A stretch of DNA of 43,662 nt from a virus: IMG/VR virus record IMGVR_UViG_3300035130_000092, positions 1 to 43,662 of that record; one strand, 5' to 3'. Each line of letters starts with the position of its first letter. Position 1 is the first letter of the stretch. Of this stretch, positions 1 through 43,662 are shown piece after piece. The position numbers and the translations under genes were made by a program. The notes under the pieces were generated by a model. It was not told where the DNA came from, searched no databases, and saw only the letters and a program-made list of their open reading frames with translations.

Positions 1-252
1 TCTTCCCCTTCGCGCGCGTCCAGGTCTTCTCCACGACGTAGCGGGCTCCGTCGTCGCCCCCGAACGTCGCGAGGACGCGGCCTTTCTTGCTGTTGCCGTG
101 GATGGGCTCGTCCACCGGCTTCGCATCTCCCCCCGCGAGAGCGAGTTCGAGCGCGCGCAGCGCCGAGGTTTTGCCCGACTCGTTCTCTCCCCCGATGACG
201 ACGACCCCGTCCGGCGGCATCGTGAGCGTGAGGCTGCGGATGCGCAGGACGT
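1..252. repeat. Terminal redundancy, left copy
   Basis: Identical to 43411-43662 except at base 125 (A here, G at 43535). The repeat lies inside one open reading frame and joins its two halves in frame, so it most simply marks the overlap of a circular or circularly permuted genome. The mismatch is synonymous (Asp GAT/GAC). Confidence 0.97.
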
Positions 253-289
253 TCTCGACCTCAAGGCCAAGCAGTTTCAGTGATTTCAT
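1..289 (-). CDS. SMC/RecF-like ATPase, N-terminal part (continues at 43410)
   Basis: Start half of a 444-residue ATPase whose body is at 42365-43410. The ATG at 289 overlaps the stop of the preceding gene (ATGA), so translation is probably coupled. The first 23 residues form the beta-strand that leads into the P-loop in RecF/SMC proteins. The Walker A segment GGENESGKTS follows at about residues 32-41 and would bind ATP. The coding frame runs unbroken through the redundancy into the other end of the window. It closes the same leftward operon that carries RecT-type and YqaJ-type genes, so a role in DNA repair or recombination is inferred. This copy carries the A variant of the single mismatch. 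Partial only because of where the circle was opened. Confidence 0.85.
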   Translation of the reverse strand, partial: MKSLKLLGLEVENVLRIRSLTLTMPPDGVVVIGGENESGKTSALRALELALAGGDAKPVDEPIHGNSKKGRVLATFGGDDGARYVVEKTWTRAKGK

Positions 290-588
290 GACCACTCCTT
301 CTCCGGCACGGCAACAAGGCTTGTGTCGTAGACCTTCTGAAACTCAGAGAGCTTCATCAGCGCGTAGTCCTCATCGAGCGTGAGGGGAACGTTCGCCTCG
401 GTCACGATAGTCCCGGCGGCCAGGCGCTCCCACACGACGTGCGGCGGACGCGATACGAGCCGGTATGGAGGGACGGGCGGCTCGCGGCTGCTGCAAAACG
501 TCAACCCGTCGCGCACCACGACGTAGATGCAGTGCGCCTCGTACTTGCAGCCGTGGCATACTTCAGGGGTCTCCGCTGGGATTTCCAT
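286..588 (-). CDS. Small Cys-containing hypothetical protein
   Basis: A 100-residue protein. I chose ATG 588 over an earlier in-frame start because GGAGAAGGAG lies just upstream, inside the end of the preceding gene. Near the N terminus is CHGCKYEAHC and then another Cys about 13 residues on, a pattern that could bind zinc or a metal cluster. The C-terminal half is acidic and has no recognised motif. Its stop overlaps the ATPase start by four bases, which suggests the two products are made in a coupled way. Not assigned to any family; a small accessory zinc protein is the most I can infer. Confidence 0.75.
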   Translation of the reverse strand: MEIPAETPEVCHGCKYEAHCIYVVVRDGLTFCSSREPPVPPYRLVSRPPHVVWERLAAGTIVTEANVPLTLDEDYALMKLSEFQKVYDTSLVAVPEKEWS

Positions 589-590
589 CT

Positions 591-878
591 CTACTCCTTC
601 TCCGGTAGACGTCCGTGCTTGCGGAGGATTGGCTCCGACCATTGCTGCAGACCATTCAGCACTTCGTCGAGGTCGGCCTTGACCCTGTCGCGCTCTGCCA
701 TAATTCCAGCAAGCAACGCGTCCGCTTGAGCGTGCGGGATGCGGTGGGTCCGCAGTTCCTCGTTCTCTGTCTTGAGGGCGTCGTAGGAGGCGAGGAGGCG
801 GGGCACGTCATCATAGCCCTCATGACGCGCCCGAATCTCCTTCAACTCCTCATCCGAGAGTACCTTGGGGTCACTCAT
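591..878 (-). CDS. Short coiled-coil protein, partial paralogue of the next upstream gene
   Basis: A 95-residue, highly charged protein that is almost entirely predicted coiled coil. Its N terminus (LSDEELKEIRARHE) resembles that of the 317-residue protein encoded just upstream (LTEQELERIRRELH). It also carries one LKTENEEL heptad and ends in LRKHGRL, the same tail as that protein. It therefore looks like a shortened, diverged copy made by internal deletion or duplication. ATG 878 follows the upstream stop by two bases, with TTGGAG as a ribosome binding site. Function unknown; an oligomerisation or adaptor role is only a guess. Confidence 0.75.
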   Translation of the reverse strand: MSDPKVLSDEELKEIRARHEGYDDVPRLLASYDALKTENEELRTHRIPHAQADALLAGIMAERDRVKADLDEVLNGLQQWSEPILRKHGRLPEKE

Positions 879-880
879 GA

Positions 881-1834
881 CTACTCCAATCGTCCGTGCT
901 TGCGGAGGAACGCCTCGATGAGGTGCACGTGGTAGCAGCCCGGCCTCTCGTAGATGCCGCCTAAGAGCTTCAGCGCCTCATCGAGGTCGGCCGTGAGCCG
1001 CGCAACGGCCTTCGCCTTCTCGAGCTGCACGTTCGACACCGCGATCTGGCGGCGCAGCGCCTCGTTCTCTGCCTTGAGGTCGGTGAACTCGGCCTTGAGT
1101 TGGGCATTACGCACGGCCAGTGCGCCAGCGGTCTCGGCCAGTTTCCCGTTCTCTGCCTTGAGGGCGTTGCGCTCGGCAACGAGGCGATTGATACCGCCGA
1201 TGAGGTCATGACCGCCGCCCTCGGTTCGCACGCTGTGACCGGCGGCGCTTACCGCATCCGACCACTCCTCGTATGCCTGACGCCACGCATCCATATCGCC
1301 CTCGACGGCATTCCGCACCAACTGCTCCTTGAGGGCATTCCGCTCCGCACACACCTCGTTCCAGCAGTGGTGGCAGATCAGCGTTTCGACGCTTCCGGCG
1401 GCGCGTGCCGTGTCGGGGTCCTCCGCCTCCATCGCCGCGGCCTTCTCCTCAGACACGAGCAGCGACCGGTCGCAGATCTCGCACATGGAGAGTTCGTCTT
1501 CGAGGTACTCCACGCGGGCCCTGAGCGTCTCCAGCTCGTCCTGGGTGGTCGCATTGCCTGTCGTGCAGAGGGTCGCGGGAGACAGGTGGAGGCGCTCGTT
1601 CTCTGCGTTGAGGGAGCCGACTGCCATCTCCAGCCCGCCATTCTCGTTGCCCAGCCGGTCGCATTCGGCGTCCAGTTCCGCATTCTCTGCCTTGAGGGTG
1701 TCTATGGTGGCGAGGAGGCGGCGCACGGTCGTCTGCGGCCATGCTGCGGTTCGCGAGATACTGCTCAGTTCACTGTGCAACTCGCGCCGGATGCGCTCCA
1801 ACTCCTGCTCCGTCAACGGCTCGATGTTGTTCAT
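881..1834 (-). CDS. Long coiled-coil protein with central zinc-finger-like cysteines
   Basis: A 317-residue protein dominated by heptad coiled coil. The central part (about residues 118-160) holds CEIC and then CHHC with another Cys a few residues on, which could form one zinc site that joins two coils. The heptad LKAENxxL recurs with small changes four times (LKAENAEL, LNAENERL, LKAENGKL, LKAENEAL), and the DNA under these copies is nearly the same each time, a sign of recent intragenic duplication. The ATG overlaps the preceding stop (ATGA, 1831-1834). It ends in LRKHGRL like its neighbour. No enzyme motif was seen; a scaffold or DNA-bridging role is possible but untested. Confidence 0.75.
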   Translation of the reverse strand: MNNIEPLTEQELERIRRELHSELSSISRTAAWPQTTVRRLLATIDTLKAENAELDAECDRLGNENGGLEMAVGSLNAENERLHLSPATLCTTGNATTQDELETLRARVEYLEDELSMCEICDRSLLVSEEKAAAMEAEDPDTARAAGSVETLICHHCWNEVCAERNALKEQLVRNAVEGDMDAWRQAYEEWSDAVSAAGHSVRTEGGGHDLIGGINRLVAERNALKAENGKLAETAGALAVRNAQLKAEFTDLKAENEALRRQIAVSNVQLEKAKAVARLTADLDEALKLLGGIYERPGCYHVHLIEAFLRKHGRLE

Positions 1835-2205
1835 GGCTTCACCTTCGGTGGTTCCTCGCGGGAGAGGAGGGCATTGATCTGGTCAATCTCCATGCGCGTC
1901 ACCACGACGCCAAGCGCCTCGCAGCCAAATTGATGTGACCGCTTCACGCCCTCGACCTCGCTCACGATCTCGTATGGGCCTACTTCGTAGTGGCGCTGTT
2001 CCTTCTCGGCGACGCGCCCCAACGCCTCACGCAACTCGCGGATGTGGGCATTCTGGAGTCGGACGGTGACGTCCGCCTCCTCGTAGAGATCCAGACATGC
2101 CCCATGCCTGAGCATCCGCAACTGCAACCAGCGCGGGAGGTTCGGGTAATCGCGGTCGAGGAAGTCGAGATTCGCGTCGAGTTCCCCCTCTAGATAATCG
2201 CTCAT
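1831..2205 (-). CDS. Hypothetical protein downstream of the RecT-type gene
   Basis: A 124-residue acidic protein with no family I recognise. It is mixed helix and strand by appearance: an acidic N terminus rich in Asp and Glu, a central Arg/Glu helix and a C-terminal segment (VVVTRMEIDQINALL). It overlaps the RecT-type gene by ATGA (2202-2205) and the coiled-coil gene by ATGA (1831-1834). That tight coupling makes it a likely partner or accessory of the recombination module, though nothing in its sequence shows this directly. Confidence 0.7.
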   Translation of the reverse strand: MSDYLEGELDANLDFLDRDYPNLPRWLQLRMLRHGACLDLYEEADVTVRLQNAHIRELREALGRVAEKEQRHYEVGPYEIVSEVEGVKRSHQFGCEALGVVVTRMEIDQINALLSREEPPKVKP

Positions 2206-3461
2206 GCCCCCGCCTTCCGCTGCTTCAGCGCCGCGACGTGTCCGCGGAGCGCCTGCACGGACATCCGGGAAACGCCCTTCGGCTTCTCCCCGAACTCGTC
2301 GCAGAGCGCGAGATATGTGTCGATGAGCTCGGCCTTCGTCTTCTCGCGGCTGCTCATCTCCTGCGGCGGCTCTTCAGGCCCCGGGGCCGCAGGGCCCTCG
2401 CCCTTCGCCCGCTGCAGGCTCGCGAGAAAGACCCTGAGGGAGTTGTCCTTCATGCGCGAGAGCGGCGGAACCTTCCGGCCGAGTTCCGAACAGAGAGTCC
2501 GGATCTGCCCTTCCATCTCCTCGCGGCCGAGCCCCTGGTTAACGGCGTTCGCGGCCGCGAGCTGCTGCTCCGGGGTCGGCCCATCCGTGAGCCCTCCCAC
2601 GTCGAGGGGATCGCCCGCGTCCTCGACGTCATCGAGGAGCGAGGGATCCATATCCGCGCGGGGTGCCTCCTGAGGCGGCTCCGGCGCCGGTTCGAACGGC
2701 GCGGACTGATTCTGCTCTTGTGGCGGCGGGGCCGGCCCGGGATCAGCGGTCCCGGAGATCCGGGCCTTGACCCTCTCAGCCAGACCGTTTACCTCGGGCG
2801 TCGCCTCCGCGGGACGCATGTCCTCGAGCTCGTCGACCGGATACATCCCCAAGAGCAGTTCGGGGAAGTACTCGCGCAAGAGGAAAATCGATGAGCGGAA
2901 CACAAACATATGCTCGCGCATCGTCAACCACTTGGGTTTGTGGCCGTCCTTGCCGAGCTTTGACCATCCTTCGGCCTCGACCATTGCCCACGTGACGGCC
3001 GTACCAGTCACGACGGCGCCCGTGTCCTTCAGGACGACCGACGCCGTGCAGGACGTAACGTTGCCGGCACCGTCGTACTCGAACTCGTGGGAGATCGGGC
3101 CGACGAAGCGGCCGCTGTTGTTCGCGAGGGCGATCGACAGTTGCGCATCCATGCCCGGCTTGCCTTTGATCACGTGGCAGTGGTGGAAGAACATGAGCGG
3201 GTCAGCCTTGTGCCTCCATGCGAGAGCCACGATGATCGCGCAGTCCGCCACTTTCCCGCGGAACGCCTCGGGCACGAGCTCGCTGCGCGCGTACGCGTTC
3301 GCGACGCGCCAGACGTGGTCGAACTGGTCGGGCGTCGCGAACGCCTCGCCCTCCCCGCCCATCGGCTCGAACGTCCCCGACAGCAGGCGCTGAAAGTCCT
3401 CAGACTCCTCCGCCCTCCGCGGCGGCTTTTCCGGTTGTTGCGTCTGTTCTTTCTCTCCCAT
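2202..3461 (-). CDS. recT: RecT-family single-strand annealing protein
   Basis: A 419-residue annealing protein that would pair complementary single strands during phage recombination. The central 200 residues show the RecT pattern: ADCAIIVALAWRHKADPLMF, then GKPGMDAQLSIALANNSGRF, a GxxKPKWLTMREHMF segment and LLREYFPELLLG. The N terminus is polar. The C-terminal third is Pro/Glu-rich and ends in a small basic helical region. That tail makes it longer than the usual 260-330 residues, which may reflect an added host-SSB or DNA-binding domain. I chose ATG 3461 because GAGGGAGAGA precedes it; an upstream start would add 18 unrelated residues. It shares the operon with the YqaJ-type exonuclease and the ATPase. 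Confidence 0.9.
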   Translation of the reverse strand: MGEKEQTQQPEKPPRRAEESEDFQRLLSGTFEPMGGEGEAFATPDQFDHVWRVANAYARSELVPEAFRGKVADCAIIVALAWRHKADPLMFFHHCHVIKGKPGMDAQLSIALANNSGRFVGPISHEFEYDGAGNVTSCTASVVLKDTGAVVTGTAVTWAMVEAEGWSKLGKDGHKPKWLTMREHMFVFRSSIFLLREYFPELLLGMYPVDELEDMRPAEATPEVNGLAERVKARISGTADPGPAPPPQEQNQSAPFEPAPEPPQEAPRADMDPSLLDDVEDAGDPLDVGGLTDGPTPEQQLAAANAVNQGLGREEMEGQIRTLCSELGRKVPPLSRMKDNSLRVFLASLQRAKGEGPAAPGPEEPPQEMSSREKTKAELIDTYLALCDEFGEKPKGVSRMSVQALRGHVAALKQRKAGA

Positions 3462-3603
3462 TCTCTCCCTCGCTTCCGTTTCTCGAACGTGTGCGACCGG
3501 CCATATGCTCCGCAACCCACCGCCTCACCACGGCACCACACTCGCGTTCGTAGTGCGTTTCGAGGATGTGCGCGTCAAACGCCTGCCATGTCACAAGCCT
3601 CAC
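3400..3603 (-). CDS. Possible small protein overlapping the RecT-type start
   Basis: A 67-residue frame whose GTG start overlaps the preceding stop (GTGA). Its first 40 residues fill an otherwise empty 139-bp gap between two real genes and look protein-like (WQAFDAHILETHYEREC). The last 20 residues overlap the RecT-type gene in another frame and are low complexity. It may be real, but no family resemblance supports it. Confidence 0.45.
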   Translation of the reverse strand: MRLVTWQAFDAHILETHYERECGAVVRRWVAEHMAGRTRSRNGSEGENGRERTDATTGKAAAEGGGV

Positions 3604-3854
3604 TCCCCACCCTTTTCCCCGCCCTCTGGCAGTTCCTTGAGGGCGTCGCGGACGATCCTCCGAATCTCCACGATCACGGGCAGGAGAGCGGAATAGCCCG
3701 TGGTCATGACGCCGCCGATGCGCGCTCGTATCCGCTCCAGCGCCGCGCGGGCAGTCTTGAGTTGGGCGTCCTTAGCGGCGCAGCACGGGCAATCCATCGA
3801 AAAGTACTCATGCTCCGGTCCATCGAGCATCAGCCTGTGGTCATTGTCACTCAT
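3600..3854 (-). CDS. Small CxxC-containing helical protein
   Basis: An 84-residue protein starting at ATG 3854, preceded by GGAAGGAG and overlapping the upstream stop (ATGA). The N-terminal third holds CPCCAAKD, a possible metal or redox site. Then come a basic helix (LKTARAALERIRARIGG) and a hydrophobic helix (ALLPVIVEIRRIVRDAL). An earlier in-frame start would only add residues read from the 29-bp repeat shared with the gene at 4743. Not assigned to a family. Confidence 0.7.
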   Translation of the reverse strand: MSDNDHRLMLDGPEHEYFSMDCPCCAAKDAQLKTARAALERIRARIGGVMTTGYSALLPVIVEIRRIVRDALKELPEGGEKGGE

Positions 3855-4048
3855 CGTTCTCCTTCCCTCGTGGGTTCGTGGGTGTGTGCTGCTGCGGCCC
3901 ATTCGCGGAGATAGTCCTTGAAGGCCGCAATGGCCTCATCGGGTGTGACCAGTAGGCTATCAACTGCGCGACGCAAAGCGGTCCGGAATTCGGTCGGCGC
4001 ACCGTGCGTCGCCTTGAGTTCGCGCTGCTTCTCGGTCAGCCCTATCAC
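3851..4048 (-). CDS. Small protein ending in AAHTHEPTREGE-like tail
   Basis: A 65-residue protein of unknown function, helical and charged. Its last 12 residues (AAHTHEPTREGE, plus a final Arg) recur at the end of the unrelated protein encoded at 4743-5078. They are encoded by a 29-bp exact DNA repeat (3864-3892 and 4753-4781). The repeat also sits at the ribosome binding site of the next gene, so it may be kept as a translation-coupling cassette rather than for the peptide. Both ends overlap neighbours by ATGA. Confidence 0.65.
   Translation of the reverse strand: MIGLTEKQRELKATHGAPTEFRTALRRAVDSLLVTPDEAIAAFKDYLREWAAAAHTHEPTREGER
3864..3892. repeat. 29-bp direct repeat, copy 1
   Basis: Exact match to 4753-4781. 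On the minus strand it encodes a His-Thr-His-Glu-Pro-Thr-Arg-Glu C terminus just before the ribosome binding site of the next gene. The flanks diverge abruptly on both sides. Confidence 0.95.
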
Positions 4049-4413
4049 TCACCCCCTTCCTCGACCTCGGGGCGCTCGCCGACCTTGAGCAGATGCTGGA
4101 GCGCGTCGATCATTGCCTGCGACGCCTTCCGTAGCGCGCGCTCGTCACCGTGGAGATCGGCCTTCCGCGCCGCCCACCACGGGTTGCGCTTGGTGGACGA
4201 GCCGCACTTGCCGTATGCCTGAGACATCGGGCAGAGCATGCCCATCCACCGGCACTGGCGGCGCGGTACGTGGTACAGCGCGCACAAGTGGCAGGAGTCC
4301 GCGTCCGTGCCCTCGTTGACCGCCCGCCGGTCATCGCGGATGCGCTCCCAGTGCTCGATGCATAGTTGGATTCGCTGCACATCGTCCGGCCACAGAACGA
4401 TCTTCTTCGCCAT
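4045..4413 (-). CDS. Cys-rich hypothetical protein
   Basis: A 122-residue protein with a central cysteine cluster: CHLC, then RRQC, MLCPM and GKCGS within about 35 residues. That spacing could bind one or two zinc ions. It has an N-terminal amphipathic helix (VQRIQLCIEHWERIRDD) and a C-terminal helix. The ATG at 4413 lies two bases after the previous stop, and its own stop overlaps the next start (ATGA). The family was not recognised. It belongs to the series of small zinc-ribbon-like proteins in this operon. Confidence 0.7.
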   Translation of the reverse strand: MAKKIVLWPDDVQRIQLCIEHWERIRDDRRAVNEGTDADSCHLCALYHVPRRQCRWMGMLCPMSQAYGKCGSSTKRNPWWAARKADLHGDERALRKASQAMIDALQHLLKVGERPEVEEGGE

Positions 4414-4414
4414 C

Positions 4415-4741
4415 CTATCCCTTCCCTTCTGTGGTTTCCTCCTTGGAGGCGGCGTTGCGCTCGGCCAAGACCTTCCGCTTCATGCGCTTCAGGGCGGCGT
4501 CGCGCTTCCGGAAGATCGGCGTCATTTGTTTCGCGTACCGTTGGACGAGGGCAATCACGTCATCGCGGTGGGCGCACGGTCGGCAGAGGTCCGGCCCGTG
4601 CCACGATGCAGCTACGTGCCCTTGGCAGCCGAGGCAGTACTTGTCGCCGCAGACGATACAGGTCTGAAGAAAGCCCGTGCTGCCGCACAGTGGGTTGTCG
4701 CAGACCTCGACCTCCTTGGCGGGAATCTTGATCTTCGCCAT
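4415..4741 (-). CDS. Small zinc-finger protein with basic C-terminal helix
   Basis: A 108-residue protein. The start ATG 4741 follows the preceding stop directly and is preceded by GGAGGGGGAG. Residues about 13-55 contain a dense array (CDNPLC, CIVCGDKYCLGC, then CRPC with nearby His) that resembles a B-box or cross-brace zinc finger able to hold two zinc ions. The C-terminal half is a long basic helix (RKRDAALKRMKRKVLAE). Zinc finger plus basic helix suggests nucleic-acid or protein binding, but no partner is evident. Confidence 0.7.
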   Translation of the reverse strand: MAKIKIPAKEVEVCDNPLCGSTGFLQTCIVCGDKYCLGCQGHVAASWHGPDLCRPCAHRDDVIALVQRYAKQMTPIFRKRDAALKRMKRKVLAERNAASKEETTEGKG

Positions 4742-4742
4742 C

Positions 4743-5078
4743 CTACTCCCCCTCCCTCGTGGGTTCGTGGGTGTGTGCTGCCTTCCACTCCTCCACAGCC
4801 TCGCCACAACAGGTGGGCAAGCCGTCCTCCGGGTCGATCTCCCACTCGCGGTCGCAGAAGGCACAGACCTCGGAGTTTTCTGACTCGACTGAGACGGCGT
4901 GCTTGGGTGCGTCCACATGCCGGAGCACTTGTTTGACGATGTCTTGGGCGTCCTCAATCCATGACCGACGGTGACGCTCGTTCGCCGCAGGGTCGTCCTC
5001 GCCATCGCGCTTCCGAAGCCACGGCTCGTCTATGTCGATGCGTACGTAGACCGCGTCGCATCTGCTGATCTTCGCCAT
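4743..5078 (-). CDS. Hypothetical protein with CAFC/CC zinc motif
   Basis: A 111-residue acidic protein. It has CAFCDREW near residue 71 and a CC pair about 15 residues later, a compact zinc-ribbon-like knuckle. The C terminus (KAAHTHEPTREGE) is nearly the same as that of the protein at 3851-4048 and lies on the shared 29-bp repeat. Its ATG overlaps the preceding stop (TGATG). The N-terminal 40 residues look like a small beta fold rich in Arg/Asp, with no known family. Confidence 0.68.
   Translation of the reverse strand: MAKISRCDAVYVRIDIDEPWLRKRDGEDDPAANERHRRSWIEDAQDIVKQVLRHVDAPKHAVSVESENSEVCAFCDREWEIDPEDGLPTCCGEAVEEWKAAHTHEPTREGE
4753..4781. repeat. 29-bp direct repeat, copy 2
   Basis: Exact copy of 3864-3892, at the equivalent place: the end of one small gene just ahead of the ribosome binding site of the next. 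This suggests duplication of a gene-junction segment. Confidence 0.95.
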
Positions 5079-5878
5079 CAGTCCTCCCCATCCCCATCCC
5101 CATCCGTGGCGTTGGATCCTGGCTGCATTCGCGCTTTGTGGTTGCGCGCTTGAGCGTCCAAGATTCGCGCGTCGCTTGGATACTTCTGTTGCCCCTTCCC
5201 ATCCGTGGCGTTGAGCTTGGAGAGGGCGTCGCGGGCGGCTTGCCGGATAGTCTCGTATGCGCTACTGTCACGGGCCAGCTCCAACGCCCCCCTCACAGTA
5301 GAGAGAAGCGTGCGGAGGCGTGCCAATGCCTCGTCCTTCGCGCTGCACATCTCGCGGACGGTCTCACAGTCCGCCTTGACTTGCCCCATGACACGGTCCT
5401 TGATGTTCTGGTGCCGCGCCGAGTCCCTCTCCTTCTCCGCTGCGGCTAGCTTGGTGCGGAGGTCGTTGGCATCGAGTCGGTATCGCTCGATCAGGCTGTC
5501 CTTGCCGTCAACCAACTTCTCCGCTGCGGCCAGGGAGGCGCGGGCTTCTTCGCATTCTTCAAGGTGCCGCCCAGATGTGTCCACAGCCTCCGCCCACTTC
5601 TCCTTCCACTGGGCGTCGCGCTCCTCCAACTCCTTCACCTTGTCGCGGAGGTCATCGATGTCGTGCTGTGGGCACGCCCTCATGTGATTCTGGGCGGCTT
5701 TCAGCACGCCATCTTGCGCCGCCTCCAACTCCTTGACTCGGGCTTGGAGGGAGTCGCGCTCGTGCTCTACGAGGCAGCAGAAGTGCCATTTCGTGCCGTC
5801 GTCAAGCTGATGCGTCACCAAGTCGGCCCCGACGCGCACGTCCAAGGACACACCGCAACCTGCGCATTTCTCGCTCAT
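5078..5878 (-). CDS. Zinc-ribbon plus long coiled-coil protein
   Basis: A 266-residue protein. Residues 5-36 form a small ribbon (CAGC, then HFCC) and are followed by about 170 residues of coiled coil (SLQARVKELE, DKVKELEERD, LAAAEK twice). The coil includes a segment encoded by a 41-bp exact repeat shared with the neighbouring gene (5722-5762 and 6004-6044). The C-terminal tail repeats NATDGKG/NATDGDGDGED, encoded by a short tandem of CCCCAT hexamers around 5086-5106. The architecture matches the 881-1834 protein (coil plus zinc site), so these may be related linker proteins. No catalytic motif was seen. Confidence 0.75.
   Translation of the reverse strand: MSEKCAGCGVSLDVRVGADLVTHQLDDGTKWHFCCLVEHERDSLQARVKELEAAQDGVLKAAQNHMRACPQHDIDDLRDKVKELEERDAQWKEKWAEAVDTSGRHLEECEEARASLAAAEKLVDGKDSLIERYRLDANDLRTKLAAAEKERDSARHQNIKDRVMGQVKADCETVREMCSAKDEALARLRTLLSTVRGALELARDSSAYETIRQAARDALSKLNATDGKGQQKYPSDARILDAQARNHKARMQPGSNATDGDGDGED
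5722..5762. repeat. 41-bp direct repeat, copy 1
   Basis: Exactly repeated at 6004-6044. On the minus strand both copies encode the coiled-coil segment RDSLQARVKELE in two adjacent genes. The flanks are unrelated. Confidence 0.95.
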
Positions 5879-5881
5879 CGC

Positions 5882-6202
5882 TTAACCCTCCTTCGGCATC
5901 AACACCAACATCGCCGCCAACTGCCGTACCGTCCCGTGCGGCGGCTCCCCGTAAAATGCTGTGTATTTCGCCCACGCCTTCGCTAGTCGTTGTGGGCATA
6001 GCTCCTCCAACTCCTTGACTCGGGCTTGGAGGGAGTCGCGCTCGGCGGTCAATCCGTCTTCTCTAAGCGCGACCTCCATCCGATCGCCCTTGAGTTTGTC
6101 CTCCAGTTCCTCTACACGCTTGCGGAGGGATACGAGTTCCTCCGCTTCCGCCTCGCGCTCCAACTCCTGGTGCGCACCCAGCGAGTCAAGGTTGGGCATC
6201 AT
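5882..6202 (-). CDS. Short coiled-coil protein
   Basis: A 106-residue protein starting at one of two consecutive ATGs (6202 or 6199) behind GGGGAG. The first 70 residues are coiled coil (LEREAEAEELVSLRKRVEEL) and include RDSLQARVKELEE, encoded by the 41-bp repeat shared with the next gene. The C-terminal 35 residues (KAWAKYTAFYGEPPHGTVR) are globular in character. It follows the YqaJ-type nuclease gene by nine bases. Function unknown. Confidence 0.7.
   Translation of the reverse strand: MMPNLDSLGAHQELEREAEAEELVSLRKRVEELEDKLKGDRMEVALREDGLTAERDSLQARVKELEELCPQRLAKAWAKYTAFYGEPPHGTVRQLAAMLVLMPKEG
6004..6044. repeat. 41-bp direct repeat, copy 2
   Basis: Exact copy of 5722-5762 in the neighbouring coiled-coil gene. 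Both copies are read in the same phase. Confidence 0.95.
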
Positions 6203-6211
6203 CACTCTCCC

Positions 6212-7294
6212 CTACCGAAACCGCGGCCGGAAGATGCGCTTCGGCTGCATGGTTTCCGTATTCTCCTCGACCGCGACGTCGAACAGATCGTCCCCCGCTT
6301 CAAGCCCCAGACTTCGCGCGAGCGACTCCCATGTCTCCAGCTGAGGTGCGTCCCGGCCAAGCCACTCCGCCAATGACTGCGCGACGCCCGCCCAGTTCGT
6401 CTGTTCGTATGCCGGTGCCGCCTTGTAACTGACCTTAGCCACTCCGGGCGCGACAATGCCAGACGCGTCGCCAATAAACCCCTCGACGCGCACCCGGTAC
6501 TCCTTGTAGCGCTCGACCGCCGCATTCTCGTCGGCCTTCGCCTTGCGTAGCAGCTCGAGTACTGCGGTCTGCTCGGAGTCCGCGTCGATGATGTCCTCAG
6601 ATTTCTGCGGTACTGACGCATCGGGGGGAGCAACTCCCGCGAGCACGTGCTCCTCCCAGAATTGGCGTTCCCCCTCCACGATGTCCGCGATCAAAGAGTC
6701 GTCGCGATCGATCCGGATGGGCGTGAGCAGCTCCGCCATCCCGTCCTGCATGAGAGCCTCGACATGGTCCGCGATCGTCTGAGGGGAGAAGCCGCCGCGG
6801 CGCATGTGCACCATCCCCCGGAACGCAGACTCGTCAGCAAAGAGCACGACAAGATAGTTCACATGAGAGCGCGTCACCGCCAGTTCGTGCTGGCACTGGA
6901 TGATCTCGTGATGCGGGGGCTTCGGTGCCGTCTCCGATCCCCAGCGGTGTCTCCCCCAGGAGGAGTGAGTCTTGATCTGCACGATCGCGCCGGCCGTCAC
7001 GTCGAGGAGGTCCGGGGTCGCCGCCATGTAGTAATGCTCGTCGCTCGGGAGCCAGCCGCCTTCCTGCGTCTCGTGCCCGGTCAGCCGGCGGTAGAGCTCG
7101 GCGACCACGTCCTCAAGGAGCTGGCCGCGCTCCATGACCGCCGTGGGGATGTCCGCGGCCTTCCCGCGCTTGTCGAGCCAGAGCTCGAGGCGGCTCGTGT
7201 AGGGGGATAGGCCGAGGGCGGCCGCTGCGTCAGAGCCGCCTATGTAGTTGCGGCGGCGCTCAAGCCATTCGTCGCGGGTGAGTTCCTCAGGCAT
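6212..7294 (-). CDS. YqaJ-type viral recombinase exonuclease
   Basis: A 360-residue nuclease of the lambda-exonuclease/YqaJ fold, which digests one strand of duplex DNA to give the annealing protein its substrate. Visible motifs: RRNYIGGSDAAAALGLSPY (about residues 14-32), GQLLEDVVAELY, then the core MAATPDLLD followed by VQIKTH. After this come IIQCQHELAVT and the helical region usual in the family. The catalytic (D/E)xK position reads QIK, with Gln where Glu is usual; Q variants occur in the wider PD-(D/E)xK superfamily, but this deserves a check. I chose ATG 7294 after GCGAGGTG; a GTG two codons earlier is the alternative. It forms a module with the RecT-type gene and the ATPase. Confidence 0.88.
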   Translation of the reverse strand: MPEELTRDEWLERRRNYIGGSDAAAALGLSPYTSRLELWLDKRGKAADIPTAVMERGQLLEDVVAELYRRLTGHETQEGGWLPSDEHYYMAATPDLLDVTAGAIVQIKTHSSWGRHRWGSETAPKPPHHEIIQCQHELAVTRSHVNYLVVLFADESAFRGMVHMRRGGFSPQTIADHVEALMQDGMAELLTPIRIDRDDSLIADIVEGERQFWEEHVLAGVAPPDASVPQKSEDIIDADSEQTAVLELLRKAKADENAAVERYKEYRVRVEGFIGDASGIVAPGVAKVSYKAAPAYEQTNWAGVAQSLAEWLGRDAPQLETWESLARSLGLEAGDDLFDVAVEENTETMQPKRIFRPRFR

Positions 7295-7862
7295 CGGCAC
7301 CTCGCTCAGCAGTCGGAATCGGTGGTTGCGGGTAGTGCTTACGCACGATGCGAGCGCATCGAGCCAACACGCGCGCGCGTTCCAGGGCGCAGTCGGCGTA
7401 GGCGGCGGCGTAGGCGTAGGCGGCGTTGGCGGCGTGGGCGGCGGCGGCGGCGTAGGCGGCGTAGGCGGCGTGGGCGGCGGCGGCGGCGTAGGCGGCGTAG
7501 GCGTCGGCGTTGGCGGCGTAGGCGGCGGCGTAGGCGGCGTCGGCGGCGGTTACCACATCACTCGCAGTTGCGCCATGCCCTCGCGCCCACGAGCGCGCCG
7601 TGCGTTGGCATCGGTCGAACGCTCGACGGGAGTCTCCGCTCGTGTACCTCCGCGCAAGAGCAGCACAGTCACATGCGCACAGTACCAGTCGCTTGCGCGC
7701 GTCACTTTCGGGCCGCCCCGCCTTGCGTCCGAGCAACCACAGCATCCAGTCCCCGCGCTCGCAGTTGTTCCACGCGGTCTGCGCGTCGGGCTGCGTTCGC
7801 GCCCACGCCACCCCGTCGGAACAGGCACCGCGAGGCAGTAGTCGCGTCCAATGCTTACTCAT
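7287..7862 (-). CDS. Ala/Tyr-repeat protein (Imm5-like N-terminal region)
   Basis: A 191-residue protein. The N-terminal 95 residues contain the pattern CSDGVAWART...AWNNCERGDWMLWLLG and a Cys-rich helix (LVLCACDCAALARRY). I associate this with phage and bacterial proteins sometimes labelled Imm5-like; the link is by memory of the pattern only. Residues about 105-165 are an extreme low-complexity helix of Ala, Tyr and His, including a 12-residue unit (AYAAYAAAAAHA) twice in tandem, encoded by GGCGGCGTA-type DNA repeats. A short basic helix follows. The ATG at 7862 sits inside ATGAGTAA, overlapping a tiny upstream gene. Function unknown. Confidence 0.7.
   Translation of the reverse strand: MSKHWTRLLPRGACSDGVAWARTQPDAQTAWNNCERGDWMLWLLGRKAGRPESDARKRLVLCACDCAALARRYTSGDSRRAFDRCQRTARSWARGHGATASDVVTAADAAYAAAYAANADAYAAYAAAAAHAAYAAYAAAAAHAANAAYAYAAAYADCALERARVLARCARIVRKHYPQPPIPTAERGADA
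7390..7550. repeat. GC-rich low-complexity tract (GGCGGCGTA units)
   Basis: About 160 bp built from GGC, GGCGTA and GGCGTGG units, with a 36-bp unit apparently duplicated in tandem near the middle. On the minus strand it encodes the Ala/Tyr/His helix. It also opens long antisense glycine-rich frames that I regard as artefacts. Such tracts are prone to slippage. Confidence 0.85.
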
Positions 7863-7938
7863 AACTGACCTCCGCAGTCGCAGTCGGGACGTACTGACTC
7901 GCCACGGGCGTGAGCTCGAGCTGACCCATCCACATCAT
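7855..7938 (-). CDS. 27-residue micro-gene
   Basis: Translates as 27 residues beginning MMWMGQLELTPVASQY. Its ATG (7938) overlaps the preceding stop (ATGA) with GGAG seven bases upstream, and its TAA lies in the ATGAGTAA that begins the next gene. It exactly fills a gap between two genes in an operon where every junction overlaps, which supports real translation. It could instead be a coupling ORF with no function of its own. Confidence 0.5.
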   Translation of the reverse strand: MMWMGQLELTPVASQYVPTATAEVSYE

Positions 7939-8336
7939 GCGCCCCGCTCCTCGAGCACCCACCGCTCCCGCTTGCGCCTGACAACGAACAGCCGGAACGG
8001 ATACCAGAGCCCCTCCGTGATCCGGAGCTTGACCGCGGCGTCGTCGCGCATATGCCCCTTCGTCTCGTGGATCTCGAGACTCCCGTCCGAGCGCTGAACC
8101 AGGAAGTCGACGGTGTACCAGCAGCGCGGGCCGAGCCGCAACTTCAGGCTCTCGAAGTCGAAGCGCACGACGTCCCCGTCGACCATGCGCGCCAGGAGAT
8201 GCTCGGCGTACGCGAGCTCGAGCGCGTTCATGCGGTCGGGGGTATGGGACTGGACGCGACCTTTGCCGCTCTTGCGGCCGATTTCCGCGAGGATGCGCTG
8301 CTGCTCGGCGGCGATCTGTTCCGGACTCAGTGCCAC
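7935..8336 (-). CDS. DUF1064-like PD-(D/E)xK endonuclease
   Basis: A 133-residue protein starting with GTG 8336 after GGAGAGAGCC. The pattern is an N-terminal basic segment, then N-ALELAYAEHL, FDFESLKLRLG, the core TVDFLVQRSDGSLEIHETKGH, then ITEGLWYPFRLFVVRRK. This matches the phage DUF1064 group, small nucleases of the PD-(D/E)xK fold with Asp from TVDF and the E-x-K of HETKG. A role in resolving or trimming replication or recombination intermediates is inferred from the fold and from nearby recombination genes. Confidence in the family is good; the substrate is unknown. Confidence 0.82.
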   Translation of the reverse strand: MALSPEQIAAEQQRILAEIGRKSGKGRVQSHTPDRMNALELAYAEHLLARMVDGDVVRFDFESLKLRLGPRCWYTVDFLVQRSDGSLEIHETKGHMRDDAAVKLRITEGLWYPFRLFVVRRKRERWVLEERGA

Positions 8337-8386
8337 GGCTCTCTCCCTGTCCCGTAGCGTACTGTGGTGCCCGTGCGGCGCAAGGA

Positions 8387-8815
8387 TTATTCCGTTTTAT
8401 TCAGCCAACGCCTCGTCTTCCGCGGTCGCAGACAGTACTTCGTCCCGATCACATCCGCGTCGTAGAGCTTCCACACATACTCCTCGATCGGGAGCTCGAC
8501 GTCCTGGGGGTAGTCGCCGCTGATCTTGTCGTGGTAGTGGATCGCCCAGCACGCGACGGTCTTGTCCGCCATGACCACGGACTCCGTCACCTTCACGAGC
8601 GCGGGCTCCCCCTTGCGGTACGGCGCCTCGAGATCCCGGAGGACGAAGTGGATGGCGCCGCGCCGCCGGTAGACGATGACCCACGTCGGCACCTTCCCGC
8701 CTTGGGTGCGCCTGAGCAGATCGGCGTTCGCCTCGGAGACAGACTTCGGCATCTGTTGTTCGATGCGGGCGACGTCACTGTCATCCATGCCACGGAGCGG
8801 CGTGTCAGTCCCCAT
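8387..8815 (-). CDS. Hypothetical protein
   Basis: A 142-residue protein. ATG 8815 was chosen for the AGAGGTGA site just upstream, overlapping the end of the previous gene; longer in-frame starts lie in that gene. It appears to be a mixed alpha/beta fold (WVIVYRRRGAIHFVLRDLEAPY, then a Lys/Glu-rich central strand region, then ELPIEEYVWKLYDADVIG). The C terminus is basic (RPRKTRRWLNK). It has no Cys cluster, unlike many neighbours. I do not recognise the family. Confidence 0.72.
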   Translation of the reverse strand: MGTDTPLRGMDDSDVARIEQQMPKSVSEANADLLRRTQGGKVPTWVIVYRRRGAIHFVLRDLEAPYRKGEPALVKVTESVVMADKTVACWAIHYHDKISGDYPQDVELPIEEYVWKLYDADVIGTKYCLRPRKTRRWLNKTE

Positions 8816-8820
8816 TACGC

Positions 8821-9435
8821 TCACCTCTCTTCCTTCAACATCATAGCCTCCGCGTCCCTGATCGGCCGCCAGTGATATCCCTCGCGCTTGAGCTGCGCGA
8901 TCAGGACCTGGTAGGGCCCGCAAAGCACCGGCAGCGGTTGGGTCTCCAGCGCTTGCGGCGCATACAGCGCGGGCCCGGGGAGGTCCTTGTGGACCATCTC
9001 CAGGTACTTGCCGTCCACGAGCATCCCGTCGAAGCGCATGATCGGTGGATCCGAGTAGTGGACTGTGCCAGTGCCCTTGCAGACGGGGCAGTCAGGCTTC
9101 AAGATCACGCCTCGTCCGCCGCAGCGCTTGCAGTTCGAGCCGAGTCCGTCGCAGACATCCGCGGGCTCGGAGCAGAATTCAGCACAATCGCACGTATCAT
9201 CCCACTCGTATCGGTCGGGATGCACCTGCGGGAGTTGCCGAATGCACGTTGACCAGTCAACGGCGTCGAACGTCGAGAAGAGCTCAGGAGGGACTTTCAC
9301 CTCCATGTCCGGTTTGACCGTGCGCCGGCGCACGGCGATGAAACCGTTGGAGGCATACTTCCAGCCGCCTACCACGAATGGGCGCTCGATGTCATACCGG
9401 CTCTCGCCCTGCATGCAGAATCGCTGCCAGTTCAC
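8821..9435 (-). CDS. DnaJ-like zinc-ribbon phage protein (possible clamp-like fold)
   Basis: A 204-residue protein. The start is taken as GTG 9435, behind AAAGGAG, rather than a TTG eight codons earlier. The N-terminal part (RPFVVGGWKYASNGFIAVRR) and C-terminal part (MRFDGMLVDGKYLEMVHKDLPG...) flank a central cysteine block: CDCAEFC, CDGLGSNCKRCGGRG and CPVCKGTG, which is a DnaJ-type CxxCxGxG repeat. Similar layouts recur in phages. The halves recall sliding-clamp-like strands, but that is speculation from pattern. Zinc binding is likely; the function is unproven. Confidence 0.72.
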   Translation of the reverse strand: MNWQRFCMQGESRYDIERPFVVGGWKYASNGFIAVRRRTVKPDMEVKVPPELFSTFDAVDWSTCIRQLPQVHPDRYEWDDTCDCAEFCSEPADVCDGLGSNCKRCGGRGVILKPDCPVCKGTGTVHYSDPPIMRFDGMLVDGKYLEMVHKDLPGPALYAPQALETQPLPVLCGPYQVLIAQLKREGYHWRPIRDAEAMMLKEER

Positions 9436-9455
9436 TGTGTCTCCTTTCTCACGGT

Positions 9456-9539
9456 TCAACCCCGCGACGACCTGATAGAATCGCTGTTCAGGAGATCGAT
9501 GTAGGCGCTCAAGTACTCGGCTTGTTCGCTCTCAGTCAT
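9456..9539 (-). CDS. 27-residue acidic micro-gene
   Basis: A small frame starting MTESEQAEYLSAYIDLLNSD. ATG 9539 overlaps the stop of the zinc-ribbon gene (ATGA, 9536-9539) and has GGAAGGGG upstream. The product is a single amphipathic helix with an SSR tail. Start context and operon spacing support translation, though nothing is known of a function. Confidence 0.55.
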   Translation of the reverse strand: MTESEQAEYLSAYIDLLNSDSIRSSRG

Positions 9540-9856
9540 CGCTTCCCCTTCCGATACTCCACGTCGTAGTAGGACCCGCATTCCGTGCAGACGAGCCGCA
9601 ACAGCACGCACGGCGGCTTGCGCACGTAGAAGGTCGTCTTCCGGCACTTCGGGCACTTCAGATCTTCCTCCGGAGAGGTGGGACGAGGAGAGCACTCGGG
9701 GGCGACACCACGGGCCTGAGTCCTATTGCGAGCCCGAGCGCGGCTGGGACTGTCTCCCTGCGACCGCCTTTCCTCCCGCGATCTTGCAGACCGGCCTTTC
9801 ACCCGGCCCTTCGCTGGTCCCTCGCTCTGTTGCTTCTTCCGCCGCACTCGTCCCAC
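9536..9856 (-). CDS. Basic protein with C-terminal zinc ribbon
   Basis: A 106-residue protein with GTG start 9856 following AGGAGAGG. The first 60 residues are disordered and strongly basic (Arg, Ser, Gln). The last 40 residues form a classic four-Cys ribbon: CPKC, a beta-hairpin, then CTECGSYYDVEY. Basic tail plus ribbon suggests DNA or RNA binding, as in small phage regulators, but no direct evidence exists. Confidence 0.72.
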   Translation of the reverse strand: MGRVRRKKQQSEGPAKGRVKGRSARSREERRSQGDSPSRARARNRTQARGVAPECSPRPTSPEEDLKCPKCRKTTFYVRKPPCVLLRLVCTECGSYYDVEYRKGKR

Positions 9857-9862
9857 CCTCTC

Positions 9863-10156
9863 CTATTTGTCTTCACTCATCCGACACAGCCCGCCCGCGC
9901 GACTGTCCTGCACCCAGAGGTACCTCCGGCCCGAGGCGTCCTCGAGGATCGCGTAGCGCATGCCTTCCCCGGTCCGGCCCGACTCCACGACCTGCACCGA
10001 GGAGCTCCCCCACCCGAACTCCTCGCGCGTCTCTATCTGCGGCCGCTCCCGCTCGTCGAGGGCCCAGGCCAGGAACGTCAAATACGTCAGCCAGAAGGCC
10101 AAGCCCGCGAACGCGACCCAGAGGATTCCGCCCCAGCGGTCAGTGATAGAGCGCAT
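9863..10156 (-). CDS. Single-pass membrane protein
   Basis: A 97-residue protein starting at ATG 10156, inside the end of the preceding 31-residue gene. It has one clear membrane helix (WVAFAGLAFWLTYLTFLAWAL, about residues 10-30) and then a polar domain of about 65 residues. That domain contains RYAILEDASGRRYLWVQDS, a small beta-like segment. With a basic N terminus the polar domain would lie outside the membrane. It pairs with the tiny membrane protein just upstream; together they could form a complex. Role unknown. Confidence 0.7.
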   Translation of the reverse strand: MRSITDRWGGILWVAFAGLAFWLTYLTFLAWALDERERPQIETREEFGWGSSSVQVVESGRTGEGMRYAILEDASGRRYLWVQDSRAGGLCRMSEDK

Positions 10157-10235
10157 AGACCACACCCGTGATGAATGCGAACAGGACGACCGCGATCGCG
10201 AGCTCGAGCAGCGACTGTTGCGTTTCGTAGCGCAT
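10140..10235 (-). CDS. 31-residue membrane micro-protein
   Basis: Starts at ATG 10235 after GGAGCGAGGTGACC and encodes MRYETQQSLLELAIAVVLF followed by more hydrophobic residues. The product is one membrane helix with short tails. It overlaps the next membrane-protein gene by 17 bases. The good ribosome binding site and the coherent helix make it likely to be real. It could act with the next gene product, for example in exclusion or membrane anchoring, but this is conjecture. Confidence 0.62.
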   Translation of the reverse strand: MRYETQQSLLELAIAVVLFAFITGVVYALYH

Positions 10236-10237
10236 GG

Positions 10238-10324
10238 TCACCTCGCTCCTAGAGTGAAACGGGCGCCCCCGGGGAAGTCCGCGCAGGAGATGCGCGGGGA
10301 GGGGCGCCCGATATTGCGGATCAT
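10238..10324 (-). CDS. Possible 28-residue leader ORF through a hairpin
   Basis: ATG 10324 is preceded by GGGGGAA and the frame ends at TGA 10238, three bases before the next ATG. It reads straight through the strong hairpin at 10260-10310. The peptide is unremarkable (MIRNIGRPSPRISC...). If translated, ribosomes would open or close the hairpin, as in attenuation. It may be a chance frame. Confidence 0.3.
   Translation of the reverse strand: MIRNIGRPSPRISCADFPGGARFTLGAR
10260..10310. promoter_or_regulatory. Two-tier hairpin in a leftward gene leader
   Basis: The outer stem is 10 bp and perfect (10260-10269 with 10301-10310). The inner stem is 7 bp and perfect (10279-10285 with 10291-10297), with a 5-nt loop. 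No T-run follows on either strand, so it is more likely a leader or processing element than an intrinsic terminator. It lies 25 bases upstream of the 31-residue membrane gene. The rest of the gap to 10393 has no other clear gene; a weak leftward promoter-like pair (TTGTCG, 16 bp, TAGCAT) is present. Confidence 0.7.
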
Positions 10325-10393
10325 GACTGCTTCCCCCACAGCCTGCTCCAATGCTACCACGCTCCCGGGGTGCGACAACGACTATCCCGGTTT

Positions 10394-10675
10394 TTACCAG
10401 CTCTCGTCGAGGACAGCCACGGCCTGGGCGACCGCGCCCGCGAGCGACTCCGCAGAGGCCTCGATCTGCCGGAATCGCTCCAGACCTGATGCGTTGAGGC
10501 CCTTCACCTCCGCGCGCACTTGCCAGTGCGCCATCGCCCAGGTCTTGTTCAGCCGCATGTCGTAGCGCGTGGTCGTGATGCGCACGACGTCAACTCGCTC
10601 GACGTGGTATTTCTTCTCTGCCGCACCCTGCACGAACTCGTCGCGCGCGACCTCGGTAGTACACAGCTCGTTCAT
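10394..10675 (-). CDS. Hypothetical protein
   Basis: A 93-residue protein from ATG 10675, overlapping the preceding stop (ATGA) behind AGGAGAGAG. The middle is beta-strand rich (KYHVERVDVVRITTTRYDMR) and is followed by a strand (HWQVRAEVKGLNASG) and a C-terminal Ala-rich helix that ends in DESW. The fold looks like a small alpha/beta sandwich. I did not recognise the family. It is co-translated with the NrdR-like ribbon protein. Confidence 0.68.
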   Translation of the reverse strand: MNELCTTEVARDEFVQGAAEKKYHVERVDVVRITTTRYDMRLNKTWAMAHWQVRAEVKGLNASGLERFRQIEASAESLAGAVAQAVAVLDESW

Positions 10676-10905
10676 GATTCTCTCTCCTGTTCCCGGCGAA
10701 AGCGGCGTATCGTCTCCTCGATCTGCCGCGCGAGTTCGTCCGCGATCGTCCCCTGACGCTCGTAGGCCTCCACGATCTTCTCCCGCGTCGTGTACCGCTT
10801 CCCACAACTCGGACACTGCCGTCGACGGCGGACCTCCGCATCCGTGACTCCGGCGCGCCTCGAGTCCGTCACGATCGTGGCGACCCCGCAGCAGGGCGAG
10901 AGCAT
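10672..10905 (-). CDS. NrdR-like zinc-ribbon protein without the ATP-cone
   Basis: A 77-residue protein. Residues 1-45 match the zinc ribbon of NrdR, the repressor of ribonucleotide reductase genes: MLSPCCG, a D-SRRAG segment, then RRRRQCPSCGKRYTTREKI. In NrdR an ATP-cone domain of about 100 residues follows; here only about 30 residues of charged helix (RRFRREQERE) remain. The ribbon is the DNA-binding part of NrdR. This might be a phage DNA-binding regulator, a mimic that competes for NrdR boxes, or just a ribbon of like shape. ATG 10905 lies one base after the preceding stop. Confidence 0.78.
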   Translation of the reverse strand: MLSPCCGVATIVTDSRRAGVTDAEVRRRRQCPSCGKRYTTREKIVEAYERQGTIADELARQIEETIRRFRREQERES

Positions 10906-10906
10906 C

Positions 10907-11143
10907 TCAGTCGCCCCGGATCCCGATGGTTGCGGCGTGGACGACGCGGGTGAGGCGCTTGCGGACCGCCTTCACGGCGTCGATGTGCTGATCGGTCGCC
11001 CAGGTCTGCTCGCAGATGACCGCGAGGCAGACGAGCCCATTGTTGACGTGATGCGCGATCCAGTCAGCCTGCTCCTGAGTGAACGTGATACCTCTCGCGT
11101 AGGCGTCCTCCACCGGGTCGGCTACGTCATGGTCTGTCGCCAT
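10907..11143 (-). CDS. Hypothetical helical protein
   Basis: A 78-residue protein starting at ATG 11143, which overlaps the preceding stop (TGATG). It is mostly helical: FTQEQADWIAHHVNNGLVCL, then DQHIDAVKAVRKRLTRVV. A longer frame exists upstream, but it lies in the previous gene and looks like shadow sequence. Family unknown. It sits between two zinc-ribbon genes. Confidence 0.68.
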   Translation of the reverse strand: MATDHDVADPVEDAYARGITFTQEQADWIAHHVNNGLVCLAVICEQTWATDQHIDAVKAVRKRLTRVVHAATIGIRGD

Positions 11144-11682
11144 CAGCGCCCGTCCTCTCCTGGGCCCTTGGCCGGCCCGAACAGCGTGGTCAGTTTGTCG
11201 TGACACGCCTGGCAGGCGAACGTCTCCGGCGTCACCATCACGACCGCCGGCGCCCCGCAATGCGCGCACAGCGATCCCGCAGGTGGACTGTCACCGACCG
11301 AACGCGGCCACCACTTCTGGTGGTAGGGTGACAACGACATCGGTTCTTTGGCCGCAGCGATCTGCACACTCCCGCCCTTGTAGTTGCTCGCAACCATGTT
11401 CGTGCGCGTACGGACCATGATCTCGAGCCGATCGACCTTCTCGTAAATCGTCTCCGACTCCTCGTACTGACTCAGGATCTCGTGCGCGACGGTCGCCGCT
11501 TCCCCGGGGCTCGCGGCATTGATCGTCAGCCACACGACCTCCTCGTCGACCTCCCGCATCTCCACGAGCACGTCGTCGATCGTTGCTTCGAACCACTCGA
11601 CGAAGCGCAGGGCGCGCTTATGATCGTCCGCACCGAGAGGCACCTGATACACGGTTATGACGTCTGTCTCGAGCACTCTCAC
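11143..11682 (-). CDS. Hypothetical protein with C-terminal zinc ribbon
   Basis: A 179-residue protein. The start is GTG 11682 behind GGGGGTGA. The first 110 residues are an alpha/beta domain (ALRFVEWFEATIDDVLVEMR, then VVWLTINAASPGEAATVAHE). The end holds a four-Cys ribbon, CAHCGAP and then CQACHDK, about residues 137-162. It overlaps the next gene by TGATG. No family assigned; the ribbon suggests nucleic-acid or protein contact. Confidence 0.7.
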   Translation of the reverse strand: MRVLETDVITVYQVPLGADDHKRALRFVEWFEATIDDVLVEMREVDEEVVWLTINAASPGEAATVAHEILSQYEESETIYEKVDRLEIMVRTRTNMVASNYKGGSVQIAAAKEPMSLSPYHQKWWPRSVGDSPPAGSLCAHCGAPAVVMVTPETFACQACHDKLTTLFGPAKGPGEDGR

Positions 11683-11685
11683 TGG

Positions 11686-11886
11686 TCACCCCCAGAGCAT
11701 GTCCTCGGTCCAACCGGCCTCGACGCGGTCCCGCCAGATGCGGTCTCTCAGAGACTGCCGCGCTGCGCGCGCTTCGTCCGACAGCGGCTGCGACTCCGCC
11801 GGCAACTCCCAGGGTTCGCGGTCGGGTTCGAAGGCGCCGAGCTGCGCGTCTTCAGGCGAGGTGCGTGAGATGCGCGGGCGTTTCAT
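11686..11886 (-). CDS. Small hypothetical protein behind a hairpin leader
   Basis: A 66-residue protein with ATG 11886 and a strong GAGAGGGGAAGG site. It is polar, Pro/Glu-rich at first and then helical (SDEARAARQSLRDRIWRDR). It is preceded by a leader holding the hairpin at 11923-11953, one of four comparable leaders in this part of the operon. Function unknown. Confidence 0.68.
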   Translation of the reverse strand: MKRPRISRTSPEDAQLGAFEPDREPWELPAESQPLSDEARAARQSLRDRIWRDRVEAGWTEDMLWG

Positions 11887-11968
11887 CGCCTTCCCCTCTC
11901 GGGAACCGTCACACCCGTGTCCGGTAGGCCCCCGTCAGTGACGAGGGCCTGCCGTCGGGGCGTGGCTA
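11887..11968 (-). promoter_or_regulatory. Hairpin leader 1 (ESAS-like)
   Basis: Read leftward, it begins TAGCCACGCCCCGAC, in which TAG is the stop of the preceding gene. It then holds a hairpin (11923-11931 with 11945-11953, plus an inner CGTCA/TGACG) and ends in CGAGAGGGGAAGG before the ATG. The same order of parts is seen in leaders 2-4. Confidence 0.65.
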
Positions 11969-12163
11969 GCGGGTCGCCATCACCGCCGCAACCAGCTCGT
12001 CGGGCCCGTCCGTGATCACGATACCCTCGCGCTCCTGGATGGTGGGCGCCACGTCGTGCGCCCACGCGCGTATCTCCTCCTCTGTGGCACTGGCGCGAAA
12101 CGCGCGCGTCTCCGGGTTATCCCCGTATCTCTCCAGGTACTCACGAGCCGCCATGCATTCCAT
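11966..12163 (-). CDS. Small hypothetical protein behind a hairpin leader
   Basis: A 65-residue protein from ATG 12163, seven bases after AGGGGA. A second ATG three codons on is possible. It begins MECMAAREYLERYGDNPETR and has a helix (TEEEIRAWAHDVAPTI) and a C-terminal hydrophobic strand-helix. The family was not recognised. The preceding 85-base leader has its own two-tier hairpin. Confidence 0.66.
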   Translation of the reverse strand: MECMAAREYLERYGDNPETRAFRASATEEEIRAWAHDVAPTIQEREGIVITDGPDELVAAVMATR

Positions 12164-12251
12164 CGTGCATCCCCTCTCTCTGTACGTCACCCCGGCAACC
12201 GGCGCGCGCCCCACTGTCTCATAGAGACGAGGGGCGGCAGCGTCGTGGCTA
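12164..12251 (-). promoter_or_regulatory. Hairpin leader 2 (ESAS-like)
   Basis: Begins leftward at TAGCCACGAC (12242-12251, including the upstream stop). It then has a hairpin with stems GCCCC/GGGGC (12208-12212 with 12231-12235) and GTCTC/GAGAC (12216-12220 with 12224-12228). After that comes a 19-bp block (12193-12211) shared exactly with leader 3, and the site AGAGAGGGG. Confidence 0.72.
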
Positions 12252-12425
12252 CGTCTCGCGTCTGTCGTACGGCATGATGCGCGCCGGCGAGGGCGCTCTG
12301 CGGAGCTTCTGGTAATCCGCAAGCCATTGCTCGACGCTCACCCGGTCCTCGGCGAAGCGTACGCCGTTGAGCGGCGTCCACGGCGAGTCAGGATAGCGGC
12401 GCGTCTCGGCCACGTAGATCGTCAT
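12249..12425 (-). CDS. 58-residue hypothetical protein
   Basis: Starts at ATG 12425, just after the preceding stop (TGA 12429-12431) with GAGG upstream, and ends at TAG 12249. It begins MTIYVAETRRYPDSPW and continues with a helix (SVEQWLADYQKLRR) and a basic tail. Composition and reading frame resemble the neighbouring genes, and the frame explains an otherwise empty stretch. The stop codon is the first part of the repeated leader motif. Family unknown. Confidence 0.65.
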   Translation of the reverse strand: MTIYVAETRRYPDSPWTPLNGVRFAEDRVSVEQWLADYQKLRRAPSPARIMPYDRRET

Positions 12426-12428
12426 GGC

Positions 12429-12689
12429 TCAATCCTCGTACCTCTCCGGGTTGAACGACGGGAACAGGTGGACGGCGTCGTGGCGGCGCATGTGCGTGCC
12501 GACGTCGCGCACGTGGCCCGCCTCGCGCTTGTGGTTCTCGCCGGGCACCGCGTCGATGTAGACGCGCCAGCCCCAGCCCCCGCGCACCGCAACGGCGATG
12601 ACGCGCGTGGCCAACGAGCGGATGCCGATGATGTCGTCCGGGTTGAACGGCGTGAGATCCACGTACGTCTTCTCCTCCGTCTGGGGCAT
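12429..12689 (-). CDS. Small hypothetical protein behind a hairpin leader
   Basis: An 86-residue protein from ATG 12689 with AGAGGAGAGG upstream. It appears to be a compact beta-rich fold (IIGIRSLATRVIAVAVRGGW, then WRVYIDAVPGENH) with a His-containing C-terminal half (HMRRHDAVHLFPSF). No family was recognised. It follows the longest perfect leader hairpin and is followed at once by the 58-residue gene. Confidence 0.68.
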   Translation of the reverse strand: MPQTEEKTYVDLTPFNPDDIIGIRSLATRVIAVAVRGGWGWRVYIDAVPGENHKREAGHVRDVGTHMRRHDAVHLFPSFNPERYED

Positions 12690-12768
12690 GCTATCCTCTC
12701 CTCTACGGTCCCCACGGCAACCGGCGCGCGCCCGTCCGTAGAGGGACGCGCACCGGAGGTCGTGGCTA
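12690..12768 (-). promoter_or_regulatory. Hairpin leader 3 (ESAS-like)
   Basis: Starts leftward with TAGCCACGAC (within 12759-12769). It has a 10-bp stem (12721-12730 with 12747-12756) whose one imperfect pair is a G-U wobble in the leftward RNA. A 3-bp inner stem extends it (12735-12737 with 12744-12746). It shares 12715-12733 exactly with leader 2 and ends in AGAGGAGAGG. Confidence 0.74.
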
Positions 12769-13119
12769 CTCCAGTTCCTCCGCCGGCAGGTCCGCGATGC
12801 AGTAGTCTACGATCTGCTCGCACTCGCAGCGTTCGCCGACTCGCCTGATCGCCGTAGGCAGGTCCGCCCCGGCCTCGAGCAGCTCGCCCCCGCGCGATCC
12901 CTGGCCGGGGTAGCACGAGTCGTACACCGCGTACACGAGCGACCTGCCGTCGGCGTGCTGCCTCACCCGCAGGCTCCACGTCTTGTTCGCCTGGCACTCG
13001 TGCTCGTTGTCCCAGTCCTTCGCGCTCGCGATCGTCGGCCAGTCGTCCTCCACGATCCGTACCGGCGCTCGGTCCGTCAGTGTAATTGTCCGCCGCTTGC
13101 GTCCGTCTCCCACTGCCAT
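12766..13119 (-). CDS. Conserved-looking hypothetical protein
   Basis: A 117-residue protein from ATG 13119 with AGAGAGGAG upstream. The N-terminal 60 residues ([20 protein letters not shown]...IASAKDWD, then [20 protein letters not shown]) recall a small protein family I have seen as unnamed entries in bacteria and phages. The C-terminal part holds [10 protein letters not shown], three cysteines in an acidic setting. It is preceded by leader 4. Function unknown. Confidence 0.72.
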
Positions 13120-13233
13120 GATACTGCTCCTCTCTGGTGCGGGCTGTCTCTGGCCCGCTTGCCGGTGCCACCACGGCCCCGGCGTCGCCCCCGCGTGCGG
13201 GAGCGGCGCCCCAGGTCGGGGCGTACTGGGCTA
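13120..13233 (-). promoter_or_regulatory. Hairpin leader 4 (ESAS-like)
   Basis: Begins leftward TAGCCCAGTACGCCCCGAC, with TAG as the upstream stop. A 9-bp stem CGCTCCCGC/GCGGGGGCG (one G-U) and a short GGGC/GCCC hairpin follow. It ends in CAGAGAGGAG ahead of the ATG at 13119. It is longer than leaders 1-3 and more diverged. Confidence 0.6.
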
Positions 13234-13605
13234 CAGGCCTCCGTCGTCCTTGATCGCGCCAATCCACTCGCTCGCCTCGCGGCGGCTCATCGCGGCAATC
13301 TGCGCATCGCTCGGGCCGTGCGTGCCATACGGGCCGATGCCGTCGAAAATGTCGAACCACGCGTCTTGCGCGCGACGCAAGAATGCTGCCTGCTTGGCCG
13401 TAATCGATCCCTTGGCGGTCGCTTTGCCGTACCGCTTCGCGTTGCCGTCGGCGGCCATGCGCTTGACCGACCGGTCCGAGTCCTCCTGCGCCTGGCAGTC
13501 CACGTGCGCTGCCCCCCACCCCTTGCGCCACTCGATCTCTTCTCCGACCTGGATCGGCTGGTGGCAGTGCTTGCAGCGCCCGCGGTATTTCGCTCGTATC
13601 GTCAT
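13231..13605 (-). CDS. Zinc-ribbon protein, first gene of the leftward unit
   Basis: A 124-residue protein from ATG 13605. Residues 1-38 form a ribbon with CKHCHQPI, a turn, and then HVDC, similar to small PARP-like or LIM-like zinc knuckles found in phage proteins. Residues 65-124 hold ITAKQAAFLRRAQDAWFDIF and a conserved-looking helix near the C terminus (DAQIAAMSRREASEWIGAI). As the first gene after the leftward promoter it would be made earliest. A regulatory or takeover role fits its position but is not shown by sequence. Confidence 0.75.
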   Translation of the reverse strand: MTIRAKYRGRCKHCHQPIQVGEEIEWRKGWGAAHVDCQAQEDSDRSVKRMAADGNAKRYGKATAKGSITAKQAAFLRRAQDAWFDIFDGIGPYGTHGPSDAQIAAMSRREASEWIGAIKDDGGL

Positions 13606-13624
13606 GTCTGCGTCCTGTCGTGGT

Positions 13625-13645
13625 TGCCGGCTTCCCTTTCCGGCA
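13625..13645 (-). promoter_or_regulatory. Hairpin at the 5-prime end of the leftward transcript
   Basis: TGCCGG (13625-13630) pairs with CCGGCA (13640-13645) across a 9-nt loop. The likely start of transcription from the promoter at 13651-13678 lies at its right edge, so the RNA would begin with this stem, followed by ACCACGAC and the ribosome binding site. Confidence 0.55.
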
Positions 13646-13650
13646 CTCTC

Positions 13651-13678
13651 ACTATAGCCCGCGGCCGGGGGTAGTCAA
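13651..13678 (-). promoter_or_regulatory. Leftward sigma70-type promoter
   Basis: Read on the minus strand: TTGACT (13678-13673), a 16-bp spacer, then TATAGT (13656-13651). It sits 46 bases ahead of the first leftward gene and would drive the whole early unit. Confidence 0.78.
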
Positions 13679-13696
13679 GGCAATTATCCAGTTTTT

Positions 13697-13759
13697 TATA
13701 CCTGGTCTTTAAGGACGTGCAACGGTCCTGCTATACCATTATACCTGCGGTTGGTATAA
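13697..13759. promoter_or_regulatory. Operator-like TATACC repeats between divergent promoters
   Basis: TATACC occurs at 13697-13702, 13732-13737 and 13740-13745, and inverted as GGTATA at 13753-13758. The last two form a perfect 7-bp inverted repeat, TTATACC/GGTATAA, around a 7-nt centre. An AGGAC/GTCCT pair lies at 13712-13716 and 13725-13729. The region is AT-rich against a GC-rich genome. A dimeric repressor or activator site is inferred. Confidence 0.62.
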
Positions 13760-13768
13760 AGATTCCTG

Positions 13769-13798
13769 TTGACAGACGACCCCGTGAAACCCTATGCT
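13769..13798 (+). promoter_or_regulatory. Rightward sigma70-type promoter
   Basis: TTGACA (13769-13774), an 18-bp spacer, then TATGCT (13793-13798). Transcription would start near 13805, just before the long hairpin, and run into the replication, packaging and structural genes. Confidence 0.72.
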
Positions 13799-13813
13799 AC
13801 CGCGCGACATGGC

Positions 13814-13915
13814 CAGCCCCTCACTCAGTCGAGCGGAGACGTGGATGCCCGCCGCGGCGGCTCCGTCTGCGGATCGGGACCATGTCCGTCCGCGTCTCCC
13901 TCGATTGGGTGAGGG
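13814..13915 (+). ncRNA. Long-stem structured leader of the rightward transcript
   Basis: Bases 13814-13845 pair with 13885-13915 in a 31-bp stem with one bulged C (13832) and no mismatches. All four departures from Watson-Crick pairing are G-U in the rightward RNA; on the other strand they would be A-C clashes. The 39-nt apical region adds small hairpins (13847-13858; 13860-13871). The element starts about 9 nt after the predicted transcription start and ends 27 nt before the first gene. RNase III processing, antitermination (HK022 put-like) or translation control are possible; none is shown. The stretch 13606-13942 holds no convincing gene. Confidence 0.8.
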
Positions 13916-13942
13916 GCACTGCCCGGAACGGAGCGACTCCCC

Positions 13943-15247
13943 ATGGCGTCATACTGGCTGCAGCTCGACCTCGATCTCCTGACGTCGCCCCGCTGGCTCG
14001 GCACCAACCCTTGGACGCGGCACTTGTATATGGCGCTACTCCGGCGCTGCATCGAAGAGCGTTCCGGGGAACTCGCCCGGTCCGAGTGGACCGATCGCGT
14101 CGCTCACAGTCTCGTCGGGGCCGCGGCCGGCGACGACGCGCCCAGCGCGGCCGCGATGCTCGAGGAATTGGCTGGGCCCGCCTGTCACCTCGTCGATCTG
14201 GCCGAGGAGACCATCGCCGTACACGGCTTCGACGAGCGCTACGGTAAGATGATGGCGAAGGCCGATCGTCTCCGCGACATGGCGAAGAAACGGCAGCGCC
14301 GTAAACGGGAGCGTGACGGGCGCGTGACCTCACCATCTTGTAACGCACCTGTCACGCGTGACAACAGCGTGACTAACGCACCTGTCACGCGTGAAAAGCG
14401 TGACGTCACGGACCTAGACGTAGACTTAGACGTAGACGTAGACGTTAGAGCCAGACATATAAAATCCCCGCCGTTGACGGGCGACGTTTCTGTTACTGGA
14501 CAGTCGCGTGACACGGCGGGGAAGGCGCATATCGCGCCCGAAACGGCAAACGGCGAACAGCGACGGCCACAACCAACGGCACCACGGCCCTCTGGCGACC
14601 CGGAGATGGACAGGAAACACCAGCTCCCGGACCTCACGCCGACGACGGAACCGGCGAACGGCATCCTTGAGGGATGGTTAGAAGCGGAGGAGGGGACGTT
14701 CAGGGAGCCCATCGTCTTGCGACAACTCGTGAACGTTCGAGACCACAACGACCCGCTCACGCTGCTCGCGCACATGCGTGATCTCGAACTCATGGAGGAC
14801 GCTCTGTCCAAGTGCTCCCTGCTCATGAAGCGCCTGAGCACCGCAGGGATCCGTCCCGGAGAAGAGGCGATCGAGTGGGCGCGCGACCAGTTGAATCACG
14901 ATGGCCGGCCTCGTGGCGGGAAACCCGAATCGCCGGCCGACGTCCTCGCCTCTCTCAGGAGCGCCCCTGCGGTCGATCCCGACTTCGCGATCGCCGCTCT
15001 GGATGGCCTCTTGACTGGGTGGACGGCGCCCGACGACACGAATCACGTGGAGCAGCGCGCAGCGATCAAGCTTGCGCTCGCGGAGAAGCCTCTGGCGACA
15101 CTGGCATGGGCAATCAAGATCAACAATGATCTCCCCACGGACGACCCGCTTACGAGGCTGGCCGAGTTCTGTTCGAACGGGAAGACGCCGCCGAAGACGC
15201 ATTTGGCCGCAGCCCGGAAGATGGCGGGGCTCCCAGCGAGAGGGTAG
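13943..15247 (+). CDS. Replication initiator / replisome organiser with embedded iterons
   Basis: A 434-residue protein. The N-terminal 120 residues (YWLQLDLDLLTSPRW, then HLYMALLRRCIEE and a basic helix KKRQRRKRERDG) match the winged-helix N domain of phage O/DnaD-type initiators, which bind the origin and load helicase. Residues about 125-175 are low complexity because the DNA there carries repeats: six GCGTGAC plus one GCGTGAA, a 21-bp direct repeat, and five TAGACG hexamers giving a DLDVDLDV run. The C-terminal 200 residues are helical with no known motif. It is the first gene after the structured leader, with GGAG upstream. As in lambda O, the origin appears to lie inside the initiator gene. 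Confidence 0.75.
   Translation: MASYWLQLDLDLLTSPRWLGTNPWTRHLYMALLRRCIEERSGELARSEWTDRVAHSLVGAAAGDDAPSAAAMLEELAGPACHLVDLAEETIAVHGFDERYGKMMAKADRLRDMAKKRQRRKRERDGRVTSPSCNAPVTRDNSVTNAPVTREKRDVTDLDVDLDVDVDVRARHIKSPPLTGDVSVTGQSRDTAGKAHIAPETANGEQRRPQPTAPRPSGDPEMDRKHQLPDLTPTTEPANGILEGWLEAEEGTFREPIVLRQLVNVRDHNDPLTLLAHMRDLELMEDALSKCSLLMKRLSTAGIRPGEEAIEWARDQLNHDGRPRGGKPESPADVLASLRSAPAVDPDFAIAALDGLLTGWTAPDDTNHVEQRAAIKLALAEKPLATLAWAIKINNDLPTDDPLTRLAEFCSNGKTPPKTHLAAARKMAGLPARG
14311..14512. other. Probable replication origin (iteron array)
   Basis: GCGTGAC occurs at 14311, 14322, 14356, 14367, 14398 and 14506, with a GCGTGAA variant at 14389. A 21-bp exact repeat lies at 14341-14361 and 14374-14394. The palindromes GTCACGCGTGAC (14351-14362) and CGTGACGTCACG (14399-14410) lie within. 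Five TAGAC(G/T) hexamers (14415-14444) and an AT-rich CATATAAAAT (14455-14464) follow, a layout typical of initiator-binding iterons beside an unwinding element. Confidence 0.72.
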
Positions 15248-15249
15248 AC

Positions 15250-15468
15250 ATGGGCAAGCGGACAACCAAGGCCGACCTGGCGCACAAGCGCGTTCTCACA
15301 CTGAGAGAGGTCTCGCGCTACACGGGCCTCACCCCAAGACGCTGCATGGCTGAGCTGCCCGTGATCCTGCTCAACGGGCGCGGGAAGCAAGAAAATCGCG
15401 CGCGGTTCGTGCGCCGTCTTGTGGATGCGCGCATGGCGGAGCTCGGGCTGGTGAGGGGTGGGCGATGA
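15250..15468 (+). CDS. Small HTH (MerR/excisionase-like) DNA-binding protein
   Basis: A 72-residue protein starting three bases after the initiator gene. Residues 16-36 (LTLREVSRYTGLTPRRCMAEL) fit the helix-turn-helix of AlpA/MerR/excisionase-type proteins, in which the segment REVSRYTGLT spans the turn. Basic residues flank it on both sides. It may regulate the rightward unit, help at the origin, or bind the TATACC operators; the position favours a replication or regulatory role, since no integrase is present. Confidence 0.68.
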   Translation: MGKRTTKADLAHKRVLTLREVSRYTGLTPRRCMAELPVILLNGRGKQENRARFVRRLVDARMAELGLVRGGR

Positions 15469-15674
15469 ACCGGAAAGACGCCGCGATCGTACAGATACTC
15501 GAGCGCACCAAGGCCGCAATTGAGCGCTGCAAATCGCAATACCCTGAGGCGTGGCCATACCTCGCCCATGCGATTGTGATGTGTGGTATGTGCGAGGCCC
15601 ATACGATAGCGGCGACGTCAGAGGTGGAGGGGTGGGGGACGGACGTGCCACTCGACAAGGATGGTGGCGCATGA
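15465..15674 (+). CDS. Small hypothetical protein
   Basis: A 69-residue protein overlapping its neighbours by ATGA at both ends. The N-terminal 40 residues are helical (DAAIVQILERTKAAIERCKS) and the rest is polar, with IVMCGMCEAH holding a CxxC. Not assigned to a family. Co-translated with the HTH gene. Confidence 0.68.
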   Translation: MNRKDAAIVQILERTKAAIERCKSQYPEAWPYLAHAIVMCGMCEAHTIAATSEVEGWGTDVPLDKDGGA

Positions 15675-16000
15675 AACCGGTATTGCTGCGGCACCTGAGC
15701 AACACCCTACGGGCCGTCGTGGTTGCTGTCCCGACAGAGAACACCGAGGCCCCGCTGACGGCCATAGAGGCATGGGCCTTGAGTGCGGACGAGCACATTG
15801 CAGACCTGGACGACCTCTTGATAAACGCTCTGATTCAGGGCACGGGCGGCATCCGCAAGGACGGCTACATCGACAACGAGTGTCTCTCCACGTGGGAAGC
15901 GATCTCGGCCTACCTGGCTGAGCGCCGCTACCTCGAGGACGTCAACGGACGACTATACCGGCCAGTCGAGCGGTGTGCAGCCGAGAAGGATCCCACCTGA
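15671..16000 (+). CDS. Hypothetical protein
   Basis: A 109-residue protein from ATG 15671 (ATGA overlap). The sequence is mixed helix and strand (LLRHLSNTLRAVVVAVPTEN, then ADLDDLLINALIQGTGG and an acidic C-terminal helix, WEAISAYLAERRYL). An earlier in-frame start would run through the previous gene and was rejected. The stop overlaps the HNH start (TGATG). I do not recognise the family. Confidence 0.68.
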   Translation: MKPVLLRHLSNTLRAVVVAVPTENTEAPLTAIEAWALSADEHIADLDDLLINALIQGTGGIRKDGYIDNECLSTWEAISAYLAERRYLEDVNGRLYRPVERCAAEKDPT

Positions 16001-16302
16001 TGCCTAAGCGCCCCCCCGTCTTCAAGCCGCCCGGCTTCGCGAGGACGAAGCGACCTCCCGACCGCAGAGCATCCGCGACGGCCCGCGGCTACGACTACGC
16101 TTGGCAGCAGTACGCGCAGTGGTATCTCGAGGAGCATCCCCTCTGCGTCGAGTGTCTCGCCCGTGGCAAGAGCATCCCGGCAACCGAGGTCGACCACATC
16201 AAGCCGCTCTCACAGGGCGGCGACAAGTGGGACCCTTCAAACCATCAGGCTCTATGCAAGAGCCATCACTCCAGGAAGACGAGGAGAGAGGGGAAGGCAT
16301 GA
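16000..16302 (+). CDS. HNH endonuclease
   Basis: A 100-residue HNH nuclease: residues 45-100 show CVECLARGK, then ATEVDHIKPLSQGGDKW, then PSNHQALCKSHHSRKT. These are the zinc cysteines, the catalytic DHI histidine, the central Asn and the final His pair. The N-terminal 40 residues are basic and Pro-rich. HNH genes near small terminase are common in HK97-like phages, where the nuclease helps terminase cut and package DNA; here several small genes lie between. The ATG overlaps the preceding stop. Confidence 0.88.
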   Translation: MPKRPPVFKPPGFARTKRPPDRRASATARGYDYAWQQYAQWYLEEHPLCVECLARGKSIPATEVDHIKPLSQGGDKWDPSNHQALCKSHHSRKTRREGKA

Positions 16303-16541
16303 AGAAGCGCAAGGAGCGGACACACTGCACGCAGCCGGATCGTGACGTGCCTGGCATCGAGTGCGGCTACCCGCTGCCATGCCCATGGCACAGAGCTACG
16401 ATCGACATGACGACCGACCCGCCGGAGGTGCGTATCCCCGTGACGGTGCCCGACGCAGTGCGCAAGGCGAAGCGACTGAAGCGCATCGCGGAAGTCCTCG
16501 CTCTGGCCAAGATGAGCGACGAGGAGAGTGAGAATGCCTGA
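16299..16541 (+). CDS. Small Cys/His protein
   Basis: An 80-residue protein from ATG 16299 (ATGA overlap). The N-terminal 30 residues hold HCTQPDRDVPGIECGYPLPC and then WH, a possible zinc site. A strand (VRIPVTVPDAVRK) and a basic helix (KRLKRIAEVLAL) follow. Short proteins with a C-G-PLPC-H pattern recur in phages without a known role. Function not assigned. Confidence 0.68.
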   Translation: MKKRKERTHCTQPDRDVPGIECGYPLPCPWHRATIDMTTDPPEVRIPVTVPDAVRKAKRLKRIAEVLALAKMSDEESENA

Positions 16542-16740
16542 CGTGCTGCCCCTGAGAGCAGAGAGCCGCAGGGGCTTCCTCGTGTTCCCGGCCTCGCCCT
16601 GCCCAGCATGTCGTGCGGTGAAAAACATCAGCACCGTGTACAAGCGCGTCGGCCGTTACGCTACCACGAGACACGACTGTGGGAGATGCGGGTCGTCCTG
16701 GTATTCCGATTTGTCGATCCTCGGGGGGCAGGAAGTATGA
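16534..16740 (+). CDS. Small zinc-ribbon protein
   Basis: A 68-residue protein starting at ATG 16534, inside the end of the previous gene, after GAGGAGAGTGAG. It carries CPACRAVKN and then CGRCGSSWYS, a four-Cys ribbon with a beta-hairpin between. Its stop overlaps the next start (ATGA). One of several ribbons in this phage; role unknown. Confidence 0.7.
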   Translation: MPDVLPLRAESRRGFLVFPASPCPACRAVKNISTVYKRVGRYATTRHDCGRCGSSWYSDLSILGGQEV

Positions 16741-17003
16741 GCGCGACATGGGTAGCGGTGGTCGTGGTCGTCGTGGTCGTGGACGTGGTCCTGCTCGTAC
16801 GGTACGCGATGCTGCCGCAGCTACGCAGGATGCGGGAGAGGGAGAGACTCGAGCGGATCCGTCGCTACCACAAGGCACAGAGGGGGCTGGGCACGTGGCG
16901 GCTACTGCGACGGACGGGCGATGCCGCAAGCCTGACCGACACGAACGGGTCTGTGCCACGTGCCTCTACATCGACAGTACGAGGGAACACTACTGTTGCA
17001 TAA
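16737..17003 (+). CDS. Small membrane protein
   Basis: An 88-residue frame from ATG 16737 (ATGA overlap). Residues 4-25 (WVAVVVVVVVVDVVLLVRYA) form one clear membrane helix, followed by an Arg-rich segment (RRMRERERLERIRRYHK). After about residue 53 the frame overlaps the Cys-rich gene at 16895-17143 and becomes low quality (Thr/Ser/Arg-rich). The true product may therefore be shorter or a frameshift may have occurred. The membrane part looks real. Confidence 0.55.
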   Translation: MSATWVAVVVVVVVVDVVLLVRYAMLPQLRRMRERERLERIRRYHKAQRGLGTWRLLRRTGDAASLTDTNGSVPRASTSTVRGNTTVA

Positions 17004-17143
17004 GCCCCTCGGCTCGTGGTATCGTCAGGACGGCGAGCGATCGTGACGCTCGGTACTGCTCTGAGTTCAAGTGTCGGTTGTGTGCAAGGGGAGAGCCACA
17101 TGGCGAAGCGGGAGTTGACGATCGACGAGGTGATGGAACGTAG
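16895..17143 (+). CDS. Cys-rich protein overlapping two neighbours
   Basis: An 82-residue frame from a likely GTG at 16895, about nine bases after AGGGGG. It contains CRKPDRHERVCATCLYIDS, then HYCC and CSEFKCRLC, nine cysteines in all, arranged like a small zinc or disulphide-rich fold. Its start lies in the membrane-protein gene and its end overlaps the next gene by 44 bases. Such deep overlap is unusual here and could mean a sequencing or evolutionary frameshift that split a single membrane plus Cys-rich protein. Confidence 0.5.
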   Translation: MAATATDGRCRKPDRHERVCATCLYIDSTREHYCCISPSARGIVRTASDRDARYCSEFKCRLCARGEPHGEAGVDDRRGDGT

Positions 17144-17282
17144 AGCCTGGCCCTACGGTCGCGTGTCGCTCAGGGACTTTCTGTTCGGCGGGGCGTCAGC
17201 CTACACGGGCAACGGGCGCCGGCGCAAGCACAAGCGCAACCGGCAGGGGGACTGCTCGCGGGCGTGGGGGTTGCGAGGGTAG
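17100..17282 (+). CDS. Small basic hypothetical protein
   Basis: A 60-residue protein from ATG 17100 behind AGGGGAGAG. The N-terminal 35 residues (RELTIDEVMERRAWPYGRVS) are helical and the C terminus is very basic (GRRRKHKRNRQG). A longer upstream frame was rejected because it lies in the Cys-rich gene. The family was not recognised. After it, 17283-17363 is non-coding and AT-richer, with no clear promoter. Confidence 0.6.
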   Translation: MAKRELTIDEVMERRAWPYGRVSLRDFLFGGASAYTGNGRRRKHKRNRQGDCSRAWGLRG

Positions 17283-17363
17283 GGGGTCGGCAACTCAAAA
17301 TGCACGCTTGGTATGAACCGTGGGATACTATTTGCGTATATTCTCACGGGTTAGGAAGTTAGG

Positions 17364-18614
17364 TTGCGCGATCGCGTAGTAGAACTCAGGCGGGTCAAGG
17401 CCTCGGACCTTCTCCCGCATCCGCAGAACTGGCGCACTCACCCGAGCGCCCAGCGCAATGCGATGAGGGCCGTGCTCGACGAGGTCGGTTATGCGGGCGC
17501 GCTCCTCGCGCGCGAAACACCGGAAGGCCTGATGCTGATCGACGGCCACCTGCGTTCTGAGGTCACCCCCGACGAGACGGTGCCGGTCCTGGTGCTGGAC
17601 GTGGACGAGGCAGAGACGAAGAAGATCCTGGCGACCTTCGATCCCATCTCCGCGATGGCCGAGGCCGACAAGGGGAAGCTTGACGCCGTTCTCCGAGACA
17701 TCGACACCGGGAGCGAGGCGCTCGCGAAGATGCTGGAGGATCTCGCCGAGTCGAATGGGCTGCTCGAGCAGATCACGACGGAGGAGGGTCCGGAGCCGCA
17801 GATCGACAAGGCCGCGGAAATGAAGGCGAAGTGGGGAACGGAGCTCGGGCAGCTCTGGAAGATCGGCGAGCACCGCCTGCTCTGCGGCGACGCCCGCGAT
17901 CCCTTCTGCGTCGAGCGCGTCATGGCCGGGGAGAAGGCGTCTTGCATCTTCACTGACCCGCCGTACGGCGTCGGGATAGGCGCGAAGAACCGCCTGCTCA
18001 ACAGCGTTCAGGAGGCCGGGCGCGCGCTCAACGACATCGAGGACGACAACCTCACGCCGGAGGAGTTGAAGGCGCGTCTCCTGCCAGCGTTCGTCAACGC
18101 GCGCAAGATTGCAATGGCGGAAGACTGCACGCTATTCATGACCGCACCACAGGGCGGCGAGCTCGGCATGATGATGATGATGATGATGGCCGAGGCCGGC
18201 CTCCCGATCCGCCATGTTCTGATCTGGATGAAGAATTCGCCGACGTTCTCGATGGGCCGTCTCGACTACGACTACCAGCACGAGCCAATCCTGCTGACCT
18301 GGGGGAAGCGGCACAAGCGGCCGATGCGCGGCGAGCACAGGACATCTGTCTGGCAGATAGACAAGCCGCGCGCGAGCGACGTGCACCCGACGATGAAGCC
18401 CGTGGCGCTCGTGGCAAATGCACTGCTGAACAACAGCGACAAGGGCGACGTCGTGTATGAGCCTTACTCTGGTTCGGGGACTTGTCTCATCGCCTGTGAG
18501 CAACTGCGACGAAAATGCCGCGCGATCGACAAGGCACCCGAGTTCGTCGCCGTCGCCCTTCAGCGCTGCACCGACGCCGGCATGTCCTGCCGGCTGGAGA
18601 ACCGAGATGGCTAA
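17364..18614 (+). CDS. ParB-domain DNA methyltransferase (beta-class N4/N6)
   Basis: A 416-residue enzyme with a likely TTG start at 17364, eight bases after AGGA. Residues 1-100 are a ParB/sulfiredoxin-like domain (DLLPHPQNWRTHPS, then LMLIDGHLRSEV). Residues 150-416 are an amino-methyltransferase: TDPPYGVG (motif IV) comes before YEPYSGSGTCLIACE (motif I, AdoMet binding), the order of the beta class. It would methylate adenine N6 or cytosine N4, perhaps to protect phage DNA. Seven Met codons in a row (18168-18188) encode residues 269-275. It overlaps the small terminase gene by eight bases. The ParB-plus-methylase fusion is common in phages. Confidence 0.87.
   Translation: MRDRVVELRRVKASDLLPHPQNWRTHPSAQRNAMRAVLDEVGYAGALLARETPEGLMLIDGHLRSEVTPDETVPVLVLDVDEAETKKILATFDPISAMAEADKGKLDAVLRDIDTGSEALAKMLEDLAESNGLLEQITTEEGPEPQIDKAAEMKAKWGTELGQLWKIGEHRLLCGDARDPFCVERVMAGEKASCIFTDPPYGVGIGAKNRLLNSVQEAGRALNDIEDDNLTPEELKARLLPAFVNARKIAMAEDCTLFMTAPQGGELGMMMMMMMAEAGLPIRHVLIWMKNSPTFSMGRLDYDYQHEPILLTWGKRHKRPMRGEHRTSVWQIDKPRASDVHPTMKPVALVANALLNNSDKGDVVYEPYSGSGTCLIACEQLRRKCRAIDKAPEFVAVALQRCTDAGMSCRLENRDG
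18168..18188. repeat. (ATG)7 microsatellite
   Basis: Seven ATG triplets in frame give a poly-Met run in the methyltransferase. Slippage would change the number of Met residues without a frameshift. Confidence 0.9.
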
Positions 18615-19107
18615 GCCGGGACCGCCTCCGACTCCAACGCCGCTGTTGAAGCTCCATGGATCCTGGAGGGCGAAGACGCGCACCGGGGAGCCCACGCCTC
18701 CGGGCGCAGATAGCGGCCAGCCTCGGCGCCCCTCATACCTCACCCCGATGGGGCACGCGCGGAGGTGCTGGAACTACCTCGCGCCGCGCCTGGCGCGGAT
18801 GGGTACGCTCACGACCGTCGACCGTGCCGCGCTCGAGGTGTACTGCGTGACCTACCAACGATGGCGCGACACCGTGGAGTCGATCAACAAGCACGGGGCC
18901 GTTCTGCCGACGCACGACAAGGATGGTAAGCTGACGGGATACGCGGAGCGGCCGGAAGTTCCGCGGGAGATGAAGCTCGCGGATCTGCTGCGCAAGCTCG
19001 GTCGCGACCTCGGCATCACCGCCTCCGCCCGCGCCGGCCTCGCCACAGTCGCGGGCCCCGCGGGTCCGAAGACCGCGGAGGACAAGCTTAACGAGAAGTT
19101 CGGATAG
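18607..19107 (+). CDS. terS: Terminase small subunit, P27 family
   Basis: A 166-residue protein. The start ATG 18607 lies in the end of the methyltransferase gene. The pattern is a Pro-rich N terminus (KPGPPPTPTPLLKLHGSWR), then a central helix set (HARRCWNYLAPRLARMGTL, DRAALEVYCVTYQRWRDT) and the C-terminal LLRKLGRDLGITASARAGL, which is typical of P27-type small terminases. The subunit recognises phage DNA and brings it to the motor. It lies ahead of the large subunit with one small gene between. Confidence 0.88.
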   Translation: MAKPGPPPTPTPLLKLHGSWRAKTRTGEPTPPGADSGQPRRPSYLTPMGHARRCWNYLAPRLARMGTLTTVDRAALEVYCVTYQRWRDTVESINKHGAVLPTHDKDGKLTGYAERPEVPREMKLADLLRKLGRDLGITASARAGLATVAGPAGPKTAEDKLNEKFG

Positions 19108-19114
19108 GAGAGCC

Positions 19115-19366
19115 ATGAGCAGCCGCCGCGTGAAGAGACGTAGCTTCGGGTTGCAAGACTCGTTCACGCTCGATGCCTCATCCTCTGGCTATTTCGTCTT
19201 CCCGCACACGGAAGGGAAGGCCACGACTACGGACGTGTCCGTCTACTTGCTTGCCAACGGTCGCAACGAATGGATCATAGAATGGGACGAGATCGCGGGG
19301 TGGCCGCGGCTCGTCGAGTGGGTGCGCGCCGCACTAACATGGATTGCGCGGCGCCTCCGGAGTTAG
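19115..19366 (+). CDS. Small hypothetical protein between terminase genes
   Basis: An 83-residue protein from ATG 19115 after TAGGAGAG. The N-terminal part (SFGLQDSFTLDASSSGYFVF) is strand-rich, and the C-terminal part is an amphipathic, Trp-containing helix (WPRLVEWVRAALTWIARRL). I do not recognise a family. The break in the packaging operon here is followed by a non-coding gap. Confidence 0.66.
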   Translation: MSSRRVKRRSFGLQDSFTLDASSSGYFVFPHTEGKATTTDVSVYLLANGRNEWIIEWDEIAGWPRLVEWVRAALTWIARRLRS

Positions 19367-19586
19367 CTGTACTGAGCCGGTATACACTGATAGGGTCGCA
19401 GATGCGGCGAGTCATGACCCCCGGGGAAGCTCCGTGCAGTGTCCCTGGGCAACTATCCGGTGCTGAGATGCCGCAGCATAACCGGACAGACAAGGATCTG
19501 AGCACGGGCCGCGCGACCCGCTAACGATGACGGGCCCCGCCGGCGGTGACCGGCATCCCCCGGCGGGGCAACAGATTGGAGCCGCA
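19367..19586. other. Gap before terminase large subunit
   Basis: 220 bases without a convincing gene. A 40-codon frame (19402-19524, plus strand) exists but has only a weak AGGG site and low-complexity residues. GGTATAC at 19379 resembles the GGTATA half-site of the control region. No clear promoter or terminator was seen. Confidence 0.5.
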
Positions 19587-21416
19587 ATGCCGACCAAGAC
19601 GAAGGCCCCGAAGAAGAAGGCGAAGAAGAAAAGCGGCCGACGTCCGCGTCTCGACAAGTGGGGCGTCCCCGCGGCCCACCGCAAACTCCTGATGCTCATC
19701 CCCGGATACGATCCCTTCCGCGACGCGCGCGGCTACCACTACGACGCGGAGCTCGCGCAGAAGGCCGTCGATTTCTTCGAGGAGGTCCTCACGCACCAGA
19801 AGGGCAGGTGGGCGCCCGGACCCATCAAACTTGAGAAGTGGCAGAAGGCCATTCTCATGAACCTCTGGGGATGGCGCACGCCCGAGGGCAAGCGGCGCTT
19901 CCGGCGGCTATTCCTGTATGTCCCGAAAAAGAACTCGAAGTCAACGATGGGCTCAGGCCTGGCGCTGCTTCTCCTGCGGACGGACCACGAACCGGGCGCG
20001 CGCATCGTGGGATGCGCCCACGCGAAAGCGCAGGCCGGATACATCTTCGAGGACGCGGTGGGGATGGTCCGCAACTCGAAGTGGCTCTCCCAGAGCCTCA
20101 AGGTCTTCGGGGTGCGCGGCGGCTCAGTCGAGCGCATGATCGCATTCGATGACGAGATGTCGAACTACCGCGTGAGCGCCTCGAACCCCGCGACGTTCGA
20201 CGGCGCGAACATCCATGCCGCGATCGTGGACGAGCTGCACCGCTTCGACGACACCGAGTTCATCGATCTCGTGGAGCAGTCAACGACCGCGCGCGACAAC
20301 TGGCTGATCGTGTACGCGACGACCGCGGACAGCGCGCGCAAGGAATCGGCCTGCAACATGAAGCTCGCGAAGGCACGCAACGTCCGCGACGGCATCGACC
20401 GCGACGCGCGCTTCCTCCCCGCGATCTGGGAGACGACCTCGGAGGACGACTGGCAAGACCCGAAGGTCTGGAAACGCGTGAACCCAAACTGGGGGATCTC
20501 GGTCGACCCCGAGGAGTTCCGCCAGGCGTTCGAGGAGGCGAAGAAGTTTCCGTCGAAGCAGGCGGCGTTCAAGCGGCTGCGACTAAACATGGTCACCGAC
20601 GCCGCGAAAGTCTGGATCCCCTCGGAGGCGTGGATCAAGTGCGGGCCCGCCGTCGACCCGGCCGACCCCTACATCCTGCGAGCAACGAAGCGCGACGAAA
20701 TGCTTGCTGGTCTCGCCGGCACAGAGTGCGTGGCCGGGCTCGACGTGAGCGTGAAGAATGACCTGACCGCTTTGACTCTGCTCTTCTGGCGCATCATGGA
20801 AGAGGCCGGCCACACGTCGCGCCTCTTCCGGAGTCTCCACTGGTTTTGGTGTCCGCGCGAGCGCGCCGAGGAACGTTCGAAACGCGATGAAGTGCCCTAC
20901 ACCGCGTGGGGGGAGGCCGGGTGGATCGATCTCACGCCCGGCGACATCATCGACCACGGGCGCATCGAGAGTACGATCGTGGATCTCTCCCGCATCGTGC
21001 GCATCCAGCGTATCGGGGTCGACCCCGCGTACAGCGCGTGGGTCGTGCAGCGGCTGCAGGACGCGCGGGGCTTCCACGTCGAGCTCGTGAGGCAGGGCTG
21101 GCAGACGCTTTCCGACCCCTGCAAGGAGTTTGAGGCCGCGGTCATGGCCGGGACGTGGAGCCACGACGGTTCGCCGGTCATGGGCTGGAATGTCCGCAAC
21201 TGCGTGGCGTGGCGCGACAAGGCCGACAACATCACGCCCGACAAGAAGGCTTCGAACGAACGGATCGACGGCGTATCCGCGACGGTCACCGCCCTCGCGC
21301 TCGCGATCTCGCAAGCCCCCCCGGACCGGGGGAGCCCCTGGAGCGACGATGAGAAAGATTCGCCTTGGTTGGATGGCCTCCCCGCCGGCGGGGACGGCCC
21401 GTGGCTCGAGAACTGA
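19587..21416 (+). CDS. terL: Terminase large subunit
   Basis: A 609-residue packaging motor. I chose ATG 19587 behind TTGGAG; the basic N terminus (KTKAPKKKAKKKSGRRPR) follows. The ATPase domain shows Walker A FLYVPKKNSKSTMGSG (about residues 109-123), Walker B HAAIVDELHRF (about 210-220) and a coupling motif (VYATTADSARKES). The C-terminal nuclease has GLDVSVKND (about 382-390), RIGVDPAYSAW (about 474-484) and a final Asp in RIDGVSATVTAL (about 560), the usual metal-binding acids. Length and motifs fit the HK97-like TerL group. It cuts concatemeric DNA and pumps it into the prohead. Confidence 0.95.
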   Translation: MPTKTKAPKKKAKKKSGRRPRLDKWGVPAAHRKLLMLIPGYDPFRDARGYHYDAELAQKAVDFFEEVLTHQKGRWAPGPIKLEKWQKAILMNLWGWRTPEGKRRFRRLFLYVPKKNSKSTMGSGLALLLLRTDHEPGARIVGCAHAKAQAGYIFEDAVGMVRNSKWLSQSLKVFGVRGGSVERMIAFDDEMSNYRVSASNPATFDGANIHAAIVDELHRFDDTEFIDLVEQSTTARDNWLIVYATTADSARKESACNMKLAKARNVRDGIDRDARFLPAIWETTSEDDWQDPKVWKRVNPNWGISVDPEEFRQAFEEAKKFPSKQAAFKRLRLNMVTDAAKVWIPSEAWIKCGPAVDPADPYILRATKRDEMLAGLAGTECVAGLDVSVKNDLTALTLLFWRIMEEAGHTSRLFRSLHWFWCPRERAEERSKRDEVPYTAWGEAGWIDLTPGDIIDHGRIESTIVDLSRIVRIQRIGVDPAYSAWVVQRLQDARGFHVELVRQGWQTLSDPCKEFEAAVMAGTWSHDGSPVMGWNVRNCVAWRDKADNITPDKKASNERIDGVSATVTALALAISQAPPDRGSPWSDDEKDSPWLDGLPAGGDGPWLEN

Positions 21417-21427
21417 CAGGAGATGCC

Positions 21428-21649
21428 ATGACGACGCCAGCAAAGTTGTTGAAGCAGTGTCGAGACAAACTCGCGGAGACACAGAGGATCCTGAGCGTCC
21501 TCGAGGAGACGGTCGCCGAGATCGACTACCGGGAGGCCGCTCTGCCCGCGAAGCGTCCCGCCGAGGTCGCACCCGTGAAAGCTGTCGCGGAGGCCGCGCC
21601 GGTAGTGCCTCCCGTCTTGTCACCGCCGGACGCCCCGGATCTCCCCTGA
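21428..21649 (+). CDS. Small helical protein
   Basis: A 73-residue protein from ATG 21428 with CAGGAG upstream. Residues 5-35 form a coil (KLLKQCRDKLAETQRILSVL) and the rest is a Pro/Ala/Val-rich tail. It lies between terminase and a small membrane protein, where HK97-like phages often carry short genes of unknown role. No family assigned. Confidence 0.62.
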   Translation: MTTPAKLLKQCRDKLAETQRILSVLEETVAEIDYREAALPAKRPAEVAPVKAVAEAAPVVPPVLSPPDAPDLP

Positions 21650-21650
21650 G

Positions 21651-21896
21651 ATGGGTGAGCCTCAGGTCGCACCACCCTCGTGGGACATAGAGGCGCGACA
21701 GCGCTGGGAGGCGGACCGCCGCCGCGCAGTCGTCTCACGTCTCATGTGGCTCGCGGGAATCTGTGGGATCTGTGCAGGCGTGGGGTTGCGCGCGGGCTGG
21801 GACTGTGCTCTGATCGCCGGCGGTAGCCTGGTCTGGGGAGAGTATTTCGTCGGGGGGATACTCGAGCTCGTCACGAGCCGGAGAGGTGCGGGATGA
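21651..21896 (+). CDS. Small membrane protein upstream of portal
   Basis: An 81-residue protein. After a polar N-terminal 30 residues (with Trp and Arg) come two hydrophobic stretches, LMWLAGICGICAGVGLRAGW and CALIAGGSLVWGEYFVGGIL, that could form a helical hairpin in the membrane. The stop overlaps the portal start (ATGA). Proteins of this type just before portal are common and unnamed; a holin is conceivable from shape, but the position is not typical of one. Confidence 0.65.
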   Translation: MGEPQVAPPSWDIEARQRWEADRRRAVVSRLMWLAGICGICAGVGLRAGWDCALIAGGSLVWGEYFVGGILELVTSRRGAG

Positions 21897-23560
21897 TCCT
21901 CGGAATGCTCGCCGCGGATAGCCGGCGGTGGTTGCGCGCGGGAAATCCCGCGATCTGGGACTGGAACGGGTGGGGCTACGGGTCGCTCGGGCAAGTCTCC
22001 TCCTCCGGCGAGACGGTCTCGCCCAAAACCGCGAAAGCGCTCTCCGCGGTCTACGCCTGCATCGACATCATCTCCACCGACACCTCTGTCTACCCCGTGG
22101 ACATCATGCGCAGGGTCGATCCCGAGCGGAGCGTGAAGGCGAACGCCGACTTCCCCGGGATCTACACGATGCTGAACGGCTCGGCCAACAACGCGGTCCT
22201 CGCGATCAACGTCCGGAAGTTCGTGATGGCCCAGTGCCTCGGCTGGGGCAACGGGATAGGGGAACTGCAGCGCAACGGGTATGGCGACGCGATCATGATG
22301 CACGGCCTTGAGACCGACCGGCTGAGACCGGCCTACAACGAGGAGCTCGGGGAACTCGACTGGCACTACACGGGGAGGGACAACAAGGTCCGCCGGATCC
22401 GGGGCGCGGACGTTGTCCATTTCATGGGCCCCTCCGACAACGGCGTCACCGGCTCGTCTGTTCTCCGCTATGCTGCGGAGGCGGTCGGCTCGGGCCTCGC
22501 CCAGCAGAAGTACACCGCGAGTTTCTACAAGAACGGGGCGTCGCCCTCGGGCACACTGCAATACGCGCAGAAGATCTCGAAGGAAGCTGCGGAGGAGATC
22601 GTGCGCGACTGGGATGCGCAGCACGCAGTGGGCGCGGCCGGGATGCACAAGACCGCGTTTCTTCCCCACGGCATCGAGTGGAAGGCGACCGCGATCTCCC
22701 CGAAAGACGCGGAACTCGTAAACTCAAAGAAGTTCGGCATCGAGGAGATCTGCCGGTTCTACCGCGTCCACCCGGACAAGGTCATGTCACGCGGTCAGGC
22801 GAAGGGATGGGGCACGACCGAGGCCTACAACAAGACGCACCACATCGAGTGCCTCATGCCCTGGCTCGAGCGCGCGGAGGCGGAGTACGACCGGAAGTTG
22901 CTGCCGGCGGGCGGCGAGTACTACACGCAGCACAACTACGACCGGCTCCTCGAGCCTGACGCGGTCGCGCGCTCGGACCGGTACACGAAGCTCCTATCCG
23001 TTGGAGGTATCCGCCCGAACGAGATACGCGCGCGCGAAGGGCTTAACCCCGATCCGGATCCGGCGGCCGATAAGTTGTACATCATGGCGAACGTTCGCCC
23101 ACTCGACCAAGCCGGCAAAGAACCCGCGGACAACCAGCAACAGCCGGCGCTTCCCGTTCCGCCCCCGCCTCCCAAGAAAGACGAGGACGAGGACGACGAA
23201 GAGCAGGCGCGGCATGTCGCATTCGTCAGTCGCACGGTGGAACGCTCGGCCCGGAAGCTCCTGCGCATCGAGGGCGACCGCATGAGTTCGATGTGCGGCC
23301 GCAACGTCCCGGCCTCGGACCTCGACGCGTTCGCGATGCGGCATGCGGGTCACATGGCCCGCGAATTTGCGGAGATCTTTGAGGCTCAGGCCGAGGAGTT
23401 TCTGCCGTGGTGCGTCGGCACCGCCCTCGCGGGAGCCGTCGTGTATCAAGGTGCGCGTGAGCGCGCGGAGGAGACTGCGCAGGAACGCGAGGAGCGCCTC
23501 CCCCCCGTGTGGGCGCGGCAGCTTGTGGCGTTGGCATCGACGATCGGAGACGACCAATGA
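21893..23560 (+). CDS. Portal protein (HK97-type)
   Basis: A 555-residue portal that forms the dodecameric channel through which DNA enters the head. Typical stretches: KTAKALSAVYACIDIISTD near the N terminus, VHFMGPSDNGVTGSSVLRYA, KYTASFYKNGASPSGTLQYA, then the wing/stem ISPKDAELVNSKKFGIEEIC, and RFYRVHPDKVMSRGQ before the clip. Residues 410-440 are Pro/Asp/Glu-rich and are followed by a 120-residue helical extension, longer than the HK97 portal (about 420 residues). The extension may contact the protease or scaffold. It overlaps both neighbours by ATGA. Confidence 0.95.
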   Translation: MILGMLAADSRRWLRAGNPAIWDWNGWGYGSLGQVSSSGETVSPKTAKALSAVYACIDIISTDTSVYPVDIMRRVDPERSVKANADFPGIYTMLNGSANNAVLAINVRKFVMAQCLGWGNGIGELQRNGYGDAIMMHGLETDRLRPAYNEELGELDWHYTGRDNKVRRIRGADVVHFMGPSDNGVTGSSVLRYAAEAVGSGLAQQKYTASFYKNGASPSGTLQYAQKISKEAAEEIVRDWDAQHAVGAAGMHKTAFLPHGIEWKATAISPKDAELVNSKKFGIEEICRFYRVHPDKVMSRGQAKGWGTTEAYNKTHHIECLMPWLERAEAEYDRKLLPAGGEYYTQHNYDRLLEPDAVARSDRYTKLLSVGGIRPNEIRAREGLNPDPDPAADKLYIMANVRPLDQAGKEPADNQQQPALPVPPPPPKKDEDEDDEEQARHVAFVSRTVERSARKLLRIEGDRMSSMCGRNVPASDLDAFAMRHAGHMAREFAEIFEAQAEEFLPWCVGTALAGAVVYQGARERAEETAQEREERLPPVWARQLVALASTIGDDQ

Positions 23561-24486
23561 TTCTCAGGGAGTTCGGCAAGTACCTGGCGATGGAATCGGG
23601 AGCACTCGACCGGTGGTTCGCGCAGGGCGCGGAGATCGAGGTCGACAGCGCGGATCTCGTGGACTGGGAGGCCTCCGACACGAACGCAATCTACGCGGGC
23701 CCGGTTGGCGACGCGATCAAGCGAGGTGCCCAGATCTCTTTGCCGGCGCGCGGGGTCGCGGCGGTCCCGATCATGGGTATGCTCAACAAGCGCTTCAGCT
23801 ATGGGTCGTTCATGTCCTCGTATATCAACATCGCGTTCGCGGTGACGGCCGCTGCCCGCGACCAGAAGATCAGCACGATTCTGCTGAAGATCGACTCGCC
23901 CGGCGGATACGTGCACGGGATGGCCGACGCCTCCGACGCGATCGCGCGCGCGCGGGCGGTGAAGCCCGTGGTCGCGCAGATCGACGACATGGGTGCCTCT
24001 GCCGCCTATGATCTCGCCTCGCAGGCGAGCATGGTCTACGCGAACCGATCGGCAATGGTCGGGTCGATCGGGACGCTCGGCGTGATCTACGACGTTTCGA
24101 AAATGCTCGCAAACATCGGGGTCAAGGCCGAAGTCTTCTCGACCGGCCGGTACAAGTGGACGGGCGTCGAGGGCACGAGTCTCACGGACGAACAGCGGGA
24201 GTACGTGCAGTCCGAGGTCGACCGCATGGGCGATGACTTCGTGGCGGACGTGGCGCGCGGGCGGCGCCGGTCGGTGGAAGACGTCGCGAAGCTCGCGACG
24301 GGGCGGACCTGGTTCGCGGACGAGGCGAAAAAACTCGGACTTATCGACGAGGTCCGCTCCTACGAGTCGACGGTGACCGAGCTCGGTTCAAACGTCACGG
24401 CCGCGGCGGCTCGCGCGGAACGCAACCGCCGGTTGCAGCTCGAGGCCGCGCGACTCGCTCAGCGAAAATCCGCACAAAGGGCTTGA
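23557..24486 (+). CDS. S49/SppA-type prohead protease
   Basis: A 309-residue protein from ATG 23557 (ATGA overlap). The core has VPIMGMLNKRF, TILLKIDSPGGYVHGM and QIDDMGASAAYDLASQA, in which Ser of GAS is the likely nucleophile, followed by AMVGSIGTLGVI. Then comes GRYKWTG, whose Lys would be the base of a Ser-Lys dyad. This is the S49 (signal peptide peptidase A-like) type that replaces the U35 protease in many phages. The C-terminal helix (RAERNRRLQLEAARLAQRK) may act as a scaffold, since no separate scaffold gene is seen; the capsid protein has its own N-terminal delta-like coil. The -35 box of the next promoter overlaps the stop codon. Confidence 0.92.
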   Translation: MILREFGKYLAMESGALDRWFAQGAEIEVDSADLVDWEASDTNAIYAGPVGDAIKRGAQISLPARGVAAVPIMGMLNKRFSYGSFMSSYINIAFAVTAAARDQKISTILLKIDSPGGYVHGMADASDAIARARAVKPVVAQIDDMGASAAYDLASQASMVYANRSAMVGSIGTLGVIYDVSKMLANIGVKAEVFSTGRYKWTGVEGTSLTDEQREYVQSEVDRMGDDFVADVARGRRRSVEDVAKLATGRTWFADEAKKLGLIDEVRSYESTVTELGSNVTAAAARAERNRRLQLEAARLAQRKSAQRA

Positions 24487-24510
24487 CATCTCAAGTGCGG
24501 GCTGTATGAA
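24483..24510 (+). promoter_or_regulatory. Promoter upstream of the capsid gene
   Basis: TTGACA (24483-24488), 16-bp spacer, TATGAA (24505-24510). The -35 overlaps the stop of the protease gene and lies in a CTTGA/TCAAG inverted repeat (24482-24495) that could be an operator. Transcription would start near 24517. Confidence 0.65.
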
Positions 24511-24516
24511 ACAGGC

Positions 24517-24666
24517 GTAGACGTTGCTGGTTCGGGGCGCTGGGTCGCCCCTTGCTGGCGAGACAACTGCATATCGGGTAGCGGGCGGCTGCTGGGACAG
24601 GCGCGCGACACTCGGGGACGCAAACCGGCTCTACCGGTGCGTCAACGAATGTCGCGCGCTTTTTTA
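24517..24666 (+). ncRNA. Candidate small RNA or attenuator leader before the capsid gene
   Basis: About 150 bases bounded by the promoter at 24483-24510 and the intrinsic terminator at 24601-24666, with no gene inside. A GGGGCG/CGCCCC hairpin lies at 24534-24551. It could be released as a short RNA or act as an attenuated leader of the capsid mRNA. The rest of the gap to 24685 contains only the capsid ribosome binding site. Confidence 0.55.
24601..24666 (+). terminator. Intrinsic terminator upstream of the major capsid gene
   Basis: A perfect 10-bp GC-rich stem (24601-24610 with 24650-24659) encloses GACGC/GCGTC and ACCGG/CCGGT inner stems and is followed directly by TTTTTTAT (24660-24667). 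This is the clearest rho-independent terminator in the window, and it lies 19 bases before the capsid start codon. Confidence 0.85.
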
Positions 24667-24685
24667 TTTGCCCGGAGGAGGACAC

Positions 24686-26161
24686 ATGTTCATCGCAACC
24701 CTGGTCGGGATCAGCCTGGCGGCCCTCGCGTTCCTGATCGCGCTCAACGTCATCGAGGGCGCGGAGACAATGTCCTCGACCCAGCTCACCACGATCGCGG
24801 ATGGCAAGCGCAAGGAAGCCGTCGCGATCGAAGACAAGGCGAAGAAGGAACAACGCAAGCTCACCGACGAGGAGAACGCCGAGGTCGACCGGCTCTTCGC
24901 CGTTGCCGAGGAAGCGACCTCACTCGCTGCGGAGGCGAAGAAACGCGAGGACCGCGCCGCGAAGATCGAGGCCGCGCGCAAGGACCTGGCGAAGCCGAGA
25001 CAGCGCCCCTCGCAGAGCAACGCGAACGTCGTGGACGATCCCCCCGCCGATGGCAAGGAGCACGAATACGCGGCCTCGTCTGACATGCACGACAACCTCC
25101 TGGACGACCCGCGCCACGGATGGGAGACGTTCAACGATTTCGCGGCCGCGGTGAAGGCCGCGTTCCTCCAGCGCGGCGTCGACGAAAAACTCAAGATCGT
25201 AGCTGCGGCCGCAGGCAACACCGGACTCACCGGCGAGGACGGGGCGTTTCTCACGGCGCCGGAGTATTCCGACAAGGTGTACGAGCGCACGATCATGGCC
25301 CTCCAGATCCTCCAGGACTGCGACCGCATCACCCTCACCGGCCGCGCGAACCTGATCAACATCCCGTACTTCGTCGACCACGACCGTTCGAGCACGACCT
25401 ACCGTCACGCCGGAGTCGTCGCCTATCGGTTGGCCGAGGGCGACGACATCACGGTCTCAAAGCTCAAGACCGAGGCGCGCGAGATCCGGATGAATTCCGT
25501 AGGCGCGCTCTCGGCTGCCACTCAGGAGCTGCTCGAGGACACCACGAACTTCGGCGAGCGGCTCATGACGAAACAAGGGGAAGCGCTCGCGGAGATGATG
25601 GTCGAGGACGTCATGTTCGGCGACGGCGTGGGCAAGCCCCTGGGCGCATGGCACGCCTCGTCGGCGCGCGTGTCCTGCGACAAGGAGGACGACCAGGCAG
25701 CCGACTCGGTCACGCACCAGAACATCCTGGACATGATGGATTTGCTGTGGGCACCGTCAGAAAGCAGGGCCAAGTGGTACTACAACCGGCACCTGCGGTC
25801 GACATTGCGGGTTATGACGATTCCGGTCGGGACCGGCGGCGAAGTGTCGAAGCTCTTCGAGCGCGGTCGAGGCGGCCCCGACTACATCGACGGCCTGCCT
25901 GCGCAGAGTACGGACCACTGCGAGGCGCCCGGGGATGTCAACGACATCTGTCTGGGCGACATGAGTCAGTACGCGCTGGTGACAAAGGGGTCGATGAGCA
26001 CCGCGATGTCCATGCATCTGTACTTCGCGTCGCGCCAAAACGCGTTCCGCTCGGACATCCGGTACGGTGGCGCGCCGTTGTGGAAGCGGGCGGCGACTCC
26101 GCGTAAGGGGATCTCGGGGGTCACCGCGTCGCCGTGGGTCAACCTCGCGGAGAGAGCATAG
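24686..26161 (+). CDS. Major capsid protein (HK97 fold) with hydrophobic N terminus
   Basis: A 491-residue protein from ATG 24686, with a very strong GGAGGAGG. Residues 1-28 are hydrophobic (FIATLVGISLAALAFLIALN) like a membrane helix, unusual for a capsid protein. A second start at 24770 (MSSTQLTT, behind GCGGAG) would give 463 residues. Residues 30-140 are a charged coil like the HK97 delta domain. The rest matches the HK97 fold: NTGLTGEDGAFLTAPEYSDK, ALQILQDCDRITL, SVGALSAATQELLEDT, EMMVEDVMFGDGVGKPLG, then KWYYNRHLRSTLRVM and the C-terminal P/A-domain strands. It builds the icosahedral shell. Confidence 0.92.
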   Translation: MFIATLVGISLAALAFLIALNVIEGAETMSSTQLTTIADGKRKEAVAIEDKAKKEQRKLTDEENAEVDRLFAVAEEATSLAAEAKKREDRAAKIEAARKDLAKPRQRPSQSNANVVDDPPADGKEHEYAASSDMHDNLLDDPRHGWETFNDFAAAVKAAFLQRGVDEKLKIVAAAAGNTGLTGEDGAFLTAPEYSDKVYERTIMALQILQDCDRITLTGRANLINIPYFVDHDRSSTTYRHAGVVAYRLAEGDDITVSKLKTEAREIRMNSVGALSAATQELLEDTTNFGERLMTKQGEALAEMMVEDVMFGDGVGKPLGAWHASSARVSCDKEDDQAADSVTHQNILDMMDLLWAPSESRAKWYYNRHLRSTLRVMTIPVGTGGEVSKLFERGRGGPDYIDGLPAQSTDHCEAPGDVNDICLGDMSQYALVTKGSMSTAMSMHLYFASRQNAFRSDIRYGGAPLWKRAATPRKGISGVTASPWVNLAERA

Positions 26162-26197
26162 GCATAGCCGGCTAGCCACGAGCCAACGGAGGTTCCA

Positions 26198-26710
26198 ATG
26201 GGCAAGTCATTTCTCGAGACGCACCAGGTCCAGCTCGTGATGGCGCCGGTCGACGCGAACGACGGCGCGACCACCGGCGATTACTTCGACATGTCGAAGT
26301 GCTCGGAGTGCGAGATCGTCGTCGCCTTCGGGGACGGGACGGCCGGCAGCGACCTCGACATCGCGCTCTACCAGAGCGACGACAACGCGGGGACCACGAC
26401 TGCGGTGCTGAACTGCCTGGAGACGGGCAGGATCTACACGAAGTATGCCGCGACGTATGCGGCATACGCCGCGCTCACCGCGTGGACGCAGGTCACACAG
26501 GAAACCGCGGACGAGAAGCACGAGCCCGACGACAACGGGGAGGCCGTGGGCCTCATGTCGTACCGTGTCCTGGCCTCGGATCTCACGGACGGTTATCGCT
26601 ACATCCGGGCAGACCTCACCGACCCGGGTCAGGCGAAGATCGCAGCGGCGCTGTACATCGGGACGCTCTACGACCAGGGTGACCCCGCACTGACGCCGCA
26701 CTGTCTGTAG
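26198..26710 (+). CDS. Head-associated protein (possible decoration)
   Basis: A 170-residue protein from ATG 26198 with ACGGAGG upstream. It is strand-rich and regular (VQLVMAPVDANDGATTGDYF, then IVVAFGDGTAGSDLDIALYQ, and YRYIRADLTDPGQAKIAAAL). Phages often place proteins of this layout, about 150 residues of beta-sandwich, just after the major capsid gene, where they may decorate the head. The assignment rests on position and pattern; it has no catalytic motif. A GC hairpin follows at 26720-26738. Confidence 0.65.
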   Translation: MGKSFLETHQVQLVMAPVDANDGATTGDYFDMSKCSECEIVVAFGDGTAGSDLDIALYQSDDNAGTTTAVLNCLETGRIYTKYAATYAAYAALTAWTQVTQETADEKHEPDDNGEAVGLMSYRVLASDLTDGYRYIRADLTDPGQAKIAAALYIGTLYDQGDPALTPHCL

Positions 26711-26719
26711 GATGACGCG

Positions 26720-26738
26720 GGTCCCGGGTTCCGGGACC
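26720..26738. terminator. GC hairpin after the decoration-like gene
   Basis: GGTCCCGG (26720-26727) pairs perfectly with CCGGGACC (26731-26738) across a 3-nt loop. No T-run, so it may slow or process rather than end transcription. The same GGTCCCGG sequence occurs in the leader at 42303-42360. Confidence 0.5.
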
Positions 26739-26765
26739 TCGAGACGAGCGAGAGGGAGAAGCCAG

Positions 26766-28853
26766 ATGATCCACACGGCATTCAACCAGCCGGGCGGCAA
26801 GGGCGTGATTCTCGATCGCTCGCGCGCGGCCACCAATCAGGTGTGGTTCGTGCAGTCGACGCATTCGAACGCCAGCGACGGCGTCGGCTTCGGGCGTCAC
26901 CCGGACACGCCGTTCGCCACGCTGGATTATCTCCTCTCCAACGCGACGACCCTCGGCGTCACGACCTACGACACGGTGGTGATAGGCCCTGGACACAACG
27001 AGGGCCTGGGGGACGACCAGTGGGCATGCGCGACTGCCGGCCTCACGGTGATGGCGCACGAGCGGGCGATCGGCGGGCTCGCCCCCGTCCTGGACTTCGA
27101 CCACGCGAACGCCTCGCTGGACATCACGGCGAACAACACCGTGTGGAAGGGCATCCACTTCCGGCCCTCGATCGCCACAGTCGCGATCGGCGTCCATCTC
27201 GCGACGGGCGTAACGGGCACGGAATTCCACGACTGTCGCTGGATGATGGGAGAAGAAGGGGACGGCACCGACGAATTCGTCAAGGCGCTCTACCTACAGA
27301 GCGGCAACCACGACACGAAGCTTGTGAACTGCACGATCCTCGCCCACGCGAGCGCCAACGGCGCGACGCACGGGATCCATGTGGCGGCCGCCTCCAACCG
27401 ACTGGTGATCAAGGGTCTGGTGATGCAGGGACCGTATGCCACCGGCGGTTGGGTGGAGGCCGCGGCCGGCCTCAACCACGTCTTCGAGGACTCGAGTATC
27501 GACGTGTCGGGCGCGCAGGTCTCATTGCACGCGTCGAGCACGTTCGCCTCCCGCAAGAACAACGAGCTCGGTGGTAAGATCGAGGAGGTTGAGGTCGTCA
27601 CCACGCGCGTCGAGACACAAGTCACGGGACGCGGCCGCAACTTCTACGTCGACAGCAACAACGGCGCGTCCGGTAACAGCGGGCTGACGTGGGGCGATGC
27701 GGTCGCCACGATCGACCAGGCGATCAACAAGTGCACCCACGACTACGGGGACGTCATCCACGTCGCCGCCAACCACGCGGAGACGGTAGGCGGCGCCGCC
27801 GCGATCGACTGCGACGTGAGGAGCATCACAATCCGCGGGTACGGCAACGGGCTGGCGCGCCCGACGCTCACGTTCGACACGAACACCGACACCCTCGAGA
27901 TCGCGGTCATAGACGTCACGCTCGAGAACCTGTACTTCCTGTCGGATGTCGCGGACCTGGCGAAAGCCGTGGACATCGCGGCGGGCGGCGACAACTGCAC
28001 GATCAGGAACTGTCTCTTCCGGGACGGCGCAGCGAACAAGGAAATGCTCGTCGCTATCAACGTGGCGGCCGCCGCAAACAACCTGCTGATCGAGGGCTGC
28101 GAGTTCTCGACGACCGCCTCGGGTGACTGCACGGACGCGATTCTCCTGGCCGGCGCCTGCGACAACACCGTGATCCGGGACTGCATCTTCAACGGGGACT
28201 GGAGTTCCGGCTGCGTCGACGGCTCTGGCGCGGCGCAGACGCACCTCACGATCAAAGACTGCGTCATGAACAACGTCGATGCGAGCGCAGGCCTCTGCAT
28301 CAACTTGCATGGCAGCAGCACCGGCATCGTCACGGGCAACCGCTGCCACGGCGGCTTGACGGGGACCGACCCGATCGTCTGTGCGGCGGCGATGCGGCTG
28401 GGCAACCTCGTCACGGTCGTCGAGGGCACGGACGCCCTGGCCGAGCTCGGCATCCAGTGTGTGCGCGCGACAGGGGCGCTCGCGCAGACGGGCGTGCTAT
28501 CCCTGTTCACGATCACGGGCCGCGTGATGGTGACAGCGATCATCGGGGAGGTCACGACCAACATCCAGAATCAGGCGAACGCGACGAAGCTCTCGGTCAA
28601 CCCCACAGCGGGCGACACGACGGACATCTGCGCGACGCTCGACATCGCCAACGATCAGGTCGGCACTCTCTACGGCATCACCGGGACCGCCGGGGACGCG
28701 ATGCAGCAGGCGTGCATCATGAAGAACCCCATCATCGCGGAGGCCGGCGTCATCGAGATGAACTGCGCGGCGAACAACAGCGGTGCGATCCAGTGGAACT
28801 GCTATTGGAAGCCTCTCGTCGCCGGTTCCACTCTCGTCGCGAACGGCCCGTAG
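26766..28853 (+). CDS. Double right-handed beta-helix protein in the head operon
   Basis: A 695-residue protein from ATG 26766, with GAGGGAGAAG upstream. It shows the short repeating strands of a right-handed beta-helix (NCTILAHASANGATHGIHVA, TIRNCLFRDGAANKEMLVAI, LLIEGCEFSTTASGDCTDAI, TVIRDCIFNGDWSSGCVDG). Two helix units are suggested, as VWFVQSTHSNASDG...FATLDYLL near the start is echoed by NFYVDSNNGASGN...ATIDQAIN at about residue 295. Beta-helices of this kind are usual in tailspikes and capsid fibres. Its place between capsid and connector genes is unusual and points to a head fibre or spike rather than a tail one. Confidence 0.75.
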   Translation: MIHTAFNQPGGKGVILDRSRAATNQVWFVQSTHSNASDGVGFGRHPDTPFATLDYLLSNATTLGVTTYDTVVIGPGHNEGLGDDQWACATAGLTVMAHERAIGGLAPVLDFDHANASLDITANNTVWKGIHFRPSIATVAIGVHLATGVTGTEFHDCRWMMGEEGDGTDEFVKALYLQSGNHDTKLVNCTILAHASANGATHGIHVAAASNRLVIKGLVMQGPYATGGWVEAAAGLNHVFEDSSIDVSGAQVSLHASSTFASRKNNELGGKIEEVEVVTTRVETQVTGRGRNFYVDSNNGASGNSGLTWGDAVATIDQAINKCTHDYGDVIHVAANHAETVGGAAAIDCDVRSITIRGYGNGLARPTLTFDTNTDTLEIAVIDVTLENLYFLSDVADLAKAVDIAAGGDNCTIRNCLFRDGAANKEMLVAINVAAAANNLLIEGCEFSTTASGDCTDAILLAGACDNTVIRDCIFNGDWSSGCVDGSGAAQTHLTIKDCVMNNVDASAGLCINLHGSSTGIVTGNRCHGGLTGTDPIVCAAAMRLGNLVTVVEGTDALAELGIQCVRATGALAQTGVLSLFTITGRVMVTAIIGEVTTNIQNQANATKLSVNPTAGDTTDICATLDIANDQVGTLYGITGTAGDAMQQACIMKNPIIAEAGVIEMNCAANNSGAIQWNCYWKPLVAGSTLVANGP

Positions 28854-28896
28854 TAGACGGAGTCAGTTGACGACCAGCGCTTGAGCGAGCGAATGG

Positions 28897-28924
28897 GGCC
28901 CGGCCCGGGTAATCGGGCCGGGCC
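28897..28924. terminator. GC hairpin after the beta-helix gene
   Basis: GCCCGGCCCG (28898-28907) pairs perfectly with CGGGCCGGGC (28914-28923) across a 6-nt loop, with one more G-C pair at 28897/28924. It has no T-run. The stem is the same sequence family as the end hairpin at 41949-41983. Confidence 0.5.
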
Positions 28925-28945
28925 TCGCGCATGAGGGAGAGACAC

Positions 28946-29800
28946 ATGTCCCAGAGAGTTGACCGCATCATCGACCGCTGCGAGAGCGTGACGGACCCGC
29001 TCTACACGGAACTCGGGGACGAAACGGACAACCTCGAGGTGGCGGCCGCTCGTAGCGTCGCCGGCCAGTATGCGATCGAGTTCGACAAGGTCGACGGCAC
29101 CGCGACCACGAAGAGCGCCGGGGCATATCGCGAGTACGATCCCGCTCTGAATCTCGACAAGGAGCGCCTCGGCGGCGGCTGGATCACGTGGAAGCTCTAC
29201 GTCTCGAGCGTTGCTGACATCGACTACGCATGGCTGTGCCTGGGCGACGATTCGACCAACTATGTCGAGTATCGCGTGCCTGACACGCGCCTCGAGGCAG
29301 GGGTCAACAACCTGTGCGCGGTCCCGATGCACGCCTACGCCGCGGTAGGTGGGACCGGCTGCAACTTCAGCGACATCGGGTACATGTCGTGGGGCGTTGC
29401 CTTCGACGCCGAGGACGACGCGCTCGCGAACATGGCTATCGACGAGATCTCGATCTGGCCGGGGATCGCGCCTCTCCCGACGATTCCCGAGGACATCGTG
29501 GACTTCACCACCCAGGACGGCGCGGGCTCGGCCGTGGACTCCCCGAAGACTTCGGTGGGGACGACCCCCGTAAGCCTGACGGCGCCGGCGCATGCGCGGT
29601 TCGTGACATTGCAGGGCGAGGCCGCGATCCGGGTGGGACGCAACGGGACGCTGGACGGGACCGCCGACGAGGGCTACGACCAGCTCATGGCGTACGAGAA
29701 AGAGGCGTATCCGATCCGGCCGGGGCAGCTGATCTACTTCAGGATCGATGCGGCTTCGGGCACGACCTCTGTGAACTTCAAGTTCCTGACGACCGAGTGA
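28946..29800 (+). CDS. Beta-sandwich (lectin-like) structural protein
   Basis: A 284-residue protein from ATG 28946 after GAGGGAGAG. Residues 40-180 look like a concanavalin-type beta-sandwich: AGQYAIEFDKVDGTATTKSA, WITWKLYVSSVADIDYAWL, WGVAFDAEDDALANMAIDEI. The C-terminal 100 residues form a second beta domain with VGTTPVSLTAPAHARFVTLQ and FRIDAASGTTSVNFKFLTTE, close in style to small head or tail decoration domains. It probably binds a surface or sits on the virion. It lies with the beta-helix and CBM-like proteins in one cluster of receptor or decoration genes. Confidence 0.62.
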   Translation: MSQRVDRIIDRCESVTDPLYTELGDETDNLEVAAARSVAGQYAIEFDKVDGTATTKSAGAYREYDPALNLDKERLGGGWITWKLYVSSVADIDYAWLCLGDDSTNYVEYRVPDTRLEAGVNNLCAVPMHAYAAVGGTGCNFSDIGYMSWGVAFDAEDDALANMAIDEISIWPGIAPLPTIPEDIVDFTTQDGAGSAVDSPKTSVGTTPVSLTAPAHARFVTLQGEAAIRVGRNGTLDGTADEGYDQLMAYEKEAYPIRPGQLIYFRIDAASGTTSVNFKFLTTE

Positions 29801-29807
29801 GGCACCG

Positions 29808-31136
29808 GTGATTCAGACCCCGTATTCCTTCATGGTCCAGCGCCCGCGGCGGCAGACGAAGATCAGCTCCGTCCTGCCACCGATCACGGACGGGCTCACG
29901 TTCTTCGCGCCTCTCACGCGCGACTACGGGACTGTACCCGTGTACTCGGCGGCGGGCACGACCGGGCTGTCGACGGAGACGGTGGACGCGGATGGGACGT
30001 ACACCGAGGCTTTCTCGGATCTCATCGTGGGGGCGAGTCTCAACACGGCGAGAGTCGGGAAGTACGGGCTGCTCTCAGAGGTGGCGAGCACGAACCTGTG
30101 TTTGCAGTCTGAGGCGTTGGACGTAGATGGCTCGGGATCGCCTTGGACCCACACGGCCTGTACGGTAACGGCCAACCAGGTAACGGCACCCGACAACGCC
30201 GCAACTGCGGACAAGGTTGCGGATGACGCTGGCGGCCAATACAACCGCGTCGGGCAAAACGTTACGCTGTCTAACGGGACGACCTACACGTTGAGCGTGT
30301 GTGTCAAGAAGGGCGACTCGGAGGCGTTTTCTATCTCCCTATGGAGGGCTGCCCATACCTCAATACGTATCGACTTTGAGTTTACCGGAACCGTGCCAAG
30401 CGTGAAGGCGGAGGATGAAGGAACGGGTGGCGTCAAGGCGATAGGTGGCGGGTGGTATCGCTGCTACGGCGTCGGCGCCGCGAACGCAGACGTGGCATAC
30501 GAGGCCGCTGTTTACCCAAGCGAACATAACGTCACGCCCTCCGCTGGGGTCTATACGTACTTCTGGGGCGTCCAACTCGAAGCCCAATCCGCCCCCACCT
30601 CCTACATCCCTACTACGTCAGCAGCAGTGACGAGGAGTGCGGAGGCGCTTCGATATCCGGGCGGCGCGAACGTGTCCTTCACCGCCGGAACGATTCTTGT
30701 TGCTGCGCGGCTCACGGACGCGGCTATAGCGTCCGGGGTGACGCCCGTCTTCCTGGAGGTGGGCGCCGGCGCAACCGACAGGCTTACGTTTATTCTCGAC
30801 TCGAACGACAAGGCGAACTTCTCGGTGGTAGACGGCGGGGCGTCTCAGGCAAGCCTGGTCGGCACCAACGCCCTAGTGGCAGATACGACCTACGTCTTTG
30901 CGCTTGTGTGGGCGGCGAACGATGTGCGGCAGTACGTGAACGGGGCCGACGAGAAGTCCGATACGTCGGCTACAATGCCCTCCGGAACCATCACGATAGA
31001 TGTTGGGTATCTTGCCAGAGCGGCAGGATACAACATCAACGGCTCCCTCAAGCACCTCCTCATCTACAACGACGAGAAGACTGCCGAGGAAATCGCATAC
31101 CTCAGTGACTGGGTAGCGGACAGGAGCGCGGCATGA
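29808..31136 (+). CDS. Virion protein with CBM-like and LamG-like domains
   Basis: A 442-residue protein from GTG 29808, behind GAGG. Residues 95-285 form a carbohydrate-binding-like module: NLCLQSEALD, GTTYTLSVCVKKGD, IGGGWYRCYGVG, YFWGVQLEAQSAPTSYIPTT. This module is widespread in phage virion proteins, and a variant occurs in the tail-tip protein at 37358. Residues 285-440 are like a LamG/concanavalin lectin (TAGTILVAARLTDAAIASGV, DTTYVFALVWAANDVRQYVN, LKHLLIYNDEKTAEEIAYLS). Sugar binding to the host surface is inferred. The stop overlaps the next start (ATGA). Confidence 0.75.
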   Translation: MIQTPYSFMVQRPRRQTKISSVLPPITDGLTFFAPLTRDYGTVPVYSAAGTTGLSTETVDADGTYTEAFSDLIVGASLNTARVGKYGLLSEVASTNLCLQSEALDVDGSGSPWTHTACTVTANQVTAPDNAATADKVADDAGGQYNRVGQNVTLSNGTTYTLSVCVKKGDSEAFSISLWRAAHTSIRIDFEFTGTVPSVKAEDEGTGGVKAIGGGWYRCYGVGAANADVAYEAAVYPSEHNVTPSAGVYTYFWGVQLEAQSAPTSYIPTTSAAVTRSAEALRYPGGANVSFTAGTILVAARLTDAAIASGVTPVFLEVGAGATDRLTFILDSNDKANFSVVDGGASQASLVGTNALVADTTYVFALVWAANDVRQYVNGADEKSDTSATMPSGTITIDVGYLARAAGYNINGSLKHLLIYNDEKTAEEIAYLSDWVADRSAA

Positions 31137-31543
31137 GCAGGATAGAGCCTGTCCTGATTGACATCGCGGACGTCCCGGAGGCGGTCAAAGCCGTGGACGT
31201 TCGACGCGCAATCGTCAATGAGCTCGGGGAAATCACCGGGCACGAAGTCGTGAGAGTCGAACCCACGTACACGTGGAAGATCATCACTCCGGCCGCCACG
31301 TACTTCGTGAGCCAGCTCACGGACATCTGGCGCTACTCCCCGGCCGAGGACAAGTCGGAGCGGGAGTACGCGGAAGTGATCAAGCTCGGCCTCGGCGCCC
31401 GCGCGGGTCGTCCCGTGTACGGGGGCGAGGATGGGAGCCGCGCCTACGTTTCGCGCGCGACGTTCGACGCGCTGGCAGCCGCAAGCGTTTTGGTTGCGGC
31501 AAAAGCGGGGGGAGCCGTTAGCGGGGGTGAGCTGCTGCCGTAG
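31133..31543 (+). CDS. Hypothetical head/neck-region protein
   Basis: A 136-residue protein from ATG 31133 (ATGA overlap). The N-terminal half is alpha/beta (IDIADVPEAVKAVDVRRAIV, YTWKIITPAATYFVSQLTDI) and the C terminus is Ala/Gly-rich. It lies ahead of the connector gene. I do not recognise the family; a short structural or chaperone role fits the position. Confidence 0.65.
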   Translation: MSRIEPVLIDIADVPEAVKAVDVRRAIVNELGEITGHEVVRVEPTYTWKIITPAATYFVSQLTDIWRYSPAEDKSEREYAEVIKLGLGARAGRPVYGGEDGSRAYVSRATFDALAAASVLVAAKAGGAVSGGELLP

Positions 31544-31552
31544 AGGAGAGAG

Positions 31553-32152
31553 ATGGCTCGCCAGTACAGATCACTCATCCAGAGCACCGCACCGTCCGCC
31601 GAGCCGGTCGACGCCGACGACGTGAAGACACACACCCACATCTCCCACGACGCGGAGGACACGCTGCTCGAGTCGATGATCGCGGCGAGCCGCCACCACG
31701 TCGAGGAGATCACGGGGATGCAGTTGATCAACGCCTCGTGGACGATGCGGCTCGACTCGTTCCCCGACAGCGGCAACGAACTCGTGCTCCCGCGCGGTCC
31801 CGTATCGAGCATCACGAGCGTGTCATACAACGACACCGCGGGCGACGAGCAGACGCTCACGGAGGACACCGACTTCATCCTCGACGAGAACGTGAGGCCC
31901 CCCACGCTCTATCTCGTCCCGGAGTCGTGGGATTGGCCAAGTACCTATGGCGAGCCGAACGACGTCACGGTAGTATGGGTCGCGGGCTATGGCACGGCCG
32001 GGAGCAGTGTCCCCGACCGGTACAAGCACTGCATTCGCCTCATGAGCGCGTCGCTGTTCATGAACCGCGAACTGTGGGAGGCCGCGCAGTCCAACGAGTG
32101 GGGCGCGTTCGACGCGCTCATAGGGAGTTCGATTCTGCAGCACGCATTCTAG
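31553..32152 (+). CDS. Head-tail connector protein (HK97 gp6-like)
   Basis: A 199-residue protein from ATG 31553 with GGAGAG. Pattern: DADDVKTHTHISHDAEDTLL (helical), AASRHHVEEITGMQLINASW, a beta section with LPRGPVSSITSVSYND and DVTVVWVAGYGTAGSSVPDR, and a final helix (HCIRLMSASLFMNRELWE). This is the usual gp6 or adaptor-1 profile that joins the portal to the tail. Position before the cement and joining genes agrees. Confidence 0.85.
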   Translation: MARQYRSLIQSTAPSAEPVDADDVKTHTHISHDAEDTLLESMIAASRHHVEEITGMQLINASWTMRLDSFPDSGNELVLPRGPVSSITSVSYNDTAGDEQTLTEDTDFILDENVRPPTLYLVPESWDWPSTYGEPNDVTVVWVAGYGTAGSSVPDRYKHCIRLMSASLFMNRELWEAAQSNEWGAFDALIGSSILQHAF

Positions 32153-32174
32153 CGCGGAGCGCGAGGAGGATACG

Positions 32175-32597
32175 ATGGCAGATCTCAGCATCACGGCAGC
32201 AGAGGTCGTCCCGGACACGGCGCAGATCAAGACGGGCATCGCCGGGGAGGCGATCACCGTGGGTATGTCCGTCTACAAGAAGGCCTCGGACGGCAAGCTC
32301 TACAAGGCGATCGACACTTCGGCCGCTGCTGCGGCCGCGGTCGGAATCGCCTCGAGCAGCTGCTCGGCGGCGAATCAATCGATCACGTACCAGAAGTCGG
32401 GTACGATCGTCCTTGGCGCGTCCGCCTCCGTTGCCCAGGGCGCCGTGTACGTCGTGAGCGGAACCGCCGGCGGGATCGCGCCCGAGGCCGACGCGGGCGC
32501 TGGCAATTACCTCACGATCCTCGGCGTGGGCGATGCCTCGGACGGCATTGTCATGCCGACGAACGGACCGCACGCGAGCGGCGTCGCCCACGCCTAG
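32175..32597 (+). CDS. Capsid cement-like protein (DUF2190 type)
   Basis: A 140-residue, Ala/Gly-rich beta protein from ATG 32175 with GAGGAG. Segments such as IAGEAITVGMSVYKKASDG, VGIASSSCSAAN, TYQKSGTIVLGASASV and AVYVVSGTAGGIAPEAD follow the DUF2190-like cement pattern of small beta-barrel proteins that bind the outer capsid at three-fold or quasi-three-fold sites. It lies among the connector genes rather than beside the capsid gene, but order is often relaxed. Confidence 0.72.
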   Translation: MADLSITAAEVVPDTAQIKTGIAGEAITVGMSVYKKASDGKLYKAIDTSAAAAAAVGIASSSCSAANQSITYQKSGTIVLGASASVAQGAVYVVSGTAGGIAPEADAGAGNYLTILGVGDASDGIVMPTNGPHASGVAHA

Positions 32598-32608
32598 ACG
32601 GGTGTCTG

Positions 32609-32950
32609 ATGTCGCTGCCGACGATCAAGGCCGGGGATCTGAAGGACCGCATCACCCTCCAGTCGATCGAGGGTGAGCAGTCCTATACCGGCAGTGACGA
32701 GAGCGTCGATACATGGCAAGACGAACTGGACCTCTGGGCGCAAGTGCGCCCGCTGTCGGTCCGGGAGCAGAACGAGGCGCTTCACACCGTTGGCGTCGTC
32801 TCCCATCGGGTGACGATCCGTTCGCTCGGGGTGACGGTCAACACGCACAAGCGCTTCAAATTCGGGGATCGCTACCTGAACGTCGTCGCGGCACTGGACT
32901 GGGACGAGGCGCAAGTATTCACGCAGGTCTTCTGCCTGGAGCAACAGTGA
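32609..32950 (+). CDS. Head closure / head-tail joining protein
   Basis: A 113-residue protein from ATG 32609. It shows the profile of the SPP1 gp16-type head-tail joining family: GDLKDRITLQSIEGEQSY, TWQDELDLWAQVRPLSVREQ, HRVTIRSLGVTVNTHKRFKF and the final strand pair with ALDWDEAQVFTQVFCLEQ. This family closes the portal channel after DNA packaging. The stop overlaps the next start (TGATG). Confidence 0.88.
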   Translation: MSLPTIKAGDLKDRITLQSIEGEQSYTGSDESVDTWQDELDLWAQVRPLSVREQNEALHTVGVVSHRVTIRSLGVTVNTHKRFKFGDRYLNVVAALDWDEAQVFTQVFCLEQQ

Positions 32951-33486
32951 TGGTCGACGCCGCGATCAAATACGACCCCAGGGAGTGGGCGGACATGCAG
33001 CGCCGACTCGCGCTCGTGGGTGCGCGCGTCGCGGCCCGCGTCGCGGGGAAGGCGAGCCGGAAGGGACTCAACGTCGTGTTGCGTTCCGCGAAGCAGAAGG
33101 TCACGAAGCGCACTGGCCTGCTCAAGAAGTCCCTCGCGGTCATCCAGAAGAAGTACAAGCACACCGGGACGATCTACAACCTGGTCGGTCCGCGCCGTGA
33201 CATGAAGGATCCCCAGACCGGGGAAAATCCCGCGAACATCGCGCACCTCGTCGAGTTCGGGACGGCGCCCCACACGATGGCGCCCAAGGGCATGGCTGGA
33301 TCACTCAAGATCAAGCGCAGGGAGGGTCCGCAAGTCCACGTGAGAGGCGAGATCGAGCATCCCGGCGCGAGGGCGAAGCCGTTCTTGAGACCCGCCTATG
33401 ACGAACGGGGCCGGGAGGCGATCAACGTCACGTTCCATGAGTTCGACAAGGGCGTCGACGAGGAAGTGCGGAAGGCGAAGCGCTGA
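32950..33486 (+). CDS. Neck protein (HK97 gp10-like)
   Basis: A 178-residue protein from ATG 32950 (overlap with the preceding stop). It has the gp10 family pattern: SRKGLNVVLRSAKQKVTKRT, GLLKKSLAVIQKKYKHTG, the central AHLVEFGTAPHTMAPKGM, then AKPFLRPAYDERGREAINVT. The EFGT and PFLRPA motifs are hallmarks of that family. It joins head to tail. The stop overlaps the next ATG. Confidence 0.88.
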   Translation: MVDAAIKYDPREWADMQRRLALVGARVAARVAGKASRKGLNVVLRSAKQKVTKRTGLLKKSLAVIQKKYKHTGTIYNLVGPRRDMKDPQTGENPANIAHLVEFGTAPHTMAPKGMAGSLKIKRREGPQVHVRGEIEHPGARAKPFLRPAYDERGREAINVTFHEFDKGVDEEVRKAKR

Positions 33487-33950
33487 TGGCCGCGAACGTA
33501 CAGGGCGCGATCCACGAGTTGATCGTGAACAACGACGACGTTGCGGCGCTGCTCACGGCCTCGGGGGAGCCGAGGCTTTACCCTAACCGCGCGCCCCACT
33601 GGAGAGCCGCGGACGAGCCCGACCGCTACGGCGTCTACTGGATCGTGTCGACGGTGCGCAACCAGCACCTGGGGGGCGTCGACAGGCTGACGATGGTGCG
33701 TGTTCAGGTCGACGCCATGGCGCGGACCTACGACGACGCGGAGGAGCTGGCGGAGACCATCCGCCTTTCGTGTGACGGGTTCAGCGGGGATGTTGACGTC
33801 GGGTCCGACTCGTTCAAGATCCGGTATATGCGGTTGGACGGCAAGGGCGACGGATACGTGGACAGCGCATCCGGCGGCCGGGGCTGGCATGCGGTCAGCT
33901 CCGATTACGTGGTCTGGTACAGGGCCGGGACCCCGGTCCACGCAGGATAG
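33486..33950 (+). CDS. Tail terminator-like protein
   Basis: A 154-residue protein from ATG 33486. N-terminal helix (GAIHELIVNNDDVAALLTAS), then strands YGVYWIVSTVRNQHLGGVDR and MVRVQVDAMARTYDDAEELA, a helix (ETIRLSCDGFSG) and a final strand pair with VVWYRAG. This resembles the tail terminator/tail completion families (gpU or DUF3168 type), which cap the tail tube. It comes just before the tail tube gene, as usual. Confidence 0.78.
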   Translation: MAANVQGAIHELIVNNDDVAALLTASGEPRLYPNRAPHWRAADEPDRYGVYWIVSTVRNQHLGGVDRLTMVRVQVDAMARTYDDAEELAETIRLSCDGFSGDVDVGSDSFKIRYMRLDGKGDGYVDSASGGRGWHAVSSDYVVWYRAGTPVHAG

Positions 33951-33959
33951 GAGGATCCC

Positions 33960-34337
33960 ATGGGTGTGGATCTCGGTCACGGCACGACCATGACGTTCGC
34001 GGTGAGCGGGTGGAGCGTGAACATCGTCGACGTGGGCGACGTCGGCTGGGAGCGCGCCACCGTGGAATCGACGCACCTCTCGACGTCCGACTGGAAGACG
34101 TACTTGTTCTCGCGACTGCGCGACGGGGGCTCCCCCACGATGACCGTCCAACACGACCCGTCGAACCTGCCGCCGAGCTCGACGACCCCGGAGGAGATCA
34201 CGATCACGCTCTACGACACGAACACCATCGTCTTCGACGGCGCGATCTCGTCGTACAAGATCGCGATCGCCTCGGAGGAGATGACGGTCGCGCAAGTCAC
34301 ACTCAAGGTGAGCGGGGAAGTCACGGGCGTCAGCTAG
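33960..34337 (+). CDS. Major tail (tube) protein
   Basis: A 125-residue protein from ATG 33960 with AGGAGG. It is beta-rich (TTMTFAVSGWSVNIVDVGDV, PTMTVQHDPSN, EITITLYDTNTIVFDGAISS, VAQVTLKVSGEVTGVS), with the tube profile of short tail proteins (lambda gpV N domain, about 120-150 residues). It precedes the frameshifted chaperone gene, so it is probably the only tube subunit. Forms stacked hexamers around the tape measure. Confidence 0.8.
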   Translation: MGVDLGHGTTMTFAVSGWSVNIVDVGDVGWERATVESTHLSTSDWKTYLFSRLRDGGSPTMTVQHDPSNLPPSSTTPEEITITLYDTNTIVFDGAISSYKIAIASEEMTVAQVTLKVSGEVTGVS

Positions 34338-34383
34338 CGGATAACCGGCGCGGGAGGGGGGCGCGCTGCGAAGGGAGAGAGAG

Positions 34384-34731
34384 ATGGTTGCAACCAGGGA
34401 TTCCATCCTCGGTGCGGACGACCTCCGCACCGAGGTCGTTTCGACGCAGGAGTGGGGGGACGTTCGTATCCGGACGATGACCGGTGCCGAACGAGATCAA
34501 CTCGACGCGCACCTCGTCCGCACAAAGAAGACAAAGGAGTTCAACGACCCCACCGAATTCAACGCGCGGCTCGTCATGCTCTGTGCCGTCGACGACAAGG
34601 GCGAGCGGCTCTTTGACGAGAGCCACATCTCCGAATTACAGAAGAAGGCGGCGAAACCGCTCGGGGAAGTCGCGGACGCAATCTTGGCACTCAACGGTAT
34701 GGATGAGGAGGAAGTCGAAAAAAACTCCTGA
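34384..34731 (+). CDS. Tail assembly chaperone (G-type product)
   Basis: A 115-residue protein from ATG 34384 with GGGAGAGAG. The N-terminal part (TEVVSTQEWGDVRIRTMTGA, then ERDQLDAHLVRTKKTKEF) and helical C-terminal half (LQKKAAKPLGEVADAILALN) match gpG-type chaperones that bind the tape measure during tail assembly. The end reads GAA AAA AAC before TGA; that A AAA AAC heptamer allows part of the ribosomes to shift by -1. Confidence 0.86.
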   Translation: MVATRDSILGADDLRTEVVSTQEWGDVRIRTMTGAERDQLDAHLVRTKKTKEFNDPTEFNARLVMLCAVDDKGERLFDESHISELQKKAAKPLGEVADAILALNGMDEEEVEKNS

Positions 34732-35093
34732 GGCGCCCGCAGCGCCTCGACTGGTTCGCGCTGGCGGAGCGGCTCGGCATGGGCGTACGGCGGGCGCAAC
34801 GAGAAGTCGACTCGCGCGAATTCGAGGAATGGCGGGCGTATCACAGGATCACCCATGATCCGGACGACAGGCGCACCGCTGAGATACTCAGCGCGTTGTG
34901 GAAGATCGCGGCGGGGTATCGGCGCACGGCGATGGAACCGGCCGATTTCCTGCCGCAGAAGCGCGTGCGCAAAGCGCCCCCGGCCCCGGAGGCCCCGGAT
35001 CACGTCGAGATCGGCTGCAAGCTGAAAGCCGCGTTCGGGATGATCAAGAAGGCGCAGCGCGAGAAACGCGAGCGCGAGCAGAACAAGAGCTGA
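34384..35093 (+). CDS. Frameshifted tail assembly chaperone (GT-type product)
   Basis: A fused product of about 236 residues made by -1 frameshift at 34719-34725: bases 34384-34725 in the first frame, then 34725-35093 in the second. The extension begins LLRRPQRLDWFALAERLGMG, which has no good start of its own, and continues EEWRAYHRITHDPDDRR to a basic tail (KKAQREKREREQNKS). This is the T domain that contacts tube subunits while G binds the tape measure. The frame change (+1 register to the 0 register) and the canonical slippery heptamer agree with lambda gpG/gpGT. Confidence 0.85.
34719..34725 (+). promoter_or_regulatory. -1 ribosomal frameshift site
   Basis: A AAA AAC in phase with the G frame, seven bases long, followed three bases later by the G stop codon (TGA 34729-34731). 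The downstream sequence is GC-rich and may fold to stimulate shifting. Confidence 0.85.
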
Positions 35094-35094
35094 C

Positions 35095-36615
35095 ATGCGC
35101 ATACTCGGCGGAATCGGTATAGATCTCATCACTCGGACGACGAAGTGGGCGGCGGGCTTCAAGCGCGCGCGTCGCCATCAGAGTAAGTTCGAGCGAGGGC
35201 TGAAGAGGGGCGCCGCCCTCGTCGCACAGTACGCCGCCGCCTACCTGGCGGTGTCCCGCATTACAGCCGCATTCAACGAACAGCGCGCGGCGATCGACGG
35301 CCTCGCGAAGAGCGCGGACCGTCTCGCCATCAGCACGGAGGCGATGGCGGGATTCAACCTGGCCGCAAAGCTCGCCGGCTCATCGACCGAGGACGTGTCA
35401 CGAGCGCTCACGTACATGAGCCGCACGATCGGGGAGGCTGCCACCGGCTCGAAAGAATACGAGGACGCGCTCAAACGCGTGGGCGTAAGTTCGGCGGAAC
35501 TCCTCAGGCTCAAGCCCGAGCAGCAATACCAGCGCATTGCCGACGGTATCAACAGGCTCGGTACGCAGGCCGAGAAGACCTCCGCGGCGATGGACATCTT
35601 CGGTCGGTCGGGCGCGAAGATGATGAACCTCATCGCCGGCGGCAGCGGGGCGATCGAGAACGCGATCCGGAAGACGAAAGAATACGGGACCGCGATCAGC
35701 CGTGACGCCGCCGCGAGCATCGAGCGAATGAACGACTCGCTCACACTGCTCAACGAGCGATGGGCGGGAATCAAAACCACGATTCTGTTCGGCATCGTGC
35801 CCGTGATGGAGAAGCTCGTCGAGCTGACGAACTACTGGCTGGAATTACTCGACCGCCCGTGGATCTGGGACGCTGCGGCGGAGAATTTCAGCAGGGCGAG
35901 TCGCCGCATCGAAAAAAACATGCGGACTCACCAGGACGCGCTGGACCAGATGACGTTCGCCCGCATCGAGGCCAGGAACCAGCGGGTCGTGGCTGAGCAG
36001 GAAGCGATGGAACGGGAGATCGCCCGTCTCGAAGACCGGGAGTTGGAGCGAAAAGTGCTGGCGTTCGAACGGGAAGTCGCGTTGCGATATGCGAAGTACG
36101 AGCGAGAGAGCGAGCTCGAACGCCAGGCGCACGAGGAGCGTATGCGGCTCGGCCGACAGCGCAGAGAGCAGGAGGCGCGCGACAGACAGCAGTCGTGGCA
36201 GTTCCTGGCGTCGATGACGGGCCAACTCGCCGGGCAATCGAAGGCGTGGTTCCGGATCAACAAAATGGTCGCGATCGCAAACGCGGCCATGAACACGAAC
36301 GAGGCCATGACAAAGGCGCTCGCCTTCGGGCCCGTCGCCGGCCCGATCATGGCTGGCGTGATCGGCGCGGCCGGGCTCGCGAACATCGCAGCGATACGAG
36401 CCACGACCTTCGAGGGGGGTGGCAGCGTAGCCGGCGCAGCGGGCGGAACCGAGGCCCCGGCACCGGCCGAGACCGCTCCGCAGCCGGCGCACACGCTGAA
36501 CCTGACGCTCCAGAGCAGGGGCGGGATGGTCTCGGAGGAACAACTACTAGCTACGCTTGAAGGCTTGAATAAGCTCCTGGATGACGGATTCCAGCTCAAC
36601 ACGAGGAACGTCTGA
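35095..36615 (+). CDS. Tape measure protein (short)
   Basis: A 506-residue protein that starts one base after the chaperone stop. N-terminal basic helix, then the typical KSADRLAISTEAMAGFNLAA and FGRSGAKMMNLIAGG (tape measure family motif), IERMNDSLTLLNERWAGIKT, then a 150-residue charged coil (EREIARLEDRELERKVLAFE...). A hydrophobic section (NTNEAMTKALAFGPVAGPIM, AGVIGAAGLANIAAIRA) precedes a Pro/Ala-rich C terminus. At about 0.15 nm per residue it predicts a tail near 75 nm, at the short end for siphoviruses. It fixes tail length and may help DNA cross the cell membrane. Confidence 0.88.
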   Translation: MRILGGIGIDLITRTTKWAAGFKRARRHQSKFERGLKRGAALVAQYAAAYLAVSRITAAFNEQRAAIDGLAKSADRLAISTEAMAGFNLAAKLAGSSTEDVSRALTYMSRTIGEAATGSKEYEDALKRVGVSSAELLRLKPEQQYQRIADGINRLGTQAEKTSAAMDIFGRSGAKMMNLIAGGSGAIENAIRKTKEYGTAISRDAAASIERMNDSLTLLNERWAGIKTTILFGIVPVMEKLVELTNYWLELLDRPWIWDAAAENFSRASRRIEKNMRTHQDALDQMTFARIEARNQRVVAEQEAMEREIARLEDRELERKVLAFEREVALRYAKYERESELERQAHEERMRLGRQRREQEARDRQQSWQFLASMTGQLAGQSKAWFRINKMVAIANAAMNTNEAMTKALAFGPVAGPIMAGVIGAAGLANIAAIRATTFEGGGSVAGAAGGTEAPAPAETAPQPAHTLNLTLQSRGGMVSEEQLLATLEGLNKLLDDGFQLNTRNV

Positions 36616-37361
36616 TGGGACGACCACCCATAATCGGCTACCACGATTTGCTCGTCGACGGGACGGTCTCCGGGGACGGGACCGACCCGGAGAACGCGTA
36701 CGACCAGCGCACGGACGACGCGTGGACGACGGGCGCCGCCTCCGGCTACCTCGAGACCGTGCTCGGCTCCGCCGACACGTGCGACTACATGGCGGTCGTG
36801 GGCCACACGCTCGCGACGCGCAGCGCGACGATCAAGGCGCAGTACTGGACGGGCGCGGCCTACGCGGACATCCCGGGCGCGACGGCGACGCCCACAGCCG
36901 ACACCGCGTTCATGGTGCTGTTCACACAGTCTGTCTCAACGACGAAATTCAAGGTCGTGGTCACGACCGACGGGACGGCCGCGACGCTCGCGGTCGTGCA
37001 GCTCGGGAACCGGCTGAACCTCCAGCGCGGGATCAAAGGCGGCTATTCCTCGCCGCGGTTCGCGCGCGACGACGAGTACTACAACGCGATCACGGTTGGT
37101 GGCAAGCTCACGGGGAGATCGCTGATTGCCACTGGCGTCTCGGGGACGCTCCAACTCTCCAACCTCGACAGCGAATGGGTGCGCACCGACCTGGAGGCGT
37201 TTCTCACGGCGTCGCGCACAAGGGGCTGGTTCGTCATGTGGCATCCTGACGAGCACGACGACGAGGTCGCCTACTGCTACACCACGGACACCCCCCGCCC
37301 CTCCGAGCAACTGGGAGCGCTCGCGAACTGCTCCATCAAATACGTGGGGGTGACCGCGTGA
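36615..37361 (+). CDS. Distal tail / tail-tip protein
   Basis: A 248-residue protein from ATG 36615 (TGATG overlap). Residues 20-140 look like a discoidin-type beta-sandwich (AWTTGAASGYLETVLGSADT, YMAVVGHTLATRSATIKAQY, FMVLFTQSVSTTKFKVVVTT). The C-terminal 100 residues (NLDSEWVRTDLEAFLTASRT, FVMWHPDEHDDEVAYCYTTD) are strand-rich. In siphovirus order, the gene after tape measure is the distal tail or a baseplate protein; this fits. It overlaps the next gene (GTGA). Confidence 0.7.
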   Translation: MGRPPIIGYHDLLVDGTVSGDGTDPENAYDQRTDDAWTTGAASGYLETVLGSADTCDYMAVVGHTLATRSATIKAQYWTGAAYADIPGATATPTADTAFMVLFTQSVSTTKFKVVVTTDGTAATLAVVQLGNRLNLQRGIKGGYSSPRFARDDEYYNAITVGGKLTGRSLIATGVSGTLQLSNLDSEWVRTDLEAFLTASRTRGWFVMWHPDEHDDEVAYCYTTDTPRPSEQLGALANCSIKYVGVTA

Positions 37362-39859
37362 CCGTCGCAACCGAACGTGGAAAGGTCGGGAAGCGTCCGC
37401 TCACGGTCTGCGAGTGCGACATGGACTACTGCTCGAAGTCATTCAACACGGGCGAGGACTCCGACACCGTAGCCGCTTACAACGAGAATCTGGTTCGTCA
37501 GAGCGAGACTCTCAAGACCACGTGGACGACCGCCAGCTGCAATGTCGATGTCGATGCCGTGTCCACCCCACCCTCAGGAATCAATAACTCGTTCAGCGTC
37601 TACGGCGATGGCGTTGCTGCGGCCGAGCGCGTCGAGATCGACATCCCGGCGAACACGCTCACCACGAACGCACAGCATATGCTTTACGTCTGCGTCAAGG
37701 AAGATACGGCTGCCCATATGACGCTGCTGCTGCGCGAGCAGGCTCCGGGCCCCACGCGCGTCTCCATCGACTTTGAATGGAACGCGGGAGTGCTCCAGGT
37801 CAAAGACCAGAATGTCGGCACCGGTTCGGTTACTTCCCTCGGGGGCGGCTGGTACCGCGCTGAAGCGCTTGTCCCCATCAATACGATCGACGGCACGGCA
37901 ATCCACACCGTGATTCTCTACCCGAGCGAAAGCACCGTGGTCTCCGCGAACGCTACGTTCATGACGGGGGTCTCGCTCACGGTCGACACCACGGCTCCGG
38001 AGTACCAGCGCACGGAGGCCCGGGACGGGACGAGTACGAACATCACGCTCACCACGGGCGGCCTCACCATCGACGAGTACAACAGCGGGCTCGCCATGAT
38101 CAACGAGGGAGACACCTTCTGGACGATCGAGGATACCGGGACCGGATATGTGCGCGTCGCGGGCGACGCCTCGGGGGAGGGCCTCAACGCGATCGAGCTC
38201 TCGGACTCGTCACTGAGCGGCTGTCTCATCGGCTCCGAGGATCCCTGCTTCAACACGTGGGCGACCTGTCAGGACACCGACTACTACAACAGGACGACCA
38301 AAACCTACCGCTGGTGCGAGCCGAGACTCACCTCGAAAGAGCAGGTCTCCATCGACGCGCGCCCGCAGATTATCTCGGTTCGGGAGCGCCCGCCCTCAAA
38401 GCCTGTCTATGAGGGCATAGGAACGCGCGCATCCGCGACGGTCGAATGCCAGGACGAGGCGCACCACGACCGCGGGGTGGATCCGTACGTCGCCGACCGC
38501 TCCTACACGCCTGAGGACCAGGGGACATGGTGGGGAAAGTTCCGGGCCCGCAACCCCTACTACAACGGTCGCGCGTTCCGGATCCTCCGCGGCTGGGCGG
38601 AGTCAGACGGCATCGACCTTGACAACGACTTCATCGTGAAACACTACATTCTCGAGGGGATCACTGGCCCGGACCGCCGCGGGAGAGTCAGTCTCACGAT
38701 GAAAGACATATTGAAGCTCGCGGACGACAAGCACGCGCTGTGTCCGGAGCGTTCCACGGGGGTGCTCGACGCGAACATCACGGCCGTGGCCGCGGCCGCG
38801 ACGCTCTCGCCGAGCGGGATCGGCGACAGCGAATACCCTGCTTCGGGAACGATCCGTATCGGCTCCGAGTGCATGACGTTCACGCGCGTCGCGGACGCTC
38901 TCACGCTCACGAACCGCGGCACGGACGGGACGACCGCCACCACGCACAGCGCGGACGACGCCGTGCAGCTCTGCTACGTGGTCACGAGCGAGGCCGTGGA
39001 TGACGTGATCTACGAACTGCTTGTCACCTACGCGGGAATCGACTCGAGCTACATCACCGCTGCGGACTGGGAGACCGAGGTCGACGACTGGCTCAGTGGG
39101 CACACACTCACCGGGATCGTGACCGAACCAACGGGGGTCACGACGCTCGTCAACGAGATCTGCTCGGTCTACCTCGTGGCGGTCTGGTGGGACGAGGTCA
39201 ACCAGAAGATCAGGCTCAAGGTGACCGCGCCTTCAGCCTCGACGTGGGACACTCTCACTGACGACGACTACATCCTGCGCGACTCCTTCTCCTGGCAGGA
39301 CGACCCGTCGAAGCGCATGTCGGCGCCTCTCGTGCACTGGGACCAGATCGACGCGACGGAGAACCTCAAGGACGCTGCGAACTACAACGTGACGACAGCA
39401 GAGGCCGACACCGACGCGGCGGGAGCAAACGAGTACGGGAGTCCCGCGTTCGAAGAGCGCTTCTCCCGCTGGTACACGAGCAGCGCTGATGCCAGCCGCC
39501 TCGTGACCATCCTGCTCTACCGGTTCAGGGACAACCCCAAAACCTACACCTGGGAGATGACAGTCGAGCACGACTACTCTGTGGGCGACGTCGTCGAGCT
39601 CGACACGCGGTATCTCCAGGACACGGACGGGTCGAACCTCAAGACCCTGGTGACCATCCGCCAGATTGAGGACGCGGTCGCGGGGCACACCCGCAAATAC
39701 ACGGCGGAGGCCTACTCATTCTATGGTAGGATTGGTCGGTGGATGGGTGACGCCGCGCCCGACTACGACGCCGCAACCGACGACGAGAAAGTCACGGGGG
39801 GATGGTGGGCTGACGAGGACGAGGTGGTGGACGGAGACGAGCCGTACAGATACGCGTAG
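37358..39859 (+). CDS. Large tail-tip protein with embedded CBM-like domain
   Basis: An 833-residue protein from GTG 37358. N terminus: a Cys-rich start (TVCECDMDYCSKSFNT). Residues about 45-225 form the same CBM-like module as the protein at 29808 (NENLVRQSETLKTTW, LYVCVKEDTA, DFEWNAGVLQVKDQNVGTGS, LGGGWYRAEA). Residues 300-460 include a stretch of tail hub-like sequence (FRARNPYYNGRAFRILRGWA) and KHYILEGITGPDRRGRVSLT. The C-terminal third resembles hub or tail-associated proteins (WEMTVEHDYSVGDVVELDTR, YTAEAYSFYGRIGRWMG). It is probably the central tail-tip protein that touches the receptor, with the CBM domain inserted. Confidence 0.78.
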   Translation: MTVATERGKVGKRPLTVCECDMDYCSKSFNTGEDSDTVAAYNENLVRQSETLKTTWTTASCNVDVDAVSTPPSGINNSFSVYGDGVAAAERVEIDIPANTLTTNAQHMLYVCVKEDTAAHMTLLLREQAPGPTRVSIDFEWNAGVLQVKDQNVGTGSVTSLGGGWYRAEALVPINTIDGTAIHTVILYPSESTVVSANATFMTGVSLTVDTTAPEYQRTEARDGTSTNITLTTGGLTIDEYNSGLAMINEGDTFWTIEDTGTGYVRVAGDASGEGLNAIELSDSSLSGCLIGSEDPCFNTWATCQDTDYYNRTTKTYRWCEPRLTSKEQVSIDARPQIISVRERPPSKPVYEGIGTRASATVECQDEAHHDRGVDPYVADRSYTPEDQGTWWGKFRARNPYYNGRAFRILRGWAESDGIDLDNDFIVKHYILEGITGPDRRGRVSLTMKDILKLADDKHALCPERSTGVLDANITAVAAAATLSPSGIGDSEYPASGTIRIGSECMTFTRVADALTLTNRGTDGTTATTHSADDAVQLCYVVTSEAVDDVIYELLVTYAGIDSSYITAADWETEVDDWLSGHTLTGIVTEPTGVTTLVNEICSVYLVAVWWDEVNQKIRLKVTAPSASTWDTLTDDDYILRDSFSWQDDPSKRMSAPLVHWDQIDATENLKDAANYNVTTAEADTDAAGANEYGSPAFEERFSRWYTSSADASRLVTILLYRFRDNPKTYTWEMTVEHDYSVGDVVELDTRYLQDTDGSNLKTLVTIRQIEDAVAGHTRKYTAEAYSFYGRIGRWMGDAAPDYDAATDDEKVTGGWWADEDEVVDGDEPYRYA

Positions 39860-39868
39860 GAGACACTC

Positions 39869-40435
39869 ATGGCACTGACATACTCAGAGACCGGGATCGC
39901 GGACGCGGACTTCGCGGTCCTGAAGCCGATCAAGGGCTCCCAGGCGATTCTGCTGCGGGACAACCCAAAGGCCTCACGAAAGTATGTGCGCCGCTCTGCA
40001 GATAGCGCGGCCGTCAACAACAGCACGGCACTCGTCGATGATGGTGTATTGGAATTCTCGGCCGACGCCTCACAAGGCTACGCTATCACCATTTGCGGTC
40101 GCCACAGCGGCGCCTCAAACTCCGGCATCAAGTTCGCGCTGGACGTCCCCGCAGGCGCGACGCTGACCATGACCGTGCAATGCATCGCGGACGAGACCGG
40201 GACAAACCCCGGCGACGCTTGGTCCGGTTTCTCGGTAGCCGACGACACGGCGGTGGGCGCTGTTGGTCCCGGGGGCGGACTTGAGTACTACATTTTTCAC
40301 ATCCAGGCGTTCGTCCTCACTGATTCTGCGGGCGACATTAAGCTGCGGTTCGCCCAGCAGGCAGCGGTCGGCTCGGACACGAAGATACTCGCGGGTTCGT
40401 TCCTGATCTACCACCGCGTCGATTCAATCACGTAG
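39869..40435 (+). CDS. Small tail-tip or fibre protein
   Basis: A 188-residue beta-rich protein from ATG 39869 with GTAGGAGA. Residues 60-185 are strand-rich (GYAITICGRHSGASNSGIKF, AGATLTMTVQCIADETG, LEYYIFHIQAFVLTDSAGDI), in the style of a receptor-binding or decoration domain. It follows the large tail-tip gene, where small tail proteins are common. No family was recognised. Confidence 0.65.
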   Translation: MALTYSETGIADADFAVLKPIKGSQAILLRDNPKASRKYVRRSADSAAVNNSTALVDDGVLEFSADASQGYAITICGRHSGASNSGIKFALDVPAGATLTMTVQCIADETGTNPGDAWSGFSVADDTAVGAVGPGGGLEYYIFHIQAFVLTDSAGDIKLRFAQQAAVGSDTKILAGSFLIYHRVDSIT

Positions 40436-40449
40436 GATGGGAGACCAAA

Positions 40450-40872
40450 ATGCGAATGACGAGCTGCATTGCCATGTGCTGCCTACTCAGTTGCACGATG
40501 CCGGGATCGGGAACCGCTGAGATGCGGCTCCGGGGCCGTGACGGGACAGACCCCTCTACTGGTGTCGCCATTGCGGTGGATCTCACATCGCATCTCGCCG
40601 TCGAGGTCAACGCGATGTCGTTTGCGGAAGGACTTCGCCCGGGCCTCGGGATCTCAGCGAGCACGATGACATCAGACGGGCGGATTCGCTACGCATTGAC
40701 GCCCGGATTCTACCGTAGCACTGAGGATTCAGCAGACCACTGCTTCTCGCTCGCCATGACGGCATCTCTACCCGCAAACGAAACGGCATACATGATGCTC
40801 GGAGCACAATTCGTGTCTGATGCGAGTGGCGAGGATCTGTGCGCGTTGATGGGCGTTGGCTGGCGATACTGA
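40450..40872 (+). CDS. Lipoprotein candidate, Omp-like
   Basis: A 140-residue protein from ATG 40450 with GGGAGACC upstream. The N terminus (MRMTSCIAMCCLLSCTMPGS) has LLSC, a lipobox whose Cys would be lipid-modified, so a secreted lipoprotein is likely. The rest is alternating strand pattern (VDLTSHLAVEVNAMSFAEGL, IRYALTPGFYRSTEDSADH, LPANETAYMMLGAQFVSDA) that ends in VGWRY, like the closing strand of an outer-membrane beta-barrel. It is short for a full barrel. In phages, surface lipoproteins often block receptors or the entry of a second phage; this is inferred. Confidence 0.62.
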   Translation: MRMTSCIAMCCLLSCTMPGSGTAEMRLRGRDGTDPSTGVAIAVDLTSHLAVEVNAMSFAEGLRPGLGISASTMTSDGRIRYALTPGFYRSTEDSADHCFSLAMTASLPANETAYMMLGAQFVSDASGEDLCALMGVGWRY

Positions 40873-40910
40873 CCCGAAAGAGGCTCTCAGATCGCCGGAG
40901 AGGGCGCAAA

Positions 40911-41936
40911 GTGCTGCCAAAGTACCCAGAACACTACCCCGCCCCGGAATCGCCTAAGAAGCGACGAAAACAAGCCCTGCCCACGACTGGCCTGTACGCA
41001 GCCATACAGGCGAATAGAGCGCGTCGAAACCCGGAGGCATGGAGAGACGCCGCGTTTCTGCTCGCGGTTCTCGCTCTGGGGATCCTCTGCATCCTCGGGG
41101 GCTCGGGATGCGCCGAGATCGCCGCCCTCCGTTACGATTCCGTAGCGCGGGAGGTCATTGACGGGGACATCGCGGCGAGAGCGAAGCGTGCAAGGGCCGC
41201 GATCTCCGCCGCGCCGATGGAGATCGACGCGGTGGCGATGGAAGTCGATCTCCAGGCGATCGAGAAGCTTGCCACCACGGGCGTCCACCGCGCGCAGACC
41301 GCGCAGCTCTTCTGGGGGGCGCGCAAAGACGAGATCTCCTGCGCGATCTCCACGGAGGCGAACCCGAACCCCGAGGACGACCGCCAGGTCGTGACCATGG
41401 CCGGACTCGCGTTGGAGAAGGACCGCCGGCGGTGGTTCCCCCGGACCGGGGAAGACCTGCGCAAGAGCGTCTCGGCCGTGGCGGGGGCCGTCGCCCGGGC
41501 GGTCATTGTGGAAGTTCCCCGCGCGATAATCCCCTGGTGGCTGTGGCCGATCATTGTGTGTCTCGTGCTCGCCGCAGTCGCGGCCTACGCGTGGTCGCGC
41601 TACCAGCGGTGGATCGTGATACCGCGGATCAAGCGCGAGACGGAGGAGGCGCAGCGCGAACTGACGCTCAAGGAGCAGGCGCTCGACGAGTACGACCAGT
41701 CGGTAGAGCGGCTGTTGGACGGACGGAGCCACGAGGAGAAGGCGAAACTCGCGGCGGGCGAGCATCTCGAACGCGAGCACCGCATCCGCAACGACCGCCG
41801 CAAGCGCGAGCGCAAGGAAATGCTGGACTCCGTTCTGCCGATCAAGGACGAGAGCGATCCCGTGCTCCACGCCGTCGAGGAGAAATGCCAGAAACGCGAG
41901 CGCGACACCCGAGTTGACCCGCCACCCCAGGAGTGA
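40911..41936 (+). CDS. Two-helix membrane protein with coiled-coil C terminus
   Basis: A 341-residue protein. GTG 40911, behind GGAGAGG, is preferred to a GTG 24 codons earlier that lies inside the previous gene. N-terminal 45 residues basic; TM1 about residues 48-67 (FLLAVLALGILCILGGSGCA); a 135-residue loop likely outside the cytoplasm; TM2 about 203-225 (WWLWPIIVCLVLAAVAAYAW); then a long charged coil (RETEEAQRELTLKEQALDEY). No lysozyme, amidase or spanin motif. As the last late gene it could take part in lysis or host membrane change. A GSGC after TM1 is only weakly lipobox-like. Confidence 0.62.
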   Translation: MLPKYPEHYPAPESPKKRRKQALPTTGLYAAIQANRARRNPEAWRDAAFLLAVLALGILCILGGSGCAEIAALRYDSVAREVIDGDIAARAKRARAAISAAPMEIDAVAMEVDLQAIEKLATTGVHRAQTAQLFWGARKDEISCAISTEANPNPEDDRQVVTMAGLALEKDRRRWFPRTGEDLRKSVSAVAGAVARAVIVEVPRAIIPWWLWPIIVCLVLAAVAAYAWSRYQRWIVIPRIKRETEEAQRELTLKEQALDEYDQSVERLLDGRSHEEKAKLAAGEHLEREHRIRNDRRKRERKEMLDSVLPIKDESDPVLHAVEEKCQKRERDTRVDPPPQE

Positions 41937-41948
41937 GCTTCTCTCCCG

Positions 41949-41983
41949 CCGGGCCGGGCCTCTGCTCTGCATGCCCGGCCCGG
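41949..41983. terminator. End hairpin 1 of convergent operons
   Basis: CCGGGCCGGGC (41949-41959) pairs perfectly with GCCCGGCCCGG (41973-41983) across 13 bases; a G-T pair extends it. On the plus strand TCTTCC follows. A likely terminator, though without a strong T-run. Confidence 0.65.
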
Positions 41984-41993
41984 TCTTCCAATA

Positions 41994-42026
41994 CACAACC
42001 GCCCCGGAACACCCGGGGCGGTTGTG
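41994..42026. terminator. End hairpin 2 (bidirectional)
   Basis: A perfect 14-bp stem (41994-42007 with 42013-42026) with a 5-nt loop between the convergent genes that end at 41936 (plus) and 42049 (minus). No T-run on either side; GC-rich phages often terminate this way. The gap 41937-42048 holds no gene. Confidence 0.7.
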
Positions 42027-42048
42027 GTCCGACAGGTACGAAGGGGGG

Positions 42049-42273
42049 CTAGGTTGTGCGGCTGCGCGACTGCTCGCGCTTCTCGCGGCCGCGCTTCAGC
42101 CGCCGCGCATGCAGAGTGATTGCGTTCGCGACCTGTTCACTGAGACTGCCGTCTACGCGGCGGGCCTCGTGGATCAGCTCGTCGTACGCCCATGTATGCA
42201 CGCTCGTGTACTGCAGATTCACCTTGACCTTGCGCAGCTTCGGGTCGATCGGTTTGCGTCCTGCTCTCGCCAT
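42049..42273 (-). CDS. Small basic protein, possibly ribbon-helix-helix
   Basis: A 74-residue protein from ATG 42273 with AGGAGGAGA. The order is basic N terminus (RAGRKPIDPKLRKVKVNLQ, which includes one predicted strand), then helix (VHTWAYDELIHEARRVDG), then SLSEQVANAITLHARRLKRG and a basic tail. This looks like a ribbon-helix-helix DNA-binding protein, in which the strand reads bases in the major groove and the two helices form the dimer. It is the last gene of the leftward unit and may regulate phage promoters. Sure of the gene, less of the fold. Confidence 0.68.
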   Translation of the reverse strand: MARAGRKPIDPKLRKVKVNLQYTSVHTWAYDELIHEARRVDGSLSEQVANAITLHARRLKRGREKREQSRSRTT

Positions 42274-42364
42274 TGTCTCCTCCTTTTACTCCTATCTCTC
42301 CTGGTCCCGGGACCCGGGGAGGGATCTCCCGGCGACTATCGCCGTGGTCAGGTCCCGGGATCTC
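42274..42364 (-). promoter_or_regulatory. Multi-branch structured leader
   Basis: A 10-bp perfect stem joins TCCCGGGACC (42305-42314) to GGTCCCGGGA (42351-42360). Inside are GGCGA/TCGCC (42331-42335 with 42339-42343) and a weak GGGA/TCCC hairpin (42321-42330), giving a possible three-way junction. GGTCCCGGGACC (42303-42314) is also a local palindrome. The element lies between the ATPase stop and the ribosome binding site of the small DNA-binding gene. Confidence 0.6.
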
Positions 42365-43662
42365 TCAGCTTGTACTCCCCACTCCGTCGACCAGCTCCAC
42401 ATGCGAGTCGCCCCTCCCGGAGACAATCGTGTAGAGCACCTGGAAGCCCCGGGACGTCGCGTCCTCAATGATCTGCCGCTGATGCGAAGGCGAGAGCGTC
42501 TCCCCGTCGTCGATGAGCAGGAGCTTCACCGGCCGGTCCTGACTCGCCGCCATCGCGATCGCGGCCGCGACCCTGATCGACGCCGAGCGCCCCGCCTGCG
42601 AAAGCGGCTTGCCCCCGTAGGTGAGTCCGTCTTCCGTGATGTCCAGACCCTCGACCGGCAGTCGCTCCGCCGCGCTGGCCTTCGCCTCCGCCTCCCGGGA
42701 ATCGACGTCGTCGAGCTGCGCCTGGAAGGCGCCGGCCAGCGTCTCCGCGTTCGCGAGCTCTTCCGCGAGCTCGCGGTGGCGGGCGTTGTCGCGGATCTTC
42801 CGGTTCGCCTCCTCGATCCCTGAGATGCGGGAGACGATGTCGTTGACGTCGGCGGGCTCGAACGCCGCGAGTGTGCGCGTTGCCTCCATGCGTGCCGATA
42901 TCGCGACCGTCCTCTGCTTCTCGAGGAGTTCGAGGCGCTCTTCGGCCTCGGCCAGTTCCTCGCGCAGCCGCTCGATCGTGGCTTCCATGTCCTCAACGTT
43001 CGCGGTAGCGTCCTTCTCCGCGCGCCGCGTCTCCGCGACTGTCCGCTCGAGTTCCGCGCCGTTCTCGTTGTGGCCCTGGCGTTTCCGGAGCTCTGCGGTG
43101 AGAGCCGCGACTGACTCCTCCTCCTCGGGCAAATCCGGGTTGAACGGGCACGAGTCGAGCGCGCCCTTCAACCGCTTGACCTCCCGGTTCGCATCCCGGC
43201 GGGCGGTGACCGTGTCGTCGCGCTCTTGCGCGAACGGCGAGAGATCGACGCCCGACAGTTCGGAGACTATCCGCGCCTGTTCGCGCGCGTCGAGTTTCAG
43301 GAACTTCACGGGGTCCAGTGCGTAGAAGTCGCAGAATGAGCCGAACAGAGTCTGCGGGGAAGACTGGGGCTTGCCCTTCGCATCCTTGATCACCAACTTG
43401 GCTGAAGGCTTCTTCCCCTTCGCGCGCGTCCAGGTCTTCTCCACGACGTAGCGGGCTCCGTCGTCGCCCCCGAACGTCGCGAGGACGCGGCCTTTCTTGC
43501 TGTTGCCGTGGATGGGCTCGTCCACCGGCTTCGCGTCTCCCCCCGCGAGAGCGAGTTCGAGCGCGCGCAGCGCCGAGGTTTTGCCCGACTCGTTCTCTCC
43601 CCCGATGACGACGACCCCGTCCGGCGGCATCGTGAGCGTGAGGCTGCGGATGCGCAGGACGT
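42365..43662 (-). CDS. SMC/RecF-like ATPase, main part (start at 289)
   Basis: The larger part of the 444-residue ATPase. Walker A lies at the N-terminal end (GGENESGKTSALRALE). The middle (about residues 165-330) is a coiled coil broken by short turns (VEDMEATIERLREELAEAEE). Near the C terminus are a signature-like LSQAGRSASIRVA and Walker B LLLIDDGETLSPSHQRQ. This layout is that of small phage SMC-like ATPases, which resemble RecF/RecN/SbcC heads without the long arm. They are often encoded with RecT and YqaJ-type exonucleases. It may hold or process DNA ends. The 5-prime end continues at position 289 in the other copy of the redundancy. Confidence 0.87.
   Translation of the reverse strand, partial: VLRIRSLTLTMPPDGVVVIGGENESGKTSALRALELALAGGDAKPVDEPIHGNSKKGRVLATFGGDDGARYVVEKTWTRAKGKKPSAKLVIKDAKGKPQSSPQTLFGSFCDFYALDPVKFLKLDAREQARIVSELSGVDLSPFAQERDDTVTARRDANREVKRLKGALDSCPFNPDLPEEEESVAALTAELRKRQGHNENGAELERTVAETRRAEKDATANVEDMEATIERLREELAEAEERLELLEKQRTVAISARMEATRTLAAFEPADVNDIVSRISGIEEANRKIRDNARHRELAEELANAETLAGAFQAQLDDVDSREAEAKASAAERLPVEGLDITEDGLTYGGKPLSQAGRSASIRVAAAIAMAASQDRPVKLLLIDDGETLSPSHQRQIIEDATSRGFQVLYTIVSGRGDSHVELVDGVGSTS
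43411..43662. repeat. Terminal redundancy, right copy
   Basis: Matches 1-252 with one change (G at 43535 versus A at 125). It supports a circular map of about 43,410 bp. Confidence 0.97.

Follow-up and report, generated by a model that had tools for sequence, protein, structure and literature searches.

The window analyzed here, a viral record of 43,662 nucleotides, begins and ends with a direct terminal repeat of 252 bp (positions 1 to 252 and 43411 to 43662) that is identical at 251 of 252 positions (A125 versus G), so that it probably represents an entire genome, circularly permuted or terminally redundant, whose unit measures ∼43.4 kb. Leftward genes extend from 13605 through the ends of the record to ∼42.3 kb and encode RecE-like and RecT-like proteins, a Holliday junction resolvase, and an AAA protein, while the rightward genes, which occupy 13943 to ∼41.9 kb, comprise a probable replication gene followed by HNH, DNA methyltransferase, TerS, TerL, portal, protease, major head protein, and tail genes. 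The first rightward gene (13943 to 15247, plus strand; 434 aa) matches phrog_2447 (E value 0.0026) and phrog_9474 (E value 0.0053), a weak similarity from which its product is probably replication initiator-like; structure prediction from the single sequence gave a pLDDT of 43. The rightward operon (13.9 to 41.9 kb, ∼28 kb) may be expressed as one unit, with few plausible internal promoters. A second AT-rich gap (17280 to 17363), directly 5′ of the DNA methyltransferase gene, whose TTG start is at 17364, is a possible internal promoter unlike the sigma-70 consensus. At the convergent operon ends, two strong, G+C-rich hairpins without a clear U-tract stand in tandem (41948 to 41984 and 41994 to 42026) and are probably bidirectional terminators.

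Since the two operons diverge from the gap at 13606 to 13942 (337 bp), control of the phage may be centered there. Both of the top sigma-70-like matches lie back to back within it: TTGACA-18-TATGCT on the plus strand (13769 to 13798; 10/12), which has the top plus-strand score, and TTGACT-16-TATAGT on the minus strand (13651 to 13678; 10/12), the best minus-strand match in the window. A match at 24483 ties the plus-strand top score but looks weaker, as its second hexamer is missing the last T. Transcription from the rightward match is predicted to start at ∼13804 to 13807. The AT-richest stretch of this 65% G+C genome also falls in the gap (13681 to 13760) and contains TTATACC/GGTATAA repeats (13696 to 13704 and 13739 to 13747, with a dyad at 13739 to 13745/13753 to 13759) that are candidate operator sites or origin iterons. 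We note that TTATACCTG occurs twice in this stretch (at 13696 and 13739), along with TTTATACC/GGTATAAA arms, that the 7-7-7 dyad TTATACC-N7-GGTATAA stops ∼10 bp short of the −35 element, and that a single copy of a near-DnaA-box, TTATCCAGT, adjoins the stretch.

Between the rightward promoter match and the first rightward gene, the plus strand can form a single long helix of ∼102 nt (13816 to 13917). An outer 5′ arm (13816 to 13833) pairs over 18 bp with an outer 3′ arm (13900 to 13917), and an inner 5′ arm (13835 to 13847) pairs over 13 bp with an inner 3′ arm (13887 to 13899), leaving C13834 as the sole bulge in a 31-bp stem. Atop the inner helix sit an asymmetric loop of 8 nt and an apical hairpin of 12 bp (13848 to 13878), the latter folding on its own no better than chance (z = −1.4). 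Of the 31 stem pairs, 27 are Watson-Crick and four are G-U (13825/13908, 13828/13905, 13842/13892, and 13846/13888), with no mismatches. The earlier note had described just such a stem of 31 bp with one bulge, four G-U pairs, and no mismatch, and exact pairing bears out this composition; the stem that it placed at 13814 to 13845 and 13885 to 13915 (bulge at C13832) exists, but with both arms set 2 nt too low. Its placement of the stem between start site and gene likewise holds, with the distances revised: the 5′ edge lies ∼11 nt (not 9) past the predicted start at ∼13805, and the 3′ edge 25 nt (not 27) before the ATG at 13943. A Shine-Dalgarno-like GGAG on the plus strand (13930 to 13933), 9 nt 5′ of this ATG, starts 13 nt past the stem; this ribosome-binding site is involved in local pairing only and lies outside the long helix.

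The reading frames checked across the stem look noncoding by codon usage, on which ground a coding role for the overlapping open reading frames (13809 to 13982 and others) was rejected. No intrinsic terminator (a G+C-rich stem with a U run) was found in 13500 to 14100, and no Rfam family matched either strand of the window above its curated gathering score. Two alternative pairings, of the 5′-end GACATGG with CCATGTC (13880 to 13886) and of GCTCCGT (13860 to 13866) with ACGGAGC in the Shine-Dalgarno region, were rejected because 7-bp matches are expected by chance on a rough estimate, and we judge both unable to span the intact helix.

The minimal hairpin folds as RNA at −79.3 kcal/mol on the plus strand (z = −8.6) versus −63.0 kcal/mol on the minus strand (z = −5.1). 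Folding of 13805 to 13945 against controls, as the earlier note had suggested, also sets the stem apart from chance, with −87.6 kcal/mol (z = −6.9) for the plus strand and −73.5 kcal/mol (z = −2.9) for the minus strand, and the stem region is the energy minimum among all 141-nt stretches on both strands of the whole window. Under a strict stem score, in which G-U pairs count 0.5 and a bulge −3, the stem reaches 26 and the runner-up in the window 16, while the per-genome maximum in 150 order-3 Markov genomes averages 14.5 and never exceeds 18. The stem is thus the longest and most stable in the window and far above chance, a genuine structure and not a chance fold. In a base-rate survey of ∼1.2 Mb of other loci, a score of 25 was reached only at one site in contig L037 and in contig L089, a pattern-selected contig rich in hairpins. 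The latter (L089:1-14115) is nominally viral, carries many long hairpins based on GCGGAGACGCGGAGGCGCGGAG, and is perhaps a repeat-rich bacterial contig rather than a phage.

Each of the four pairs outside the Watson-Crick set reads as G-U in RNA of the plus strand and as A-C in that of the minus strand, in agreement with the earlier observation that the same positions clash when read on the other strand. If a palindrome decayed neutrally, four of four substitutions would be G-U on one strand or the other with a probability of ∼0.001 to 0.05, varying with the transition/transversion ratio. The earlier note took this bias as a sign of selection at the level of a plus-strand transcript; the bias and the better plus-strand fold are both present, but we treat the bias as only suggestive because stems get noticed for being paired and just four changes are involved. 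Independent evidence on the strand comes from the promoter match directly upstream of the stem on the plus strand. Since the stem lies just past the best plus-strand promoter match and the plus-strand RNA folds better, the most economical reading of the sequence is that the stem belongs to a plus-strand leader RNA.

The stem is real and statistically strong and, to judge from its sequence, RNA-like, and the function that we assign to it is a proposal. We hypothesize, with somewhat less than even confidence, that it is a leader hairpin of the RNase III type, through which the lifetime or the translation of the rightward transcript is set. A noncoding structured leader would head the plus-strand transcript of the rightward operon, and the 31-bp RNA helix would form once its 3′ arm had been transcribed. 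The helix would then mark the RNA for processing as a double-stranded signal, with host RNase III the most likely enzyme to cut it; the cut would remove the leader and place a new 5′ end ∼25 to 45 nt before the probable replication gene. The trimmed message would keep its ribosome-binding site free, and cleavage could in this way set stability or translation at the head of the operon. We infer transcription from the promoter match at 13769 to 13798, cleavage, and an effect on expression, and we favor the leader hairpin because the promoter match aims at the stem, the frames checked across it look noncoding, no U-tract terminator is present, and the GGAG is outside the helix. If the element is transcribed and processed, one RNA switch point would head a transcript that may cover about two-thirds of the genome, and a clean, unusually regular substrate would join the known phage leader RNAs, from a phage to which the searched collections hold nothing closely related.

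By analogy, the kind of element proposed is one already described in lambda and T7. RNase III acts on transcripts of lambda, T7, and T3, its effects can be both stabilizing and destabilizing, and a cut by it in the stem of a bacterial 5′ leader (pnp) changes what becomes of the message downstream (PMC5371410). The minimum target reported for the Escherichia coli enzyme, which may not be the host's, is 22 nt (PMC5371410), and the 31 bp with one bulge found here provide more than the at least ∼22 nt of double-stranded RNA called for. Because the helix exceeds this minimum, processing by RNase III, as raised in the earlier note, is plausible. In lambda (N leader) and T7 (early region), as at the locus, double-stranded RNA lies near a promoter, before the first or between early genes. 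However, the helices of those two phages are short and irregular on the strict stem score (7.5 for the lambda N leader and 9.0 for the T7 0.3 leader region, against 26 here), whereas here the helix is an almost perfect 31 bp and its processing is proposed; the present stem is no close look-alike of either. The pnp-type leaders share with it a stem in the 5′ leader, but they are nonphage and were demonstrated by experiment, whereas the phage stem is known from sequence alone.

The main remaining rival, which we consider unlikely, operates at the level of DNA: the AT-rich stretch (13681 to 13760) would melt or bind an initiator as part of a replication origin, and the inverted repeat, beside the initiator gene, would be a hairpin signal or a protein site in DNA, whether single-stranded or duplex. 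That the AT-richest stretch, with its repeated TTATACC sites, lies immediately upstream of the stem and that the neighboring gene weakly resembles replication initiators are both consistent with an origin, as is the capacity of the stem to fold as single-stranded DNA (plus strand, z = −4.4). The cumulative GC skew also turns at 14 kb, but this is confounded by the switch in gene direction at the same place. A duplex-DNA site would not be expected to favor imperfect pairs that are tolerated by RNA on one strand in all four cases, and the 39-nt gap between imperfect arms is ill-suited to a simple protein-bound palindrome. The hairpin could instead stay uncut and stabilize or insulate the message, blocking 5′-end-dependent decay or fixing the distance from promoter to ribosome-binding site. 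Its position ∼11 nt from the predicted start, with the ribosome-binding site left outside, would suit such a role, which nonetheless also seems to us unlikely because 31 bp exceeds what is needed and, in a host that has RNase III, would probably draw that enzyme.

We consider it very unlikely that the RNA is an antiterminator, either of the HK022 put type or some other nascent-RNA element by which RNA polymerase is modified to read the whole ∼28-kb operon, although it lies directly past the promoter of an operon that possibly spans 13.9 to 41.9 kb and has few plausible internal promoters. The locus and HK022 put have in common a structured RNA placed soon after a phage operon's early promoter, but putRNA consists of ∼70 nt in two stem-loops and is found at both early operons (PMC9378689), whereas here one ∼100-nt hairpin heads the rightward operon only. 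With the leader as query, blastn found only matches with E values of at least 1 in the HK022 genome, and the leftward leader contains no comparable stem and folds as random sequence does (z = −0.5 to 0.1). The put analogy drawn in the earlier note is thus unsupported in shape, in sequence, where nothing notable was found, and in the want of a leftward partner. No boxA-like sequence (YGCTCTT), which in a lambda-type nut site precedes a boxB hairpin, occurs in 13601 to 14300. We give similarly little credence to a new kind of nascent-RNA element, in which a lone ∼100-nt hairpin would alter transcription or the timed processing of a whole replication and structural operon served by one promoter. 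Finally, the stem could be a mobile or repeated element (a MITE- or REP-like hairpin) that chanced to land in the leader and is now decaying, as its inner arm, GCGGAGACGTGGATGC, is similar to GCGGAGACGCGGAGGC, a hairpin family with three members in the unrelated contigs L088 to L090. These contigs were, however, drawn by an inner-arm pattern, which largely imposes the likeness, and by inspection the outer 18 bp are unlike their hairpins. The window holds no second copy, a pattern of both arms had 0 matches in 2.9 million viral contigs, and blastn with the leader found nothing in plasmids and nothing credible in phages; we strongly doubt a mobile origin.

No close relatives of the phage were found in IMG/VR, INPHARED, or PLSDB, an absence that holds within the sets searched, from which records very close to the window's own may be missing. 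Neither 2.9 million viral contigs nor 50,697 phage records yielded a relative of the protein encoded at 13943 to 15247, and a pattern search of the viral contigs found none for the major capsid protein (MCP), portal, and RecE-like proteins. Relatives of TerL in the viral contigs share 27 to 37% identity. The leader is kept at none of the loci found by protein in the viral contigs (first rightward gene, TerL, MCP, portal, RecE-like, and methyltransferase queries), and the tail fiber as a query in genome contigs led to no locus with it. Relatives of the DNA methyltransferase are many, with up to 72% identity in the best segment, and the phages that carry them are otherwise unrelated or distantly related and lack the leader. 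L037 is a viral contig with such a related methyltransferase, and its own long stem (L037:445-534), whose outer helix consists of 25 bp of purine/pyrimidine runs, lies directly 5′ of a rightward open reading frame (533 to 958).
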